Part shown: positions 1-64,000 of the stretch, piece after piece
Layout: each line of letters begins with the position of its first letter
How positions within the stretch are numbered: the stretch's first letter is position 1
Source: Cognatishimia sp. 1_MG-2023
GTDB taxonomy: Bacteria; Pseudomonadota; Alphaproteobacteria; Rhodobacterales; Rhodobacteraceae
Assembly (NCBI RefSeq): GCF_030548175.1
Contig: NZ_JAUORX010000002.1
Coordinates: 248,001-312,000, forward strand
DNA length: 64,000 bases
Direction: 5' to 3'
Notes under the pieces: generated by a model
What the model saw: the letters and a program-made list of their open reading frames with translations, nothing else
Database searches by the model: none
What the model was told of the DNA's origin: nothing
Translations under genes and position numbers: made by a program

Positions 1-1474
1 TCAACAGACGACGTGGATCTTCCAGCGCTTCTTTTACGCGTACAAGGAACGTAACCGCGCCTTTGCCGTCGACGATGCGGTGGTCATAGGATAGCGCCAG
101 ATACATCATCGGGCGGATCACCACTTGGCCGTTGATCGCCATTGGACGGTCCTGAATTTTGTGCATGCCCAAGATACCGGACTGCGGTGGGTTCAGGATC
201 GGCGAGGACATCAAGGAACCGTAAACACCACCGTTAGAGATGGTGAACGAACCGCCCTGCATTTCCGCCATAGACAGTTTGCCATCACGTGCACGTTTGC
301 CTTTTTCAGCAATCGCTTTTTCGATGTCCGCAAAGCTCATCTGATCCGCGTCACGGATAACTGGAACAACCAGACCTGTTGGCGTACCCGCCGCGATGCC
401 CATGTGAACAAAGTTTTTGTACACGATGTCTGTGCCGTCGATTTCCGCGTTCACTTCTGGCACTTCTTTCAGCGCATGCACGCAGGCTTTGGTGAAGAAG
501 GACATAAAGCCAAGCTTCACGCCGTGCTTTTTCAGGAACAGGTCTTTGTACTCGTTCCGCAGCGCCATAACTTCGGTCATGTCGACCTCGTTATAGGTGG
601 TCAGCATCGCCGCTGTGTTCTGAGAGTCTTTCAGACGTTTCGCGATTGTCTGACGCAGACGTGTCATTTTCACACGCTCTTCACGAGATGCATCATCCGC
701 CGCAACTGGTGCACGTTGCGCCACTGCTGCGGTAGGGGCCGCTGCTGGTGCGATTGCTGCTTTCAGCACGTCTTCTTTCATGATGCGACCATCACGACCA
801 GACCCTGCGATTTGTGCCGCTGACAGACCTTTTTCAGCCATCAGTTTGTTTGCAGATGGGGCGTTTTCTACGTCTTTGCCGCCCGCAGGTGCTGCTGCCG
901 GAGCCGCCGCCGCAGGAGCTGCCGCTACCGCGCCACCACCAGACGACAGAACCGCCAACTTAGCGGTCGCATCCACTGTTGCGCCTTCAGCTGCGATGAT
1001 TTCGGTCAAAACACCGGCCGCTGGGGCAGGGACTTCGACGGAAACTTTGTCTGTTTCCAGCTCACACAGCATTTCATCCGCTGCAACCTGATCGCCAACT
1101 TGTTTAAACCATGTGGAAACAGTCGCTTCGGTTACAGATTCACCAAGTGTCGGAACCATAACGTCTACAGAGCCACCCGCCGCTGGGGCAGGAGCCGCTG
1201 CTTCAGCGGCTGCCGCTGGTGCCGGAGCGGCACCTTCGCCTGCTAGAATAGTTGCCAGCAATGCGTCTACACCCACTGTGGCGCCTTCTGCGGCTACGAT
1301 CTCGCCCATTGTGCCAGCAGATGGTGCAGGCACTTCGACGGTTACTTTGTCTGTTTCCAGCTCGCACAGCATTTCGTCTACCGCTACGGCATCGCCAGGC
1401 TTTTTAAACCAAGTTGCAACAGTCGCTTCGGTGACACTTTCGCCCAGAGTAGGGACGCGTACTTCAGTCGTCAT
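1..1474 (-). CDS. sucB: 2-oxoglutarate dehydrogenase E2, dihydrolipoyl succinyltransferase (3' end cut)
   Basis: Core enzyme of the 2-oxoglutarate dehydrogenase complex; it moves the succinyl group from E1 to CoA. Two lipoyl domains are visible, each with the lipoylation motif ETDK (Lys43 and Lys143, exactly 100 residues apart), joined by Ala/Pro linkers. A peripheral-subunit binding domain follows at about 202-238, then the acyltransferase domain ending in the active-site motif [12 protein letters not shown]. coli SucB has a single lipoyl domain, so the duplication is notable. The ATG at 1474 lies 8 bp after the sucA stop, so the two are co-transcribed. The window edge removes only the last few codons. 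Confidence 0.96.
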
Positions 1475-1482
1475 TGTTCTAA

Positions 1483-4440
1483 TTACCCTTCAATGGTCAG
1501 CGCTTCGTTCACGAGCGCGTTTTGTTGTGCTTTGTGTTGGCTCGCCAAACCGGTTGCTGGCGACGCAGATGCTGCGCGGCCCACAAAGGTTGGACGTGTG
1601 TGTTTTGCTTTGATCCGGCCAAGAACCCATTCGATGTTTGGCTCAATAAAGGACCATGCACCTTGGTTCTTTGGTTCCTCTTGGCACCAAACCATCTCTG
1701 CCCCCTTAAAGCGCTCTAGCTCTTTCACAAGAGAGATCGCTGGGAACGGATAGAACTGTTCGACACGCAGCAGGTAAACATCGTCGATGCCGCGAGCGTC
1801 ACGTTCTTCAAGCAGATCATAGTAAACCTTACCCGAGCACATAACGACGCGTTTGATCTTGCTATCTGCAACCAGTTTCGTGTCGCTGTTACCATGCTGT
1901 GCATCGTCCCACAGAACGCGGTGGAAGCTTGATCCATCGGTGAACTCGTCGGCCTTTGAAACTGCCAGCTTATGGCGCAGCAAAGATTTCGGCGTCATCA
2001 AGATCAATGGCTTACGGAAGCTGCGGTGCAACTGACGGCGCAGGATGTGGAAGTAGTTCGCAGGCGTTGTACAGTTTGCAACGATCCAGTTGTCACCACC
2101 ACACATCTGCAAGAAGCGCTCCAAACGCGCAGAGCTGTGCTCTGGGCCTTGGCCTTCGAAACCGTGCGGCAATAGAACGGTCAAACCGGACATCCGCAGC
2201 CATTTGCTTTCACCAGAGCTGATGAACTGGTCAAACATGATCTGCGCACCGTTGGCAAAATCACCAAACTGAGCTTCCCAAAGGGTCAGCGCATTTGGTT
2301 CTGCCAACGAGTAGCCATATTCAAAGCCCAAAACCGCATATTCAGACAGTGCAGAGTCGATCACCTCGTACTGCGCTTGCCCTGGACGGACATTGTTCAG
2401 CGGGTAATAGCGGCTCTCATCGTCTTGGTTCACGATACCTGAGTGACGCTGCGAGAATGTCCCGCGGGTTGCGTCTTGGCCAGACAAACGAACAGGATAA
2501 CCTTCGGTCAGCAATGACCCAAAGGCCAGCGCTTCGCCGGTTGCCCAATCAATACCTTCGCCAGTTTCAAACATCTTGCCGCGGTTTTCCAACAAGCGAC
2601 CAACCGTTTTGTGAATTGGATAGCCTTCTGGAACCGTGGACAAAGATTTGCCAACCTCATCAAACGTCGCGCGTTTGATCGCGGTCTCACCGCGTTGGTA
2701 ATCTTCGTCTTTGCGATCCAAATGAGACCACTTACCGTCTAGCCAATCAGCTTTATTCGGTTTGAATTCCTTACCTGCTTCGAACTCTTCGTTCATTTTG
2801 GCTTGGAACGCGGCCTTCATGTCTTCGATTTCACCCTCAGGGATCAAACCGTCTTTGACCAAACGCTCGGTGTACAAAGATAGGGTCGTTTTGTGGCCCT
2901 TAATCTTTTTGTACATCACCGGGTTGGTGAACATCGGTTCGTCGCCTTCGTTGTGACCAAAGCGGCGATAGCAGAAGATGTCCAAAACAACGTCTTTCTG
3001 GAACTTCTGGCGGAACTCCGTCGCAACCTTAGCTGCGTGTACAACCGCTTCTGGGTCATCACCGTTCACGTGGAAGATCGGCGCTTCAACAACCAGCGCG
3101 TTGTCTGTTGGATATGGGGAAGACCGCGAGAAGTGCGGCGCAGTTGTGAAACCAATCTGGTTGTTCACAACGATATGCATTGTGCCGCCGGTCTTATGGC
3201 CACGCAGACCGGACAAAGCGAAACATTCCGCAACAACACCTTGGCCCGCAAAGGCCGCATCGCCGTGCAATAGAATTGGCAGAACTTGACTACGCTCTTC
3301 GTCGCCCAATTGGTCTTGTTTCGCGCGTACCTTGCCCAAAACAACCGGGTTCACCGCCTCTAGGTGCGATGGGTTCGCTGTCAACGACAGGTGAACATTG
3401 TTGCCGTCAAACTCACGGTCAGAAGAGGCACCAAGGTGATATTTCACATCCCCAGAACCATCAACGTCTTCTGGCTTAAACGATCCACCTTGGAATTCGT
3501 TAAAGATCGCTTTGTATGGCTTCTGCATGACGTTCGCCAAAACAGACAAACGACCACGGTGCGGCATGCCGATAACGATGTCACGTACACCCAACGCACC
3601 ACCGCGTTTGATGATCTGTTCCATCGCGGGGATCAGGCTTTCGCCACCGTCCAAGCCAAAACGCTTGGTGCCCATGTATTTCACATGCAGGAACTTCTCA
3701 AAGCCCTCGGCCTCAACCATCTTGTTCAGGATCGCTTTACGACCTTCACGGGTAAAGGTGATCTCTTTGTTGTAGCCTTCGATGCGCTCTTTCAACCAGC
3801 TCGCTTCTTCGGGGTTGGAGATATGCATGTACTGCATCGCGAAAGTACCACAATAGGTACGACGCACGATGTCTAGGATTTGGCGCATCGTTGCGATCTG
3901 CAAACCCAAGACATTGTCGATAAAGATCGGACGATCCATGTCCGCGCCGGCAAAGCCATAAGACGCCGGGTCCAACTCAGGGTGCGGCGTCTGATCGCGC
4001 ATACCAAGCGGATCAAGGTCCGCAACCAAGTGGCCACGAATACGGTAAGCCCGGATCAACATCAGCGCCCGGATCGAATCCAGAACCGCTTGTTTGATCG
4101 CTTCGTCAGAGACTTCCACGCCTTTTTCAGCCGCTTTCGCCTTGATCTTGTCGCCAGCTGCTTTGCCTTCCGCCGGGGCAGGCCATTCGCCTGTCAACGC
4201 ACCGGTTAGGTCATCATTGGGGGCAGGAGGCCAATCGCCACGCGCCCAAGACGGGCCAGTCGCTTCGGCCTTTACGTCCAGCTCTGCATCGCCAAGCTGT
4301 TTGAAAAAGTCTTGCCAGACCTCATCAACCGCATTCGGGTCAGACGCATAGCGCGCGTAAAGCTGTTCAAGATATTCAGCATTATGCCCCTGCATAAAGC
4401 TGGAGGCATGAAAAACGTCGTTTGACGATTGGTCGGTCAT
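1483..4440 (-). CDS. sucA: 2-oxoglutarate dehydrogenase E1 component
   Basis: Thiamine-diphosphate-dependent decarboxylase of the 2-oxoglutarate dehydrogenase complex, 985 residues, close to the family length of about 930-990. The N-terminal E1 domain that contacts the E2 core is recognisable ([13 protein letters not shown], about residues 23-35), followed by the cofactor region with [10 protein letters not shown] and the C-terminal transketolase-like half ending near EQFYPFP. The start at 4440 (MTDQSS) has GGGAG 8 nt upstream and is preferred to an in-frame ATG 18 nt earlier that lies upstream of this Shine-Dalgarno. It sits between sucD (103 bp gap with a hairpin) and sucB (8 bp). Confidence 0.97.
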
Positions 4441-4502
4441 GGAGGACTCCCGAGCCACAAGGTTTCTATTATTACTTTCGGCTCTATGCGCCGAACTTAG
4501 AA

Positions 4503-4526
4503 GGAAGGGCCAACCAAGGCCCTTCC
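4503..4526 (-). other. Intra-operon hairpin between sucD and sucA
   Basis: A perfect 9-bp inverted repeat (GGAAGGGCC at 4503-4511, GGCCCTTCC at 4518-4526, 6-nt loop) in the 103 bp between sucD and sucA. The minus-strand RNA has no strong U tract after the stem, so it looks more like a processing, stabilising or partial-attenuation element than a full terminator. Function is inferred. Confidence 0.55.
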
Positions 4527-4543
4527 AAGTATTGCTAAACGAT

Positions 4544-5425
4544 TTAGCCGATCGCCTTCAGAACAGCTTCGCCCAAACCGGCTGGGCTGTCTGCAACAAC
4601 GATACCTGCGGATTTCATCGCTTCGATCTTGTCTTCGGCGCCACCTTTACCGCCAGCGACAATCGCGCCAGCGTGACCCATGCGGCGGCCCGGAGGTGCC
4701 GTACGGCCAGCAATGAAGCCAGCAGTTGGTTTCCAACGGCCCTTCTTCTTTTGCTCTTTCAGGAATTCCGCAGCTTCTTCTTCTGCAGAACCACCGATTT
4801 CACCGATCATAATGATGGACTGTGTTTCGTCGTCGTCTAGGAACATGTCCAATACGTCGATGTGCTCAGTACCTTTGATCGGGTCGCCACCGATGCCCAC
4901 AGCTGTGGACTGGCCCAGACCGATGTCAGCAGTTTGCTTAACCGCTTCATAAGTCAAGGTACCGGAACGGGATACAACACCAACAGAGCCACGCTTGTGG
5001 ATGTGGCCCGGCATGATGCCGATTTTGCAGGCGTCAGGAGTGATAACACCTGGGCAGTTCGGGCCGATCAGGCGCGACTTGCTGTCGATCAACGCACGTT
5101 TCACACGCATCATGTCCAGCACAGGAATGCCTTCAGTGATACAGATGATCAGTTCCATTTCCGCATCGATCGCTTCCAGAATGGAATCCGCCGCGAAAGG
5201 AGGAGGAACATAGATCACAGAAGCATTTGCTTCGGTGACGTGCTTTGCTTCGTGTACCGAGTTGAACACTGGCAAGCCAAGATGCTCATTGCCACCTTTG
5301 CCCGGTGTCACACCACCGACCATTTTAGTGCCATATGCAATCGCTTGCTCAGAGTGGAACGTACCCTGCGAGCCAGTCAGGCCCTGACAGATTACTTTGG
5401 TATTTTCGTCAACGAGAATGGCCAT
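4544..5425 (-). CDS. sucD: Succinyl-CoA ligase (ADP-forming) subunit alpha
   Basis: Alpha subunit of succinyl-CoA synthetase, which makes ATP or GTP from succinyl-CoA in the TCA cycle. The 293-residue length is typical. The N-terminal CoA-binding Rossmann domain is intact (CQGLTGSQG, about 13-21), and the phosphorylated active-site His is His251 in [11 protein letters not shown]. The start at 5425 has AAAGGA 8 nt upstream, located over the end of sucC, so the two subunits are translationally close. Downstream, a hairpin separates it from sucA. Confidence 0.97.
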
Positions 5426-5429
5426 CTTA

Positions 5430-6623
5430 TTATCCTTTCACCGCTTTAACGATCTTTTCAGCACCGTCAGACAGGTTGTCTGCTGCGATGACGTCAAGGC
5501 CAGAGTTGTTGATGATGTCTTTACCAGCTTCAACGTTTGTACCCTCAAGGCGCACAACCAATGGAACTTTCAGACCAACTTCTTTCACAGCGGCCACAAC
5601 GCCCTCTGCGATCACGTCGCAGCGCATGATGCCACCAAAGATGTTCACCAAGATGCCTTTGACGTTCGGGTCAGAGGTGATGATTTTGAACGCTTCGGTT
5701 ACTTTTTCTTTGGTAGCGCCGCCACCAACGTCCAAGAAGTTCGCAGGCTCAGCACCGTACAGTTTGATGATGTCCATAGTGGCCATCGCCAGACCCGCGC
5801 CGTTCACCATGCAACCGATCTCGCCGTCAAGCGCGATGTAGTTCAGGTCGTATTTGGACGCTTCCAATTCTTTGGAATCTTCTTCGCTCTCGTCGCGCAG
5901 CTCAGCTACGTCAGCGTGGCGATAGATCGCGTTGCCGTCAAAGCCCAGTTTCGCATCTAGAACCTTCAGGTCACCAGAGTCAGACACGATCAGCGGGTTG
6001 ATTTCCAGCATCTCCATGTCTTTTTCGGTGAACGCTTGGTACAGTTGACCCATCAGCTTAACGCACTGCTTAACCTGCGCGCCGGTCAGGCCCAAAGAGA
6101 ACGCAACACGACGGCCGTGGTATGGCTGGTAGCCAGTCGCCGGATCAACAGAGAAAGACAGGATCTTCTCAGGAGTGGACTCTGCTACTTCTTCGATGTC
6201 CATGCCGCCCTCGGTGGAGCAGACGAAAGACACACGAGATGTCACGCGGTCAACCAGCAGAGCCAGATACAATTCACGCTCAATGCCGGAACCAGCTTCG
6301 ATGTAGATACGATTGACTTGCTTGCCCGCTGGACCAGTCTGGTGTGTCACCAGAGTACGACCAAGCATTTTCTTCGCTTCTTCTGCGGCTTCTTCCACAG
6401 ATTTCGCTAGGCGTACGCCGCCTTTTTCGCCTGCATCAGCTTCTTTAAAAGAGCCTTTGCCGCGTCCACCTGCGTGGATTTGTGCCTTAACAACCCAAAG
6501 CGGGCCATCAAGCTCACCGGCTGCGGTTTTGGCATCCTCGGCCTTCAGAACAATACGTCCTTCAGAAACCGGGGCACCGTATGTACGAAGGAGAGCCTTC
6601 GCTTGGTATTCATGGATGTTCAT
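5430..6623 (-). CDS. sucC: Succinyl-CoA ligase (ADP-forming) subunit beta
   Basis: Beta subunit of succinyl-CoA synthetase; carries the ATP-grasp nucleotide site and binds succinate. The protein is 397 residues and starts with the family hallmark [12 protein letters not shown]. Visible landmarks are [11 protein letters not shown] near residue 46 (nucleotide-binding) and the C-terminal ligase domain with GGIMRCD and [10 protein letters not shown]. First gene of the sucCDAB operon. Its upstream region holds two TGTGATCACA palindromes at 6731-6761, shared with the sdhC promoter, which are the likely control point of the operon. Confidence 0.97.
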
Positions 6624-6730
6624 GAACCTATCCCATATTGCTGCGGTTGAGACAGGTATAGACCTAAGATGACCAACAAACTAAGCAGTTTTTTCCAATA
6701 CCGAAGAAATACGGGCAATTTTCTCTAATT

Positions 6731-6761
6731 TGTGATCACACGAAAAAAAGCTGTGATCACA
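6731..6761. promoter_or_regulatory. Twin TGTGATCACA palindromes upstream of sucC
   Basis: Two identical 10-bp perfect palindromes (6731-6740 and 6752-6761) whose starts are 21 bp apart, i.e. two helical turns. They lie 108-138 bp upstream of the sucC start. The same pair with the same spacing is found upstream of sdhC at 13906-13936, and in the sucC and sdhC orientations both spacers begin GC and contain a T run. This looks like a dimer-of-dimers operator for a TCA-cycle regulator. The divergent glycosyltransferase gene could also be affected. The regulator is unknown to me. Confidence 0.7.
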
Positions 6762-6853
6762 AAATTGCTTTGGATGTGAATTCTGTTGATTCGTGTGGCC
6801 CTATTCGCCACAGTCCCTCAGGTATTAATTATAATTCTTATAGGTTCACCTTT

Positions 6854-7858
6854 ATGTCTTGGGCAATCGTAATTACGGCGGATGAGCTTGAATCATTGCT
6901 CTTGGCCAACGTGGCATGGCATCTCGCGACCGGCGCTTCAGCGGTCCATGTCTATCTTGACAGGCCTGACGACCCCGTGGCCGAAAAACTACGTAAAATT
7001 CACGGAGTTCAGGTCACACTCTGCGACGATGCCCATTGGAACCGCCTAAACAAAAATAAAGGTCGCCCAGTTTTGCAGATGTCGCGGCAATCGCTTAATG
7101 CAAACGACGCACTTAAGAACACCACCGCCGATTGGCTGGTCCACCTTGATGCCGATGAATTCTTAAACCCCACCGGAAACCTCGCCCTCGAATTTCAATA
7201 TGTCCGCGAATTAGACGTCGAACTTCATTTTCCCGCGTGGGAACGCGCCTATTTTGCCGATCAACCTATCACAGGCCTATTCGATGGCGTCATGCGCGGC
7301 TCTACCAAAGGACGGCACCGGCATGACGGAACCATTTTTAAAGATAACGACGACTGCCTAAATCTTGGTATGATTGGTCATGCGGCTGGCAAATGTGCCG
7401 TGCCAACGAACAGTAACTTTATTCTTGGCGTGCATTGGTCATTTCGCGAGAAACGCGGGCCTAAAAACCGTTCCGAACGTTATGGCAGTCAGGCCGCTCG
7501 GCTCTATCATTTCGACGGTCTCACACCGCTGCATTGGGTCATCAAATCTCTAAGATACGCCAGCCACGATCCCAATGATCTAAAGCGGCTCGTGTCCGAC
7601 AGTCGCCTTGCCCAAATCCAACGTCTGCTCAAAACCGGGGGGGATCGCGCCGCAGGGCAACGATTGCACGACGCCCTGCGCCTGCTCGATGCACCCTATT
7701 TGGATCGGTTAGAAGGGTTTGGATTGCTGGATCGTCAGGGATTTAACCCCTTGCCAAAAATCCAAAGCATTTTGCCAGATTACACACTCCCAACCGCAAA
7801 AGAATGGGATGCGCAAATCCTTGAACGTTATCCAGATATGGCCGACGCGCTTAAGTAA
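6854..7858 (+). CDS. Glycosyltransferase family 2-like protein
   Basis: Putative glycosyltransferase of 334 residues, of the cytoplasmic Glyco_tranf_2_4 kind common in Rhodobacteraceae. It begins with a Rossmann-like strand (SWAIVITADELE) and has a DxD-type metal and nucleotide-sugar site, HLDADEF, at about residues 98-103. No signal peptide or membrane segment is seen. The start at 6854 is chosen because the family begins at this point and the upstream 28 codons look non-coding; the ribosome site is weak. It lies on the opposite strand between sucC and mdh, two genes that are usually adjacent in this order. Acceptor and donor are unknown; a surface polysaccharide role is only a guess. Confidence 0.8.
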   Translation: MSWAIVITADELESLLLANVAWHLATGASAVHVYLDRPDDPVAEKLRKIHGVQVTLCDDAHWNRLNKNKGRPVLQMSRQSLNANDALKNTTADWLVHLDADEFLNPTGNLALEFQYVRELDVELHFPAWERAYFADQPITGLFDGVMRGSTKGRHRHDGTIFKDNDDCLNLGMIGHAAGKCAVPTNSNFILGVHWSFREKRGPKNRSERYGSQAARLYHFDGLTPLHWVIKSLRYASHDPNDLKRLVSDSRLAQIQRLLKTGGDRAAGQRLHDALRLLDAPYLDRLEGFGLLDRQGFNPLPKIQSILPDYTLPTAKEWDAQILERYPDMADALK

Positions 7859-7877
7859 CCCGAGCGCCAGACACAAA

Positions 7878-7907
7878 AAAAGCGCAGATGAAATCATCTG
7901 CGCTTTT
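7878..7907. terminator. Bidirectional terminator between glycosyltransferase and mdh
   Basis: A 13-bp perfect inverted repeat (7878-7890 and 7895-7907, core GCGCAGATG/CATCTGCGC, loop AAAT) flanked by A and T runs. It lies between two convergent stop codons and can end transcription in both directions. Confidence 0.9.
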
Positions 7908-7927
7908 CCGTAAATCTTTAGGTCAGC

Positions 7928-9796
<1,869 letters not shown>

Positions 9797-9800
9797 CCGA

Positions 9801-10118
9801 TCACGCGTCTTTGCCATCCTCTGGCAAAACCTCTGCCAATGTCTCAAATGATTGCCCAGAAGCCACGAGGCAGGTCGTGCCATTTGGCATCGTGATCGTG
9901 ATCGTCCACGATCCGCTTTGATCGCTCGCGAACACTTCGACCAACGCATTGTCGCGCCCAAGGCCAACCGACTGACGCGTTTCGCCATATCCTTCGGTCA
10001 AACGCTGCACCACTGAATCTCGGGGGGCACAGTTGCGCATAGATTGGGCCGCAACTTGGCTGGCAAAGCAAAGAGCCAGAGCCGTAAGAATGAAAAGTCT
10101 CGATCTTCCTTTCATCAT
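9801..10118 (-). CDS. Small secreted hypothetical protein
   Basis: About 105 residues with a clear signal peptide (KGRSRLFILTALALCFA, cleavage near AQS) and a small mature domain with two Cys (NCAPRD and TTCLVAS), compatible with a disulfide in the periplasm. Two adjacent ATG codons (10118 and 10115) follow AAGGA; the second has the better spacing. I do not recognise the family, although such proteins are common in roseobacters. It ends 4 bp after the permease stop, tail to tail. Confidence 0.7.
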   Translation of the reverse strand: MMKGRSRLFILTALALCFASQVAAQSMRNCAPRDSVVQRLTEGYGETRQSVGLGRDNALVEVFASDQSGSWTITITMPNGTTCLVASGQSFETLAEVLPEDGKDA

Positions 10119-10425
10119 CTTATCCTTTCTTGCATGGCACAGTGTTACTGCCTGCAAAAACGGCCCCTCTCTCATAAATACTCAGAGATTCTGCCGCAAA
10201 TAAGGCAAACGCCCACCTGTGCGTGATGGGAAAATCTTGCGCATCAGACGAGAACGAAGCGTTAATGCAGCGTGCGTTGCCCCCAAATCAGTGCTTAAAA
10301 ACTCATGTAAATAGGAAACATCCCTTTGCGACGCACCGTCTTTCTGCGGTGCGGCGAATTACTCCTTGAATTCTTTTTGCAAAAAATGCCACTACTAGGC
10401 GCAACTTTATTACGGGAGAGAATCC
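10119..10425. other. Intergenic region upstream of the malyl-CoA thioesterase/lyase operon
   Basis: About 307 bp with no gene. It holds a hairpin with a 7-bp stem (CGCACCG 10332-10338, CGGTGCG 10347-10353), the palindrome TTTTTGCAAAAA at 10374-10385, and GGGAGA serving as ribosome site for the TTG start at 10426. A degenerate GAGTATTTATGAGAG on the minus strand near 10165-10185 resembles the 3'-end repeat found elsewhere in the window. Promoters for both flanking genes must lie here, but I could not place a convincing -35/-10 pair. Confidence 0.6.
10374..10385. promoter_or_regulatory. TTTTTGCAAAAA palindrome upstream of malyl-CoA thioesterase/lyase gene
   Basis: Perfect 12-bp palindrome 41-52 bp upstream of the start codon, in the expected promoter zone. 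The same core TTTTGCAAAA occurs between ecm and ccr. TTTGCAAA is the reported half-motif of short-chain acyl-CoA-sensing regulators (RamB, PccR), so the site is a plausible operator of the ethylmalonyl-CoA pathway. Confidence 0.5.
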
Positions 10426-11280
10426 TTGTCGCAACGCACACGCCCATACCGCTCCGTCCTTTACATTCCGGGTTCCAAGGAACGCGCGCTGGAAAAGGCA
10501 AAGACACTTCCAGTTGATGCAATCATCTTTGACCTCGAAGATGCCGTCGCTCCGACCGAAAAAGAAAACGCGCGCGACATTCTCGCAAACGCACTCGAAA
10601 CCGGCGATTACGGCCCGCGTATGCGTATCGTTCGGATCAACGACCTCTCAACGGAATGGGGCCCAGCCGACGCAGCAGCGGTCAAGAACATGCAGGCTGA
10701 CGCGGTGCTCTTGCCCAAAGTTGACAGCGCCGCCCAAGTCCAAGCCTTGGCTGACATCGTTGGCGACATGCCAATCTGGGCCATGATGGAAACCGCACGC
10801 GGCATGCTAAACGCGCTCGAAATCGCATCCCACCCAAGCCTACAAGGCTTTGTAATGGGCACCAACGATCTTGCCAAAGAACTGCAATCGCGCTTCCGCG
10901 CAGATCGCCTTCCGTTGCAAACCGGTCTTGGCCTTTGCCTTTTGGCCGCGAAAGCCGAAGGCGTTGTTATTGTCGATGGCGTCTACAACGCCTTCAAAGA
11001 CGACGATGGCCTGCGCTTTGAATGTGAACAGGGCCGCGATATGGGCATGGATGGCAAAACCCTCATCCACCCAGCACAGGTCGACATTGCCAACACTGCC
11101 TTCGCCCCATCAGAGGCGGAAATCGACCTGTCTCGTCGTCAGATCGAGGCATTCGAACAAGCCGAAAAAGAAGGCACTGGCGTCGCCGTAGTGGACGGAA
11201 AGATCGTCGAAAACCTGCACGTTGTGACCGCCCGCGAAATTCTCGCGAAAGCGGATGCAATTGCCGAAATTAGCGGTTAA
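10426..11280 (+). CDS. mcl2: (3S)-malyl-CoA thioesterase / malyl-CoA lyase family protein
   Basis: Citrate-lyase-beta-like CoA ester enzyme, 284 residues. The length and the N-terminus (RSVLYIPGSKERALEKA) match the Mcl2-type malyl-CoA thioesterase of Rhodobacter better than the roughly 318-residue lyase Mcl1. It acts at the end of the ethylmalonyl-CoA pathway, where malyl-CoA is turned into malate and CoA. The metal-site motif IIFDLEDAVAP (about 33-43) and MMETARGM are present. The start is TTG at 10426, with GGGAGA spaced 5-6 nt. It is first in an apparent operon with NnrU-like, DUF1737 and mesaconyl-CoA hydratase genes. Malyl-CoA lyase activity instead of thioesterase cannot be excluded. 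Confidence 0.87.
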   Translation: MSQRTRPYRSVLYIPGSKERALEKAKTLPVDAIIFDLEDAVAPTEKENARDILANALETGDYGPRMRIVRINDLSTEWGPADAAAVKNMQADAVLLPKVDSAAQVQALADIVGDMPIWAMMETARGMLNALEIASHPSLQGFVMGTNDLAKELQSRFRADRLPLQTGLGLCLLAAKAEGVVIVDGVYNAFKDDDGLRFECEQGRDMGMDGKTLIHPAQVDIANTAFAPSEAEIDLSRRQIEAFEQAEKEGTGVAVVDGKIVENLHVVTAREILAKADAIAEISG

Positions 11281-11320
11281 AAGTTAAGGCGATTTACATT
11301 CCTGATCGGAGATCGCATTC

Positions 11321-11869
11321 ATGGCACTTATTGTCATAGGCTTAATTCTTTGGGTGGCGGCGCATTTGTTCAAACGCGTGGCCCCCGCAAAACGTGCAGC
11401 AATGGGCGATAAGGGCAGGGGCCCCATCGCGTTAATTCTGCTTGCCGCTATCGTCCTTTTCATCGTCGGCTACCGGATGAGCGAATACACCCACCTATGG
11501 GATCGCGCAGGCTGGGCCACTCCGGTGAACAACCTGCTGATGATTTTCGCACTATATTTCACCAGCCCCGGCCCAAGCAAAGGCGCGCTATTTCACAAGA
11601 TGCGCCACCCCATGCTGACCGGCTTCCTTCTATGGGTTGTCGCGCACCTCTTGGTAAACGGCGACATGGCATCGCTTGTTCTCTTTGGCGGCCTTGGCCT
11701 CTGGGCCTTGCTGGAAATCGTGGTGATCAACCGCGCTGAACCAAACTGGGAACCAAACCCAAAGGGCACCATTGCCAAAGACGGCATGTTCTTGGCCATT
11801 TCAATCTTACTCGTTGGCGTGATCGGTTCCATCCACATGCTCTTCGGCCTTACCCCATTCGGAGGATAA
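11321..11869 (+). CDS. NnrU family membrane protein
   Basis: Integral membrane protein of 182 residues with about five to six hydrophobic segments and the family patterns LWVAAHLF and FHKMRHPMLTGFLLWVVAHLL. NnrU was first noted near nitrite and nitric oxide reductase genes, and its relative in carotenoid pathways is an isomerase (Z-ISO), so a haem or isomerase role is conceivable but unproven. Here it is 40 bp after the malyl-CoA thioesterase/lyase gene and 4 bp before the DUF1737 gene, inside an ethylmalonyl-CoA operon, not a denitrification cluster. Confidence 0.85.
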   Translation: MALIVIGLILWVAAHLFKRVAPAKRAAMGDKGRGPIALILLAAIVLFIVGYRMSEYTHLWDRAGWATPVNNLLMIFALYFTSPGPSKGALFHKMRHPMLTGFLLWVVAHLLVNGDMASLVLFGGLGLWALLEIVVINRAEPNWEPNPKGTIAKDGMFLAISILLVGVIGSIHMLFGLTPFGG

Positions 11870-11873
11870 CACC

Positions 11874-12077
11874 ATGAAACTATACCGTTTTCTCTCCGAG
11901 GATGACACATCCGCCTTCTGCCACAAAGTCACCGACGCCTTGAACAAAGGCTGGGAATTACACGGCGACCCAACGCAAACCTTTGACCCTGTCAAAGGCA
12001 TCATGCGCTGCGGTCAAGCTGTGGTGAAAGAGGTCGAAGGCACCTACACCCCAGACACAAAGCTAGGAGCGCACTAA
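11874..12077 (+). CDS. DUF1737 domain protein
   Basis: Small soluble protein of 67 residues covering a whole DUF1737 domain (YRFLSEDDTSAFCHKVTDAL, then GWELHGDPT). The function is unknown; the fold is expected to be a small alpha/beta domain. It starts 4 bp after the NnrU-like gene and its stop overlaps the mesaconyl-CoA hydratase start (TAATG), so the two are translationally coupled. The tight coupling suggests it is needed in a fixed ratio with the hydratase, but that is inference. Confidence 0.85.
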   Translation: MKLYRFLSEDDTSAFCHKVTDALNKGWELHGDPTQTFDPVKGIMRCGQAVVKEVEGTYTPDTKLGAH

Positions 12078-13108
12078 TGGCCAAGACCAACCCGGGCCGG
12101 TTCTTCGAAGATTACAAAGTGGGCGACGTGATCAAACACGCCGTCCCACGCACCATCTCAGGTGGCGAGCGCGCGATGTACCACGCGCTCTATCCTGCGC
12201 GTCATGCGCTTTACTCTTCGGATGAATTCGCGCGGGCCTCTGGTCTGACAAAGTCGCCAATCGATGATCTGGCGGCCTTCCACGTCGTGTTCGGTAAAAC
12301 CGTGCCCGACGTATCCCTAAACGCTGTCGCGAACCTCGGCTATGCCGAGGGCCGCTGGCTGCTACCGGTCTACGAGGGCGACACGCTGCGTTCCGAATCC
12401 GAAGTCATCGGCGTCAAACAAAACTCCAACGGTAAATCCGGCGTTGTTTATGTCCGCACCCGTGGCCTCAACCAAAACGACGAAACCGTCATGGAATACG
12501 TCCGCTGGGTCATGGTCCGCAAAGGCAACCTAGACGCCCCAGCACCAGAAACCGTGATCCCGGACCTCAACAAAGTCATTCCAGCAGATCAACTCCAGAT
12601 CCCAGCAGGCCTTGATTTTACCAACTACGACTTTGACCTCGCCGGCGAACAGCACCGCTGGGGCGATTACGAAATCGGCGAAACCGTTGACCACGTCGAT
12701 GGCGTCACAGTCGAAGAAGCCGAACACATGATCGCCACCCGCCTGTGGCAAAACACAGCCAAAGTCCACTTTGACAACACCGCCCGCCCAGACGGCACCC
12801 GCCTGATCTACGGCGGCCACGTCATCTCCATGGCCCGCGCGCTGTCCTTCAATGGTCTTGCCAACGCACAGATGATCGTTGGCCTCAACGGCGGCGCACA
12901 CGCCAACCCATGCCTCTCCGGCACGACCATCCGCGCCTGGTCCGAAGTTCTGGACAAAGCCGAAACCAACGCCCCCGGCGTCGGCGCCATCCGCCTCCGC
13001 CTTGTTGCAACCAAAGGCGGCGCGCCGTTCGAACTCAAGGGCGAAGACGGGAAATACCTGCCAGACGTCCTGCTAGACCTTGATGTTTGGGCGCTAATGC
13101 CGCTTTGA
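12077..13108 (+). CDS. mch: Mesaconyl-CoA hydratase (beta-methylmalyl-CoA dehydratase)
   Basis: Interconverts beta-methylmalyl-CoA and mesaconyl-CoA in the ethylmalonyl-CoA pathway. The 343-residue protein is a double MaoC-like hotdog hydratase: an N-terminal domain (FFEDYKVGDVIKH, about 9-21) and a second copy from about residue 190 (RWGDYEIGETVDHVDG). The family begins with PGRFFEDY, supporting the start at 12077, which overlaps the DUF1737 stop. Its place after the malyl-CoA thioesterase/lyase gene supports the pathway assignment. Confidence 0.93.
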   Translation: MAKTNPGRFFEDYKVGDVIKHAVPRTISGGERAMYHALYPARHALYSSDEFARASGLTKSPIDDLAAFHVVFGKTVPDVSLNAVANLGYAEGRWLLPVYEGDTLRSESEVIGVKQNSNGKSGVVYVRTRGLNQNDETVMEYVRWVMVRKGNLDAPAPETVIPDLNKVIPADQLQIPAGLDFTNYDFDLAGEQHRWGDYEIGETVDHVDGVTVEEAEHMIATRLWQNTAKVHFDNTARPDGTRLIYGGHVISMARALSFNGLANAQMIVGLNGGAHANPCLSGTTIRAWSEVLDKAETNAPGVGAIRLRLVATKGGAPFELKGEDGKYLPDVLLDLDVWALMPL

Positions 13109-13115
13109 TAGCAGC

Positions 13116-13874
13116 ATGATCAAAGCCTTATTATCAGCCGCAACCATAGCTTTGGCCTGTCCCGCACAGGCCGAGCTTTCCCTGACAGACACGCCAGCAG
13201 ACACGCAGGCCTATGTCGAAAACAACTTGCTTGGCATTTTCTACCACGAATTCGGCCACGCCCTGATCGACATCCTAGAGTTGCCAATCTTCGGCCAAGA
13301 AGAAGACGCAGCCGACGTGCTGTCCGTCTTCCTCCTCTCGGAATTCTACGAAGAAGAGGCCGCCGTTCAGCTCGCCTACGACACCGCCTTCGGGTTCCTC
13401 GGCGAAGCCGATCAAACAGCCGCAGCGGATATTCCCTTCTGGGACGTGCACGGCCCAGACATTCAACGCTATTACAATCTGGTCTGCATCTTCTACGGTG
13501 CCAACCCAGACGAACGCGATGACGTTGCCCAAGACCTCGGCCTTCCAGAAGAACGCGCAGACTATTGCCCGGATGAATTTGACCAAGCCGCTCATAGCTG
13601 GGGCGGGGCGCTTGACGAAATTGCAAATGACAAAGGCGGCCAATCGATCAAGCTTGGCAACGTCCAAGAAGACACCGACGGAGCCATCTTAACAGCCCGC
13701 GTGATCACAGAAGAGATCAAAGCGCTCAACGCTGAATTCCGTCTACCGATGACCCTAGATGTGCACGTCATCGCCTGCGACGAGGCCAATGCCTTCTACG
13801 ATCCGGCAGAGCGCAGCATCACGATGTGCACAGAATTTGCCGATTCATTGGTCGAAATGGCGCCAGACTTCTAA
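13116..13874 (+). CDS. Secreted DUF4344 putative metallopeptidase
   Basis: Periplasmic or secreted protein of 252 residues with a signal peptide cleaved near residue 19 (CPAQA). A zinc-peptidase motif HEFGH sits at residues 44-48, very close to the mature N-terminus, followed by FGQEEDAADVLSVF, where an acidic residue could be the third ligand, as expected for DUF4344. Three Cys could form disulfides. It starts 7 bp after mch and may be read through from that operon, although the substrate and any link to carbon metabolism are unknown. Confidence 0.82.
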   Translation: MIKALLSAATIALACPAQAELSLTDTPADTQAYVENNLLGIFYHEFGHALIDILELPIFGQEEDAADVLSVFLLSEFYEEEAAVQLAYDTAFGFLGEADQTAAADIPFWDVHGPDIQRYYNLVCIFYGANPDERDDVAQDLGLPEERADYCPDEFDQAAHSWGGALDEIANDKGGQSIKLGNVQEDTDGAILTARVITEEIKALNAEFRLPMTLDVHVIACDEANAFYDPAERSITMCTEFADSLVEMAPDF

Positions 13875-13905
13875 ATGGCTCATTAATCTTGCAAGTTTCC
13901 ACATT

Positions 13906-13936
13906 TGTGATCACAGCAACTTTTTCTGTGATCACT
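13906..13936. promoter_or_regulatory. Twin TGTGATCACA palindromes upstream of sdhC
   Basis: TGTGATCACA at 13906-13915 and TGTGATCACT at 13927-13936, starts 21 bp apart, 137-167 bp upstream of sdhC. Spacing and sequence match the pair upstream of sucC. Both lie outside coding sequence. A common operator for the succinate dehydrogenase and sucCDAB operons is the simplest reading. Confidence 0.7.
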
Positions 13937-14072
13937 TAATTGCATCATGTTTGCGCCAACTGATAAAAAACCGTACGTTTCAACAAAAAATCACTGATTT
14001 TTACGATCCGGAAAGGTGACAAATTAGAAAATCTCGTTACTAAAGAGCCAAGCGAACCTGAAAGGAGCCAGC

Positions 14073-14456
14073 ATGGCCGATGTAAATCGCGGCAATCGCC
14101 CGCTATCGCCACATTTGACCATCTACCGTCCACAATTGACCTCGATCTCATCTATCATGGTGCGGATTACCGGTATTGCGACGTTTTTTGTCTCTGTGAT
14201 CATCGTCTGGTGGCTTCTAGCCGCTGCGACCTCGGCGTCATCCTTCGGGGCGGTCGACGGGTTCTTGCGCAGCTGGTTTGGTGACCTGATCTTGCTTGGC
14301 GCGACTTGGGCTATTTTCTACCACGCACTCGGACGTCTGCGTCACGTGATCTGGGATTTCGGGTATTGCCTCGAAGTTGAAACATCCGAGACGATGGCCA
14401 AGGGTATGTTCATCCTTGCGACCGTTCTGACCGTCATCACAATGATCTTGGTGTAA
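14073..14456 (+). CDS. sdhC: Succinate dehydrogenase cytochrome b556 subunit
   Basis: Membrane anchor of complex II, 127 residues with three transmembrane helices. The family signature RPLSPHLTIYRP is at 9-20, the quinone-site region SISSIMVRITG follows at about 24-34, and the haem b ligand is probably His84 in FYHALGRLRHV. The start at 14073 has AAAGGAG 6-8 nt upstream. It leads the sdhCDA operon and is followed by sdhD with a 5-11 bp gap. Twin palindromes lie upstream. Confidence 0.96.
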   Translation: MADVNRGNRPLSPHLTIYRPQLTSISSIMVRITGIATFFVSVIIVWWLLAAATSASSFGAVDGFLRSWFGDLILLGATWAIFYHALGRLRHVIWDFGYCLEVETSETMAKGMFILATVLTVITMILV

Positions 14457-14467
14457 GGGGAATGGCT

Positions 14468-14839
14468 ATGAATTATCTCACTGACCGCAAACGCGCACAG
14501 GGCCTTGGTTCCGCGAAACAAGGCAGCCATCACCACTGGGTTATGATTGTTAGCTCAATCGCGCTGGTTCTTGTTGTTCCATTTTTCGTGCTGACCCTCG
14601 GTTCCGCAATTGGCGGCACCCACGAAGAGGTGCTCGCATTCTTTAGCCGCCCAGTCGCCGCGATCTTCACCGGTCTCGCTCTGGCGGTCATCATCAACCA
14701 CGTAAAACACGAAGCCCATGAAGCGATCGAAGACTACATGCATGGCGTTGCGCAAAAACTGACATTGGTTGCCACATCCGTGGTGGCGAACACGTTGATT
14801 GCCGCCGGTCTGTTTGCTCTCGTGAAACTCGCTCTGTAA
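14468..14839 (+). CDS. sdhD: Succinate dehydrogenase membrane anchor subunit
   Basis: Second membrane subunit of complex II, 123 residues with three transmembrane helices. The start MNYLTDRKRAQGLGS is preferred at 14468: GGGG (14457-14460) is then spaced 7 nt, and homologues begin at this point. The ATG 6 nt earlier is too close to the Shine-Dalgarno. Haem or quinone contacts would come from helix 2 (IINHVKHEAHE). Sits between sdhC and sdhA. Confidence 0.94.
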   Translation: MNYLTDRKRAQGLGSAKQGSHHHWVMIVSSIALVLVVPFFVLTLGSAIGGTHEEVLAFFSRPVAAIFTGLALAVIINHVKHEAHEAIEDYMHGVAQKLTLVATSVVANTLIAAGLFALVKLAL

Positions 14840-14863
14840 TTCGCGCGCTAAGGAATTAAGAAA

Positions 14864-16672
14864 ATGACAGCTGCTTACGAATACGAAACGCACGAATATG
14901 ATGTTGTTGTGGTTGGTGCCGGCGGCGCAGGTTTGCGCGCCACACTGGGCATGGCAGAACAAGGTCTGCGCACTGCTTGTGTGACCAAAGTTTTCCCAAC
15001 CCGCTCGCACACAGTTGCCGCTCAGGGCGGTATCGCGGCATCCCTGTCCAACATGGGCCCAGACAACTGGCAGTGGCACATGTATGACACCGTCAAAGGC
15101 TCTGACTGGTTGGGTGACACCGACGCGATGGAATACCTCGCGCGTGAAGCCCCAAAAGCGGTCTACGAACTGGAACACTACGGTGTGCCGTTCTCTCGTA
15201 CCGAAGAGGGCAAGATCTACCAGCGTCCATTCGGCGGCCACACCACCGAATTTGGCGAAGGCCCAGCCGTTCAGCGGACCTGCGCCGCAGCGGACCGGAC
15301 CGGCCACGCGATCCTGCACACACTTTACGGCCAGTCCCTAAAGAACAACGCAGAATTCTACATCGAATACTTCGCGATTGACCTCATCATGAGCGAAGAG
15401 GGCGAATGCCAAGGCGTCGTCTGCTGGAAACTTGATGACGGCACAATGCACGTCTTCAACGCAAAAACCGTTGTTCTGGCGACAGGCGGCTATGGCCGTG
15501 CGTATTTCTCTGCAACCTCTGCGCACACCTGCACAGGTGACGGCGGCGGCATGGTGGCCCGCGCGGGTCTGGCCCTGCAGGATATGGAATTCGTTCAGTT
15601 CCACCCAACCGGTATCTACGGCTCTGGCTGCTTGATCACCGAAGGTGCACGCGGCGAAGGTGGTTACCTGACCAACTCCGAAGGCGAGCGTTTCATGGAA
15701 CGTTACGCACCACAGTACAAAGACCTCGCACCACGCGACTACGTTTCCCGGTCGATGACCATGGAAATCCGCGAAGGCCGTGGTGTTGGCGCCGAAGGCG
15801 ACCACATCTTCCTAAACCTCAACCACCTTCCATCAGAAGCCCTCGCAGAACGCCTGCCAGGCATCTCTGAATCCGCGAAAATCTTCGCAGGTGTTGACGT
15901 GACCAAAGAGCCGATCCCGGTTCTGCCAACAGTTCACTACAACATGGGCGGTATCCCAACCAACTATTGGGGTGAGGTTCTGAACCCAACCAAAGACGAC
16001 CCAACCGCGACCGTGCCTGGCCTGATGGCCGTGGGCGAAGCGGGCTGTGCGTCGGTTCACGGTGCAAACCGTCTGGGCTCTAACTCTTTGATCGACCTCG
16101 TGGTCTTCGGTCGTGCGGCCGCAATCCGCGCTGGCAAAACCGTTGATGCAGATGCCGCAAACCCAACGCTGAACCAAGCGTCTGTAGATGCCGCATTTGA
16201 TCGCTTCGACGGTCTGCGCAACGCCAAAGGCAACGTTTCAACTGCAGAACTGCGCCTAGAGATGCAGAAAACCATGCAGTCTGACGCTGCCGTCTTCCGT
16301 ACAGACAAAACCCTCAAAGAGGGCGTTGAAAAGATGACAGACATCGCGGGCAAAATGGATGACCTCAAAGTCACCGATCGCAGCTTGGTCTGGAACTCTG
16401 ATCTGATGGAAACGCTAGAGCTTGCAAACCTCATGCCAAACGCGCTGGCCACCATCCACGGTGCCGAAGCACGTAAGGAATCTCGCGGTGCACATGCCCA
16501 CGAAGATTACTCAGAGCGTGACGACAAAAACTGGCGCGTTCACACCGTGTCCCGCGTAGACGGCAACAAAGTTGACCTGTCTTACCGCCCAGTCGTCAAA
16601 GACCCTCTGACCACAGAGGCCGAAGGCGGCATCAACCTCAAGAAAATCGCACCAAAGGCACGTACGTTCTAA
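14864..16672 (+). CDS. sdhA: Succinate dehydrogenase flavoprotein subunit
   Basis: Catalytic subunit of complex II, oxidising succinate to fumarate; 602 residues. FAD-binding GAGGAGLRA is at about 18-26, and the His that covalently holds FAD is His49 in [11 protein letters not shown]. Substrate-site motifs HPTGIYGSG and [11 protein letters not shown] are present. The stop codon overlaps the start of the next gene (TAATG), an unrelated lipoprotein, not sdhB, which lies 1.45 kb further on. Confidence 0.97.
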
Positions 16673-17145
16673 TGCGGAATTTGGTGGTTTCTTTGTGTTG
16701 TGTTTCGCTGTTGGGGGCTTGCGTTGAGCAAGGCTCCAACTCAAGCACGCCACCACCACCAAACTATCTTGAGGCGCAGACCCAACAAGAATGTACAGAT
16801 GCGGTGAGGAAAGAAGTTTCCGATGCGCGTCAGGTGAGACATTTGCCTGCGACTTCGACAACGGAATTCATCGGTCAGGCCATCGGCAAAGGCATCGCGA
16901 TGGGCATCATCAAAAGCCGCGCCAAGCGACATTTTGTGACATGCCTTGAACGCATTCAGTCTCAGGGCGTGACACTTTATAGGCCTGATGGCACTCCGGT
17001 GCCGCCTGGTGGAACCGTCACAGATGCTAGCTTAGCGTCGTCTAGCGCGGACAATGAAAATGCTGCTGCAGGTGATTTGCCCTACGGCTGTCATAAGAAA
17101 GCTCCGGTCATGTACCGCGGCGATTTGATTTGTGTGAGGGATTGA
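16672..17145 (+). CDS. Predicted lipoprotein inserted in the sdh operon
   Basis: 157 residues with a lipoprotein signal: hydrophobic stretch VVSLCCVSLLGAC with the lipobox Cys at 17, then a Ser/Pro-rich linker. The mature part has no domain I recognise; it has an Ala/Gly-rich helix (FIGQAIGKGIAMGI) and three scattered Cys (CTDA, CLER, GCHKK) that could form disulfides. Start overlaps the sdhA stop and its own stop overlaps the next start (TGATG), so it is translationally coupled on both sides. A role in complex II assembly is possible but unsupported. Confidence 0.75.
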   Translation: MRNLVVSLCCVSLLGACVEQGSNSSTPPPPNYLEAQTQQECTDAVRKEVSDARQVRHLPATSTTEFIGQAIGKGIAMGIIKSRAKRHFVTCLERIQSQGVTLYRPDGTPVPPGGTVTDASLASSSADNENAAAGDLPYGCHKKAPVMYRGDLICVRD

Positions 17146-18023
17146 TGCAAGACGCGGCGCAAACTCAACTTGCTCAGGCACTCGGCTTTCAGCCGGGTAT
17201 GGTCCTGCGCACGTTTGGGATGCGCCGCTCTGGCAACCATGCGATCACCAATTGGCTGACCCGCAACCGCGAGAAAAACAGCGTTTTCCTCAACAACTGC
17301 GTGATCGGAAAACCCGCCGCCACCAGCTGCCGCGGGATAGAGGTCAACACACGTCGTTTGCCCCATAAACAAGGTGACTCGCTTGTCGATACCACCTTTG
17401 CGGCGGGGGACGGGGCCTTGGTCGTCATCTCTTACGAAGACTTCGCACCAGATACAGATGATCTTGTTGCGGGCCTAACATCTGACATCCCAGAAGAGAT
17501 GATCACGCGTAACATCGTGATGTTCCGCAACTTCATGAACTGGTCAGCGTCGCTATTGCACAAAGTGCAATCAAACGACGCACAGCAACCGCTGGATTGC
17601 CTTCGCATCATGATGTCCGCCATGGACAAATATCGCGACCTTTTGGATTTGGTGGCCAACGCCAAATCTGTCGGTGCCCTGCCGGTCAACTACGACCGCT
17701 GGGTCGCGCGCCCACGCTACCGTGGTCGCCTGCTCCAAGAGCTGGGCTTACCACGTAACGACAATACGCTTGGCCCAGTGCAACCCTATGGCGGCGGCTC
17801 GTCGTTCCAACGTGACGCCCAAAAAGCCGAAGAATTGGCAACAGACCAGCGCTGGCGCGAGATGATCAATGATCCGTCTTTCCAGATCGTGCTTTTGGCG
17901 GCCAGCCAAGATCCCGAGCTGATCGCGCTGATGCATAAGCTGATGCCACAAGATGCCGAGATGCTGACCACCTACCTTGGTCAGGCTCAGTTCCCTTATC
18001 ACGTGCAGGTGACAGACACATGA
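17145..18023 (+). CDS. Sulfotransferase-like P-loop protein inserted in the sdh operon
   Basis: 292 residues. The N-terminal strand-loop VLRTFGMRRSGNHAITNWL (about 20-38) resembles the PAPS-binding loop of sulfotransferases, and VMFRNFMNWSASLL near 125 resembles the second nucleotide contact. No membrane segment is seen. The start at 17145 is preferred because of GAGGG upstream and the TGATG overlap with the lipoprotein gene. It is followed by sdhB after 96 bp. The enzymatic activity and acceptor are not known; a nucleotide kinase-like fold is the alternative. Confidence 0.65.
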   Translation: MQDAAQTQLAQALGFQPGMVLRTFGMRRSGNHAITNWLTRNREKNSVFLNNCVIGKPAATSCRGIEVNTRRLPHKQGDSLVDTTFAAGDGALVVISYEDFAPDTDDLVAGLTSDIPEEMITRNIVMFRNFMNWSASLLHKVQSNDAQQPLDCLRIMMSAMDKYRDLLDLVANAKSVGALPVNYDRWVARPRYRGRLLQELGLPRNDNTLGPVQPYGGGSSFQRDAQKAEELATDQRWREMINDPSFQIVLLAASQDPELIALMHKLMPQDAEMLTTYLGQAQFPYHVQVTDT

Positions 18024-18119
18024 TGTGTGCCGCCCGCATATCCCCCTTTGCCGCCCAAGGCGGTTCCCTTTTCACCCCATGCGCGGTCCGCGCATTAGGC
18101 AACTGAAGGAGACGACGGA

Positions 18120-18899
18120 ATGGTCGAATTTGCGCTCCCTAAAAACTCCCGTATCACCACGGGTAAAACCTGGCCCAAGCCAGACGGCGCTAAGAACCTG
18201 CGCAAGTTCCAGATTTATCGCTGGAACCCAGATGATGGCAAAAACCCATCCGTCGATACGTATTTTGTCGACATGGACAATTGCGGCCCAATGATCTTGG
18301 ACGCGTTGATCAAGATTAAGAACGAGATCGACCCAACACTGACCTTCCGCCGCTCTTGCCGCGAAGGTATCTGTGGCTCTTGCGCGATGAACATCGACGG
18401 CATCAACACGCTGGCCTGTATCTATGGCATCGATGAAGTCAAAGGCGCGGTTAAGATTTACCCACTGCCGCACATGGAAGTTGTTCGCGACCTGATCCCA
18501 GACCTGACGCATTTCTACGCGCAGCACGCGTCGATCATGCCGTGGTTGGAAACCAAAACCAACCGCCCTGCGAAAGAGTGGAAGCAGTCTATCGAAGACC
18601 GCAAAAAGCTGGATGGTTTGTATGAATGCGTAATGTGCGCATCCTGCTCAACCTCTTGCCCAAGCTACTGGTGGAACAGCGATCGTTACCTCGGCCCAGC
18701 AGCGCTGCTACATGCGTACCGTTGGATCATCGATTCACGCGACGAAGCGACTGGCGAGCGTCTGGACGAGCTTGAAGATCCGTTCAAACTGTACCGCTGC
18801 CACACAATTATGAACTGTGCGAAAACCTGCCCCAAGGGTTTGAACCCAGCCAAGGCGATTGCAGAGATCAAAAACATGATGGTGGAACGCGCTGTTTAA
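18120..18899 (+). CDS. sdhB: Succinate dehydrogenase iron-sulfur subunit
   Basis: Electron-transfer subunit of complex II, 259 residues. The 2Fe-2S site is formed by CREGICGSC and a later Cys in TLAC; the 4Fe-4S and 3Fe-4S sites by [13 protein letters not shown] and [14 protein letters not shown]. Start at 18120 after AAGGAGACGACGGA. It has its own 96-bp leader after the sulfotransferase-like gene and may have an additional promoter. A repeat hairpin and a terminator follow. Confidence 0.96.
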
Positions 18900-18904
18900 G
18901 CGCG

Positions 18905-18952
18905 CTGGGGGTTTCACCCCCAGACCCCCAGAGTATTTTTAGAAAGATGAAG
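18905..18952 (+). repeat. Rhodobacteraceae 3'-end repeat, copy 1 (after sdhB)
   Basis: Six bases after the sdhB stop: hairpin CTGGGGG/CCCCCAG with loop TTTCA, then the tail GAGTATTTTTAGAAAGATGA. Related tails follow the rhomboid-like gene, coaBC and sseB on the same strand as their upstream gene. Confidence 0.8.
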
Positions 18953-18980
18953 AGGGTGGGCCGCCGGTCCGCCCTCTTTG
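18951..18980 (+). terminator. Terminator after sdhB
   Basis: Stem AGAGGGTGG paired with CCGCCCTCT (one G-U pair) followed by TTTG, directly after the 3'-end repeat. Likely ends the sdh operon. Confidence 0.65.
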
Positions 18981-19028
18981 CATTTGGTATGCGTTGACTT
19001 TTGTCGGGTAGGGCGGCAAGTCGAGCCT

Positions 19029-19232
19029 ATGCATATTTTCATCGGCCTTCTGCTGGCATTCTTGTTGATCGCGATATTCTCAAATCGCAAAACCCGCGGC
19101 TGCCGTTGGCGGATGGATAAGGATCGCGACGAAGGCGATCAGCGATTTTTCATCTGCATGGCATGCGGGAAAACGTGCCTGTCCTCGGATGGAAAAACAC
19201 CGCGATTTTGCAAAAAAGATCCGGGCCGTTAA
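19029..19232 (+). CDS. Small membrane protein with a C-terminal zinc-ribbon-like motif
   Basis: 67 residues: one N-terminal transmembrane helix (HIFIGLLLAFLLIAIFS, 2-18) then a basic region and a cytoplasmic tail with Cys at 25, 43, 46, 50 and 61, including C-x2-C. Similar short proteins (TM helix, CRW, CxxC, final CK) occur widely in roseobacters as far as I recall. A start at 19029 fits the helix. The function is unknown; metal binding is inferred from the Cys pattern. Confidence 0.7.
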   Translation: MHIFIGLLLAFLLIAIFSNRKTRGCRWRMDKDRDEGDQRFFICMACGKTCLSSDGKTPRFCKKDPGR

Positions 19233-19254
19233 CTATTAAAATCAGCGTTTTCGT

Positions 19255-19299
19255 CGAATCGTACGTTTCGAGCGCTTAACTGTACGAATTTCCACATTT
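19255..19299. repeat. Dispersed palindromic repeat with CGTACGTTTC, copy 1
   Basis: 45-bp element between two convergent genes. It shares a 15-nt left arm (CGAATCGTACGTTTC), a 12-nt variable centre and an 18-nt right arm (GTACGAATTTCCACATTT) with the inverted copy at 52866-52910. The arms contain the inverted core TCGTAC/GTACGA, so a hairpin or protein-binding dyad is possible. Confidence 0.75.
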
Positions 19300-19430
19300 A
19301 TCAATCGCAGGGGGAGGGCGCGTTGTGAAAGCCTTGGCTATGCAACGCTAAATATGGTGAGTCGTTGTTAAGGAACTGGTAATTGGACCGTCCCAAGACG
19401 GCCCAAAACCGTGGTTAATGCAGCGTACGG

Positions 19431-20135
19431 TCAGGCAAATGCCGCTTCGAGCGCGATTTCGACCATGTCGCCAAAAGATTTTTCACGCTGATCACTTGGA
19501 AGCGCATCGCCTGTCAAAAGGTGGTCAGACACGGTTAAAACAGCCAAAGCGCGGCAATCATGACGTGCGGCTAGGTTATAAAGCTCTGCGGCCTCCATCT
19601 CGACGCCCAGGATGCCATGGCGCACCATTTGTTCATTCAAATCAGGGCGTTCGTCGTAGAAAACATCGCTAGAATAGATGCCACCAACATGTGTCGCCGT
19701 GCCCTTTGCCGCCGCCGCATCCGCCGCCGCACGTAGCAACCCGTAGTCGGCGCAGGGCGCAAAGTTCATTTCCTTGAAAATACCCCGTGACGGAGTGGAA
19801 AGTGTGGTCGCTGTCATCGCTAAAATCACGTCCCGCACCGCGATTTTATTCTGCATCGCTCCGCAAGAACCTATACGGATCAATGTCTTAGCGCCGAAAT
19901 CCTTTATCAGCTCATTGACGTAAATCGACAGGCTCGGCATCCCCATACCCGACCCGTGGATGGTGACAGGATTGCCTTTCCAAGTGCCGGTAAACCCCAA
20001 CATGCCGCGAACTTCGTTCACCAATTTGACGTCATCCAAAAAGGTTTCAGCCGCCCATTTCGCGCGATACGGATCGCCCGGTAATAGAACGGTTTCGGCG
20101 ATCTCGCCCGGCTCTGCGCCGATATGAATTGTCAT
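19431..20135 (-). CDS. deoD: Purine-nucleoside phosphorylase (DeoD type)
   Basis: Hexameric purine-nucleoside phosphorylase of 234 residues (E. coli DeoD has 239). It cleaves (deoxy)inosine, guanosine and adenosine with phosphate. The family signature with [16 protein letters not shown] is at about residues 64-79, the phosphate-site RIGSCG follows, and [10 protein letters not shown] holds the ribose-contact Glu. The start at 20135 is set by GGAGA upstream. It works logically with the nucleoside ABC transporter at 28664-33308. Confidence 0.93.
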
Positions 20136-20207
20136 GGTTTCTCTCCGCAAGTCAGCAATTACACGCCAGAAAACGCCGAGTAGCGCGTCAGCACAAGCCC
20201 CAATTCG

Positions 20208-20486
20208 TCAGCGAATGATTTCGAATTTTTTTGAAGATGCCGACGTGGTCACTGTTCTAGATTGCACATCCCGAACCGAGGCTGCACCTGGCCCTGACCA
20301 CATTTCATCAACCATTTGATTCACAAGCCTTTTTTCGCCCTCAATCTGGGCAATCACTGCGCCGGAAACGTCGTTTCGAACCCAGCCTTTTAACCCCAAA
20401 GACTGCGCGCGTGCGCGTGTCCAATGGCGGTAAGCCACGCCTTGAACGCGGCCTGTCACTCGAGCTTTGATTGTGATGGGTAACAT
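20208..20486 (-). CDS. acyP: Acylphosphatase
   Basis: 92-residue acylphosphatase that hydrolyses carboxyl-phosphate bonds. The motif GRVQGVAYRHWT contains the catalytic Arg, and GWVRND the catalytic Asn. GGAGG 7 nt upstream fixes the start at 20486; a different frame would use an ATG at 20493 but gives no family match. It follows ecm on the same strand with a 58-bp gap and is probably co-transcribed. Confidence 0.9.
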   Translation of the reverse strand: MLPITIKARVTGRVQGVAYRHWTRARAQSLGLKGWVRNDVSGAVIAQIEGEKRLVNQMVDEMWSGPGAASVRDVQSRTVTTSASSKKFEIIR

Positions 20487-20544
20487 TTGGCATCCTCCCC
20501 GCGCAAAGTGTGACTCCGCACGGGGTAAAATGCAAATTTGCAGC

Positions 20545-22512
20545 TTATTCAGCGGCGACTGGTGTTGGGTCTGCGAGAACAACGATGTCTTGCATGATCG
20601 TGTTTAGCTCAAAATCCTTAGGCGTATAAACGCGAGAAACACCCATCGCCAGCAGTCGCGCTGCATCGTCGTCAGGGATGATTCCGCCAACGATTACAGG
20701 GGTTTCGCCCAAGCCTTCGGCCTTCATCCGCGCAACCAGATCCTCGACCAACGGCACGTGAGAGCCAGATAGGATCGACAAGCCGACGACATGCGCGCCA
20801 TCTTCTTTGGCCTTGGTCACGATCTCTTCTGGGGTCAGGCGGATGCCGTCATAGGTGATGTCCATCCCGCAGTCCCGCGCGCGGAATGCGATTTGTTCAG
20901 CACCGTTGGAATGGCCATCCAAGCCCGGTTTGCCGATTACAAATTTCAAGCGACGGCCAAGCTTGTCGCTAACCATATCCACAGCATTCCGCAGATCGTC
21001 CAAGCCTTCGGTTTTGTTAGACGGGCTTGCGGAAACCCCTGTCGGACCACGGTATTCGCCAAAGACAGTCCGCATTTGCGCGGCCCATTCCCCTGTCGTG
21101 ACACCTGCCTTAGCGGCTTTGATCGACGCAGGCATAACGTTGTCACCTGCCTGTGCTGCGGCGCGCAATTCAGCGAGTGCAGCTTCTACCGCGTCATTGT
21201 CACGGGCGTCACGCCACTCTTGAATACGATTGATTTGCTGTTGTTCAACTGCCGGGTCCACAACCATGATCCCGCCGTCGCCTGTCATCAGCGGAGAAGG
21301 CTCTCCCTGTGTCCATTTGTTAACGCCAACCACAACGGTTTCACCCGCTTCGATGCGGTTCAAACGTTCTGCGTTTGAGTCAACCAAACGGCCTTTCATA
21401 TAGTCGATCGCGTCAATGGCACCGCCCATTGAATCAAGGTTCGCCAGTTCGTGCCGCGCGCCTTCTTTCAGCTCTGCGACTTTGCGGTCGACAGCCGGGT
21501 TGTTGTCAAAAAGATCATCAAATTCAAGGAGATCGGTTTCATATGCCATGATCTGCTGCATACGCATCGACCACTGCTGATCCCATGGGCGGGGTAGGCC
21601 AAGGGCTTCGTTCCATGCAGGCAATTGCACCGCGCGGGCACGTGCTTTTTTGGAGAGCGTGACAGCCAGCATTTCGATGAGAATGCGGTAAACGTTATTC
21701 TCTGGCTGCTGTTCGGTCAGGCCCAAAGAGTTAACTTGTACACCATAGCGGAAGCGGCGGAATTTTGAATCCTCAACGCCATAACGCTCGAGCAGAATTT
21801 CATCCCATAGTTCAACAAAGGCGCGCATTTTGCACATTTCGGTGACAAAACGGATGCCCGCATTCACAAAGAAGGAGATACGGCCACAAAGTGCTGGGAA
21901 GTCTGCGGCTGGGACACGTGGGCGCAATTCATCCAACACAGCAATTGCAGTCGCCAAAGCAAAGGACAACTCCTGTTCCGGTGTCGCGCCAGCTTCTTGC
22001 AAATGGTAGGAACACACGTTCATCGGGTTCCATTTGGGCACATTCGTATAGCAATACTCGGCCACGTCGCCGATCATCTTAAGGCTTGGTTTCGGGGGGC
22101 ATACATATGTGCCCCGGCTGAGGTATTCTTTGATCAGATCGTTCTGAACCGTACCCTGAAGCTTTGAAATATCTGCGCCTTGCTCTTCGGCGACGGCGAT
22201 ATAAAGCGATAGCAACCAAGGCGCGGTGGCATTGATCGTCATCGAGGTGTTCATCTTTTCCAGTGGGATTTGATCAAACAACGTCCGCATGTCGCCTAAG
22301 TGGCAGACGGGAACGCCGACTTTGCCAACCTCACCGCGGGCAAGGACATGATCGCTGTCGTAGCCGGTCTGGGTTGGCAAATCGAATGCGACGGATAAGC
22401 CAGTCTGACCCTTTTCAAGGTTTGACCGATACAATGCATTAGAGGCCTCTGCAGTGGAATGTCCGGCGTAAGTCCGGATCAGCCAGGGACGGTCTTTTTG
22501 CTGTGTCGTCAT
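20545..22512 (-). CDS. ecm: Ethylmalonyl-CoA mutase
   Basis: Coenzyme B12-dependent mutase that turns (2R)-ethylmalonyl-CoA into methylsuccinyl-CoA. 655 residues in one chain: the N-terminal TIM-barrel substrate domain (FDLPTQTGYDSDH, about 50-62) and a C-terminal cobalamin domain with the DxHxxG motif in GLDGHSNGAEQ near 540. The single-subunit length and this N-terminus match Ecm, not the longer methylmalonyl-CoA mutase. The start at 22512 has GAGGA 6-7 nt upstream. It is divergent from ccr, the enzyme that makes its substrate, and cobU and a CobC-like phosphatase in this window relate to its cofactor. Confidence 0.95.
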   Translation of the reverse strand: MTTQQKDRPWLIRTYAGHSTAEASNALYRSNLEKGQTGLSVAFDLPTQTGYDSDHVLARGEVGKVGVPVCHLGDMRTLFDQIPLEKMNTSMTINATAPWLLSLYIAVAEEQGADISKLQGTVQNDLIKEYLSRGTYVCPPKPSLKMIGDVAEYCYTNVPKWNPMNVCSYHLQEAGATPEQELSFALATAIAVLDELRPRVPAADFPALCGRISFFVNAGIRFVTEMCKMRAFVELWDEILLERYGVEDSKFRRFRYGVQVNSLGLTEQQPENNVYRILIEMLAVTLSKKARARAVQLPAWNEALGLPRPWDQQWSMRMQQIMAYETDLLEFDDLFDNNPAVDRKVAELKEGARHELANLDSMGGAIDAIDYMKGRLVDSNAERLNRIEAGETVVVGVNKWTQGEPSPLMTGDGGIMVVDPAVEQQQINRIQEWRDARDNDAVEAALAELRAAAQAGDNVMPASIKAAKAGVTTGEWAAQMRTVFGEYRGPTGVSASPSNKTEGLDDLRNAVDMVSDKLGRRLKFVIGKPGLDGHSNGAEQIAFRARDCGMDITYDGIRLTPEEIVTKAKEDGAHVVGLSILSGSHVPLVEDLVARMKAEGLGETPVIVGGIIPDDDAARLLAMGVSRVYTPKDFELNTIMQDIVVLADPTPVAAE

Positions 22513-22536
22513 GATCAGTCCTCGATCCATCTGTAG

Positions 22537-22628
22537 GTAAGAATATTGCGATTTAGTGTAGATAGTTGCAATTTTGTGCTTTTGTCAATTCGCTGCGACG
22601 CGGCGTATACGTAAGAATATTACGATTT
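22537..22628. promoter_or_regulatory. Direct repeat GTAAGAATATTRCGATTT upstream of ecm
   Basis: Two 18-bp copies with one mismatch, starts 74 bp apart, the first 25 bp from the ecm start codon. The second copy is an imperfect palindrome, CGTAA-N5-TTACG. The arrangement suits a TetR-like repressor or activator; CcrR of Methylobacterium is a known regulator of this pathway, but equivalence is not shown. Confidence 0.45.
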
Positions 22629-22648
22629 TGGGCCAATATTGGCGGATA

Positions 22649-22658
22649 TTTTGCAAAA
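22649..22658. promoter_or_regulatory. TTTTGCAAAA palindrome between ecm and ccr
   Basis: Perfect 10-bp palindrome 137 bp upstream of ecm and 259 bp upstream of ccr, with the same core as the site upstream of the malyl-CoA thioesterase/lyase gene. Candidate operator for a RamB/PccR-type regulator. Confidence 0.5.
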
Positions 22659-22779
22659 CTGACGAGCTTCAGCCTGTAACTTTCGATATTCTTGGGCTGT
22701 TTTTTCAAATCTGATAGCTCATTTATCCCATATTATTAAGGGTTTGACGTGCGAGTTGAGCAATGCGCCGTTACGTCAC

Positions 22780-22809
22780 TTGATTTTTCTGCAGTTGCGA
22801 GGTTATAAA
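22780..22809 (+). promoter_or_regulatory. Probable sigma-70 promoter of ccr
   Basis: TTGATT (22780-22785), 18-bp spacer, TATAAA (22804-22809), about 107 bp upstream of the ccr start. Assigned by similarity to the TTGACA/TATAAT consensus only. Confidence 0.4.
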
Positions 22810-22916
22810 GTTACCGAAATATGTTAGATTAAGTTGCAATCTTTCGTGACAAAACCTATCCCTTCCCTCGAAGGCGATTCTGCATCGCGGCGAAACACAG
22901 TTTTTAGGAGGCAAAA

Positions 22917-24203
22917 ATGGCTCTGGATACAAATAACGGCTTGGCCACATACGAGGCCCCAGAAAAAGACCTTTATGAATTGGGCGAAATGCCTCCGATG
23001 GGCCATGTGCCTAAGCAAATGTATGCTTGGGCCATCCGTCGTGAGCGTCATGGTGAACCTGATAAGTCATTCCAAGTTGAAGTTGTTGACACACCAACAC
23101 TAGACAGCAACGAAGTGCTGGTTCTCGTTATGGCGGCTGGCGTTAACTATAACGGCGTTTGGGCCGGTCTTGGTGTTCCGATTTCTCCGTTTGATGGCCA
23201 TGGCGCCGATTACCACATCGCGGGTTCTGATGCGTCTGGCATCATCTGGGCCGTTGGTGAAAAGGTGAAGAACTGGAAAGTTGGCGACGAAGTTGTCATT
23301 CACTGTAACCAAGACGATGGCGACGACGAAGAATGCAACGGTGGTGATCCAATGTATTCTCCGACACAGCGTATCTGGGGTTACGAGACGCCTGATGGAT
23401 CGTTTGCGCAGTTCACACGTGTTCAAGCCCAGCAATTGCTGCGTCGCCCAAAGCATCAGACTTGGGAAGAGTCTGCTTGCTACACGCTGACGTTGGCGAC
23501 AGCGTACCGTATGCTGTTTGGTCACCCTCCACATGAACTGAAACCAGGTATGAACGTTCTGGTTTGGGGCGCATCTGGCGGTCTGGGTACTTATGCGATC
23601 CAATTGATCAAAGCAGCTGGTGCAAATGCAATTGGCGTCATTTCTGACGAAAGCAAACGAGACTTTGTTCTTGGCCTTGGCGCTAAAGGCGTGATCAATC
23701 GTAAAGATTTCTCATGCTGGGGTCAGTTGCCCACCGTAAATACGCCAGAATATGACACATGGTTCAAAGAAGCGCGCCGTTTCGGCAAAGCGATCTGGGA
23801 AATCACTGGTAAAGGTAACAACCCTGACATCGTGTTTGAGCACCCGGGCGAAAGCACATTCCCAGTGTCCAACTTGGTTTGTAAAAAGGGCGGCATGGTT
23901 GTTATCTGCGCGGGTACGACTGGCTTTAACCTGACGTTTGACGTGCGTTACACATGGATGCACCAGAAGCGTTTGCAGGGTTCGCACTTTGCACACCTCA
24001 AGCAAGCGGCTGCAGCAAACCAGATGATGATCGAACGCCGGATTGAGCCATTCTTGTCTGAAACATTCGAATGGGACGAAATTCCTGAAGCGCACATGAA
24101 AATGTTCCGCAACGAACACAAGCCGGGCAACATGTCGGTATTGGTACAAGCGCCTAAAACAGGGCTGCGGACTTTAGAAGAAGTGCTAGAAGCCGGTAAA
24201 TAA
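22917..24203 (+). CDS. ccr: Crotonyl-CoA carboxylase/reductase
   Basis: NADPH-dependent reductive carboxylase turning crotonyl-CoA and CO2 into ethylmalonyl-CoA; the defining enzyme of the ethylmalonyl-CoA pathway. 428 residues, a medium-chain dehydrogenase/reductase. Visible are the N-terminal extension before the MDR domain, the substrate region with NQDDGDDEECNGGDPM (about 130-145), the nucleotide-binding loop VWGASGGLGTYAIQL (about 220) and the C-terminal IFEHPG-like VFEHPGESTFP. The start at 22917 has TTTAGGAGGC upstream. Followed by a strong hairpin terminator. Confidence 0.96.
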   Translation: MALDTNNGLATYEAPEKDLYELGEMPPMGHVPKQMYAWAIRRERHGEPDKSFQVEVVDTPTLDSNEVLVLVMAAGVNYNGVWAGLGVPISPFDGHGADYHIAGSDASGIIWAVGEKVKNWKVGDEVVIHCNQDDGDDEECNGGDPMYSPTQRIWGYETPDGSFAQFTRVQAQQLLRRPKHQTWEESACYTLTLATAYRMLFGHPPHELKPGMNVLVWGASGGLGTYAIQLIKAAGANAIGVISDESKRDFVLGLGAKGVINRKDFSCWGQLPTVNTPEYDTWFKEARRFGKAIWEITGKGNNPDIVFEHPGESTFPVSNLVCKKGGMVVICAGTTGFNLTFDVRYTWMHQKRLQGSHFAHLKQAAAANQMMIERRIEPFLSETFEWDEIPEAHMKMFRNEHKPGNMSVLVQAPKTGLRTLEEVLEAGK

Positions 24204-24226
24204 TCCGCTTTCATTGCTAAAAAAGT

Positions 24227-24255
24227 TCACCCGCAAGCCTCGTGTTTGCGGGTGA
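24227..24255 (+). terminator. Terminator after ccr
   Basis: 10-bp perfect stem TCACCCGCAA/TTGCGGGTGA with a 9-nt loop, 24 bp after the ccr stop, followed by TTTACG. The U tract is short. Confidence 0.7.
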
Positions 24256-24394
24256 TTTACGTTTGAGAAACCACTTCGCTGCTATCTCGTTTGGGGAAGG
24301 CCGTCGCCAACGCAGAATGCGTTGTTCTGGCCCAGAGAGCGAAGCAGCATGCTTGAAGCATTGTGTCGCGCATTGGAAATTCTCGAGGGCACGT

Positions 24395-24580
24395 ATGAAG
24401 TACAATTGGATTCTGGACGTTTTGGCTGATCTAAAGACGTTTTCAACAGTTAATGGGCTACACGGATTGGCCAAAGAGCTGGACGATACACGGTTATTAG
24501 CAGCGATTGAAATTGCGTCACTTCAGGAAGAAGAAGAGGCTGCGAATAACGCGCAGCCGACGCAGCGTCGATTGCAATAA
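24395..24580 (+). CDS. Small conserved protein of unknown function
   Basis: 61 residues starting KYNWILDVLADLKTF. Mostly helical and acidic in the middle (SLQEEEEAA), with no signal peptide or membrane segment. GAGGG 5-6 nt before the ATG at 24395 supports this start, not the longer upstream reading. I recall very similar short proteins in many Rhodobacteraceae, so it is likely real and under selection. It precedes the RecD-like helicase by 54 bp; function unknown. Confidence 0.7.
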   Translation: MKYNWILDVLADLKTFSTVNGLHGLAKELDDTRLLAAIEIASLQEEEEAANNAQPTQRRLQ

Positions 24581-24634
24581 TGATGGGGCAATTCCTCGCT
24601 GGTGCTTTTTGTGAGGCAGATGTAGGGTCGCGGA

Positions 24635-26161
24635 ATGACCTCTACGGCACTAACTCTTTCCCTTGATCAGGCAGAAGCCTTCGACCAGATTTCCACGATG
24701 CTGAAAGCAGCGGGGGTCGATTTGGATACCGGCGTTTTGATGCCGCCGAAAGAGTCGCATACGTCAGTGGCCGCAGTGATGGGCAAGGCTGGGTCGGGTA
24801 AGACGCTACTGTTGGCAGAGCTAGTTAAAGCCTTGCGTGACGCAGATGTTTCCATTGTTTCGGGTGACTACGAAAGTAAGAAAGCGTTGGATAAACGCAC
24901 GCTTGCGATTTTGGCACCGACAAACAAAGCGGCTAGTGTTTTGCGCATGCGCGGCGTGCCTGCCACGACGATCCATCGCATTCTTTATAGCCCCGTTTAT
25001 GATCCTGAATATGAGCGTATCGCTGAGTGGCTGGCTGAAAACGGGGAGCGCCCGTCTGATGTCGAAGGCCTGACAGACGAAGCACTGGATCGCGCGCACG
25101 CTTTTTATCAAATTCATAAATCGATACCGGGTGCTTTGGCGGCGGCTGGTTTGCGTGGCTCTGATTTTATCACGGGGTGGAAGCGTCGCGAAGAAGGTTT
25201 GGATATTGGGTTGGTTGATGAATCTTCTATGCTAGATGATCGTCAATTTGATGACCTCAAGGAAATTTTTCCAACGCTATTGGTGTTTGGTGATCCGGCG
25301 CAGTTAGCGCCAGTAAACCAATCCGGTTCTATGGTGTTTGATAAGCTTCCAGAAGATGCGAAATTCACACTCAGCCGTATTCACCGCCAAGAAGCAGACA
25401 ATCCCATTTTGGATTTGGCGCATGCTTTGGCAGATCCGCAAATGGGATTTCATGAGTTTGAACGCTTAGTTGAAGAGAAAGCCCAGCAGGACGACCGCGT
25501 GGTTATGGCCCAGCGGGTTGAGGTCGATCTGATGGCGCGTTCGCCTGTTCTTGTTTGGCGCAATGCCACGCGTATTCGTTTGATCAATGCGTTTCGGGCC
25601 GTTCACGGTGCGCCGTCAGATGAATTGATGGAAGGCGAGCCGCTGATTTGCGACGGGATTGAATTGCCTGCCAAACACCGTAAAAAGCGCCTCGATCTAG
25701 AGGCGCGTGGCCTCATCAAGGGGGCGCAGGTTGTTTACCTTGGTCCAGGTCGGAAGCCGGGATTTTCGCGCTTGCATGTGATGGGGGCAGAAGACCCGCA
25801 AGTGTCTGCGGCATCCATAGTAAAAATTGAAATGCCCGACGAAGAAGAGCCGTTTATTCCATATGCAGCACGTATGGGCGCTGCGTTCCTACACGGCGCT
25901 GCTGTGACCATCCATAAGGCTCAGGGGAGCCAGTGGGAGAACGTACAGGTGTTTGCGCCCGACCTTGAAGTTGCGGCGCGCATGGGACGGGTTGAAGCAG
26001 GGCAACCATTGTGGAAACGTTTGGCTTATGTGGCGATCACCCGCGCGCAAGAGCGGCTGTATTGGGTGGTGCGTAACCGTTTGAGTAAACCAACCGGGCC
26101 ACTACGAATAGACGACCTTAAGGCGCCAGCAGTGCCTTTGACACTTGAGGAGCAGGAATGA
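24635..26161 (+). CDS. RecD-like ATP-dependent DNA helicase
   Basis: Superfamily 1B helicase of 508 residues. The order of motifs is complete: Walker A GKAGSGKT (50-57), motif Ia ILAPTNKAA, Walker B LVDESSMLDD, motif III VFGDPAQLAPV, motif V VTIHKAQGSQWENV and motif VI AYVAITRAQERLYW. It is shorter than RecD2 and lacks that protein's N-terminal region. Probably acts in DNA repair or replication restart in the cytoplasm. The stop overlaps the SDR start (ATGA), so both are expressed together, but no functional link is evident. Confidence 0.88.
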   Translation: MTSTALTLSLDQAEAFDQISTMLKAAGVDLDTGVLMPPKESHTSVAAVMGKAGSGKTLLLAELVKALRDADVSIVSGDYESKKALDKRTLAILAPTNKAASVLRMRGVPATTIHRILYSPVYDPEYERIAEWLAENGERPSDVEGLTDEALDRAHAFYQIHKSIPGALAAAGLRGSDFITGWKRREEGLDIGLVDESSMLDDRQFDDLKEIFPTLLVFGDPAQLAPVNQSGSMVFDKLPEDAKFTLSRIHRQEADNPILDLAHALADPQMGFHEFERLVEEKAQQDDRVVMAQRVEVDLMARSPVLVWRNATRIRLINAFRAVHGAPSDELMEGEPLICDGIELPAKHRKKRLDLEARGLIKGAQVVYLGPGRKPGFSRLHVMGAEDPQVSAASIVKIEMPDEEEPFIPYAARMGAAFLHGAAVTIHKAQGSQWENVQVFAPDLEVAARMGRVEAGQPLWKRLAYVAITRAQERLYWVVRNRLSKPTGPLRIDDLKAPAVPLTLEEQE

Positions 26162-26892
26162 AAAGCATTTTGATCACCGGCGCCAGCTCTGGCATTGGGC
26201 GCGCAACCGCAGAAGCGTTTCTTGAGCAGGGTTGGACTGTTGGTTTGATTGCCCGTCGAGGTGACCGTTTGACGGAATTGGCGCAACGCTACAAAAATGC
26301 CATGGCTTTGCCTGTTGATGTGACCGATGCTGCCGCGATGAAGGCGGCATTTGGTCGATTTGTTGATCGGGTTGGGCGCTTGGATGTTTTGTTCAACAAT
26401 GCTGGCGTGTTTGGCCCCTCAGCGTCGATTGACGAAGTTGATTTGGACGACTTTGACAATGTTTTGAACGTGAATATCCGCGGGATGTTTATTGCGGCGC
26501 AATTGGCATTTCAGCAAATGCGGGAGCAAAATCCGCAGGGCGGGCGCATTATCAATAACGGTTCATTGTCTGCCCACAGCCCACGGCCGGAATCCGTTTG
26601 CTACACCACCAGTAAGCACGCGATTAGTGGTCTGACGCGCAGTATTTCCTTGGATGGTCGCCCGTTTGATATTGCTTGTGGTCAAATCGACATTGGCAAT
26701 GCACGCACGGAATTGGTCGAAGATCTGAATGCCCGGAAACTGGCAGAAGACCCTGACGCAGACTTAATGCCGATGATGGATGTTCAAGATGCGGCGCGTC
26801 TGGTGTTGCACATGGCTGAGCTTCCAGCATCAGCCAATGTGCAATCCATGACGGTTATGGCAACCAAAATGCCATATGTCGGGCGCGGGTAA
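26158..26892 (+). CDS. Short-chain dehydrogenase/reductase
   Basis: Classical SDR of 244 residues. NAD(P)-binding TGASSGIG is at 7-14, the structural NNAG at 80-83, a catalytic Ser in NNGSLSAHS, and YTTSK with Tyr149 and Lys153. Arg33 and Arg34 after the second strand (LIARRGDR) suggest NADP preference. The substrate is unknown. Its stop abuts the convergent TIGR02186 gene with no gap, so no terminator separates them. Confidence 0.9.
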   Translation: MKSILITGASSGIGRATAEAFLEQGWTVGLIARRGDRLTELAQRYKNAMALPVDVTDAAAMKAAFGRFVDRVGRLDVLFNNAGVFGPSASIDEVDLDDFDNVLNVNIRGMFIAAQLAFQQMREQNPQGGRIINNGSLSAHSPRPESVCYTTSKHAISGLTRSISLDGRPFDIACGQIDIGNARTELVEDLNARKLAEDPDADLMPMMDVQDAARLVLHMAELPASANVQSMTVMATKMPYVGRG

Positions 26893-27657
26893 TTACGCGC
26901 CGCGACGAACGTAGCGGAAGAACGCAGAGGCGCCCCAGCCAGCAATAATCGCAATAGCGAGTGACAGCAGCCCATAGATAAGCGGCTGCTGACGCGACAG
27001 GTTGAACAAGAAACGCTCTAGTCCAACTTTGCGCACGTCGATTTGCGTTTCGTGTGTCGAGATCACTTTGCCATCGCGCATCAGGAAGATACGCGTGATA
27101 TAGTCACCTTCTGTCAGGTTTGCTGGCATGGAGATCGAGGCTTTGAATAGCGTTTGTTGATCAACCGTAACCGTGTTTTCACGTATAGAATAAAGACCAT
27201 TGTTGGTCCGAATACGCGCGACAGCCTCCGCGAAGTCGTTTCCATTTGCGCTTTGTGCACGAGCGCTGACAGATGTGATGGCGTTGCCGATAGAGATGCT
27301 ATGCTTGATGTCTTCTGCTTCGCTCACGATCTGATCAAACGGGCCGCTTGTTGCCACGGCATAGAAGCTTGGCGCGCGATCAACTGTGACGCTTTCGGTA
27401 TTGACCCAGATGCCGTATTTCCGCTCTTTGCGACGAACAGTCAAAGGCTCCTTGGGGCCAGAAACGGCGATAACGACTTCGAGCGGATCGCCTTCGGGAA
27501 TGGGGTCTTCACGTTTGACTGCGCCAAAGACTAGAATTTCAGAGCCATCAAAGTTTGCTGTGATGGCCACGCGGTTTTGGCTTAGACCAAGAACCACTTG
27601 TTCCTCTGCTTGTGCGGGCAAGGCGCAACAGATCATGAGGGCGAGTTTACGCAACAT
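26893..27657 (-). CDS. TIGR02186 family membrane-anchored periplasmic protein
   Basis: 254 residues: signal peptide (cleavage near LPAQA), a periplasmic beta-rich domain, and one C-terminal transmembrane helix (IYGLLSLAIAIIAGWGASAFF, first 20 shown as about 225-245) ending with a basic tail. TIGR02186 is a function-unknown alphaproteobacterial family usually next to a TauE/SafE permease, as here (1-bp gap). It may be a periplasmic partner of the permease; that is inference from position. Confidence 0.88.
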   Translation of the reverse strand: MLRKLALMICCALPAQAEEQVVLGLSQNRVAITANFDGSEILVFGAVKREDPIPEGDPLEVVIAVSGPKEPLTVRRKERKYGIWVNTESVTVDRAPSFYAVATSGPFDQIVSEAEDIKHSISIGNAITSVSARAQSANGNDFAEAVARIRTNNGLYSIRENTVTVDQQTLFKASISMPANLTEGDYITRIFLMRDGKVISTHETQIDVRKVGLERFLFNLSRQQPLIYGLLSLAIAIIAGWGASAFFRYVRRGA

Positions 27658-27658
27658 C

Positions 27659-28576
27659 TTAGTGGCCTCCTACAGCGCCAAGCGAGAAGAGCTCGCTCGG
27701 TTCGATCAAGAGGTCTAGACCAAGTTTAAAGCAAACACCCAAAACCATCATGGCCAGCAAAATACGCAGTTGTTCTGCTTTCAGTTTCGTTCCGATCATT
27801 GCGCCGAACTGCGCGCCGATTACACCACCAACGAGCAGTAGAACAGCTAAGGCCATATCAACTGTGAAGTTGGTTGTGGCGTGCAGCAGTGTGGTGAATG
27901 CTGTCACAAAGATGATCTGAAACAATGAGGTGCCCACAACAACTTTGGTTGGCATGCCAAGCAAATAGATCATGGCAGGCACCATGATGAAACCACCGCC
28001 AACACCCATGATGGCTGACAAGATGCCAACAAATACACCGACAAGCAAAATTGGAATAACCGAAATATACAACCCAGAAACACGGAACCGCATTTTAAAG
28101 GGTAGGCCGTGAATCCAGTTGTGGTTTTTACGCTTAATTGGACCTGTGTTCTTTTTCGAACGACGGATCGCATTCAAGCTTTCGATGAACATCAAACCGC
28201 CGATGATCCCAAGGAATACGACATAACAAAGTTTGACCAGCAAATCGACCTGACCCAAAGCTTTTAGGTAGTTGAAGAGCACGACACCAATCGCGGCCCC
28301 GGTAAGGCCACCGATCAGCAATACCGTTCCCATTCGTAAGTCGACTGTTCGCCTTTTGAAATGCGCGAGAACACCTGAGAACGATGATGCCACGATCTGA
28401 TTAGCTTCAGTCGCAACAGCAACGGCTGGTGGGATGCCTATGAAAAACAAAAGCGGCGTCATTAAAAATCCGCCGCCTACACCAAACATACCTGAAAGGA
28501 CGCCAACAAGGCCTCCTAGTCCAAGTAGGAGGAAAGCGTTCACGGAAACTTCAGCGATTGGGAGGTATATTTGCAT
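27659..28576 (-). CDS. TauE/SafE-family permease paired with TIGR02186
   Basis: 305-residue integral membrane protein with about eight to nine transmembrane segments. Both half-repeats carry the family glycine motif: GMFGVGGGFLMTP near residue 29 and AIMGVGGGFIMVP near 195. A basic loop (RRSKKNTGPIKRKNH) separates the halves. Family members export sulfite or organosulfonates. The next gene follows after 1 bp with its ribosome site inside this gene, so the two form one unit. Substrate not readable. Confidence 0.88.
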   Translation of the reverse strand: MQIYLPIAEVSVNAFLLLGLGGLVGVLSGMFGVGGGFLMTPLLFFIGIPPAVAVATEANQIVASSFSGVLAHFKRRTVDLRMGTVLLIGGLTGAAIGVVLFNYLKALGQVDLLVKLCYVVFLGIIGGLMFIESLNAIRRSKKNTGPIKRKNHNWIHGLPFKMRFRVSGLYISVIPILLVGVFVGILSAIMGVGGGFIMVPAMIYLLGMPTKVVVGTSLFQIIFVTAFTTLLHATTNFTVDMALAVLLLVGGVIGAQFGAMIGTKLKAEQLRILLAMMVLGVCFKLGLDLLIEPSELFSLGAVGGH

Positions 28577-28663
28577 GAGCCCAAATAGCGGGACTCGTAT
28601 GACATTGGCAAGCGGGCTACCGTAAATTTTGCAGCCCGCTGGCAGTAATTTTCGTAAAAAGTG

Positions 28664-29629
28664 TTAGCGCTCTTTGACGTAAGGCTCTCCGCCGGCCCGT
28701 GGAGGGATAGCGCGCCCTACGAAACCAGCCAAAATCACAACTGTGAGGATGAATGGTAGGGCTTCCATGAACTGAACGGGAATCACCACGCCAGCGACTT
28801 CGATGCTCTGAAAGCGCACAGCAAGAGCTTGCAAAAGGCCAAACAGCAAACAAGCATACAGCGCATACCAAGGGCGCCATTTCGCAAAGATCAAAGCGGC
28901 GAGGGCGATAAACCCTCGACCAGCGGTCATGTCTTTGATGAAACCAGCTTGTAAGCCTGTTGCTAGATATGCACCAGCAACGCCACAAAGAATGCCGCAG
29001 ATCGCAACAGCGGTGAACCGTAGACGCACAACTGAAATGCCTGCTGTATCGACAGACGCCGGATTTTCACCCACAGCCCGTAGGCGCAGACCAAAGCGCG
29101 TGCGGAACAAGACCCACCAAGTGAGTGGAACCAAGGCGACAGCCACATAGACCAACGCACTATGGCCCGAAATTAGCTCTTCGTATGTGGGGCCAAAGTA
29201 CGGGATGGATTCAAACATATCCGCAAATGGCAGAGTTATCGGGTTGAGGCGGCCTTCGCCCATAAGGGATGGCGTACGGCCCCCTTGTTTGAACCAGTCT
29301 TGTGCAATCAAAACGGTCATACCGGCCGCAAGCATATTGATCGCTACACCTGAAATCAGTTGATTGCCCCGGAATGTGATAGATGCGATCCCGTGGATGG
29401 CCGACAGGATCAGCGACGCGCCGATGCCTGCCAAAAGGCCGATCCAGACATTGCCTGTGATGGCAGCAAAGGCAGCGGCAGCAAACGCCGCCGCGAGCAT
29501 TTTACCCTCGAGACCAATATCAAAGATGCCGGCGCGTTCAGAGTAAAGGCCAGCCAAGCAAGCCAGCAAAAGAGGGATAGCCAAACGCACGGAGCTGTCC
29601 AGCACCTGAAGGAGGGTTAGGAAGTCCAT
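28664..29629 (-). CDS. Nucleoside-type ABC transporter permease (second)
   Basis: Inner-membrane permease of 321 residues from a BMP-dependent importer, of the same family as RbsC/LivH-like proteins. Multiple hydrophobic helices and the motif GIFDIGLEGKMLAAAF (about 34-49), typical of NupQ/YufQ, are visible. The start overlaps the stop of the first permease (TAATG), so the two are co-translated and probably form a heterodimeric channel for purine nucleosides or bases. Confidence 0.9.
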   Translation of the reverse strand: MDFLTLLQVLDSSVRLAIPLLLACLAGLYSERAGIFDIGLEGKMLAAAFAAAAFAAITGNVWIGLLAGIGASLILSAIHGIASITFRGNQLISGVAINMLAAGMTVLIAQDWFKQGGRTPSLMGEGRLNPITLPFADMFESIPYFGPTYEELISGHSALVYVAVALVPLTWWVLFRTRFGLRLRAVGENPASVDTAGISVVRLRFTAVAICGILCGVAGAYLATGLQAGFIKDMTAGRGFIALAALIFAKWRPWYALYACLLFGLLQALAVRFQSIEVAGVVIPVQFMEALPFILTVVILAGFVGRAIPPRAGGEPYVKER

Positions 29630-30726
29630 TATGTGGTCTCTTTCTTGTTCAACGCGAGGAACAGGCGTTCCAACGGCATCCGCACCATATTATCGAGAGC
29701 CCCAGTAAAGAGGATCACCAAGGCCTGGATGACTACAATCAATTCACGCGGGATGCTTGTCCAAAGAGCGAGTTCTGCGCCACCTTGGTTCAAGAAGCCA
29801 AACAGCAAAGCTGCCATTAGGATGCCAATGGGATGGTTGCGCCCCATCAAGGCCACAGCAATACCAACAAACCCAGCGCCTTCTGTGGAATTCAGGATCA
29901 ACCGTTCACTTTCGCCAAGGGTTGTGTTGACTGACATCATGCCAGCCAAAGCGCCGGAAATGAGCATCGCAATTACAGTGATCCGTAATGGTGAGATACC
30001 AGCATATTTTGCGGCAGTTTCAGATTTGCCAAAGCTGCGGATGTCATAGCCTAGCTTTGTGCGCCAGATTAACAGCCAGACCACGACGCAGGCCGCCAGT
30101 GCAACGAAGAACGTAACGTTAGCAGGCGCACCACGGAACATCCGAGAGCCTTCTGGTGCGAACATTTCGTGGAAGTTTGGCAAATGAACCGCATCCGGGA
30201 ATGTCGCTGACGCTGGGTCCATGGAGCCGGTTGGGCGTAGAACCTCGACCAACAAATACCCCAGAACCGAAAAGGCAATGTAGTTGAACATGATGGTCGT
30301 AATAACGACGTGGCTACCGCGTTTTGCCTGAAGGTAGGCCGGAATAAACGCCCAAGCTGCACCGAATAGGGCTGCACCAATGGACGCGCCAACAATTGCT
30401 AAAGACCAGTGTGGCCAAGGAATATAGAGACACACCAAAGCAACACCGACGCCGCCAATCATGGCTTGGCCTTCACCGCCGATATTGAATAGGCGCGCGT
30501 GAAAGGCCACAGCGACGGCGAGGCCCGTAAAGATGTAGTTTGTTGTGTAATAGAGTGTGTAACCCCAACCTGCGCTGCGCTTCAGTGCGCCGTCGACCAT
30601 GAGTTGAAACGCTTCTACCGGGTTTTCACCGATGCCCAAGATGACGAGGGCACTAAAAAATGCGGCCAATGCTAAGCTGATTAGCGGCACAAGTAGGACG
30701 TCGGCCCATACTGGCATTTTACCCAT
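29629..30726 (-). CDS. Nucleoside-type ABC transporter permease (first)
   Basis: 365-residue permease of the NupP/YufP type with about nine to ten transmembrane segments; LFNIGGEGQAMIGGVG (about 84-99) is the family signature. The start codon overlaps the end of the ATPase gene at 30726. Forms the translocation path with the second permease. Substrate assigned as nucleosides by family, supported by deoD elsewhere in the window, but not proven. Confidence 0.9.
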   Translation of the reverse strand: MGKMPVWADVLLVPLISLALAAFFSALVILGIGENPVEAFQLMVDGALKRSAGWGYTLYYTTNYIFTGLAVAVAFHARLFNIGGEGQAMIGGVGVALVCLYIPWPHWSLAIVGASIGAALFGAAWAFIPAYLQAKRGSHVVITTIMFNYIAFSVLGYLLVEVLRPTGSMDPASATFPDAVHLPNFHEMFAPEGSRMFRGAPANVTFFVALAACVVVWLLIWRTKLGYDIRSFGKSETAAKYAGISPLRITVIAMLISGALAGMMSVNTTLGESERLILNSTEGAGFVGIAVALMGRNHPIGILMAALLFGFLNQGGAELALWTSIPRELIVVIQALVILFTGALDNMVRMPLERLFLALNKKETT

Positions 30727-32306
30727 CAGGCGTTCTCCCCAGTCATACCGGCCATTAACAGGCCTAATTCTCGTTCATCTGTTTCCGCTGCAACACGCTC
30801 GCCCATGATTTTGCCATCGAACATAACGGCGACACGGTCGGCGAGTGACAGGATCTCTTCGAGTTCCACGCTGACCAGTAGAATGGCTTTGCCTTGGTCA
30901 CGTAGGGCAATGATTTGCTCGTGAATGAACTCAATCGCGCCAATGTCGACACCGCGGGTTGGTTGGCCGATGAGTAGCAAGTCGGGATTTCGTTCGATTT
31001 CGCGCGCCACAACAATTTTCTGTTGGTTGCCGCCAGAGAAGTTTTTGGCTGCTAGATGTGGGTCGGGCGGACGCACATCAAATCGCTGCATTTGATCGGT
31101 GGCTTTCTCGAGAATAGCTTTGTTGTCCATGAACATACCAGATTGGTATTCAGGTTCATGGTGGTAGCCGAAGACAGAGTTTTCCCAAGCAGTGAAGTCC
31201 ATAATCAGACCTTCGCGCTGGCGATCTTCGGGTACATGCGCAATTCCAGCAGCACGTCTTGCTTGGCCATCAGATCCAGCGCCTTTGAGCGGTATCTCAG
31301 TGCCATTCATACGAATGGTTCCGGTACCCTCTGCGAATCCTCCTAGGACTTCTAGCAATTCTGACTGGCCGTTCCCGGCCACCCCTGCGATGCCCAAAAT
31401 TTCTCCGGCGCGGACCTCAAGGTCGATGCCTTTGACGCGCAGCACGCCCTTGTCATCAACCACGCTTAGGTTTTCGATCTGTAGCACCTGTGCGCCTGGT
31501 ATCGCGGGTTCTTTATCGACACGCAGCAGTACTTTGCGGCCCACCATCAATTCAGCCAAGCCTTCAGGGCTGGTTTCAGAGGTTTGGACCGTAGCCGTCA
31601 TTTCGCCACGGCGCATAACGCTCACGGTGTCAGTGTATTCCATGATCTCGCGCAGCTTGTGCGTGATAAGAATAATGGTTTTTCCTTCTGTACGCAGGCG
31701 ATCCAAAATGCGGAAAAGCTGATCTGCTTCGGAAGGTGTTAGAACCCCAGTGGGTTCGTCGAGAATAAGAATATCTGCCTGACGGTACAGGGCTTTTAGG
31801 ATTTCTACACGCTGTTGATGACCGACGCTTAGGTTTTCGATCAAGGCGTCTGGGTCAACGTTCAGCTCGTATTCTTTTGCAAGCTGTGTCAGCTCCTTGC
31901 GCGCCTTTGAAAGCGATGGGCGCAAGAGGGCGCCACTTTCGGCACCTAGAATGATATTTTCAAGGACCGAGAAGTTTTCAACCAACTTGAAATGTTGAAA
32001 CACCATGCCGATGCCCGCCGCAATTGCTGCTTGGCTGTCAGGAATGACGGTCTTCTTGCCTTGGATGTAGATGTCGCCTTTGTCCGCTTTGTAGAATCCA
32101 TAAAGGATTGACATCAAAGTAGACTTTCCCGCGCCGTTTTCCCCGATAATACCGTGGATCGTGCCTGGACGGACCGAAATAGAGATATCTTTGTTGGCCT
32201 GAACAGGACCAAAGGCTTTTGAAATTCCCTTAAGCTCGAGTGCCAAGGGGGCGTCAGCGGGAAGGGCGGCCAATTCTGGCCGCCCTGTGTTAAGCGAATT
32301 GCTCAT
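30726..32306 (-). CDS. Nucleoside-type ABC transporter ATP-binding protein (tandem domains)
   Basis: 526 residues holding two ATPase domains, as in RbsA, MglA and NupO. Domain 1 has Walker A GENGAGKSTLMS (about 55-66) and signature LSVGHQQRVEI. Domain 2 has a degenerate Walker A GVAGNGQSELLEV and signature FSGGNQQKIVV; loss of the second Walker A Lys is usual for this family. It lies 6 bp after the substrate-binding protein gene and overlaps the first permease gene. Confidence 0.93.
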   Translation of the reverse strand: MSNSLNTGRPELAALPADAPLALELKGISKAFGPVQANKDISISVRPGTIHGIIGENGAGKSTLMSILYGFYKADKGDIYIQGKKTVIPDSQAAIAAGIGMVFQHFKLVENFSVLENIILGAESGALLRPSLSKARKELTQLAKEYELNVDPDALIENLSVGHQQRVEILKALYRQADILILDEPTGVLTPSEADQLFRILDRLRTEGKTIILITHKLREIMEYTDTVSVMRRGEMTATVQTSETSPEGLAELMVGRKVLLRVDKEPAIPGAQVLQIENLSVVDDKGVLRVKGIDLEVRAGEILGIAGVAGNGQSELLEVLGGFAEGTGTIRMNGTEIPLKGAGSDGQARRAAGIAHVPEDRQREGLIMDFTAWENSVFGYHHEPEYQSGMFMDNKAILEKATDQMQRFDVRPPDPHLAAKNFSGGNQQKIVVAREIERNPDLLLIGQPTRGVDIGAIEFIHEQIIALRDQGKAILLVSVELEEILSLADRVAVMFDGKIMGERVAAETDERELGLLMAGMTGENA

Positions 32307-32312
32307 TTAAGA

Positions 32313-33308
32313 TCAGAATTCCAGAACTGAGCAGGATTCTGCAGCAGCATAGTCTTCTACTTTAACTTCGCCGGAAACGATGGATTTGGTTGCCATTTCT
32401 ACAGCGGCAGTCATTTCTGCAGTCACGAGAGGTGCATTGTTTTCGTCAAACGCGACGCCAACGCCTTCGGCGGCCAGATTAAGATTCTGGAAACCAGTTT
32501 CCAGATCAGCACCATCTTTCAGTGCGTTATAAACAGCCACGTCAACGCGCTTCAGCATAGAAGTCAAAACTTTGCCCGGGTGCAGGTGGTTTTGGTTTGA
32601 GTCAACACCGATGGACAGGATGCCTTCGTCTGCTGCCACTTGCAGAACACCAACACCGGTGCCGCCAGCTGCCGCAAAGATAACGTCTGCGCCATCAGAG
32701 ATTTGCGCTTTTGTTAGCTCGCCGCCCTTTACCGGGTCATTCCATGCAGAAGGCGTGGTGCCGGTCATGTTGGCAATCACTGTCGCGTCTGGGTTTACAG
32801 ATTTAACACCCTGTGCGTAGCCACATGCAAACTTACGGATCAACGGGATGTCCATGCCACCGATGAAACCAACAGTGCCGGATTTGGAAGCTTCTGCTGC
32901 CATAACGCCCGCCAAGAAAGAGCCTTCGTGCTCTGCAAAGCTGATTGTCAGAACGTTAGGAAGGTTTGCCCAACCGTCGATGTTGACGAATTTGGTTTCA
33001 GGATAATCAGGTGCAACCTGTTCGATTGGAGTGGTCATGGCAAAGCCCATGGTCACAATCGGGTTTGCACCAGCTTCTGCAAAGCGACGCAGAGCTTGTT
33101 CGCGTTGTGCTTCGGACTGCAGTTCGATTTCCAAGAATTTGCCGCCAGTTTCTTCTGCCCAGCGTGTCGCGCCTGCAAAGCCAGCTTCGTTAAATGACTT
33201 GTCGAACTTGCCGCCAAGATCGAAAATCAGCGCAGGGTCAGCAGCAGCAGCACCAGCGGTCAGAGCAGCAGCAGCAGCGGCGCCCAGGAATTTCTTCATC
33301 AGGGTCAT
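32313..33308 (-). CDS. BMP-family ABC transporter substrate-binding protein
   Basis: Periplasmic binding protein of 331 residues with an Ala-rich signal peptide (cleavage near GAAAADP). The basic membrane protein family start ALIFDLGGKFDKSFNEA is visible just after it. Members bind purine nucleosides in Gram-negative bacteria. The start at 33308 is chosen because GGGAGA is spaced 5-6 nt; in-frame ATGs lie on both sides. First gene of the four-gene importer operon; a repeated GGTCAACTGG element lies about 110-130 bp upstream. Confidence 0.9.
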   Translation of the reverse strand: MTLMKKFLGAAAAAALTAGAAAADPALIFDLGGKFDKSFNEAGFAGATRWAEETGGKFLEIELQSEAQREQALRRFAEAGANPIVTMGFAMTTPIEQVAPDYPETKFVNIDGWANLPNVLTISFAEHEGSFLAGVMAAEASKSGTVGFIGGMDIPLIRKFACGYAQGVKSVNPDATVIANMTGTTPSAWNDPVKGGELTKAQISDGADVIFAAAGGTGVGVLQVAADEGILSIGVDSNQNHLHPGKVLTSMLKRVDVAVYNALKDGADLETGFQNLNLAAEGVGVAFDENNAPLVTAEMTAAVEMATKSIVSGEVKVEDYAAAESCSVLEF

Positions 33309-33414
33309 GTGTATCTCCCACATTATTGTATAGGCCCAGTCTATCCCTCGCGCCGGGCCTTGGTGTTCAGATCTTTCAGATCAATGTACAAATTTGGCCG
33401 GACAGGTAGGGGAG

Positions 33415-33441
33415 GGTCAACTGGTTTTTTTGACCAACTGG
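33415..33441. promoter_or_regulatory. Repeated GRYCAACTGG element upstream of the nucleoside importer
   Basis: Direct repeat GGTCAACTGG (33415-33424) and GACCAACTGG (33432-33441) separated by seven T, with an embedded inverted repeat GGTCAA-N9-TTGACC. It lies 107-133 bp upstream of the importer start and before the rimI stop. Possibly a repressor operator for nucleoside uptake. Confidence 0.4.
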
Positions 33442-33469
33442 CCCAGATTTCGTCACCCGGTTTCAATTA

Positions 33470-33880
33470 TTATAGGGAGCGAGACATGATAAGAGCATCG
33501 ACTTTGTCTCCATTTGTCCGTGCGTAATACTCTGGTCGAGTGGAATTTGTTTTGTAATCGTTTGATAAATAAATGTTTATCGCGACTGCGTTGTCTGCGG
33601 CAACCTCTAGAAATGTTGTCGTCGCACCCCGCAACTTTGCAGTCTCATGGTATTGATTAAGAAATAATCGCCCCAACCCAAGACCTTGAAATTCTGGATC
33701 GACAGCAAGCGTTAGAAGCTCGGATTCATCCGCAATGACCCGGCCAAGGGCAAAGCCTCGTGAATCGCCCTCACAAAAGCAGAGTGGGCTTTCCAAAAAG
33801 CTAGCAAATTCAGATGATTCCCAAGGTCTAGAATCATTAAAAGCCGCTTTGTGGATTTTCGAAAGCGATTCCGGTGTCAT
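33470..33880 (-). CDS. rimI: Ribosomal protein S18 alanine N-acetyltransferase-like GNAT
   Basis: GNAT acetyltransferase of 136 residues. The acetyl-CoA loop VDPEFQGLGLGRLFL (about 76-90) and the C-terminal strand ATTTFLEVAADNAVAINIY are typical of RimI. It directly follows tsaB with an ATGA overlap; tsaB-rimI pairing is common and supports the name. The N-terminal strand is short compared with E. coli RimI (148 residues), so the exact protein substrate is less certain. Confidence 0.85.
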   Translation of the reverse strand: MTPESLSKIHKAAFNDSRPWESSEFASFLESPLCFCEGDSRGFALGRVIADESELLTLAVDPEFQGLGLGRLFLNQYHETAKLRGATTTFLEVAADNAVAINIYLSNDYKTNSTRPEYYARTNGDKVDALIMSRSL

Positions 33881-34464
33881 AGGATTTTAGGCGGTTGGTC
33901 CCGGGCGGGTGCAGCGTCGGCGCTTCGAATGTACAATGGTGCTGGCCGAGGATTATCTGCCCCTAACCGCGCGCTCGCGCAACGTGCGATATTTGACGCC
34001 AGAATATCCCCAGTCGGTGGCGACAATATTTCGCGTTCACTCGTATAGGGCGCCGGCGTCAGATGGGGTGCCTTGCCGCTTGCTTGATCCAGCACATAGA
34101 TATGATCGCGAGGCGCTGGAACGGTTGCAACACAATTTGACGAATGCCCCCAACGTGTTGCATCAAATGTGGAAACGCCGATGGCTGGAATATTTAGAGC
34201 GAGCGAAAGGCCGCGTGCCGCAGAAACAGAAATTCGAATGCCGGTAAAATTACCCGGGCCAATCCCTACGCCAATGGCCGATAGGTCATTCCAAAAATGG
34301 CCTTGGTCGGTCAGAAGTGTTTCAAGCAGAGGCATCAGCTCTTCTGCTTGGCCGCGAGACATCTCTACCACTTTGGACGCCAAAATTTCGTCACCACGCA
34401 ACAAAGCGGCCGCGCAGTGCGCGGCCGATGTATCAAACGCCAAAATCAGTGGATCAGACACCAA
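33877..34464 (-). CDS. tsaB: tRNA threonylcarbamoyladenosine biosynthesis protein TsaB
   Basis: 195 residues, somewhat shorter than E. coli TsaB (231). TsaB is the non-catalytic partner of TsaD in making t6A37 of ANN-decoding tRNAs. It shows the ASKHA-fold start ILAFDTSAAHCA and the loop GVGIGPGNFTGIRISV (about 65-80). The start is non-ATG: TTG at 34464 or GTG at 34461, after GAGG. The first bases overlap the 3' end of nfuA by 11 bp. Confidence 0.9.
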   Translation of the reverse strand: MVSDPLILAFDTSAAHCAAALLRGDEILASKVVEMSRGQAEELMPLLETLLTDQGHFWNDLSAIGVGIGPGNFTGIRISVSAARGLSLALNIPAIGVSTFDATRWGHSSNCVATVPAPRDHIYVLDQASGKAPHLTPAPYTSEREILSPPTGDILASNIARCASARLGADNPRPAPLYIRSADAAPARDQPPKIL

Positions 34465-35017
34465 CAGGGCGAACCTCTGTGACTTCTGGGATGTAATGGC
34501 GAAGCAGGTTTTCGATACCCATCTTCAACGTAACAGTAGACGATGGGCAACCTGCGCAGGCGCCTTGCATGTACAGATAAACCACGCCGCGTTCGAAGCC
34601 GTGGAACGTGATGTCACCACCGTCTTGTGCAACAGCAGGGCGCACGCGTGTGTCCAGCAATTCTTTGATTTGGTCAACGATTTCGCTATCTTCGCCAGAG
34701 TGGTCAGCATGGCCGGATGGGGCTACGCTATCTGCTGCTAAAACAGGTTGGCCAGACTGAAAATGCTCCATGATAACGCCCAGAATAGAAGGCTTCACAT
34801 GGTCCCATTCTGTGCTTTCACCCTTGGTCACAGTGACAAAGTCATGGCCCAAAAATACGCCAGTCACACCGCTGATAGTAAAAATCCGTTCAGCCAGTGG
34901 CGAAGCAACCGCGCTTTCAACGTTTGGAAAGTCTGCAGTGCCTGCTGACAAAACCGTTTGGCCCGGCAAAAATTTGAGTGTCGCAGGGTTCGGAGTGGAT
35001 TCAGTTTGAATAAACAT
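34454..35017 (-). CDS. nfuA: NifU-family Fe-S cluster carrier (NfuA-like)
   Basis: 187 residues with two domains: an N-terminal Nfu_N domain (FIQTESTPNPATLKFLPG, residues 2-19) and a C-terminal NifU-like domain with the cluster ligands Cys154 and Cys157 in GACAGCPSS. It delivers 4Fe-4S clusters to target enzymes, for example the aconitase and lipoyl synthase type. Stands upstream of tsaB and overlaps it slightly; no other Fe-S assembly genes are present here. Confidence 0.92.
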   Translation of the reverse strand: MFIQTESTPNPATLKFLPGQTVLSAGTADFPNVESAVASPLAERIFTISGVTGVFLGHDFVTVTKGESTEWDHVKPSILGVIMEHFQSGQPVLAADSVAPSGHADHSGEDSEIVDQIKELLDTRVRPAVAQDGGDITFHGFERGVVYLYMQGACAGCPSSTVTLKMGIENLLRHYIPEVTEVRPVGV

Positions 35018-35120
35018 CAGTGTGCCTTTCGTCTCTGTCTTCCGATATGCGTGGCCTTATTCAAAGTGTCAAGGTTTGGAACTATTCTAAAAGGGTGAGA
35101 TAGGCCCGACACAAATGAAA

Positions 35121-35140
35121 AAGCCGGGTCTCCCCGGCTT
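35121..35140 (-). terminator. Terminator after the universal stress protein gene
   Basis: 8-bp stem AAGCCGGG/CCCGGCTT with a 4-nt loop; the minus-strand RNA continues into UUUUUC. Lies 16 bp beyond the stop codon. Confidence 0.8.
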
Positions 35141-35155
35141 GTTGTAGCGTTTGAA

Positions 35156-35611
35156 TTAGGTGATCGCCTCTAGCCGTTCCTTGGACATATCGCCGGGAAC
35201 AATGGTCACTGGGATAGGCAACGAACCAGAATTACGTGTCAGTTGTGTTACTAAGGGCCCTGGGCCACCTTTTTCGGTACCGGCTCCTAGGACAAGAACG
35301 CCAACATCTGCGTCTTCTTGAATTTGGGCTAGGATTTCGTTCAGGGGTTCGCCTTCGCGAATAACCAACTCCGGATCAACATTCTGGCGGTCCCGCATCC
35401 ATTTTGCGAAGACTTCGAAATGCACTTCGATCCGCTCACGCGCTTCTTGGCGCATGATGTCACCGACGCCAATCCAGTGATTGAACTCTTCTGGTGGAAT
35501 AACTGACAAAACCTCGACGCCACCGCCGGTTTTTGCAGCTCGCATTGCGGCAAACCGCATAGCATTTAAACATTCGCGGCTGTCATCCAGCACGACTAAA
35601 AACTTGCGCAT
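35156..35611 (-). CDS. Universal stress protein, UspA family
   Basis: 151 residues with the Usp fold: first strand RKFLVVLDDSRECLNAMRFA (2-21) and the C-terminal ATP-loop region VLGAGTEKGGPGPLVTQL (about 110-127), which is a variant of the G-2x-G-9x-G(S/T) motif. The start at 35611 has GGAGGC upstream. It is a single-gene unit with its own terminator. Target and nucleotide binding are not known. Confidence 0.88.
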   Translation of the reverse strand: MRKFLVVLDDSRECLNAMRFAAMRAAKTGGGVEVLSVIPPEEFNHWIGVGDIMRQEARERIEVHFEVFAKWMRDRQNVDPELVIREGEPLNEILAQIQEDADVGVLVLGAGTEKGGPGPLVTQLTRNSGSLPIPVTIVPGDMSKERLEAIT

Positions 35612-35732
35612 GAAATTGCCTCCTTCTGCGTATCATGGCGGAAGCGCGGATTAAGGGCAATGCTTGATGCACCAGGCAAGCGATTGCGTTTCATGCCCTT
35701 TGCCAAAGAACCGAAAATAAAATCGAAAGAAA

Positions 35733-35761
35733 AATGGCGCGAACCTACGTTGCGCGCCATT
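35733..35761 (-). terminator. Terminator after trpS
   Basis: 9-bp stem AATGGCGCG/CGCGCCATT with an 11-nt loop; the minus-strand RNA runs into UUUUUCUUUC. Lies 33 bp after the trpS stop. Confidence 0.85.
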
Positions 35762-35793
35762 CTAAATACTTAAATTTAAGGCTTAAACGATAT

Positions 35794-36828
35794 TCAAGCG
35801 CCCACCATGCCAACGATGCGGTAAGTTTCCTTTAGGATTGGCGTAGCTATTTCACGCGCACGTTCCGCACCCTTTGCCAAGATCGCGTCGATTTCCGTTG
35901 TGTCTTGCATTAAGCGCGACATCTCTCCGGAGATGGGTGATAGCTTTGCTACTGCAAGATCAGCCAAAATTGGTTTGAACTCCGAGAATTGCTTTCCACC
36001 AACCTCTGCCAACACTTGATCAACTGACTGATCGTTCAACGCCGCATAGATGTTCACAAGATTGCGCGCTTCGGGACGGCCCTCTAGGCCATCAGCTTCG
36101 GAAGGCAAGGCTTCTGGATCGGTCTTGGCCTTGCGGATTTTTTTGGCGATGGTGTCAGCGTCATCGCGTAAGTTAATGCGCGATGCGTCAGACGGATCAG
36201 ATTTTGACATCTTCTTTGTGCCGTCACGCAATGACATAACGCGTGTTGCCGCGCCTTCTATCACAGGTTCTGGGATCGGAAAGAAATCGACACCATAGTC
36301 GTGATTGAATTTAGTTGCGATATCGCGTGTCAATTCAACGTGTTGCTTTTGGTCTTCGCCAACAGGCACATGGGTTGCGTGGTATAGCAAAATATCCGCG
36401 GCCATCAAAGCAGGGTAGGCAAACAAACCAAGCGAAGCATTTTGCGAATTTTTGCCAGCTTTGTCTTTCCATTGCGTCATGCGCTGCATCCAACCCATTC
36501 GAGCGACACAGTTAAACATCCAGCCAAGCTGTGCGTGTTCTGGCACCTGCGACTGGTTAAACAGAATGGACTTGTCCGGGTTTAAACCAGAGGCGATGTA
36601 ACCCGCACATAATTCATATGTCGCATGGCGCAGTTTCGCTGGGTCTTGCCAAACGGTGATCGCGTGTTGATCAACCATGCAATAGATTGATTGAACACCG
36701 GTCTCTTGTGTATCGACAAAGCGCTTCATCGCGCCAAGATAGTTGCCCAAGGTCAGGCCGCCCGACGGCTGAATGCCGGAGAAGACTCGTGGGGTAAAGT
36801 CAGAGGACGTTTGGACCGCCTCGTTCAT
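35794..36828 (-). CDS. trpS: Tryptophanyl-tRNA synthetase
   Basis: Class I aminoacyl-tRNA synthetase of 344 residues that charges tRNA-Trp. The HIGH-type motif appears as [17 protein letters not shown] (17-33) and the KMSKS loop as [10 protein letters not shown] at about residue 206. The start at 36828 has GGAGT at a good distance. It ends in a strong terminator and is divergent from the rhomboid-like gene, sharing 75 bp of promoter region. Confidence 0.96.
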
Positions 36829-36903
36829 ATCAGATACTCCGTCTGGAATTTATTGCTCGCTTGGCTTACCCATGGCGGGAAATGCCGTCAAGGAGCACGT
36901 CTA

Positions 36904-37590
36904 ATGTCGCAACCGCACAATACCAGCCCGTTTAATGCCATCCCGCCTGTTGTGGGGGCGTTGGCGCTGGCGATCATTGGTATCGAATTGGTGTTCTACC
37001 TTGGAAGTAAAGGGCTGGTTGGTGGACCACAGTCTATTGCTTGGCGACTGGCGACGGTGCAGTCCTATGCCTTCTCTCCGGATATCCTCGCGTGGATGTG
37101 GGATAGTGGAGTGTGGCCTGCGGAACATCTTGTTCGGAATGTCAGCTACTTGTTTTTGCACGGTAACTTTACGCATGCCCTGTTTGCCAGCGTGATCGTA
37201 TTGGCCCTGGGCAAAATGGTAAGCGAAGTTTTTCATCCGCTCGCGATCTTAGCCGTGTTTTTCCTGTCAGGGATCATTGGGGCCGTGGTGTATGCCTTAG
37301 CTTGGACAAATGCGCCACCGCTGATCGGCGCCTACCCCGGAGCCTACGGTTTTATTGGTGCCTACACGTATTTGATGTGGACCAAGCTCCGCATGGTCGG
37401 CGAAAATCAGTCACGCGCCTTTAGCCTGATTGCGCTGTTGTTGGGTATCCAGCTTATATTTGGAGCTTTGTTTGGCGGCAGCGGTGATTGGGTAGCTGAT
37501 CTAGCCGGTTTTGTTGTCGGGTTTGGTTTGTCATTCGTCTTGGTGCCGGGCGGATGGGCACGTATTCGCGCGATGCTTCAACACGATTGA
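36904..37590 (+). CDS. Rhomboid-family membrane protein lacking catalytic residues
   Basis: 228 residues with about six to seven transmembrane helices. The rhomboid TM2 landmark is clear (FLHGNFTHALFA, residues 84-95). However, the catalytic GxSG position reads GAYP or GAYG (142-149) with no Ser, and the site of the catalytic His in the late helix reads VADLAGFVVG, with Asp199 in place of His. It is therefore probably a pseudo-protease that binds or sorts membrane proteins. Start at 36904 with AAGGAG upstream. The 3'-end repeat follows. Confidence 0.8.
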   Translation: MSQPHNTSPFNAIPPVVGALALAIIGIELVFYLGSKGLVGGPQSIAWRLATVQSYAFSPDILAWMWDSGVWPAEHLVRNVSYLFLHGNFTHALFASVIVLALGKMVSEVFHPLAILAVFFLSGIIGAVVYALAWTNAPPLIGAYPGAYGFIGAYTYLMWTKLRMVGENQSRAFSLIALLLGIQLIFGALFGGSGDWVADLAGFVVGFGLSFVLVPGGWARIRAMLQHD

Positions 37591-37604
37591 TCAAGCAAAT
37601 CGGT

Positions 37605-37669
37605 AGAGGGGCTTTGCCCCTCTTGGCTTGTAGCCAATTCACCCCAAAGTATTTGGATCAAGAAAGAGC
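37605..37669 (+). repeat. Rhodobacteraceae 3'-end repeat, copy 2
   Basis: After the rhomboid-like gene: hairpin AGAGGGGC/GCCCCTCT with loop TTT (37605-37623), then the tail AAAGTATTTGGATCAAGAAA. Terminator-like, and related to the copies after sdhB, coaBC and sseB. Confidence 0.75.
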
Positions 37670-37676
37670 CGCCGGT

Positions 37677-39215
37677 CTAAGTCCGGCCTGCTCGCATTAT
37701 TTCTTTTAGGTTGAAAGCGCCGATGCGCTGGCCTATCGCAAAATATGCTGCAGCCCCGATTGTAATCAGCCCTAGCAGTGCGAGATAGCGCCAGCTTGGT
37801 GTGTTCAGGGCGGTATTGAGCAATAGCATCGCCCCGAACAGGGCGGCTCCCATTGCGAATGAAGCGATGCAGATACGCCATACTCGTTTTGTGAAACGAG
37901 TATCAAACCGTGCGACATCACCGAATTTTCGTGCATTCACTGCAAGCAAAACGACCATTGCCCAGCCTGCAACTGTTGTGGCTACAGCAGGCGCCATCCA
38001 ACCGATGAACGGGTGCAGCCCAAAAGAAAGGCCTGCATTGATGACCATCGCCCAAATCGCGAAACGGAACGGTGTTTTGGTGTCTTCGCGTGCAAAGAAC
38101 AGTGGTTGAAGCAGTTTTTGAAGTACAAAAGCAGGTAAGCCCAGGCCATAGATAGCCACAGCGGCAGCAATAGCCATACTGTCATCTGCAGTTGTTGCAC
38201 CGCGCTCATACATCACGGAAACTAGCGGCAGTGGGATAATTAGAAACGCCACAGCACAAGGTATTGTCAGGGCAAGTGCGAATTCGCCGGCGCGAGAATA
38301 GGCTTCGCGTGCGCCAAGCTCATCTCCCGCTTTTAGGCGACGAGAGAGGTCGGGCAAAAGAACGATACCAATCGCGATGCCAACAACACCTAAGGGTAGC
38401 TGATAGAGCCGATCAGCCGCGAAGAGCCAACTGATTGCCCCCTCTGTTCTTGAGGCCACCAATTGCCCGACAACAAGGTTGATTTGCATGACGCCTGACG
38501 CCAGCGCAGCCGGGACAGCAACCGTCACCATATGGGACATGTCTGGTGTCCAGCGCGGCATGGCGGGGCGTAACGAAACGCCTGCGCGTTCCGCTGCGAT
38601 CCAAACCAAACCCAGCTGTGCAATACCGGCGACAGGTATTGTCCAAATCAGCCAATGGATGACGTCATGGCCCAACATTGCGCCAATGGTCATGGCAGTT
38701 ACAGCGAAAATGTTCAGCAATACAGGGGCCGCAGCGGCTGCTGCAAATCGGCCCGTGGCGTTTAGGACTCCAGAAAATAAAGCGGCTAGCGACATGAAGA
38801 AGATGTAGGGAAATACGATACGGCCATAACCGACGGTCAGATCAAACCGTTCGTCGCCATAAAACCCTTCGGCAGTTACCCAAACCAATGCAGGCATAAA
38901 CACCATGGCAAGTCCGGTGAGGGTTAGGACTACCGTCGCTAAGCCATTAAGCGCATCACGTGCAAAGGCCTCGGCTTCTTCATTGGCTTCATACTTCTTC
39001 GAAAACAAAGGCACAAAGGCCGCATTAAACGCCCCTTCGGCGAAGAACCGACGAAACATGTTGGGCAAGCGAAAGGCGGCCACAAAGGCATCTAGACCAA
39101 CGCCAGGCCCGATTAAGCTAAGAATCATTATCTCTCGGGCAAAACCCAAAATACGGCTCAGTAAGGTCCAAAATCCAACGGTGAGAAATCCGCGCATCAG
39201 CCGGATAGGCTTCAT
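37677..39215 (-). CDS. murJ: Lipid II flippase MurJ
   Basis: 512-residue polytopic membrane protein with about 14 helices of the MOP exporter superfamily; moves lipid II across the inner membrane for peptidoglycan synthesis. The N-terminus (RGFLTVGFWTLLSRILGFAR) and the segment RRFFAEGAFNAAFVPLF near residue 55, with its conserved basic and acidic residues, are typical. Its ATG overlaps the glnD stop by 4 bp, giving a glnD-murJ operon. Confidence 0.95.
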   Translation of the reverse strand: MKPIRLMRGFLTVGFWTLLSRILGFAREIMILSLIGPGVGLDAFVAAFRLPNMFRRFFAEGAFNAAFVPLFSKKYEANEEAEAFARDALNGLATVVLTLTGLAMVFMPALVWVTAEGFYGDERFDLTVGYGRIVFPYIFFMSLAALFSGVLNATGRFAAAAAAPVLLNIFAVTAMTIGAMLGHDVIHWLIWTIPVAGIAQLGLVWIAAERAGVSLRPAMPRWTPDMSHMVTVAVPAALASGVMQINLVVGQLVASRTEGAISWLFAADRLYQLPLGVVGIAIGIVLLPDLSRRLKAGDELGAREAYSRAGEFALALTIPCAVAFLIIPLPLVSVMYERGATTADDSMAIAAAVAIYGLGLPAFVLQKLLQPLFFAREDTKTPFRFAIWAMVINAGLSFGLHPFIGWMAPAVATTVAGWAMVVLLAVNARKFGDVARFDTRFTKRVWRICIASFAMGAALFGAMLLLNTALNTPSWRYLALLGLITIGAAAYFAIGQRIGAFNLKEIMRAGRT

Positions 39216-42019
39216 GAATTTGCCCTTTCTCTGCCTTTGGCAATGGCTTCGATCAACCGTTTTTCCAAAGTCCGTTGCTTGCTTTCCGAATAGAATTTTA
39301 GGCCAAACATGTCTTTTACATAGAATGTATCAACGACCTGTTCGCCATATGTCGCGATAACGGCCGAGGCGATATATACATTGCTGTTTGCCAAGGTGCG
39401 GGACAAATCAAACAACAAACCTGGACGGTCACGGGTGTCGACTTCGATAATCGTGTAGATCGCTGACCCTTCGTTGTCGAAGGTGATTGTCGTTGGTACA
39501 CGGAAAGCGCGCTCGCGTTTTTTCAACACGTCGCGAGATTTCATAGCTTCAGAGGCGACAACTTCGCCTTTTAAGGTCCTATGAATCATTTTACTTAGAC
39601 GGGCATGGCGGCTTGCTTCGTATGGGTGCCCGTCGGCATCTTGAATCCAGAATGCTGCAGTCGCAAAGCCATCTTTTGTTGTGTATGAGCGTGCATCGAC
39701 CACATTGGCGCCGACCAATGCCAACGCACCAGAAATCCTTGCGAATATTCCCGGGTGATCTGCGATAGCGAAACAAACACGCGTCGCATCGCGGTCATCA
39801 TCAGGATGCAGGTCAATGCCGATCTCTTCGTTCGAAAGCCCGTCGAGAAGCTGTGCAAAAATGGCGTGTGTTTCGAGGGGAAGACCCTGCCAATAGGGAT
39901 CGTAATGACGCCCAGTTTCTTTCTTGAGCTTTTTGGGTTCCCAATTCGGCAATTGCTCTTTCAAACGTTTGCGTGCTTCAGCGCTCCGGGTTTTTTGGTT
40001 AACGACCTCTAACCCATTTTCCAAAGCGTTTCGCGTTAAGCTGTAAAGGTTGCGCAGAAGCGTCGCTTTCCAATTGTTCCAAACATCTGGGCCAACGCCT
40101 CGGATGTCGCAAACGGTCAGAACCGTCAAAAGATCGAGACGCTTTACTGTTTTTACAGCCTTTGCAAAATCACGGATGGTGCGTTCATCTGACAGGTCTC
40201 GTTTTTGGGCAACATCGGACATGAGCAAGTGATAGCGCACCAGCCATTCGACTGTTTCACAGTCTTCTTTATTCAATCCAAGACGCGGCGCGACTTTGCG
40301 CGATATTTGCGCTCCTAGAATAGAGTGGTCAATATCGCGGCCTTTGCCAATGTCGTGCAAGAGCATGGCAACCATCAGAACCTTGCGATTGATCTTTCCC
40401 TTTAGGATGTCAGACGAAAGCGGCAGTTCTTCGATCAGCTCTTTTCGCTCAATTTGGGCGAAGGTCGAAATGACCTGAATTGTGTGCTCATCGACCGTAT
40501 AAGAATGATACATGTTAAATTGCATCATCGCGACAATCGGTTCGAATTCTGGGATGAACGCAGACAACACCCCAAGTTCATTCATGCGTCGCAGGGCGCG
40601 TTCTGGGTTGCCGTGTTTTAGCAGCGTATCAAGGAAAATTCGCTGAGCCTCACGGTCTTCTCGCATACCATTATCAACGAGATGCAAATTTGCAGTCACA
40701 AGACGCATCGCATCAGGATGTAGAAGCAAGCCAGTGCGCAAGGCTTCTTCGAAAAGGCGCAAGATATTCAGCTTATTGGATAGGAACGTGTCCTCATCCT
40801 CGATGGCAAGGCGGTTGTTGGTGACTCTGTAGCCGTCTCTTGTTTTGGGGCGACGTCGCAAGATGCGTTCAAGCAAAGGTGCCGCTTTTTGATGCGCGTC
40901 CTCCAGCTTTGTTAGCAAAATGCGGGTTACGTCCCCAACAGCGGTCGCGTTGCGGAAATAGTCTTGCATGAAATGCTCGACGGCACGACGACCGCCTTTG
41001 TCAACGTAGCCCATGCGTTCTGCGACCATGACCTGCATGTCAAACGACAATTGTTCCATTGGCCTATTATTGATCAGATGCAGGTGCGCGCGTGTCGCCC
41101 AGAGGAAATTCTCGGCACGCTTAAACAGCTCAAGCTCATCTTCTTGAAATAACCCAAGGTCTACCAGATCGTGGACGTCGTTGACGTGGTACACATACTT
41201 GGCGATCCAAAAGAGCGATTGTAAGTCGCGCAATCCGCCTTTGCCTTCTTTGACATTAGGCTCAACGACATATCTCTGACCTTGTTTTTTATGCCGCTCG
41301 TCGCGTTCGGCAAGTTTGGCTTCGATGAATTCTTGCTCGGTGCCATTGAACAGCTGCGTTTCCAAAGATTTCTTAAGCGAACCAGCCATCGGGCTGTGAC
41401 CAGCCAAAAACCGATGTTCGAGTAGGGCGGTTCTAATTGTGAAATCCTCACCGCCTAGGCGAATGCAGTCTTTGATCGTACGTGAGCTATGCCCAACTTT
41501 TAGACGCAAGTCCCAAAGCATATAGAGCATGGATTCAATGACGCTCTCCGCCCAACCAGTGATTTTATAAGGTGTGAGGAATAGCAGATCGACGTCAGAT
41601 TGCGGAGCCATTTCCCCACGCCCATATCCACCAACTGCAAACAACGCGATTTTCTCGCCTTTGGTTGGATTTGGACGTGGGTGAAGTGCATGTGTCGCCA
41701 CGAAATGCGTGGTGTTCACCAAGCAATCGGTCAACCACGTATAAGCGCGTGTCATAGGCCGTGCATCGAATGGACGGTCTTCGAACCCTTTTTTGATTGC
41801 GGCCATGCCTTCTTTGCGGACATCGCGCAGCAGGTTGACGACAGTGCTTCTTAAGTCGCGGGCATCTTTTGCATTTGTGCAAGCCTCTAATATTGCCGCG
41901 CCCAGCTGGGCGCGGTTTACAATTAGATCAGGCTCACAAATGAGATCACCGGGAGGAACCGGTAGGAAAGCGGTGGGTTTAGAAGCCAGTTCCGCCAAAA
42001 CTTCTTGGTGCTGGGTCAA
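39212..42019 (-). CDS. glnD: [Protein-PII] uridylyltransferase/uridylyl-removing enzyme
   Basis: Nitrogen sensor that uridylylates and deuridylylates PII proteins; 935 residues. Domains in order: nucleotidyltransferase (GGYGRGEMAPQSDVDLLFL, about 130-148), GlnE-like linker, HD phosphohydrolase (MLLHDIGKGRDIDHS, about 540), and two C-terminal ACT domains for glutamine sensing (from about 745 and 855). The start is a TTG at 42019 that overlaps the preceding lipoprotein gene by 41 bp; a slightly later start is possible. Overlaps murJ downstream. Confidence 0.94.
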   Translation of the reverse strand: MTQHQEVLAELASKPTAFLPVPPGDLICEPDLIVNRAQLGAAILEACTNAKDARDLRSTVVNLLRDVRKEGMAAIKKGFEDRPFDARPMTRAYTWLTDCLVNTTHFVATHALHPRPNPTKGEKIALFAVGGYGRGEMAPQSDVDLLFLTPYKITGWAESVIESMLYMLWDLRLKVGHSSRTIKDCIRLGGEDFTIRTALLEHRFLAGHSPMAGSLKKSLETQLFNGTEQEFIEAKLAERDERHKKQGQRYVVEPNVKEGKGGLRDLQSLFWIAKYVYHVNDVHDLVDLGLFQEDELELFKRAENFLWATRAHLHLINNRPMEQLSFDMQVMVAERMGYVDKGGRRAVEHFMQDYFRNATAVGDVTRILLTKLEDAHQKAAPLLERILRRRPKTRDGYRVTNNRLAIEDEDTFLSNKLNILRLFEEALRTGLLLHPDAMRLVTANLHLVDNGMREDREAQRIFLDTLLKHGNPERALRRMNELGVLSAFIPEFEPIVAMMQFNMYHSYTVDEHTIQVISTFAQIERKELIEELPLSSDILKGKINRKVLMVAMLLHDIGKGRDIDHSILGAQISRKVAPRLGLNKEDCETVEWLVRYHLLMSDVAQKRDLSDERTIRDFAKAVKTVKRLDLLTVLTVCDIRGVGPDVWNNWKATLLRNLYSLTRNALENGLEVVNQKTRSAEARKRLKEQLPNWEPKKLKKETGRHYDPYWQGLPLETHAIFAQLLDGLSNEEIGIDLHPDDDRDATRVCFAIADHPGIFARISGALALVGANVVDARSYTTKDGFATAAFWIQDADGHPYEASRHARLSKMIHRTLKGEVVASEAMKSRDVLKKRERAFRVPTTITFDNEGSAIYTIIEVDTRDRPGLLFDLSRTLANSNVYIASAVIATYGEQVVDTFYVKDMFGLKFYSESKQRTLEKRLIEAIAKGRERANS

Positions 42020-43151
42020 TGATTACAACCTGTTTATCGCGGATCGTGGCGACAGCCAGACCACGTTCGTTTGTTCCGTCCGCACGAAGGCGGAAAATGC
42101 CGTTAACCCCTTTAAAGCCTGCGCCCTGGGTCAATGCTGTTGTCGTGAGAGCGTTGCTCTTGCCTTGTTTGATCAATGCGCCAATAGCGGCAATGCCATC
42201 ATAAGCCAATCCGCCAATTGGATGGGGTGCAGCGCTATATGCTGCTGAATATCTATCGCGGAACTGCCCTGTCAGGGCTGGATCAGGCATTGCAAACCAG
42301 CCACCTTGCACGCCCGGTAGATCAAGCGTCTGAGCTGGAATATCCCAGCGCGTCAAGCCAATGTACTGAACCGTGTCTGGGCGCAGGCCCGCCTCTGGTA
42401 GCAATTGTGAAAACAACGGCAAGGATCCCGATGTGTCTGATGTCATAAAGATCGCGTCGGCGCCTGTACGGCGTACGGTATCTCGGATGTCATCAACGGC
42501 TGCCACAACGCCTTGCTGTGAAAATTCGTACCCAACGGAACCCGCGTTAGAGCCACCGTTCGCAGCGAGTGCTATGGCAATGGCCTCACGTCCTGCTGCA
42601 CCAGCGACATTCTGCGCATGGACCGTCACAATACGAGATTTCCCGTTTCGTGCCGCAAAGCGCGCGAGTCGATCTGCTGTGTTTTTGAAGGTGGCTCCCA
42701 ACACGAACACGTTGCCACCAGCGATGGAGGTGTTGTTTGAAAAGGACAACACGTTCACGCCCTTGCCGGCCAACGCCACGCCAACGGCATTTGTGGGTCC
42801 GCTACGTACTGGGCCGAGAATAATCTTAGCGCCGTCACCAACAGCTTTCAGCGCCACAGTCTGAGCTGTCGCCGCGTCTCCGGCAGTGTCGTAAACACGC
42901 AAGTCAATTTGAACGCCGTCAAGGTCAGTCATCGCCAAACGTGCAGCGTTTTCAAGGCTCTTAGCAAGAAGTGCATCACCAGTCGCGGTAGAGCCACGCG
43001 GAACCAAAAGGGCAACTGGAACCGGTTTATTCGGGTTCACGGATGGACCTGTACTAACGGCGATTGGTTCACACGCTGCAAGTATCGCTGCAGCACCAAG
43101 AGCAACTGCCCCTTTCAGAATGTTCCGGCGGAGTTTAAAAGCGGCAAACAT
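41979..43151 (-). CDS. Penicillin-binding protein activator (LpoA-like) lipoprotein
   Basis: 390-residue outer-membrane lipoprotein: signal sequence with lipobox LAAC (Cys27), then a type 1 periplasmic-binding-protein fold (VPVALLVPRGS at about 42). It resembles the C-terminal domain of LpoA, which stimulates PBP1A; the N-terminal TPR part of E. coli LpoA is absent. The divergent rsmI-yraN pair on the other side reproduces the E. coli rsmI/lpoA/yraN neighbourhood. It could instead be an amino-acid-binding protein, which the context makes less likely. Confidence 0.82.
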   Translation of the reverse strand: MFAAFKLRRNILKGAVALGAAAILAACEPIAVSTGPSVNPNKPVPVALLVPRGSTATGDALLAKSLENAARLAMTDLDGVQIDLRVYDTAGDAATAQTVALKAVGDGAKIILGPVRSGPTNAVGVALAGKGVNVLSFSNNTSIAGGNVFVLGATFKNTADRLARFAARNGKSRIVTVHAQNVAGAAGREAIAIALAANGGSNAGSVGYEFSQQGVVAAVDDIRDTVRRTGADAIFMTSDTSGSLPLFSQLLPEAGLRPDTVQYIGLTRWDIPAQTLDLPGVQGGWFAMPDPALTGQFRDRYSAAYSAAPHPIGGLAYDGIAAIGALIKQGKSNALTTTALTQGAGFKGVNGIFRLRADGTNERGLAVATIRDKQVVIIDPAPRSFGGTGF

Positions 43152-43175
43152 GAATACTATCCTTACTACAGTGTC

Positions 43176-43203
43176 AAAAACCGAGTCAGATTTTGCGGTT
43201 TTT
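43176..43203. other. Hairpin in the divergent region before rsmI
   Basis: 8-bp inverted repeat AAAAACCG (43176-43183) and CGGTTTTT (43196-43203) with a 12-nt loop in the 106 bp between the LpoA-like gene and rsmI. It could be an operator dyad or a leader hairpin; no further evidence. Confidence 0.4.
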
Positions 43204-43257
43204 TACGGATCACTTATTTGTGGCGGATAATAAACACCGAGACCGGAGGGTCCAGCT

Positions 43258-44112
43258 TTGAATCATCAGATCGTACCATTGAAGGCAGGGCTGTACTTTG
43301 TGGCAACACCCATAGGCACGGCGCGCGACATCACCTTAAGAGCGCTTGATATTCTCGCGAGCGCGGATGTCATCGCTGCCGAAGACACCCGGTCATTGCG
43401 CCGCTTATTGGAGATTCACGGAGTGCCCTTAGGGCAACGCCCCTTACTTGCATACCATGATCATTCGGGTGCTGGCACACGCGGGAAGCTTTTGGATTAC
43501 TTATCCCAAGGCAAATCAGTGGCCTATGCAAGCGAAGCAGGCACGCCCTTGATCGCCGACCCGGGTTATCATCTGTCGCGCGACGCGAGCGAAGCTGGTT
43601 ACCTTGTCACTTCAGCCCCGGGGCCGTCTGCAATTATTACCGCGCTTAGCCTTGCTGGTCTCCCGACGGATGCATTTTTCTTTGCAGGTTTCATGCCAAA
43701 CGCCAAGAACGCGCGCAAAACAGGTATTGAAGCCGTCAAAGACGTGCCCGGTACGCTGGTCTTTTATGAAAGTCCTCGTCGACTGGTCGAGATGCTAAAA
43801 GACGCAGCCCATGTCCTTGGGGGAAATCGACAGGCCGTCGTGTGCCGCGAATTGACCAAGAAATTCGAAGAGGTCCAGCGGGGCACTTTGCTAGAGCTTG
43901 TTGATATTTTTCATGAACGCACGATCAAAGGAGAGATCGTTGTATTGATCGACCGCGCTGGTGCGAATGAGTCGTCAGAAGATGATGTCGAAACTGCATT
44001 GCGCAAAGCCTTGGAGACCATGACGGTTCGCGATGCCTCTGAAGTGGTTGCGCAGGCATTTGGCGTCAATAAACGAAAAATTTATTCCATGGCCCTAAGC
44101 ATGAAGGACTGA
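43258..44112 (+). CDS. rsmI: 16S rRNA (cytidine(1402)-2'-O)-methyltransferase
   Basis: SAM-dependent methyltransferase of the tetrapyrrole-methylase fold, 284 residues, that 2'-O-methylates C1402 in the ribosomal decoding centre. Landmarks: LYFVATPIGTARDITLRA near residue 12, AAEDTRSLRRLL near 40, and SEAGTPLIADPGY near 85. The start is TTG at 43258, set by GGAGGG 7-8 nt upstream. It is followed by yraN after 21 bp. Confidence 0.94.
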   Translation: MNHQIVPLKAGLYFVATPIGTARDITLRALDILASADVIAAEDTRSLRRLLEIHGVPLGQRPLLAYHDHSGAGTRGKLLDYLSQGKSVAYASEAGTPLIADPGYHLSRDASEAGYLVTSAPGPSAIITALSLAGLPTDAFFFAGFMPNAKNARKTGIEAVKDVPGTLVFYESPRRLVEMLKDAAHVLGGNRQAVVCRELTKKFEEVQRGTLLELVDIFHERTIKGEIVVLIDRAGANESSEDDVETALRKALETMTVRDASEVVAQAFGVNKRKIYSMALSMKD

Positions 44113-44133
44113 TTACACATCATTAGGTCGCCC

Positions 44134-44508
44134 ATGGGCAAAACAGCAGCTCTAAGAGGAAAACGCGCATATCTATCTGGGCAATCGGCAGAGCAAACCG
44201 TTCTGGCGATCTATGAAAGAAATGGTTTCGTGCTCGCCGCTCAAAGATGGCGCGGTGGTGGCGCCGAAATTGACCTCATCTTTCGGGATGGAGATACCTG
44301 TATCTTTGTCGAGGTGAAGAAAAGCCGCGATTTTGCAAAGGCAGCTCAGCGTGTTTCTACTGCCCAAGCCCACCGGATAATGAATGCAGCCTCTGTTTTC
44401 GTTGCTCAAGAACCAAAGGGGCAATTGACCGATATGCGCTTTGACGTTGCCTTGGTGAACGCCGTTGGGGAAACACAAATTCTTGAAAATGCGCTAATTG
44501 CCAACTGA
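44134..44508 (+). CDS. yraN: YraN family (UPF0102) endonuclease-like protein
   Basis: 124 residues of the UPF0102 family, which has a restriction-endonuclease-like fold. The core pattern is GGGAEIDLIFRDGDTCIFVEVKK (first part about 46-60), where Asp, Glu and Lys fit a PD-(D/E)xK centre. The activity is not established. Downstream of rsmI as in E. coli, and 61 bp before gshB. Confidence 0.9.
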   Translation: MGKTAALRGKRAYLSGQSAEQTVLAIYERNGFVLAAQRWRGGGAEIDLIFRDGDTCIFVEVKKSRDFAKAAQRVSTAQAHRIMNAASVFVAQEPKGQLTDMRFDVALVNAVGETQILENALIAN

Positions 44509-44569
44509 TCCACATTGCAAGGAGGGGTTGGCTACGCCATGTAGTGGGCAGACACTAAGAGGGACGCCC

Positions 44570-45505
44570 ATGAAAATCGCCTTTCAAATGGATCCGATCG
44601 ACCAAGTCGATATCAACGCTGACAGCTCATTCCGCATTGCCGAAGAAGCGCAGGCGCGGGGTCATGAATTGTTTTATTACTCTCCTGACCAACTCGCCTT
44701 TGAAGAAGGTGAAATCACCGCGCGTGGCCATTCTATGGTTCTAAGGCGTGAGCAGGGGAACCATGTTGATCTTGGCCCGCTGACCAAAGTGTCTCTGGCC
44801 GATTTTGATGTGGTTTGGCTACGCCAAGATCCTCCGTTCGATATGAATTACATCACCTCAACACATCTGTTGGATCGCCTAAAAGGTCAGGCATTGGTGG
44901 CGAATGATCCATTCTGGGTGCGCAATTATCCGGAAAAACTGCTGGTCCTAGATTTTCCTGATCTAACCCCGCCAACCACAATCGCGCGCGATTTGGATAC
45001 GATCAAAGAATTCAAAGCCAAACACAGCGACATTATTCTCAAGCCGCTCTACGGAAACGGCGGCGCTGGCGTGTTCCGGTTGGATGAAAACGACCGTAAC
45101 CTTTCTTCGTTGCACGAACTTTTCACGGGCTTCAGTCGCGAGCCTCTGATCGTTCAAAAGTTCCTGCCAGACGTGAGCAATGGCGACAAACGCGTCATTC
45201 TTGTTGATGGTGAGCCTGTAGGCGCAATCAACCGTGTACCTGCAGCCGGCGAAACGCGCAGCAACATGCACGTCGGCGGCCGGCCTGAAAAGATCGGTCT
45301 AACGGAACGCGACCTAGAGATTTGCGCAGCCATCGGGCCGCTGCTCAAAGAAAAAGGTCAGGTCTTTGTCGGGATCGACGTCATTGGCGACTACCTGACA
45401 GAGATTAACGTGACCTCGCCAACTGGCATTCAAGAACTTGAGCGTTTTGACGGCGTGAACATTGCCGAAAAAATTTGGGAAGCCATTGAAGCTAAAGTTA
45501 CTTAG
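44570..45505 (+). CDS. gshB: Glutathione synthetase
   Basis: ATP-grasp ligase of 311 residues that joins gamma-glutamylcysteine and glycine. The N-terminus KIAFQMDPIDQVDINADSSF and the ATP-grasp segments ILKPLYGNGGAGVFRL and EINVTSPTGIQEL are typical. The start at 44570 follows AGAGGGAC; an in-frame upstream extension of 24 codons has no similarity. Ends 5 bp before the convergent comM gene. Confidence 0.95.
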   Translation: MKIAFQMDPIDQVDINADSSFRIAEEAQARGHELFYYSPDQLAFEEGEITARGHSMVLRREQGNHVDLGPLTKVSLADFDVVWLRQDPPFDMNYITSTHLLDRLKGQALVANDPFWVRNYPEKLLVLDFPDLTPPTTIARDLDTIKEFKAKHSDIILKPLYGNGGAGVFRLDENDRNLSSLHELFTGFSREPLIVQKFLPDVSNGDKRVILVDGEPVGAINRVPAAGETRSNMHVGGRPEKIGLTERDLEICAAIGPLLKEKGQVFVGIDVIGDYLTEINVTSPTGIQELERFDGVNIAEKIWEAIEAKVT

Positions 45506-45510
45506 GGTCG

Positions 45511-47022
45511 TTAGGACTTTTGGGCCGTCAGTCGAAAGCTGACGGCCTCCGCGATATGGGGTCGAAGCACATCTTCGCTTTGATCCAAATCCGCGATGGT
45601 GCGTGCGACGCGCAATACTCGGTGATAACCCCTTGCGGTTAGGCCAAACTTTTCCGCCACCTTCGACAAAAGTTCGCGCCCATCGTTATCTGGGGTCGCG
45701 ATCTCTTCCAACAATTTACCTTGTGCATCAGCATTGGATCGCGCCGCAGGATGTTCGCGAAATCGGTCTTCTTGAAGCTGCCGAGCCTGCAAAACACGCG
45801 CTGCCACTTGCGCCGATGTTTCCCCATCAGCAGGCAAATCCAAGTCGGTATAGGCGACAGGTGGAACTTCGATCCGTAGATCAATCCGGTCCATCAAAGG
45901 CCCGGAAATCCGCCCCAAATAGTCGTCCCCACAATTGGGAACACGGGCGCATGCACGCGCTGGGTCATACATATACCCGCATTTACAAGGGTTTGCCGCC
46001 GCCACCAGCATAAATCTGCACGGGTAACTGACGTGTGCATTGGCGCGGGCCACCATGACTTCTCCAGTTTCAATAGGTTGCCTAAGTGTCTCGAGGACCG
46101 ACCGAGAGAACTCGGGAAATTCGTCTAAGAACAGAACACCATTATGCGCCAAGCTGATTTCCCCGGGAGAAGCGCGACGACCCCCTCCGACGATCGCGGC
46201 CATAGAGGCGGTGTGGTGGGGTTCTCGAAAAGGGCGTTGCCGTGAAATGCCGCCCTGATCCAATAGGCCGGCTATTGAATGGATCATGCTAGTTTCGAGC
46301 GCCTCTATTGCGGAAAGGGGCGGTAGGATGGAAGCCAATCGTGCAGCAAGCATAGATTTACCCGAACCGGGTGTTCCAAGGAAAAGAATATGATGCCGCC
46401 CTGCGGCCGCGATTTCTAATGCCCGCTTGGCGCGCTCTTGGCCTTTTACATCGCGTAAGTCTTTGAATTGCGTACCGTTCGTGACTTCCCCCGGCAGGCT
46501 TGGCGTAATCGGGTTTTGGCCGGAATAGTGGCGGACCACATCCGCCAGCGTCTTTGCAGCAATCACTTGGGCCGCTCCGACCCACGCAGCCTCGGGGCCA
46601 GAGGCATGTGGACACAACAGGCTGCGGTCTTCTTCCGCGGCAGACATCGCGGCTGGTAGCGCTCCGATTACGGGTACAAGTGATCCGTCCAGCGATAGCT
46701 CCCCTAAACTGACTGTACTTTCCACAGCATCTTTCGGAATAATATCGAGGGCCGCCAAGAGTGCCATGGCGATAGGGAGATCAAAGTGACTGCCTTCTTT
46801 CGGTAAGTCAGCAGGAGAAAGATTTATGGTGATCCGCTTGGACGGCAGAGCAATCGCCATCGACGTAAGAGCGGATCGCACACGATCCCGTGCTTCTGAA
46901 ACGGCTTTGTCTGGCAATCCAACAATCGAAAATGCGGGTAACCCTGGCGCAACAGCGCATTGCACCTCTACCTGATGCGCTTCTACGCCTTCAAAGGCGA
47001 CTGTATAGGCCCGAGTAACCAT
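45511..47022 (-). CDS. comM: YifB/ComM family Mg-chelatase-like AAA+ ATPase
   Basis: 503 residues: N-terminal ChlI-like domain (TRAYTVAFEGVEAHQVEV, residues 3-20), central AAA+ module with Walker A GTPGSGKSML (about 217) and Walker B LFLDEFPEFS, then a Mg-chelatase C-terminal domain with a four-Cys insert (CKCGYMYDPARACARVPNC). ComM is a branch-migration helicase used in natural transformation. A hairpin covers its ribosome binding site. Its last codons form a second hairpin at 45523-45547. Confidence 0.93.
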   Translation of the reverse strand: MVTRAYTVAFEGVEAHQVEVQCAVAPGLPAFSIVGLPDKAVSEARDRVRSALTSMAIALPSKRITINLSPADLPKEGSHFDLPIAMALLAALDIIPKDAVESTVSLGELSLDGSLVPVIGALPAAMSAAEEDRSLLCPHASGPEAAWVGAAQVIAAKTLADVVRHYSGQNPITPSLPGEVTNGTQFKDLRDVKGQERAKRALEIAAAGRHHILFLGTPGSGKSMLAARLASILPPLSAIEALETSMIHSIAGLLDQGGISRQRPFREPHHTASMAAIVGGGRRASPGEISLAHNGVLFLDEFPEFSRSVLETLRQPIETGEVMVARANAHVSYPCRFMLVAAANPCKCGYMYDPARACARVPNCGDDYLGRISGPLMDRIDLRIEVPPVAYTDLDLPADGETSAQVAARVLQARQLQEDRFREHPAARSNADAQGKLLEEIATPDNDGRELLSKVAEKFGLTARGYHRVLRVARTIADLDQSEDVLRPHIAEAVSFRLTAQKS

Positions 47023-47024
47023 AA

Positions 47025-47057
47025 CGCCCCCGTTGGTTTCTATAACCTTAGGGGGCG
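47025..47057 (-). promoter_or_regulatory. Hairpin over the comM ribosome binding site
   Basis: CGCCCCC (47051-47057 read on the minus strand) pairs with GGGGGCG (47025-47031), with an inner GGTT/AACC pair in the loop. The 3' arm holds the G-rich Shine-Dalgarno 2 nt before the ATG at 47022, so the fold would block translation initiation. Confidence 0.5.
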
Positions 47058-47073
47058 CTTGGTTATTGATTGG

Positions 47074-47955
47074 TTAACTCGAAGTCGTCTCGTTCACCAA
47101 CGCCATAAACGCAGGCCAAGCTTCTGGATCGGCCATCGTCTTGTCCCGGCAAAGCGCGTTGCAAAAACCGTATGTCACGCCATTCAGCTCAAGCATATGC
47201 GTGCTCGGCTTGCCGCTATAGGGGCAGTTTGGATTCACGGCTGGCGCATCGCTTTCAGTCGCCTCCAAGGCTTTAGGCCCCGGCCAAGCCAATGTAGCAT
47301 GCGGCTGATCATACCGGCTTAGGTGTGCACCTTGGACAAGCCCCAATGCGCGCCAACGGCGAAAGGCGGGGTCGGACAGATGTGTATCTACATAAGCTTT
47401 CGCAAGATCACTCATCGGCAGATTATATCCTGCCAAACGGGCAGCTACTGGTGCATACATCGCATCAACCGCGCTGAATTCACCGCACAGCCAAGGCCCA
47501 TCAAGGCATTCTGATTTAGCCCAAGCCCAAAGCGTTTCAAGCCGCTCCAAATCCGTTAGAACTTCGTCTGAAGGGTCTGCCCAGTTAAACGCTGTTCGCA
47601 AGTTCATCGGGCAAGCTGCGCGCAATGCAAAAAAGCCCGCATGCATCTCAGCCGATAGATTTCTCACGATTGCGCGTTTCTTTGGATCCGACGGCCAAAT
47701 CTCGGCCTCTGGGTGGCGCGACGCCAGCTCTTCGGCAATCGCATAGCTTTCCGAAACGATCGCGCCTTCCGGCGTGCGGATAGTCGGAACGGTTCGGGCC
47801 GGTTCAAAGCTTGCCAACTGTTCAGCGACAGTCGCTTTGGAATGAAAATCCAACAATGTCACTGATTTCGGTAAGTTGAATTTTTCAAACAACAACCAGC
47901 CACGTAGGGACCACGAAGAGTAGGCGTAATCGCCAATTACAAGATCATAAGTCAT
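47074..47955 (-). CDS. Glutathione S-transferase family protein with a TRASH-like C-terminal tail
   Basis: 293 residues, longer than the usual 200-230. The N-terminal thioredoxin-like domain has YSSWSLRGWLL (12-22), with Ser in the glutathione site, and the all-helical domain follows to about 215. The extra tail has Cys244, Cys265 and Cys269, i.e. C-x20-C-x3-C, which fits the metal-binding TRASH pattern (C-x19-22-C-x3-C). Upstream of comM on the same strand. Function unknown; thiol- or metal-dependent detoxification is a guess. Confidence 0.82.
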   Translation of the reverse strand: MTYDLVIGDYAYSSWSLRGWLLFEKFNLPKSVTLLDFHSKATVAEQLASFEPARTVPTIRTPEGAIVSESYAIAEELASRHPEAEIWPSDPKKRAIVRNLSAEMHAGFFALRAACPMNLRTAFNWADPSDEVLTDLERLETLWAWAKSECLDGPWLCGEFSAVDAMYAPVAARLAGYNLPMSDLAKAYVDTHLSDPAFRRWRALGLVQGAHLSRYDQPHATLAWPGPKALEATESDAPAVNPNCPYSGKPSTHMLELNGVTYGFCNALCRDKTMADPEAWPAFMALVNETTSS

Positions 47956-48013
47956 GCCAACAGACTAAGTAGGTATGCTCAATTCTCGAAACGAATATTT
48001 GTGACGTATTCAA

Positions 48014-48583
48014 TCAAGATACGTGATTGATCTTGCCGACTTGCCAGCTTTCTTCGATGCGAATGTCAGTCACGGACAGGTTGTCGATCTTATGTCCAAA
48101 CGCCTCGTATCCTGTGAGCGATAGGGCGCGCTGGATCTGAGTGATGATCACACCAAAATGCGCAACAAGGATGATGTTTTGCCCTGCATGGGTCAAAATA
48201 AGCCGGTCTATGGCTGTGTTGACACGTCCACACACGTCGTTCCAGCTTTCGCCATTCGGCGGACGTACGTCCCCGGGGTTATCCCAAAAGGCGCGAATGT
48301 GTTCTTGATCTTCTACCTCTGTGTAAGTTTTCAACTCCCAATCGCCGAAATACATTTCGCGCAGATTCGCATCGTGATCCAAACGCGGACGATCCTTTTG
48401 GATCGCATCGGCCGTTGCAATCGTTCGGGATAGGTCCGATGAAATCACGACGGCATCATTTGGCAAATATGCATCTAGCCGTGCTAACGCATCGGTATCT
48501 GACAAATCCGCAGGTAAGTCAGACCATCCGATCATCGATTTTGCATGGGTTGGGCCGTGCCGTACCAGATAAATATGTGTCAT
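48014..48583 (-). CDS. Histidine phosphatase family protein (CobC-like)
   Basis: 189-residue phosphoglycerate-mutase-like phosphatase. The catalytic motif is IYLVRHGPTHAKS (4-16), with the phosphorylated His9, a second Arg in SSDLSRT, and a C-terminal VAHFGVI carrying the second catalytic His. It overlaps the end of cobU by 4 bp, so alpha-ribazole phosphatase in B12 assembly is the likely role. Other substrates cannot be excluded. Confidence 0.83.
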   Translation of the reverse strand: MTHIYLVRHGPTHAKSMIGWSDLPADLSDTDALARLDAYLPNDAVVISSDLSRTIATADAIQKDRPRLDHDANLREMYFGDWELKTYTEVEDQEHIRAFWDNPGDVRPPNGESWNDVCGRVNTAIDRLILTHAGQNIILVAHFGVIITQIQRALSLTGYEAFGHKIDNLSVTDIRIEESWQVGKINHVS

Positions 48584-49101
48584 GGCAGTTGGCCCTTGAG
48601 GACTTGAGGTACTCCGGCAACGACAAAAACTGCAAGGTCACTGGCTTCGGCAAGGGCTTGGTTCAATTGGCCTTGTTCTTGGCGGAACTGCCGGGCAAGG
48701 GCATTGTCTGGCACGATCCCCATGCCAACTTCGTTAGAGACTACCACAACGCGCCCAGAACAACTTTGCAGAGCCAGCACCAAAGCTTTGCTTTCAGCCG
48801 CAATATCGTTTTCTGCAAGCAAATGGTTTGTCAGCCACATCGTCGCGCAATCCAGCAAGACGACTTGATCGCTTTGCACCAGTGCTAACGCACCAACCAC
48901 ATCTTGCGGCGCTTCTACCGTTTGCCAATTGGGGCCGCGCATTTCGATATGTTTGTCGACCTTGTCGCGCATCTCAGAATCATAGACCTGCGCCGTGGCA
49001 ATATAGACCCGTGGTGCGCCACTTTCTGTGATCAATCGTTCGGCAAATGCTGATTTGCCCGAGGCAGCGCCCCCTAGAACGAAAGTCAATTTTGGCAACA
49101 T
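48580..49101 (-). CDS. cobU: Adenosylcobinamide kinase/guanylyltransferase
   Basis: Bifunctional B12 nucleotide-loop enzyme, 173 residues. It has a P-loop GGAASGKS (10-17), the guanylylated His (probably His51 in KHIEMRG), and the family motif CATMWLTNHLL. The start at 49101 has GAGG 5-6 nt upstream; the frame remains open further upstream but enters the rpoH2 region. It supplies cobalamin used by ethylmalonyl-CoA mutase, among others. Confidence 0.93.
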   Translation of the reverse strand: MLPKLTFVLGGAASGKSAFAERLITESGAPRVYIATAQVYDSEMRDKVDKHIEMRGPNWQTVEAPQDVVGALALVQSDQVVLLDCATMWLTNHLLAENDIAAESKALVLALQSCSGRVVVVSNEVGMGIVPDNALARQFRQEQGQLNQALAEASDLAVFVVAGVPQVLKGQLP

Positions 49102-49115
49102 GGCAGCCTCATAAG

Positions 49116-49144
49116 TGATCCGAAACGGTCCGACCTGCGTAATA
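49116..49144 (+). promoter_or_regulatory. RpoE-type ECF promoter of rpoH2
   Basis: TGATCC (49116-49121), 18-bp spacer, TAATA (49140-49144), 32 bp before the rpoH2 start. This matches the reported Rhodobacter RpoE pattern TGATCC-N18-TAAGA except for one base in the -10, and rpoHII is a known RpoE target there. Suggests induction by singlet oxygen. Confidence 0.6.
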
Positions 49145-49175
49145 CGCTTAGTCCATGCAAGCAAGGGAGCGGCAA

Positions 49176-50051
49176 ATGTCAGAGCGGTATACCTCAAATT
49201 TGGTGACGCGCAGCGCGATGAAAGCAGAGCTGCTGGATGCAGAAACGGAACAAGCCTTGGCGCGTGCATGGCGGGATAAGCGTGATGAGGCTTCTCTGCA
49301 CCGGTTAACCAATGCCTATATGCGCCTTGCGATTGCGATGGCGGTGAAATTCAAACGATATGGCGTGCCGTTGAACGATCTGATCCAAGAAGCGGGGTTG
49401 GGACTGTTGAAAGCAGCAGATCGTTTTGATCCAGATCGGGGTGTCAGGTTTTCCACCTATGCTGTTTGGTGGATCAAGGCGGGGATGCAGGATCACGTCA
49501 TGCGCAATTGGTCTTTGGTGCGAACGGGTTCGACATCTGCGCAGAAGTCTTTGTTTTTCAATCTGAAACGCGTTGAGGCGCAGTTGCAAAGGGATGCTCA
49601 AAAGGCCGGTGAGACATTGGATAGCCATCAATTGACCGAACAGATTGCGTCGGAAATTGGGGTGTCCGTTTCAGATGTTTCCATGATGCAGGGGCGGTTG
49701 GCCGGGGCTGACTTCTCGCTCAACGCTGTGCAAGGCGGTGAGGAGGATGGGCGCGAATGGATTGATGTGCTGGAGGATGAAAATCCAGAAGGTAGCGAAA
49801 ATGTAGAAAAGTCCCGCGATTTAAACACTCTGCGCGAATGGTTAGCCGAGGCGATGTCAATCTTGTCCGAACGAGAACGGCATATCGTGATTGAACGCAA
49901 AATGGGCGACCGGGCCAGAACGCTGGATGTTTTGGGTAAAGAATTAGGCGTGTCAAAAGAGCGTGTGCGCCAGATCGAAGCCGCGGCATTAACCAAGATG
50001 CGGCAGGCTCTGCAGCATCATGGCCCTGATCTGCGGCAATTGATGCGTTAA
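49176..50051 (+). CDS. rpoH2: Alternative sigma factor RpoH (RpoHII-like)
   Basis: Sigma-32 family factor of 291 residues. Region 2 includes NDLIQEAGLGLLKAADRFD (about 67-85) and RFSTYAVWWIKAGMQ; the RpoH box is AQKSLFFNLKR (122-132); region 4 ends with LGVSKERVRQIEAAALTKM. The start at 49176 is fixed by GGGAG spaced 7 nt. The non-canonical N-terminus and the RpoE-type promoter upstream favour RpoHII, the oxidative-stress paralogue, over RpoHI; this is inference. Confidence 0.88.
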   Translation: MSERYTSNLVTRSAMKAELLDAETEQALARAWRDKRDEASLHRLTNAYMRLAIAMAVKFKRYGVPLNDLIQEAGLGLLKAADRFDPDRGVRFSTYAVWWIKAGMQDHVMRNWSLVRTGSTSAQKSLFFNLKRVEAQLQRDAQKAGETLDSHQLTEQIASEIGVSVSDVSMMQGRLAGADFSLNAVQGGEEDGREWIDVLEDENPEGSENVEKSRDLNTLREWLAEAMSILSERERHIVIERKMGDRARTLDVLGKELGVSKERVRQIEAAALTKMRQALQHHGPDLRQLMR

Positions 50052-50115
50052 CCCCTGCTTGTTTCCCTGCGCGCAAGTGCCTAGTGTCTGGTCAGCCTGA
50101 TTTCGGAGTGGCCAA

Positions 50116-51309
50116 ATGCTGGAAGATAAACGCATTCTTCTGATCATCAGCGGCGGAATTGCTGCTTATAAATCGCTGGAATTGATCCGCCAGCTGCGCA
50201 AACGCGGTGCCTGGGTGACCCCTGTGTTAACCAAATCGGCCAAAGAATTTGTCACGCCTTTGTCCGTTTCGGCACTTGCCGAAGAGAAAGCCTATCAAGA
50301 TTTGTTCGACCTCACAGACGAGGCTGAGATGGGGCATATTCAGCTATCACGTTCTGCCGATCTTGTTGTCGTTGCGCCGTGTACCGCGAATTTGATGGCT
50401 AAAATGGCAAATGGATTGGCTGATGATTTGGCCTCTACACTTTTACTGGCGACGGACACGCAGGTGTTGGTGGCGCCGGCTATGAATGTGCGGATGTGGG
50501 ATCATCCTTCGACGCAACGGAATTTGAAAACGTTAAAAAATGATGGTGTTGCCTTTGTTGGGCCTAATGAAGGCGACATGGCATGCGGGGAATATGGGCC
50601 GGGTCGGCTGGCTGAGCCGGCGGAAATTGTGGCCGCGGTTGAAAGCCAATTGGCCGAAGGTCCGTTAACAGGACGACGAATTTTGGTGACCTCTGGGCCA
50701 ACACATGAGCCGATTGATCCTGTTCGTTATATCGCAAATCGGTCGTCTGGTGCACAGGGCACTGCGATTGCGCGAGCCCTTGTTTTATTGGGTGCTGACG
50801 TGATTTTCGTGACGGGCCCAGCCGATGAGCCGCGCCCAGAAGGCGCGCATATTGTTGAGGTCGAGACGGCCAAAGATATGATGGAAGCCGTTAACAAAGT
50901 GCTGCCAGTTGATGCTGCAGTATTTGCAGCAGCCGTTGCGGATTGGAATGTGGTTGGGGCGAGTGATCAGAAAATTAAGAAACAAGCGGGTAAAATTCCA
51001 AGCCTAAACTTTTCTGAAAATCCCGACATTCTGGCGACGATCTCTCAATTGGAAAAAGATCGCCCACAGTTGGTGGTGGGCTTTGCTGCGGAAACCAATG
51101 ATGTTGTTGAAAACGCTACCAAAAAGAGGCTTCGGAAGGCCTGTGATTGGATTGTTGCCAATGATGTGAGCCCAGAAACCGGAATTATGGGTGGGCGCGA
51201 GAATGCGGTTATCTTAATTTCTGATGAAGGCGCCGAGCATTGGCCGCGCATGGGTAAAGATTTGGTGGCGCGACAGCTGGCTGAGCGTATTGCTCAGGCG
51301 CTGGGCTAA
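50116..51309 (+). CDS. coaBC: Bifunctional phosphopantothenoylcysteine decarboxylase/ligase
   Basis: 397 residues performing two steps of coenzyme A synthesis. The CoaC flavoprotein domain begins ILLIISGGIAAYKSLELIRQL (starting at residue 6) and includes the substrate clamp region APAMNVRMWDHPST. The CoaB ligase domain begins near residue 187 (RRILVTSGPTHEPIDPVRYI, first 20). Start at 50116 with GGAGTG upstream. dut follows after a copy of the 3'-end repeat. Confidence 0.96.
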   Translation: MLEDKRILLIISGGIAAYKSLELIRQLRKRGAWVTPVLTKSAKEFVTPLSVSALAEEKAYQDLFDLTDEAEMGHIQLSRSADLVVVAPCTANLMAKMANGLADDLASTLLLATDTQVLVAPAMNVRMWDHPSTQRNLKTLKNDGVAFVGPNEGDMACGEYGPGRLAEPAEIVAAVESQLAEGPLTGRRILVTSGPTHEPIDPVRYIANRSSGAQGTAIARALVLLGADVIFVTGPADEPRPEGAHIVEVETAKDMMEAVNKVLPVDAAVFAAAVADWNVVGASDQKIKKQAGKIPSLNFSENPDILATISQLEKDRPQLVVGFAAETNDVVENATKKRLRKACDWIVANDVSPETGIMGGRENAVILISDEGAEHWPRMGKDLVARQLAERIAQALG

Positions 51310-51310
51310 G

Positions 51311-51347
51311 ATGCCTGCGGCGCGAGTATTTTAAGAAAGATGAAGGG
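51311..51347 (+). repeat. Rhodobacteraceae 3'-end repeat, copy 3, feeding the dut ribosome site
   Basis: ATGCCTGCGGCGC followed by GAGTATTTTAAGAAAGATGA, directly after the coaBC stop. The first 13 bases are identical to copy 4 after sseB. The 3' end of this copy (AAGGGGA) acts as Shine-Dalgarno for dut. Confidence 0.75.
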
Positions 51348-51353
51348 GACGGC

Positions 51354-51815
51354 GTGGTCGCGATCAAGCTAAGTTGGACGGAAGATGCGGACCGGGAAAT
51401 GGCCTTGCCGTCATATGAAACTGCGGGGTCAGCGGGGGCTGATCTGCGGGCAAATTTCCCTTTGGAACAAAGAGATGGCGTTACTTTAGCACCAGGTGAG
51501 CGCACCCTAATTCCGACGGGATTACGGTTGGAATTTCCGGTAGGATTTGAGGTGCAAGTGCGCCCTCGTTCTGGGTTGGCTTTGAAGCACGGATTAACCT
51601 TACCTAACAGCCCCGGCACAATCGACAGCGACTATCGCGGCGCTTTGGGCGTGATTTTGATGAATGCAGGGCAGGTGCCGTTTCATGTTGAGCATGGGGC
51701 GCGGATTGCGCAGATGGTGGTGGCACCTGTGGTGCAGGCGCAGTTTGATATGGTTAACGCGTTGAGTGATTCTGAGCGTGGTACAGGCGGGTTCGGCTCG
51801 ACCGGAGAGCGCTAA
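51354..51815 (+). CDS. dut: dUTP diphosphatase
   Basis: Trimeric dUTPase of 153 residues that keeps uracil out of DNA. The five family motifs are visible: AGSAGADLRA, RPRSGLALKHG, GTIDSDYRG, GARIAQMVV and the C-terminal P-loop-like RGTGGFGSTG. The start is GTG at 51354 with GGGGA spaced 5 nt, supplied by the preceding repeat. Two bases separate its stop from the MoeB-like gene. Confidence 0.95.
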   Translation: MVAIKLSWTEDADREMALPSYETAGSAGADLRANFPLEQRDGVTLAPGERTLIPTGLRLEFPVGFEVQVRPRSGLALKHGLTLPNSPGTIDSDYRGALGVILMNAGQVPFHVEHGARIAQMVVAPVVQAQFDMVNALSDSERGTGGFGSTGER

Positions 51816-51817
51816 TT

Positions 51818-52855
51818 ATGTTTCTGGTTTTCGTCATGGCTGCTGTGATTTGGGGCATTGGGATGCTCACCAAAACGCCCAAGATGATGCGTTGGGTGAT
51901 GATCGGTCTTCTATATCTTGCGGTATTAGGTATTCAGTTTCTGTTTCCCGAAGAGCATAGCCTGCGCATCGCGACAGGCGGGTCGCCGCAGCCTTGGTTA
52001 CTACTGGGTGGCGGCGCGGCATTGGTGGCGCTCTATCGGGCTGGTCTGACGTGGTTGAAAGCGCGCGTTGTACAGCCTGAAGAACCTACAGTTTCGGGGC
52101 CGTTTTCAGAGACGGAATTGAACCGCTACGCACGCCATATTGTGATGCGTGAACTTGGTGGATTGGGGCAGAAAAAACTTAAAGATGCCAAAGTGTTAGT
52201 TGTTGGGGCTGGGGGGCTTGGCTCGCCTGCGTTGATGTATTTGGCAGCTGCCGGGGTTGGCACGATTGGTGTTGTTGATGACGACGTGGTTGATAACTCT
52301 AACCTGCAACGGCAAGTGATCCATAAAGACGCGGCCATTGGAGTCCCAAAGGTCCATTCCGCGGCGAAGGAAATGCAGGCGCAAAACCCGTTTATTGAGG
52401 TGAGACCTTATCAACGCCGGTTAGATGCAGACAGCGCGCGGACGTTGATTGCGGAGTATGACTTGGTGCTGGACGGTACGGATAACTTTGACACACGCTA
52501 TTTGATAAACGAAGCCTGCGTGTCGTTGTCTAAGCCATTGATTTCTGGTGCGATTACCCAATGGGAAGGGCAGGTTAGCCTGTTTGATCCAGCCAAGGGC
52601 GCGCCCTGTTATCGTTGTACTTTTCCAGAGGCTCCCGCAGCGGAACTCGCGCCGAATTGTTCGGTGGCGGGCGTTGTTGGGCCGTTGCCTGGCGTGATTG
52701 GATCGATGATGGCACTGGAGGCCGTTAAGGCGATCACGGGGGCAGGGGCGACGCTGCGCGGTGAAATGTTAATTTATGACGGGCTTTACGGCGAAACGCG
52801 TAAAATTGGTCTGAAAAAACGCACCGATTGCGCCACTTGTGGGACGCTGCATTAA
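51818..52855 (+). CDS. moeB: MoeB/ThiF-family adenylyltransferase with N-terminal membrane segments
   Basis: 345 residues. The C-terminal 250 are a complete E1-like enzyme that adenylates the C-terminal Gly of a sulfur-carrier protein (MoaD or ThiS): ATP loop GAGGLGSPALMYL (about 128-140), DDDVVDNSNLQRQ, a Cys in PNCSVAGVVG, and two zinc pairs (CYRC, CATC). The first about 90 residues are unusual: three hydrophobic segments at about 1-16, 24-43 and 59-76, followed by a linker. This would place the enzyme at the membrane. Start 2 bp after dut. Confidence 0.88.
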   Translation: MFLVFVMAAVIWGIGMLTKTPKMMRWVMIGLLYLAVLGIQFLFPEEHSLRIATGGSPQPWLLLGGGAALVALYRAGLTWLKARVVQPEEPTVSGPFSETELNRYARHIVMRELGGLGQKKLKDAKVLVVGAGGLGSPALMYLAAAGVGTIGVVDDDVVDNSNLQRQVIHKDAAIGVPKVHSAAKEMQAQNPFIEVRPYQRRLDADSARTLIAEYDLVLDGTDNFDTRYLINEACVSLSKPLISGAITQWEGQVSLFDPAKGAPCYRCTFPEAPAAELAPNCSVAGVVGPLPGVIGSMMALEAVKAITGAGATLRGEMLIYDGLYGETRKIGLKKRTDCATCGTLH

Positions 52856-52865
52856 CACATCAGAA

Positions 52866-52910
52866 ATGTGGAAATTCGTACGTTTGAGGGGCTGAAACGT
52901 ACGATTCGTG
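52866..52910. repeat. Dispersed palindromic repeat with CGTACGTTTC, copy 2 (inverted)
   Basis: Inverted copy of the element at 19255-19299, just after the MoeB-like gene. Here the dyad is stronger: TCGTACGTTT and AAACGTACGA form a 10-bp stem with a 9-nt loop. Arms and 12-nt central spacing match copy 1. Confidence 0.75.
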
Positions 52911-52986
52911 TAGATTGCTAATCTCGCGCATTCTTGCGTTGCGGAATCTGCTGATAGGCCTAGGGTCATCCAAAAGGAGAACAAGC

Positions 52987-54999
52987 ATGACATCTGCGCT
53001 GCTGTCCGATTGGACCACCCCGTTTGAGATCGCCCCATTTGACGCCATTCGCGATGAGGATTTCGCGCCGGCCTTTGAAACGGCTTTGGCCGCGCATAAG
53101 GACGAGATTGTTAAGATTTCCGAAAACCCTGATGCGCCAAGCTTTGCCAATACGGTTGAAGCGCTGGAAGCCGCCGGGGAGGCTTTGGATAAAGTGCTGT
53201 CGGTGTTTTACACGGTAGCGGGGGCGGACAGTAATCCGGCGCGCGAAGCGTTGCAGCGGGAGTTCTCGCCGAAGTTGGCCGCGCATAGTTCTGAGATTTC
53301 ATCGAACAAAGCCCTGTTCGCGCGGATTGCGGCGGTTTGGGAGGCGCGGGATTCGCTGGAGCTGACTGACGAGCAGCAGCGCGTGTTGATGTTGACCCAC
53401 CGTGGTTTTGTTCGGGGTGGAGCGGCGCTTGAAGGGGCGCAAGATGCGCGGATGAAAGAGATCAAGTCGCGCTTGGCGGTTTTGGGCACGCAATTCACGC
53501 AGAATCTTTTGGCGGATGAACGTGAATGGTTCATGGAGCTGTCCGAGGATGATCTTGAGGGGTTGCCGGATTTCGTGGTTGCCTCGGCGCGGGCGGCTGG
53601 TGAGGAAAAAGGGGCGGCTGGGCCAGTTGTGACCCTGTCGCGGTCTTTGATCACGCCGTTTTTGCAGTTTTCGCCACGCCGGGATTTGCGCGAGACGGCG
53701 TTTGCCGCTTGGGCGGCGCGTGGTGCGAATGGGGGCGAGACGGACAACCGCGCGATTGCGGCGGAAACACTGGCGTTGCGTGAAGAGCGCGCGCAGCTTT
53801 TGGGATACGCTAACTTTGCCGCGTTTAAGTTGGAAACCGAAATGGCAAAGACTCCCGATGCGGTGCGGGATTTGTTGATGGCGGTTTGGGAGCCAGCTAA
53901 GGCGCAGGCGAATGCGGATGCCGAGGTGCTGACCGAGATGATGCATGCGGATGGCATCAATGGGTCTTTGGAGGCTTGGGATTGGCATTACTACGCAGAG
54001 AAACGCCGCAAGGCAGAGCATGATTTGGATGAGGCAACGTTAAAGCCGTATCTGCAATTGGACCGGATGATTGAGGCCTCGTTTGCCTGTGCGACGCGTC
54101 TGTTTGGGTTGGAGTTCAAGCCGCTGGATGTGCCGTTGTATCATGAGGATTGCCGCGCGTGGGAAGTGACGCGTGGGGGCGAGCATGTAGCGGTATTTAT
54201 CGGTGACTATTTTGCGCGGGGCTCGAAGCGGTCGGGCGCGTGGTGTTCGGCGATGCGCAGTCAGGCGAAGTTTCCGAAGGTGCAGGGGCCGGTTGTGATC
54301 AACGTGTGCAACTTTGCCAAGTCTGATCCGGCGTTGTTGTCCTATGACGATGCGCGGACGTTGTTCCATGAGTTTGGACATGCCCTGCATCAGATGCTGA
54401 GTAATGTGACCTATGAAAGTATCTCTGGCACGTCTGTGGCGCGGGACTTTGTTGAGCTGCCGAGCCAGTTGTATGAGCATTGGCTAGAGGTGCCTGAGGT
54501 ATTGCAGGAATTCGCGACCCATGCCGAGACGGGCGAGGCGATGCCGAAAGAGATGTTGGACACGGTTCTGGAAGCGGCGAATTTCAACATGGGATTTGCG
54601 ACGGTGGAATATGTATCGTCTGCGCTGGTTGATTTGGCGTTTCATGATGGGGCGGCTCCGGCGGATCCGATGGCGAAACAGGCTGAGGTGTTGGCAGGTT
54701 TGGGCATGCCGCCTGCGATTGTGATGCGCCATGCGACGCCGCATTTTGCGCATGTCTTTGCGGGGGATGGATATTCCAGCGGGTACTACAGTTATATGTG
54801 GTCTGAAGTGATGGATGCGGATGCGTTTGCGGCCTTTGAAGAGGCGGGGAGTGCTTTTGATCCTGAACGTGCGAAGGCGTTGGAAACGCATATTCTGTCT
54901 ACCGGTGGATCGGTAGAGGCGGATGAGCTGTACAAGCGGTTCCGAGGGCGATTGCCCGGGGTCGAGGCCCTGTTGAAAGGGCGCGGATTGGCCGCGTAG
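52987..54999 (+). CDS. M3 family metallopeptidase (peptidyl-dipeptidase Dcp-like)
   Basis: 670-residue zinc oligopeptidase. The thermolysin-type motif is FHEFGHALHQML at about residue 460, with a downstream Glu in DFVELPSQ as the third ligand. No signal peptide, so a cytoplasmic peptide-degrading role like Dcp or oligopeptidase A is likely. The start at 52987 is supported by AAGGAGA; the frame is open 24 codons earlier over the repeat. Ends at a bidirectional terminator. Confidence 0.94.
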   Translation: MTSALLSDWTTPFEIAPFDAIRDEDFAPAFETALAAHKDEIVKISENPDAPSFANTVEALEAAGEALDKVLSVFYTVAGADSNPAREALQREFSPKLAAHSSEISSNKALFARIAAVWEARDSLELTDEQQRVLMLTHRGFVRGGAALEGAQDARMKEIKSRLAVLGTQFTQNLLADEREWFMELSEDDLEGLPDFVVASARAAGEEKGAAGPVVTLSRSLITPFLQFSPRRDLRETAFAAWAARGANGGETDNRAIAAETLALREERAQLLGYANFAAFKLETEMAKTPDAVRDLLMAVWEPAKAQANADAEVLTEMMHADGINGSLEAWDWHYYAEKRRKAEHDLDEATLKPYLQLDRMIEASFACATRLFGLEFKPLDVPLYHEDCRAWEVTRGGEHVAVFIGDYFARGSKRSGAWCSAMRSQAKFPKVQGPVVINVCNFAKSDPALLSYDDARTLFHEFGHALHQMLSNVTYESISGTSVARDFVELPSQLYEHWLEVPEVLQEFATHAETGEAMPKEMLDTVLEAANFNMGFATVEYVSSALVDLAFHDGAAPADPMAKQAEVLAGLGMPPAIVMRHATPHFAHVFAGDGYSSGYYSYMWSEVMDADAFAAFEEAGSAFDPERAKALETHILSTGGSVEADELYKRFRGRLPGVEALLKGRGLAA

Positions 55000-55004
55000 A
55001 ATAG

Positions 55005-55033
55005 AAAAGGGCGCCCGAGTGGGGCGCCCTTTT
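55005..55033. terminator. Bidirectional terminator between the M3 peptidase and kpsE
   Basis: 12-bp perfect stem AAAAGGGCGCCC/GGGCGCCCTTTT with a 5-nt loop between convergent genes; further T residues follow on the plus strand. Confidence 0.92.
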
Positions 55034-55055
55034 TTCTGTCTGTTCGGCTGTGCTT

Positions 55056-56879
55056 TTAGCCAGAGACCTGTTCGCGCAGGATGGATGCTGTGAGTGAGAC
55101 CATCAGGTAGAGGCCTGAGAAGATCAGGAAGCTGAGGATCGTGTTTTCAAAGCTGCGCGGGAAGCTTGGGTCTTCGGAAGCAATTGGGGACACGGAAGTG
55201 GTCAGGTAGCGGACCTGACGGCTGGCTTCGAGTTCCGTTTGCGTCACTGTTTGTAGGGCGGATTGCAGGATCAGGTCAGCGGTCGCAAGGTCGGCCTGTG
55301 CGATTTGAATCGCGGCAGCTTGACCAGCAAGCGAGGACTGGCTGCCGCCGATGTCTGTCATCCGGCTTTCAAGGTTGGTGAGGATGGCTTGCAGGTTGCG
55401 AATGTTGCCTCTGACGCCGTTGACGCGGGCTGTGTTGGGGCGCGCGTTGTCGAGCAACTGGCTGAGTTCCAATTGGTTTTCTTGAAGTTCAAGCTCGTAG
55501 GTGCTGATTTGTTGACGCAGGCTGGCGATCAGGCCTTCGGGGTCAAGGACCGAGGTTTCTTGTAAGCTGACCAATGCAAGCTGTGCATCGCGGCGGTCTT
55601 GTTTGGCTTTTTCCAAGCTGCGGCGCGCGTCTTTCAGTTGGTCTTCGCGTTTACGCTGTGACTGGCCATCAACGGTTTCTTCGGCGTAGGCGATCAGAGC
55701 CTTGGAGAAGTTGGTGCTGGTCTGCGGATCGGGTGAAGAGACCTCCATCCGGATCACGCCCTCTGTTGGGTCAAAGCCGATTTTGACGTATTTATTATAC
55801 ATCTTGTAGGCTTGTTCGTTCGATGGGTTTTCCGCCAGTCGCTGCAATGGGTCGATGCTGGGATCGGAAAAGACGGCTTTGAAACCGATGTCTTCTTCGA
55901 GGCGCAGCATGGCCTCTTTGGATTGCAGGTAGGACTGGGTTGAGATCGAGTCTTTGTTGTCAAATTGCGATCCGGACAAGAGGCCGCCAGCGGTGCCTGC
56001 TTGTTCGGATTGGATGATCAAGAACTCGGACTTGGTCGAGTACATCGGCGTTGCGATGTTGTAGTAATAATAGCCCGCGAGGATTGTTGGCAGCATAACG
56101 AAAGCGGCCAAGCGCGAGAGCATCAACAGGGATTTGCGACGACGGCGGCGGGCGATGTCTTTTTGGATGTCACCGATTTCGCGCACCCGGCGCTCTGCGG
56201 GGGAGGCCATTTCCATGCTGGGTAAATTGTCGGAGCCGGCGGGGCGGGTTTGCGGCAATTGGGCTGCGCCTGCTGCGGCTGGTAAAGAATCCGGTGCCGC
56301 CATGTCGAGCATGTTGGCGCGGCGGAATGGGTCGAGACCCTGAGAGCGCAACAGGCGGACGGCGTCGTAGTCTGAGGTTGCTGCAAGACCGTGTTTTTGG
56401 GCCAAGCGGCGCGCCATACGCAATTGACGACCTGTTAGGCCTTCTTGGCGGATTTGCGCGATTTCTTGTTCTGGTGGCAGTTGGGCTGCAACGGGCGCTG
56501 CGGCAGGCATCGAAGATGGTGGCGCGGTTGTTCCGCGTTTTGCCGGTTCAGCGGCAGGTGTCGGCGCGGCCTCGGCCATCATTTCCAGGCCGTTTGTTTC
56601 TTCTTCTGGAGAGGTCGGAATTGGGGTTTCGCCATCAGCCGGGGCTGTTTTGGCACGGCGTTCGGCGGCGCGGGCAAGGCGCTCTTTCCGGCGGGCGGCA
56701 CGGTCTGATGTGTCTTCGTCGCCTGCAGCTGGTGCTAAGGCGGGGGCTGCCTGTGTGGCAGGCATGGGCTGTTCTTCGGCGGCCTCTTCGGACGGGGCGA
56801 CGGGCATTTCTACCTGTGCGGCTTGCTGTGTCGCGCTGCGGCGCACGCGAAATTTTCTAGCCCTTGGTTTGGTAGTCAT
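55056..56879 (-). CDS. kpsE: Capsule polysaccharide export inner-membrane protein, KpsE-like, with a long N-terminal extension
   Basis: 607 residues, whereas typical KpsE proteins have about 380-440. The extension (about 1-245) is rich in Ala, Pro and Glu, with helix-forming basic stretches (RAARRKERLARAAERRAK at 60-77, RRRRRK at 244-249). Then come a transmembrane helix (about 251-273), a periplasmic domain with a long coiled coil (about 430-560) and a C-terminal helix, as in PCP-3 proteins. It overlaps kpsT by 23 bp. The extension may be a cytoplasmic scaffold; that is inference. Confidence 0.85.
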   Translation of the reverse strand: MTTKPRARKFRVRRSATQQAAQVEMPVAPSEEAAEEQPMPATQAAPALAPAAGDEDTSDRAARRKERLARAAERRAKTAPADGETPIPTSPEEETNGLEMMAEAAPTPAAEPAKRGTTAPPSSMPAAAPVAAQLPPEQEIAQIRQEGLTGRQLRMARRLAQKHGLAATSDYDAVRLLRSQGLDPFRRANMLDMAAPDSLPAAAGAAQLPQTRPAGSDNLPSMEMASPAERRVREIGDIQKDIARRRRRKSLLMLSRLAAFVMLPTILAGYYYYNIATPMYSTKSEFLIIQSEQAGTAGGLLSGSQFDNKDSISTQSYLQSKEAMLRLEEDIGFKAVFSDPSIDPLQRLAENPSNEQAYKMYNKYVKIGFDPTEGVIRMEVSSPDPQTSTNFSKALIAYAEETVDGQSQRKREDQLKDARRSLEKAKQDRRDAQLALVSLQETSVLDPEGLIASLRQQISTYELELQENQLELSQLLDNARPNTARVNGVRGNIRNLQAILTNLESRMTDIGGSQSSLAGQAAAIQIAQADLATADLILQSALQTVTQTELEASRQVRYLTTSVSPIASEDPSFPRSFENTILSFLIFSGLYLMVSLTASILREQVSG

Positions 56880-57516
56880 AGAGCTGCTTAGCCTCTTCCA
56901 AAGTGTCAAACATGTGCAATTGCCCATTCAGCAAAACGGCGGCTGAACGTGCGAATTTTTCCAGCGTTTTGGGCTGGTGCGACACGATAATCATTGTGGT
57001 GGTGCGCAGTCGTTCGCGCAAGACTTCGCCCGCTTTGCGGTTGAATTCGACATCGGTTGAAGAGGGCATGCCCTCGTCCACGAGATAGATGTCAAAATCA
57101 AGCGCCAGCATTAGGGCGAATGTGAACCGGGCGCGCATGCCCGATGAATAGGTGCCAAGGGGCTGATCAAAGTATTCCTCGAGGCCACAGAGCCAGCGAC
57201 AGAAGGCTTCGACGTAATCAGGATCAAGGCCGTAAAGACGCGCAATGTAGCGGCTGTTTTCGACGGCGGTGTGTTTGTTCACGACCCCGCCCATGAAACC
57301 CAGCGGGAATGAGATGCGACAGGTGCGGCGAATTTCGCCTTCGTCGGGTTTTTCGAGGCCCGCCATCATGTTCACAAGGGTGGTTTTACCAGTGCCGTTT
57401 GGCGCGAGAATGCCAAGGGACGTGCCCAATTCCACGCGGAAAGAGACGCGATCAAGGATCACCTTGCGCTGCGTGCCCGTCCAGAAGGACTTGCTGACGT
57501 TTTCAAACTCGAGCAT
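56857..57516 (-). CDS. kpsT: Capsule polysaccharide ABC transporter ATP-binding protein, KpsT-like
   Basis: 219-residue ATPase that powers export of capsular polysaccharide. Walker A reads APNGTGKTT (38-46), with Ala in place of the first Gly; signature YSSGMRARF, Walker B DIYLVDEG, and switch His in IVSHQPKT. The start at 57516 has GGAG upstream. The partner permease KpsM is not in the window; upstream lies nhaA and its terminator. KpsM must be encoded elsewhere, or the pair is orphaned. Confidence 0.9.
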   Translation of the reverse strand: MLEFENVSKSFWTGTQRKVILDRVSFRVELGTSLGILAPNGTGKTTLVNMMAGLEKPDEGEIRRTCRISFPLGFMGGVVNKHTAVENSRYIARLYGLDPDYVEAFCRWLCGLEEYFDQPLGTYSSGMRARFTFALMLALDFDIYLVDEGMPSSTDVEFNRKAGEVLRERLRTTTMIIVSHQPKTLEKFARSAAVLLNGQLHMFDTLEEAKQLYDYQTKG

Positions 57517-57649
57517 TCATCTGCTCCGGCGCTGCTCTGGCCATATCTCTTTAGGCGAGATTTATTAATGTCCCCCTATGGGAACTTTGTCCGCACACTA
57601 TGACGGAAGTGCCTATCCACTGACAATATATGCGGCGTGAATTGGGCGA

Positions 57650-57683
57650 AAAAAAGGCAAAACCGGCGCCTGGGCACCGGTTT
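57650..57683 (-). terminator. Terminator after nhaA
   Basis: Stem AAACCGG/CCGGTTT (57660-57666 with 57677-57683), extended by a G-T pair and GCC, then UUUUGCCUUUUUUU on the minus-strand RNA. Lies 24 bp after the stop. Confidence 0.85.
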
Positions 57684-57706
57684 CGCGATTTTTATGAGAC
57701 AGTGAT

Positions 57707-58966
57707 TTACTCTGCAGGTTGCAGTTCTGTCTTTTGCACGCGGCAGAGTTTGCCGGCGATGATCGACACGATCGCAGCTGCGAAGCTGAAGAGCGCGCCC
57801 ATTTTCGCGGCGTCTTGGACTTCGCCTGCTGGGAAGGCCACGGTTGCTACGAAGAGCGATACGGTGAAACCAATCGCGGCAACAAAGCCGATGACCACCA
57901 GATCGATGATCCGCATGCCTTGTGGAATGCCCAATTTGAGCGGTACTGCCGCGAACCAACCGAAGAGCAGAATGCCCACTGGCTTACCGATCAAGAGACC
58001 AGCAAGGACAAGCCAAGTTGCATCACCCATCGAGCTGAATTCAACGCCCGCGTTGAGCAGGCCGAAGAAGAACAAGATGACTTCGACAGGGTGTTTCAGT
58101 GCGTGTTCGACAACGTTCAGCAAGTCGTGCAGGTGCTTTTCCGCGTCTGAGAAGAAGCCAAAGGCACGATCTGCGTGAGGCAGAGTTGGTACGATTGGCA
58201 ACAGGCCCAGAGCTGGGTGAAGACCAGAACGCATGAAGCCATACCAGCTGATGCAGGCGGCGATTGCGTAAGGCACAAAGTGCAGGTTCTTGCGGATCCA
58301 GGTGGAGTTTGGACGGTTTGGTTTGCCCGCGTCCATCTTACGAGGGAGCCAGTTGAACAGTACGAATACGCCAACTGCCGCGCCCAAAGAGGCCAAGAGC
58401 CATACTGGTGCCAGGTCGCCAGACGGGTAGAAGATCGCCAGAATGATCAGGCCAGCCGCGTCATCCGCGATGGCGAGTAGCAGCAAGAAACGCACAGCCG
58501 GGTGGCCAGCGCCAAAGACGATGCGGCCTACGAGGTAGGAGAACGCGATGTCTGTTGCTGTTGGGATGGCCCAGCCGTTTGCGACGGCGTTGTATGTGTC
58601 TGAGCCTAGGAAATAGGCAAGACCAAGGTAGACGCCGATAGGGCCAAACATACCGCCGGCTGTTGCAAACAAGGGTGTTGCTGCTTTTTTGCCGCGCAAA
58701 GAGCCGTCTTTGAGGACGACCGCTTCCCAAACTTCTTTGGCAGCGATTGCAAAGAACAATGCCATCAAGACATCGTTAACAAGGTAATGCAAAGTGAGCG
58801 TACGGTGCCCGTCATGCAGGTGCCCGATTGGTGCGTGGTCCCAGATCACGAATTCCACGAAATGGTGGTATGTGTCAGGATTGGTATTCGCCCAGATCAG
58901 GGCTGTTACAGCGCCAATGATCAACAAAAGCGAGTAGTTGGTCAGAAAATTCCAGACGCGATACAT
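57707..58966 (-). CDS. nhaA: Na+/H+ antiporter NhaA
   Basis: 419-residue antiporter with about 12 transmembrane helices that exports Na+ in exchange for two H+. The ion-binding pair is visible as AIADDAAGLIILAIFY (about residue 166-181; two adjacent Asp), with the family motif ATDIAFSYLVGR upstream of it. The start at 58966 has GGGGAGA upstream. Single-gene unit, consistent with a marine lifestyle. Confidence 0.95.
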   Translation of the reverse strand: MYRVWNFLTNYSLLLIIGAVTALIWANTNPDTYHHFVEFVIWDHAPIGHLHDGHRTLTLHYLVNDVLMALFFAIAAKEVWEAVVLKDGSLRGKKAATPLFATAGGMFGPIGVYLGLAYFLGSDTYNAVANGWAIPTATDIAFSYLVGRIVFGAGHPAVRFLLLLAIADDAAGLIILAIFYPSGDLAPVWLLASLGAAVGVFVLFNWLPRKMDAGKPNRPNSTWIRKNLHFVPYAIAACISWYGFMRSGLHPALGLLPIVPTLPHADRAFGFFSDAEKHLHDLLNVVEHALKHPVEVILFFFGLLNAGVEFSSMGDATWLVLAGLLIGKPVGILLFGWFAAVPLKLGIPQGMRIIDLVVIGFVAAIGFTVSLFVATVAFPAGEVQDAAKMGALFSFAAAIVSIIAGKLCRVQKTELQPAE

Positions 58967-59120
58967 TGTTTCTCCCCAAATTTTTGTTTCGCCTGAACTA
59001 TCTTAAATAGGGGACTTGGGCAACGGGAGCCATGCTGGATTACTCCGAATTGTCGCAGGTAATTGCTTAGTGGTGTGTGCAATTTCGCATGGGGCTGCGG
59101 GTTACTACGTAGAAAAGCGA

Positions 59121-59143
59121 AACGCCGCTGAAGCAGCGGCGTT
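59121..59143 (-). terminator. Terminator after the DUF318 permease gene
   Basis: 10-bp perfect stem AACGCCGCTG/CAGCGGCGTT with a 3-nt loop; the minus-strand RNA continues UUUCGCUUUUC. 14 bp beyond the stop. Confidence 0.85.
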
Positions 59144-59156
59144 ACAGGGGCGTGTT

Positions 59157-60185
59157 TCAGGCAATGAATTGCCAAGCGATTCCCGCGGCAAAACTGCCGA
59201 TAAAGGCGAAACCGAGGTAGGCCATAAAGATGCGCGGTTTGACCAAGGCCCAGACCGCGATTGCTGCGGGGATACAGCTGACCCCACCCGCGAGCATGAA
59301 ACTCATCGCAGCGCCGTTGGCCATGCCTTGTTGCAACAGCGCATCGACCAAGGGCACAGCGGCATATCCGTTAAGGTAAGCCGGAGCGCCCACAAGTGCG
59401 CCAAGCAGGATAGGCTGCACACCCTCGCCCCCTAAGAATGTCGCGACCCATTCAGCCGGTACGTAGTGAATCATCAACGCCTCAAGGACATAGGCCAACG
59501 CGAGCCATTTCAGCAGGAACAGCGCGTTCTCGAGTGTGGTCTCTTTGAACACCTTGCGGCGTGTGCTGTCTGTCCAGAAGGACCAGACGGGTTGTGCAGA
59601 GAAGGGTGCTTGGGTGCCGCAGCATCCGCCGACTTGTGGTTTTTCACGCAAAGGATCGGTAAATACAGCGGTTTTGGCGAAGGTCATAGTGGCAAAGCCG
59701 CCGAACAGGCCAAGGCTGACAGCAGCCACAGTTTTGGCGATGGCAAAGTCAAAGCCCAATTGGCCCGCAGTGATCGAGAACATCGCCGGGTCCATCAAAG
59801 GTGAGGCAAGCCAGAAGGCCATGACGGCAGATAGTGGTGTTCCGGCGGCGAGCAGGGCCGCGATAAAGGGAATGACTTCGCAAGAGCAGAAGGGGGCGAG
59901 GCCACCCAACATGGCTGCAAAGACAATCATTCGGGTTTCTCGACCGACAAAGGCCTTGGCGACAACGTTTTCGGCACCGGTCGCCTTGAGGTAGCCAATG
60001 GCGAGAACGGCGAATGTGATGAACGGTGCGGTTTCTGCCAAAGCGCCAAAAGAGAACGTGAGCGTTGGCCAAAATTGGGCGCGATCAAATATGGCGATGG
60101 CGGCAATTATTAGGATGAGCGCAAGCCAAGCGTTATCGATGCGTTTTAGAAACGGCTTGCTGTGGGTGTGGGTCGTGTCAGCCAT
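59157..60185 (-). CDS. DUF318 (UPF0718) family permease, ArsP-like
   Basis: 342-residue membrane protein with about eight to ten helices. The signature GLAPFCSCEVIPFIAALL (about 93-110) and a central loop with GGCCG are typical of the family, which includes the organoarsenical exporter ArsP. A His-rich start (THTHSKP) is seen. Translation is coupled to the ArsR-type regulator by an 8-bp overlap, and the regulator precedes it. Substrate unknown: arsenical, metal or thiol compounds are candidates. Confidence 0.82.
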   Translation of the reverse strand: MADTTHTHSKPFLKRIDNAWLALILIIAAIAIFDRAQFWPTLTFSFGALAETAPFITFAVLAIGYLKATGAENVVAKAFVGRETRMIVFAAMLGGLAPFCSCEVIPFIAALLAAGTPLSAVMAFWLASPLMDPAMFSITAGQLGFDFAIAKTVAAVSLGLFGGFATMTFAKTAVFTDPLREKPQVGGCCGTQAPFSAQPVWSFWTDSTRRKVFKETTLENALFLLKWLALAYVLEALMIHYVPAEWVATFLGGEGVQPILLGALVGAPAYLNGYAAVPLVDALLQQGMANGAAMSFMLAGGVSCIPAAIAVWALVKPRIFMAYLGFAFIGSFAAGIAWQFIA

Positions 60186-60516
60186 GATCGTGCTCTTGGT
60201 TGGGGGCATCGGCGCAGCATTCTTGCAGTAGGAATTCAGAGAGCGCGCGGACTTCGTCAAAGGCGACGGCGGCGCAGATGATGCTGCGGCCTTGTTTCTC
60301 TTGGGTCACAAGGCCAGCTTGGGCGAGGATTTTCATGTGGTGCGTCAGGGTGGAGCCGGTGACGTCTGACCGTTTGCCAAGCTCGCCAATTGTCAGCCCA
60401 GCGTTGCCTGCACGTACAAGGGTGCGCAGAACGGCGAGGCGTTGTTCTGAGCCTAGGGCAGCGAAAGTGGAAGCGGCAACTTCGAGGCTGAGGTCATGTG
60501 GGTGTGTATGTTTCAT
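60178..60516 (-). CDS. ArsR-family transcriptional regulator
   Basis: 112-residue winged-helix protein. The DNA-reading region is TIGELGKRSDVTGSTLTHHM (about 45-64). No classical ELCVCDL metal site is present on the recognition helix; instead a C-terminal ECCADAPNQEHDHG carries two adjacent Cys and two His that may sense a thiophilic or metal ligand. The start at 60516 is chosen by family length. AT-rich palindromes overlap its promoter, which suggests autoregulation and control of the coupled permease. Confidence 0.87.
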   Translation of the reverse strand: MKHTHPHDLSLEVAASTFAALGSEQRLAVLRTLVRAGNAGLTIGELGKRSDVTGSTLTHHMKILAQAGLVTQEKQGRSIICAAVAFDEVRALSEFLLQECCADAPNQEHDHG

Positions 60517-60566
60517 ATTTCTAGAATTATCGAAATGAATGAGTCGCGCAAGTATTATTTCGAAAT
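60517..60566. promoter_or_regulatory. Candidate ArsR operators
   Basis: ATTTC-N10-GAAAT at 60517-60536 and a perfect palindrome ATTTCGAAAT at 60557-60566, directly upstream of the ArsR start. Both share the ATTTC/GAAAT arms, as expected for an autoregulated ArsR operator. Confidence 0.5.
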
Positions 60567-60635
60567 TTCTCGAAGTATAGAATTGTTGGAACAACCAGCG
60601 CTTGTTCTTTGCCGGAGGATTGGTGAAGTTACGGG

Positions 60636-61214
60636 ATGACTTTGCATAATGACATTTCATCCTGTCGCCTGTGCGCGGATCGGTTTGCAGCTACGCATAC
60701 CGGGCATCAGCCGAGGCCAGTGGTTTGGTTTCAGCCGAACGCACGGATTCTGATTGCAGGGCAGGCGCCGGGGGTGCGGGTGCATGAGAGTGGGCGGCCT
60801 TTTACGGACCCGTCGGGCGACCGGTTGCGGGACTGGATGGGCGTTGGGGATGATGTGTTTTATGACCAATCGCAGGTCGCCATTTTGCCAATGGCGTTTT
60901 GCTTTCCGGGGTATAACGCCAAGGGGGCTGACCTGCCGCCGCCGCCGATTTGCGCGCGGACGTGGCGGGCGCAGGCTGTTGAAGCGTTGGGCGAGGTTCG
61001 ATTGACGCTGTTGGTGGGCGGTTATGCGCAGAAGTGGCATTTGAAATCCGGCCCAGTGACGGAGACCGTGCAGAATTGGCGTGATCATGCGCCGCGTGTG
61101 TTTCCCTTGCCTCATCCGTCGTGGCGCAATACTGGGTGGATCAAGAAAAACCCTTGGTTTGAAGATGATTTGCTGCCCGCCTTGCGGACAGCCGTTGCGG
61201 AGGCGCTGACATGA
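60636..61214 (+). CDS. Uracil-DNA glycosylase family protein
   Basis: 192 residues. Motif I reads GQAPGVRVHESGRPF (42-56) and motif II LPHPSWRN near 157, as in the UDG superfamily. Four Cys (10, 13, 89 and 106; C-x2-C and C-x16-C) fit the 4Fe-4S site of family 4/5 enzymes. No in-frame start lies upstream because a stop precedes the ATG; the ribosome site is weak. It shares an ATGA overlap with sseB. The exact base substrate is not certain. Confidence 0.8.
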   Translation: MTLHNDISSCRLCADRFAATHTGHQPRPVVWFQPNARILIAGQAPGVRVHESGRPFTDPSGDRLRDWMGVGDDVFYDQSQVAILPMAFCFPGYNAKGADLPPPPICARTWRAQAVEALGEVRLTLLVGGYAQKWHLKSGPVTETVQNWRDHAPRVFPLPHPSWRNTGWIKKNPWFEDDLLPALRTAVAEALT

Positions 61215-61999
61215 CAGAGACCCCATTGGACTTGGCCCACGCGGCTATGGAAGCGGCCCCTGCGGATGACGCGGCGCGATTGCGGTTTTATGAGCGGTTG
61301 GCGGATGCGGAACTGTTTCTGTTGCTGGAGAAGGACGCAGAAGGGGAAAAGATCTCGCCCGAGGTGTTTGAGGTGCAGGATCAGTCGTTTGTGTTGGTTT
61401 TTGACACGGACGAGCGGTTGGCGAAATTCGTTGGAAAACCAGCGCCTTATGTGGCGTTGTCGGGCCGTGTGATTGCGCAGATGTTGGCTCCATCCGGGAT
61501 TGGGCTGGGGGTGAACCTAGAGGTGGCACCTTCGTCGATATTGATCCCGAGTGATGCGGTGAGCTGGTTGGTTGAGACCTTGGACAACGGGCCAGATGAA
61601 GTTGAGGCGCGGGTGGAAGAGTTTTCGGCACCTATTGGATTGCCTGAGACCTTGCTGACGTCGCTTGATGCGAAGCTGTCGACGGCGATTGGCTTGGCGC
61701 GTTGGGCCTATTTGGTGGGAACAACTTATGAAAGCGGTGCGCGGTCGCATATGTTGGGTTTTGTGGATGCCGTTCCAGACGCGCAGGGGGCTTTGGCCAA
61801 GGCGGTGTCTGAGGCTTTGACCTTTAGTGGTATTGATGCGGGTGCGTTGGATGTTGGGTTCTTTGACAGCTCTGATCCGGTGGCGGCGCAATTGGCGAAG
61901 GTTGGGTTGCGGTTTGACTTGCCGGAACCTGAGGGGCGGGCGGAATATGTGCCGGTTGCGCCGGGCAGTGATCCCGCGAAACCGCCGAAATTGCGGTGA
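61211..61999 (+). CDS. SseB family protein
   Basis: 262-residue soluble protein with the SseB N-terminal domain (RLADAELFLLLEKD, about 29-42, and VLVFDTDERLAKFVG) followed by the C-terminal SseB domain. In enterobacteria SseB relates to serine sensitivity or rhodanese-linked functions, but no catalytic Cys is found here. Start overlaps the UDG stop by 4 bp. A GC hairpin and a copy of the 3'-end repeat follow. Confidence 0.8.
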   Translation: MTETPLDLAHAAMEAAPADDAARLRFYERLADAELFLLLEKDAEGEKISPEVFEVQDQSFVLVFDTDERLAKFVGKPAPYVALSGRVIAQMLAPSGIGLGVNLEVAPSSILIPSDAVSWLVETLDNGPDEVEARVEEFSAPIGLPETLLTSLDAKLSTAIGLARWAYLVGTTYESGARSHMLGFVDAVPDAQGALAKAVSEALTFSGIDAGALDVGFFDSSDPVAAQLAKVGLRFDLPEPEGRAEYVPVAPGSDPAKPPKLR

Positions 62000-62030
62000 G
62001 CGTGGCGGTGGCTTTTCTGTGAAAAGCCAT

Positions 62031-62064
62031 GCCTGCGGCGCAGGTATTTAGATCAAGAAAAAGC
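62031..62064 (+). repeat. Rhodobacteraceae 3'-end repeat, copy 4 (after sseB)
   Basis: Hairpin CCTGC-GGC-GCAGG (62032-62044), then the tail GGTATTTAGATCAAGAAAAA. Preceded at 62010-62028 by a second 8-bp hairpin, GGCTTTTC/GAAAAGCC. The pair likely ends the UDG-sseB unit. Confidence 0.75.
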
Positions 62065-62069
62065 AGAGG

Positions 62070-62999
62070 TTAGTAACCTGCTGATCTGTCGACGAGATGG
62101 TGCAGCGGTTGATTGGATTCTGCGCGGTGAATGTTTTCGGCAATCACCTGGGCTGCAGTGCTGGCGCGGGTATCGGCGGCGATGTGGGGCGTGACGGTGA
62201 CATTGGGATGCGTCCAATAAGGGTTGTCTGCGGGCAGGGGTTCTTGGCGGAATACGTCAAGAGTGGCGTGGGCGATGTGGCCTGTGTTGAGCGCGTTGAG
62301 CAGGGCTGTGTCATCAATCAGCGTGCCACGACCCGGATTGATGATGCGTGCGCCTTTGGGGAGTTGCGCGAGGGTTTCGGCGTTCATCGTGCTTTCGGTG
62401 GCGGGCGTGTTGGGCAGCAATGTGATCAGAATTTCGGCGGAGTTGAGCGCTTGGGTGAGGCCATCTGGGCCGTGTTCACAAGTGATGACGGGGATGGATT
62501 TCGGGCGGCGAGACCAGCCAGTGACGTTGAAACCGAGCGAGGCAAGTGTGGCTGCGCAGGCTTGGCCGAGTTGGCCGAGGCCGAGCACGGTGACAGGACG
62601 TTCAGAGGCGAGGGGTGGAACGTTTTGCACCCAGCTGCCGTCTTGGGCGGCTAAGTTGGCGTCGATCCCGAGGTGATAGCGTAGCGTGTGGCCGGTGACC
62701 CATTCGACCATGCCTTGGGTGAGGCCCGGATCCACCATGCGGCACAGAGGCTGCGTTAGGGTTTTGTTGCTGACGATTTTCTCGACACCTGCCCAGAGGC
62801 TAAGGACGGCTTTGCAGCGTTTGTATGGGGTGAAATCCTGCAAGGCGCTGCTGGGCGCGTAGATGATGTAATCGGTCGTTTCGGGGGAGTGATCGCGGCT
62901 GAGGTCACAATCGAGACCTGCTTTGGTGAAGGCTTTGCGCAGGGCGGGGCTGTATTCATCCCAATTGGTGTCTTTGGCAGAGAATAGGACGTTGATCAT
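62070..62999 (-). CDS. ghrA: Glyoxylate/hydroxypyruvate reductase A-like 2-hydroxyacid dehydrogenase
   Basis: 309-residue D-2-hydroxyacid dehydrogenase. NAD(P) loop TVLGLGQLGQACAATLASLG (about 136-155), NPGRG with the catalytic Arg region, and TPHIAADT with the catalytic His. Length and N-terminus match GhrA, which reduces glyoxylate and hydroxypyruvate. Could consume glyoxylate generated by the ethylmalonyl-CoA pathway, but there is no operon link. Start overlaps the VOC stop by 4 bp. Confidence 0.87.
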   Translation of the reverse strand: MINVLFSAKDTNWDEYSPALRKAFTKAGLDCDLSRDHSPETTDYIIYAPSSALQDFTPYKRCKAVLSLWAGVEKIVSNKTLTQPLCRMVDPGLTQGMVEWVTGHTLRYHLGIDANLAAQDGSWVQNVPPLASERPVTVLGLGQLGQACAATLASLGFNVTGWSRRPKSIPVITCEHGPDGLTQALNSAEILITLLPNTPATESTMNAETLAQLPKGARIINPGRGTLIDDTALLNALNTGHIAHATLDVFRQEPLPADNPYWTHPNVTVTPHIAADTRASTAAQVIAENIHRAESNQPLHHLVDRSAGY

Positions 63000-63406
63000 G
63001 TGTCAAATACCGTGGTCATGTCGGCAAAGCCTTTGATTTCAATAGGGTTCCCGGCCGGATCGCGGAAGAACATGGTGGCTTGTTCGCCCGGTTGACCGGC
63101 GAAGCGAATTTGTGGGTCTAGTTCGAAATGGACGTTGTGTTGGGCAAGACGGTCGGCAAGGGTTTGCCATTCTGCCATGGGAAGGATCACGCCAAGGTGG
63201 GGCATGGGCACCATGTGTTTGCCGACTTTGCCTGTGTTTTCCGCGAGGAATGGCGTGCCGAGGTGTAAGGAAATTTGGTGGCCGAAGAAGTTGTAATCGA
63301 CCCATGTGTCGGTGCTGCGGCCCTCGGGACAGCCGAGGGTGTCGCGGTAAAAGGCGCGGGCTTTGGTTAGGTCGTCAACGTGGTAGGCGAGGTGAAAGAT
63401 GCTCAT
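62996..63406 (-). CDS. VOC (glyoxalase/dioxygenase-like) family protein
   Basis: 136 residues with the two paired beta-alpha-beta-beta-beta units of the vicinal-oxygen-chelate fold. Possible metal ligands are His5 (FHLAYHVDDL), a central HQISLHLG, and the C-terminal Glu in NPIEIKGF. It is co-transcribed with the ghrA-like gene (ATGA overlap), so a substrate in 2-hydroxyacid or aldehyde metabolism is possible. Specific reaction unknown. Confidence 0.85.
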   Translation of the reverse strand: MSIFHLAYHVDDLTKARAFYRDTLGCPEGRSTDTWVDYNFFGHQISLHLGTPFLAENTGKVGKHMVPMPHLGVILPMAEWQTLADRLAQHNVHFELDPQIRFAGQPGEQATMFFRDPAGNPIEIKGFADMTTVFDT

Positions 63407-63428
63407 ATACGTGTTCAGACCTTTTTGA

Positions 63429-64000
63429 TTATCTTGGTCGATGGACGTGGGCGCTTTGGATCATGCCGAAGGCGACCAAGATCACCAGCATGGCAGAGCC
63501 GCCGTAGCTGACCAACGGTAATGGGACACCCACGACGGGGGCCATGCCCATGACCATCGACATGTTCACCGCGAAGAATAGGAAGAACGTGCCTGCGATG
63601 CCCATGGTCATTAGCGCGGAGAAGCGGTCTTTGTTTGAAATGGCGGAAAAGACGCAGAAGAAGATAATGAGCGCGTAGAGCGAGAGCAGGGAAAACGCCC
63701 CGACGAACCCGAATTCTTCTGCCAATGTGGTGAAGATAAAGTCGGTGTGTTTTTCGGGCAGGAAGTTCAGGCGGCTTTGGGTGCCTTGCATATAGCCTCG
63801 GCCTGTCCAACCGCCGGAGCCCAGTGCGATTTTGGATTGGGTGATGTGGTAGCCCGCGCCCAAAGGATCGCTGGCCGGATCAAGAAAGGTGTCGATGCGG
63901 CGGTATTGGTAGTCTTTCAATAGTTGCCACGTGGTGCCGCGTGATTGGAAGACGGCGGTGACAAGGCCCACGCCCATGGCGATGACGCCTGCGAAATAGC
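63429..64000 (-). CDS. rodA: Rod shape-determining protein RodA (5' part missing)
   Basis: C-terminal 190 residues of a SEDS peptidoglycan polymerase. Visible are the periplasmic loop with YRRIDTFLDPASDPLGAGYH (first residues about 30 into the visible part), the motif FTTLAEEFGFVGAF and the terminal GVPLPLVSYGGSAML, typical of RodA/FtsW. FtsW is less likely because of the ITQSKIALGSGGWTGRG variant and the loop length. The gene continues beyond the right edge; the visible reading is open to position 64000. Confidence 0.93.
   Translation of the reverse strand, partial: YFAGVIAMGVGLVTAVFQSRGTTWQLLKDYQYRRIDTFLDPASDPLGAGYHITQSKIALGSGGWTGRGYMQGTQSRLNFLPEKHTDFIFTTLAEEFGFVGAFSLLSLYALIIFFCVFSAISNKDRFSALMTMGIAGTFFLFFAVNMSMVMGMAPVVGVPLPLVSYGGSAMLVILVAFGMIQSAHVHRPR

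Follow-up and report, generated by a model that had tools for sequence, protein, structure and literature searches.

The twin palindromes upstream of sucCDA and sdhCDAB are, with a probability that we put at about 0.9, operators of the GntR-family regulator AkgR, from which paired dimers, always on one side of the helix, would activate both operons, and the lone site at the regulator's own gene would serve autorepression. Near-identical pairs would thus stand before genes of neighbouring TCA-cycle steps because AkgR is predicted, very probably correctly, to bind there.

Twin palindromes upstream of sucC and sdhC

In the window (the whole 64-kb stretch of DNA that was analysed), the palindrome TGTGATCACA occurs at 6731-6740, 6752-6761 and 13906-13915, and the variant TGTGATCACT occurs at 13927-13936, with half-sites that abut without a gap in these copies. 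On the minus strand, a distal palindrome (6752-6761, conserved) and a proximal palindrome (6731-6740) precede sucC (succinyl-CoA synthetase beta, 397 aa; 5430-6623), the first gene of a presumed regulated operon with sucD (succinyl-CoA synthetase alpha; 4544-5425) and sucA (2-oxoglutarate dehydrogenase E1; 1483-4458). On the plus strand, the distal (13906-13915) and proximal (13927-13936) palindromes precede sdhC (succinate dehydrogenase cytochrome b556 subunit; 14073-14456), followed by sdhD (membrane anchor; 14462-14839), sdhA (flavoprotein; 14864-16672) and sdhB (iron-sulfur subunit; 18120-18899). The start-to-start spacing is 21 bp in both pairs, and the gene-proximal copy ends 107 bp from the ATG of sucC and 136 bp from that of sdhC. 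These data confirmed the coordinates and spacing given by a first-pass annotation of this DNA, its count of three identical copies and one variant, and, closely, the similar distances to the start codon that it had proposed.

When the window was shuffled 200 times with dinucleotides preserved, no such pair arose (defined as core GTGATCAC and a partner that deviates at one base at most), compared with the two observed; the twin-palindrome observation is correct and lies far beyond chance. The remaining near-matches in the window, CGTGATCACA at 13700 and TGTGATCAGA at 62421, are single, in agreement with the earlier statement that the pair is found nowhere else there. Across the 3.16-Mb genome, the pair with at most one mismatch was found at two places, upstream of sucC and sdhC, and is thus not scattered at random. 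Allowing up to three mismatches gave four pairs in the whole genome, namely the two in the window (one exact, the other with a single mismatch) and a further two, with 3 mismatches each, that fall inside ORFs. The whole-genome pair scan detected no pair at mdh (minus strand, within ORF 7928-9268), as had been noted before. The genome has six exact single copies of TGTGATCACA; three belong to the window, two fall within ORFs, and one immediately precedes a GntR gene. With one mismatch allowed, singles rise to 124, so a lone near-match means little.

Conservation of the palindrome pair

Among 198 genera of the family, 176 had the exact pair with any spacer of 1-31 and 22 lacked it; a pair with a 13-bp spacer and at most one mismatch was present in 172 of 198. 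Conservation at the sucC and sdhC promoters of relatives, on which the first-pass proposal depended, was found. Among the matches listed, the spacers of 75 forward pairs measured 13 bp in 62, 12 bp in 6 and other lengths in 7, giving a 20/21-bp spacing in 68 of 75. Position was checked for 77 pairs, comprising the 75 forward matches listed (13-bp spacer, at most one mismatch) and the two of the window: 61 are situated shortly before sucC or sdhC, one before sucA, one before fumC and 14 elsewhere. All 14 of the latter carry a mismatch, and 13 are inside ORFs of at least 100 aa. In addition, when named loci were picked without the motif, all 12 accessible regions upstream of sucC or sdhC had the pair. 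In a sample of the class, the pair was present in all five genomes of the same family (this one included) and in 2 of 380 others.

It had also been remarked that both spacers, read in the orientation of the gene, start with GC and contain a T tract. This holds for the two spacers of the window; the spacer sequence is only loosely conserved across the family, and the GC start and T tract are therefore not the signal.

AkgR as the predicted regulator

The GntR gene preceded by a single exact palindrome encodes GntR and FCD domains and lies at G000:C17:124907-125554 on the minus strand. Its product is 76% identical to that of the GntR gene at the RSP_0981 position in locus L111, whose genome (G051), which we take to be that of R. 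sphaeroides 2.4.1, shows the order suc, mcl, mch, sdhCDAB, GntR and carries pairs at sucC and sdhC. AkgR is presumably RSP_0981.

Co-occurrence of the pair and the GntR gene (match at E <= 1e-30) was evaluated in 198 genomes of the family. Both were present in 174 genomes, the GntR gene only in 8, the pair only in 2 and neither in 14 (Fisher p = 3e-14, a nominal value because the genomes are related). Among the eight genomes with the GntR gene and without the exact pair, five have only a weak GntR match, G040 and G155 have pairs with one mismatch, and G147 is 73% complete. The pair was present and the GntR gene was not found in G096 (77% complete) and G114, and in G019 and G033 pairs accompany only a weak GntR match. 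Furthermore, among matches to the GntR protein at E <= 1e-40, none in the 380 genomes outside the family exceeded 38% identity.

Of the 30 loci with the highest scores, 29 have the exact palindrome at the regulator gene itself, and in 25 of these 29 a TTGAY begins 18 bp ahead of the palindrome; in the present genome the single palindrome lies over the -10 region of akgR. Among Rhodobacter-type relatives, the exact self-site was found in only 15 of 80 loci, being missing from most of them and also from L111. Taken from sequence comparison, the regulator of the twin palindromes is almost certainly AkgR, a GntR/FCD protein. The first-pass suggestion that one regulator coordinates suc with complex II is thereby supported, and this regulator can be given a name, with its binding being predicted.

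Passages of PMC4344238 describe RSP_0981 (GntR) as predicted to regulate RSP_0967-6, RSP_0974-6 and RSP_0965-62 in Rhodobacter sphaeroides, corresponding to the succinyl-CoA synthetase, 2-oxoglutarate dehydrogenase and sdh operons, and a passage of the citing paper PMC6365646 gives GTGATCAC as an AkgR motif. Therefore, an AkgR regulon on suc and sdh is already known. The present system resembles that of Rhodobacter (Cereibacter) sphaeroides, as far as these passages describe it, in regulator family, target operons and GTGATCAC core (PMC4344238, PMC6365646). It shares the core, the sites before sucC-sucD-sucA and sdhC-D-A-B, a GntR+FCD ortholog, and the co-occurrence of site and regulator. It differs in that akgR lies on another contig than sdh and, compared with the akgR of L111, in its self-site over the -10 region, which the L111 gene does not have. 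Neither the twin spacing nor the promoter phasing was found in the literature on AkgR and on GntR with suc or operator terms (titles, abstracts and some passages, a scope outside which the 2015 AkgR paper falls), and a literal search for TGTGATCACA returned, by title and abstract, nothing on this subject.

Two further regulators bear comparison. The targets of McbR of E. coli differ from those of AkgR. McbR is the closest solved relative by sequence (PDB 4p9f, E = 2.9e-18). A PS417_07240-type regulator of deoxyribonate oxidation in Pseudomonas and Burkholderia is 32% identical to AkgR and likewise has a GTGATCAC palindrome upstream of its cluster; in contrast to the phased pair on TCA operons, passages of that paper describe one palindrome and a catabolic cluster (PMC6365646).

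Promoter geometry and mode of action

A consensus-based promoter search of the window found none, and the putative promoters of sucC and sdhC were placed by conservation. For sucC, the putative elements on the minus strand are a -35-like TTAGTT (6679-6684), in a region conserved in 9 species of the genus, and a -10 TATACC (6655-6660) at offset 79 from the proximal operator. For sdhC, they are a putative -35 GTGACA (14016-14021, plus strand) at offset 88 from the proximal operator and, 16 bp after it, a putative -10 TACTAA (14038-14043).

The promoter-like element of sdhC sits at distances about one helical turn apart. Among 150 matches listed, GTGACW offsets were 65-68 (127 matches), 77-79 (10), 85-88 (8) and elsewhere (5), and these classes require at least 10 changes on a tree. 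At 10.5 bp the minority classes were moderately coherent (0.55), and the phase classes had first been noticed in genomes that also entered the later count. GTGACW was absent at offsets 60-92 from 7 of 51 sdhC regions, and in 134 of 394 genomes the pair-GTGACW pattern was not matched. Pairs spaced by 20 bp and by 21 bp may differ in their promoter offset, but any such difference was too slight to be of use. The whole-turn distances suggest an activation that depends on the face of the helix. Together with the 20/21-bp spacing, this phasing lends support to the earlier idea of two dimers on one DNA face.

FCD-type GntR regulators are mostly repressors, and the single akgR site occupies a repressor position, so AkgR might instead repress suc and sdh from these operators and be released on effector binding, a behaviour common to many regulators of this type. 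We consider this unlikely, since the pairs lie upstream of the conserved promoter-like elements and not over them, the operator-promoter distance of sdhC shifts in steps of about one turn, as expected for an activator, and AkgR is called an activator in a passage of PMC6365646. The inferred operator positions, about -88 to -139, lie a long way upstream if a simple contact with RNA polymerase is assumed.

Other uses of the sites

TGTGA is also the half-site of CRP, and another regulator with TGTGA/TCACA half-sites, such as a member of the CRP/FNR family, might use the palindromes. This is very improbable: CRP half-sites are separated by 6 bp (TGTGA-N6-TCACA), whereas those here abut, and the pair tracks one GntR gene, whose promoter bears this palindrome too in nearly all top-scoring loci. 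According to passages of PMC4344238, the LacI-family protein CceR (RSP_1663) is, like AkgR, predicted to regulate sdh in R. sphaeroides, but has the motif [AGT]GTT N6-8 AAC[ACT], which the twin palindrome does not fit. CceR co-regulation was also rejected as a general feature, as the published motif, a loose one, showed no enrichment between operators and genes (5 of 51 sdhC regions against a shuffle mean of 2.1, and 1 of 56 sucC regions against a shuffle mean of 2.7). One match to the CceR motif is present at 13948-13961, and some species of the genus have similar palindromes. That the sites are a mobile or RNA-hairpin repeat, as perfect palindromes occurring in pairs could be, is hardly credible given about two pairs per genome, a 20/21-bp spacing kept around variable spacer sequence, and a position upstream of the inferred promoters and hence probably outside the transcript.

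Discussion

In the mechanism that we propose for AkgR, one dimer would occupy each TGTGATCACA, and two dimers would be neighbours on the DNA, separated by two helical turns, ahead of the sucCDA and sdhCDAB promoters. Keeping to a fixed DNA face, they would activate both operons, activation being the reported mode of AkgR in R. sphaeroides, so that the levels of succinyl-CoA synthetase, 2-oxoglutarate dehydrogenase and complex II should move together. The single palindrome overlapping the -10 region of akgR would, judging from its position, cause steric autorepression.

Moreover, we lean towards a broader reading in which operator architecture decides between two modes of a single protein, AkgR. 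The phased tandem (20/21 bp) would activate suc and sdh at long range, with the promoter shifting only by whole turns, and a lone dimer over the -10 region would repress akgR in some of the family, namely the roseobacter-type lineages.

A likely regulator is thus named for an unannotated operator, and comparative genomics indicates that AkgR operators at suc and sdh are common to most of the family. The geometry offers a rule, which distinguishes whole turns from half turns, for the way in which TCA-cycle capacity would be set in these bacteria. If the two-mode reading is true, a family-wide rule would have held both TCA operons to one DNA face although their promoters differ.

Twin palindromes upstream of sucC and sdhC

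The positions that the first-pass annotation had reported for a paired palindrome were confirmed: two copies of TGTGATCACA start at 6731 and 6752, between sucC (5430–6623, minus strand) and a divergent gene encoding a glycosyltransferase domain (Pfam Glyco_tranf_2_4), and TGTGATCACA at 13906 is followed by TGTGATCACT at 13927 upstream of sdhC, which starts at 14073. The 21-bp pair was absent from 200 dinucleotide-preserving shuffles of the window. Possible scatter was checked across all 20 contigs of the genome (3.16 Mb) with up to three mismatches, and only four pairs were found, the two in the window and two within ORFs with three mismatches each. Exact single copies of TGTGATCACA number six in the genome: three in the window, two within ORFs, and one directly before a GntR gene. 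This sole intergenic copy outside the window is 8 bp away from the ATG of the gene, which encodes a 216-aa GntR + FCD protein. Just downstream of the sdhC operators, a LacI-type palindrome (TGTTTGCGCCAACT, 13948–13961) fits the consensus of CceR, a LacI-family regulator of R. sphaeroides, and four other species of the genus have GTTTGCGCAAAC at a comparable position; the CceR motif was not enriched across the sequences compared.

Conservation of the pair and the genes behind it

Conservation was evaluated in 198 Rhodobacteraceae genomes, one per genus. Allowing up to one mismatch, the core arrangement GTGATCAC-N13-GTGATCAC was detected in 172 of them; for the exact pair, with the spacer free to vary from 1 to 31 bp, the count was 176. 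The backwards-read control, imperfect because it contains CTAG, which may be rare, gave 0 matches in every genome in both scans. Among the 75 forward exact-pair matches listed, the spacer was 13 bp in 62 (21 bp palindrome to palindrome), 12 bp in 6 (20 bp), and of another length in 7. Rows of three or four palindromes in 21-bp steps were also seen, before sucC at loci L093, L153, L161, and L175 and before sdhC at L103, with one step of 26 bp in L161 and L175. At L093 and L103, a row of three palindromes gives two pairs with one palindrome in common.

Across the class, 385 sampled genomes were scanned for the exact pair at a spacer of 12 or 13 bp, which occurred in 5/5 genomes of the family (that of the window included) vs. 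2/380 others; the backwards control matched five times, all in one non-family genome (G271). One of the outside pairs lies within an ORF (L216); the other is a twin GTGATCAC in another family (L215:992–1020) adjoining another GntR/FCD gene, a hint that the palindrome is common to related regulators.

The 75 forward N13 matches with at most one mismatch among those listed, together with the two pairs of the window, were assigned to genes. In a first batch of 35 stretches, which carry 59 of the 75 matches and were annotated with the proteins of the window, 59 of 61 pairs (window included) fell in the 400 bp preceding sucC or sdhC; the other two lay before a sucA match (L103), at a distance of 136 bp, and before a fumarase gene (L123). 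Of the remaining 16 listed matches, two were exact pairs that precede sucC and sdhC; the other 14 lay elsewhere, each with a mismatch: 13 within ORFs of at least 100 aa, one of these a distant sucC paralog, and the last near a contig end, outside any such ORF. These 14 look like chance matches. The conservation check in relatives thus placed 61 of 77 pairs at sucC or sdhC, 2 at other TCA genes, and 14 elsewhere. Moreover, among 80 organism-named loci picked solely for their GntR gene, blind to the motif, the 21-bp pair was present, exactly or with one mismatch, in all 12 cases where sucC or sdhC was within reach together with sufficient sequence ahead of it, for example in Fertoeibacter niger, Gemmobacter straminiformis, Pseudotabrizicola sediminis, and Rhodobacter sp. 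SW2.

A probable GntR/FCD regulator with its own site

The GntR gene (E ≤1e-30) was detected in 182 of the 198 genera. Gene and exact pair were both present in 174, with the gene alone in 8, the pair alone in 2, and neither in 14 (Fisher p = 3e-14, nominal because the genomes are related); a cut at 1e-60, set after the values had been seen, gave 172, 3, 4, and 19. Outside the family, one of 380 genomes had a match at E ≤1e-40, 38% identical. Many family genomes contain a second match at E ≤1e-30, such as a 39%-identical paralog in G055 and a near-equal second copy in G193.

The single palindrome before the gene was exact in 29 of the 30 best-scoring GntR loci, own genome included. In 25 of these 29, TTGAY starts exactly 18 bp upstream of GTGATCAC, and the palindrome would therefore cover the spacer and -10 region of a TTGAC-type promoter, a placing that is the one expected of a repressor. 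The self-site is mostly missing in other relatives (5/7 further loci); among 80 loci retrieved with a Rhodobacter-type query (79 named and L111), it was exact in 15, had one mismatch in 3, and was missing in 62, the carriers including Roseobacter, Ruegeria, and Phaeobacter. In scanned genome G187 (C1:3357949–3357969), two GTGATCAC copies merely 5 bp apart lie upstream of the ortholog.

We take this regulator to be AkgR, presumably RSP_0981 of R. sphaeroides, which reportedly activates several TCA-cycle genes directly. The L111 genome, which by replicon sizes and gene order is probably R. sphaeroides 2.4.1, reads sucA-D-C, mcl, mch, sdhC-D-A-B, and then a GntR gene 76% identical to the protein of the window's genome, with pairs before both sucC and sdhC. 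In one study, the GntR-family RSP_0981 is the predicted controller of RSP_0967-6 (succinyl-CoA synthetase), RSP_0974-6 (succinate dehydrogenase), and RSP_0965-62 (2-oxoglutarate dehydrogenase) (PMC4344238). A second study lists the palindrome core as an AkgR motif and describes AkgR as an activator (PMC6365646). The suc/sdh regulon is already known from R. sphaeroides; no description of the twin geometry and phasing was found in the literature searched, which did not extend to the primary AkgR paper. The earlier interpretation, one regulator shared by the suc and sdh operons, holds up.

An alignment of 48 AkgR orthologs showed invariant FCD positions N137, H141, H184, and D206 (L056:1408–2055). 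The usual FCD metal ligands are an Asp and three His, relative to which AkgR would have an altered metal site, and this may bear on its effector.

Promoter phasing

Downstream of the proximal palindrome, a GTGACW recurs before sdhC at offsets of 60–92 in 44 of 51 sequences, with TAnnAA 16 bp after it; together they look like a -35/-10 promoter. A recurrent TTGCGCCAAAAAACCGCG-like element lies between the operators and GTGACW in many genomes. In a wider scan, whichever gene follows, pair-N55-85-GTGACW matched in 260 of 394 family genomes, and the 150 listed matches had offsets of 65–68 (127), 77–79 (10), 85–88 (8), or elsewhere (5). Among periods from 8.5 to 13.0 bp in 0.5 steps, 10.5 bp best aligned the minority classes with the main class (mean cosine 0.55 vs. 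0.50 at 10.0 and 11.0). Outside 65–68, 15 of 23 fell at whole-turn positions (p = 9e-5, nominal, the positions having been named after a first look and the set including many genomes where the pattern was first noticed). A quick tree was built from SdhC, SdhD, and SdhA (51 rows), with 21/48 inner branches open; it takes at least 10 changes on this tree to account for the three distance classes, and therefore the distance jumps seem to have arisen repeatedly.

At sucC, TATAVC was sought at offsets 60–90 and found in 25 of 195 genomes, so that the sucC phasing rests on a minority; the 26 matches listed lay at 78–80 in 23 cases and once each at 64, 69, and 81. Within the genus, the element stands at 68 in five species and at 79 in four, including that of the window, the shift corresponding to insertions of 11 and 12 bp aligned to different places. 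Over both promoters, -10 positions fall at about 68, 79, 89, 99, and 109 (class means set by hand), with a step of ~10.1 bp and residuals below 0.6 bp. Relative to the predicted starts, the proximal operator centres in the window would lie near -88 at sucC and near -118 at sdhC.

Proposed mechanism

In the mechanism that we infer, as regards binding, direction of regulation, and effector alike, AkgR would bind, ahead of the suc and sdh promoters, two palindromes separated by two helical turns, and would activate both operons depending on the face of the helix. Such an activator is proposed because the sites are paired, the promoter moves mostly by whole turns, and the two operons have different promoters. 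AkgR would also repress its own gene, since a lone palindrome covers the akgR -10 region. Genome G042 has a third exact twin pair, located before a fumarase C gene (L123:1594–1622); in some lineages, the regulon may therefore reach the next step of the TCA cycle.
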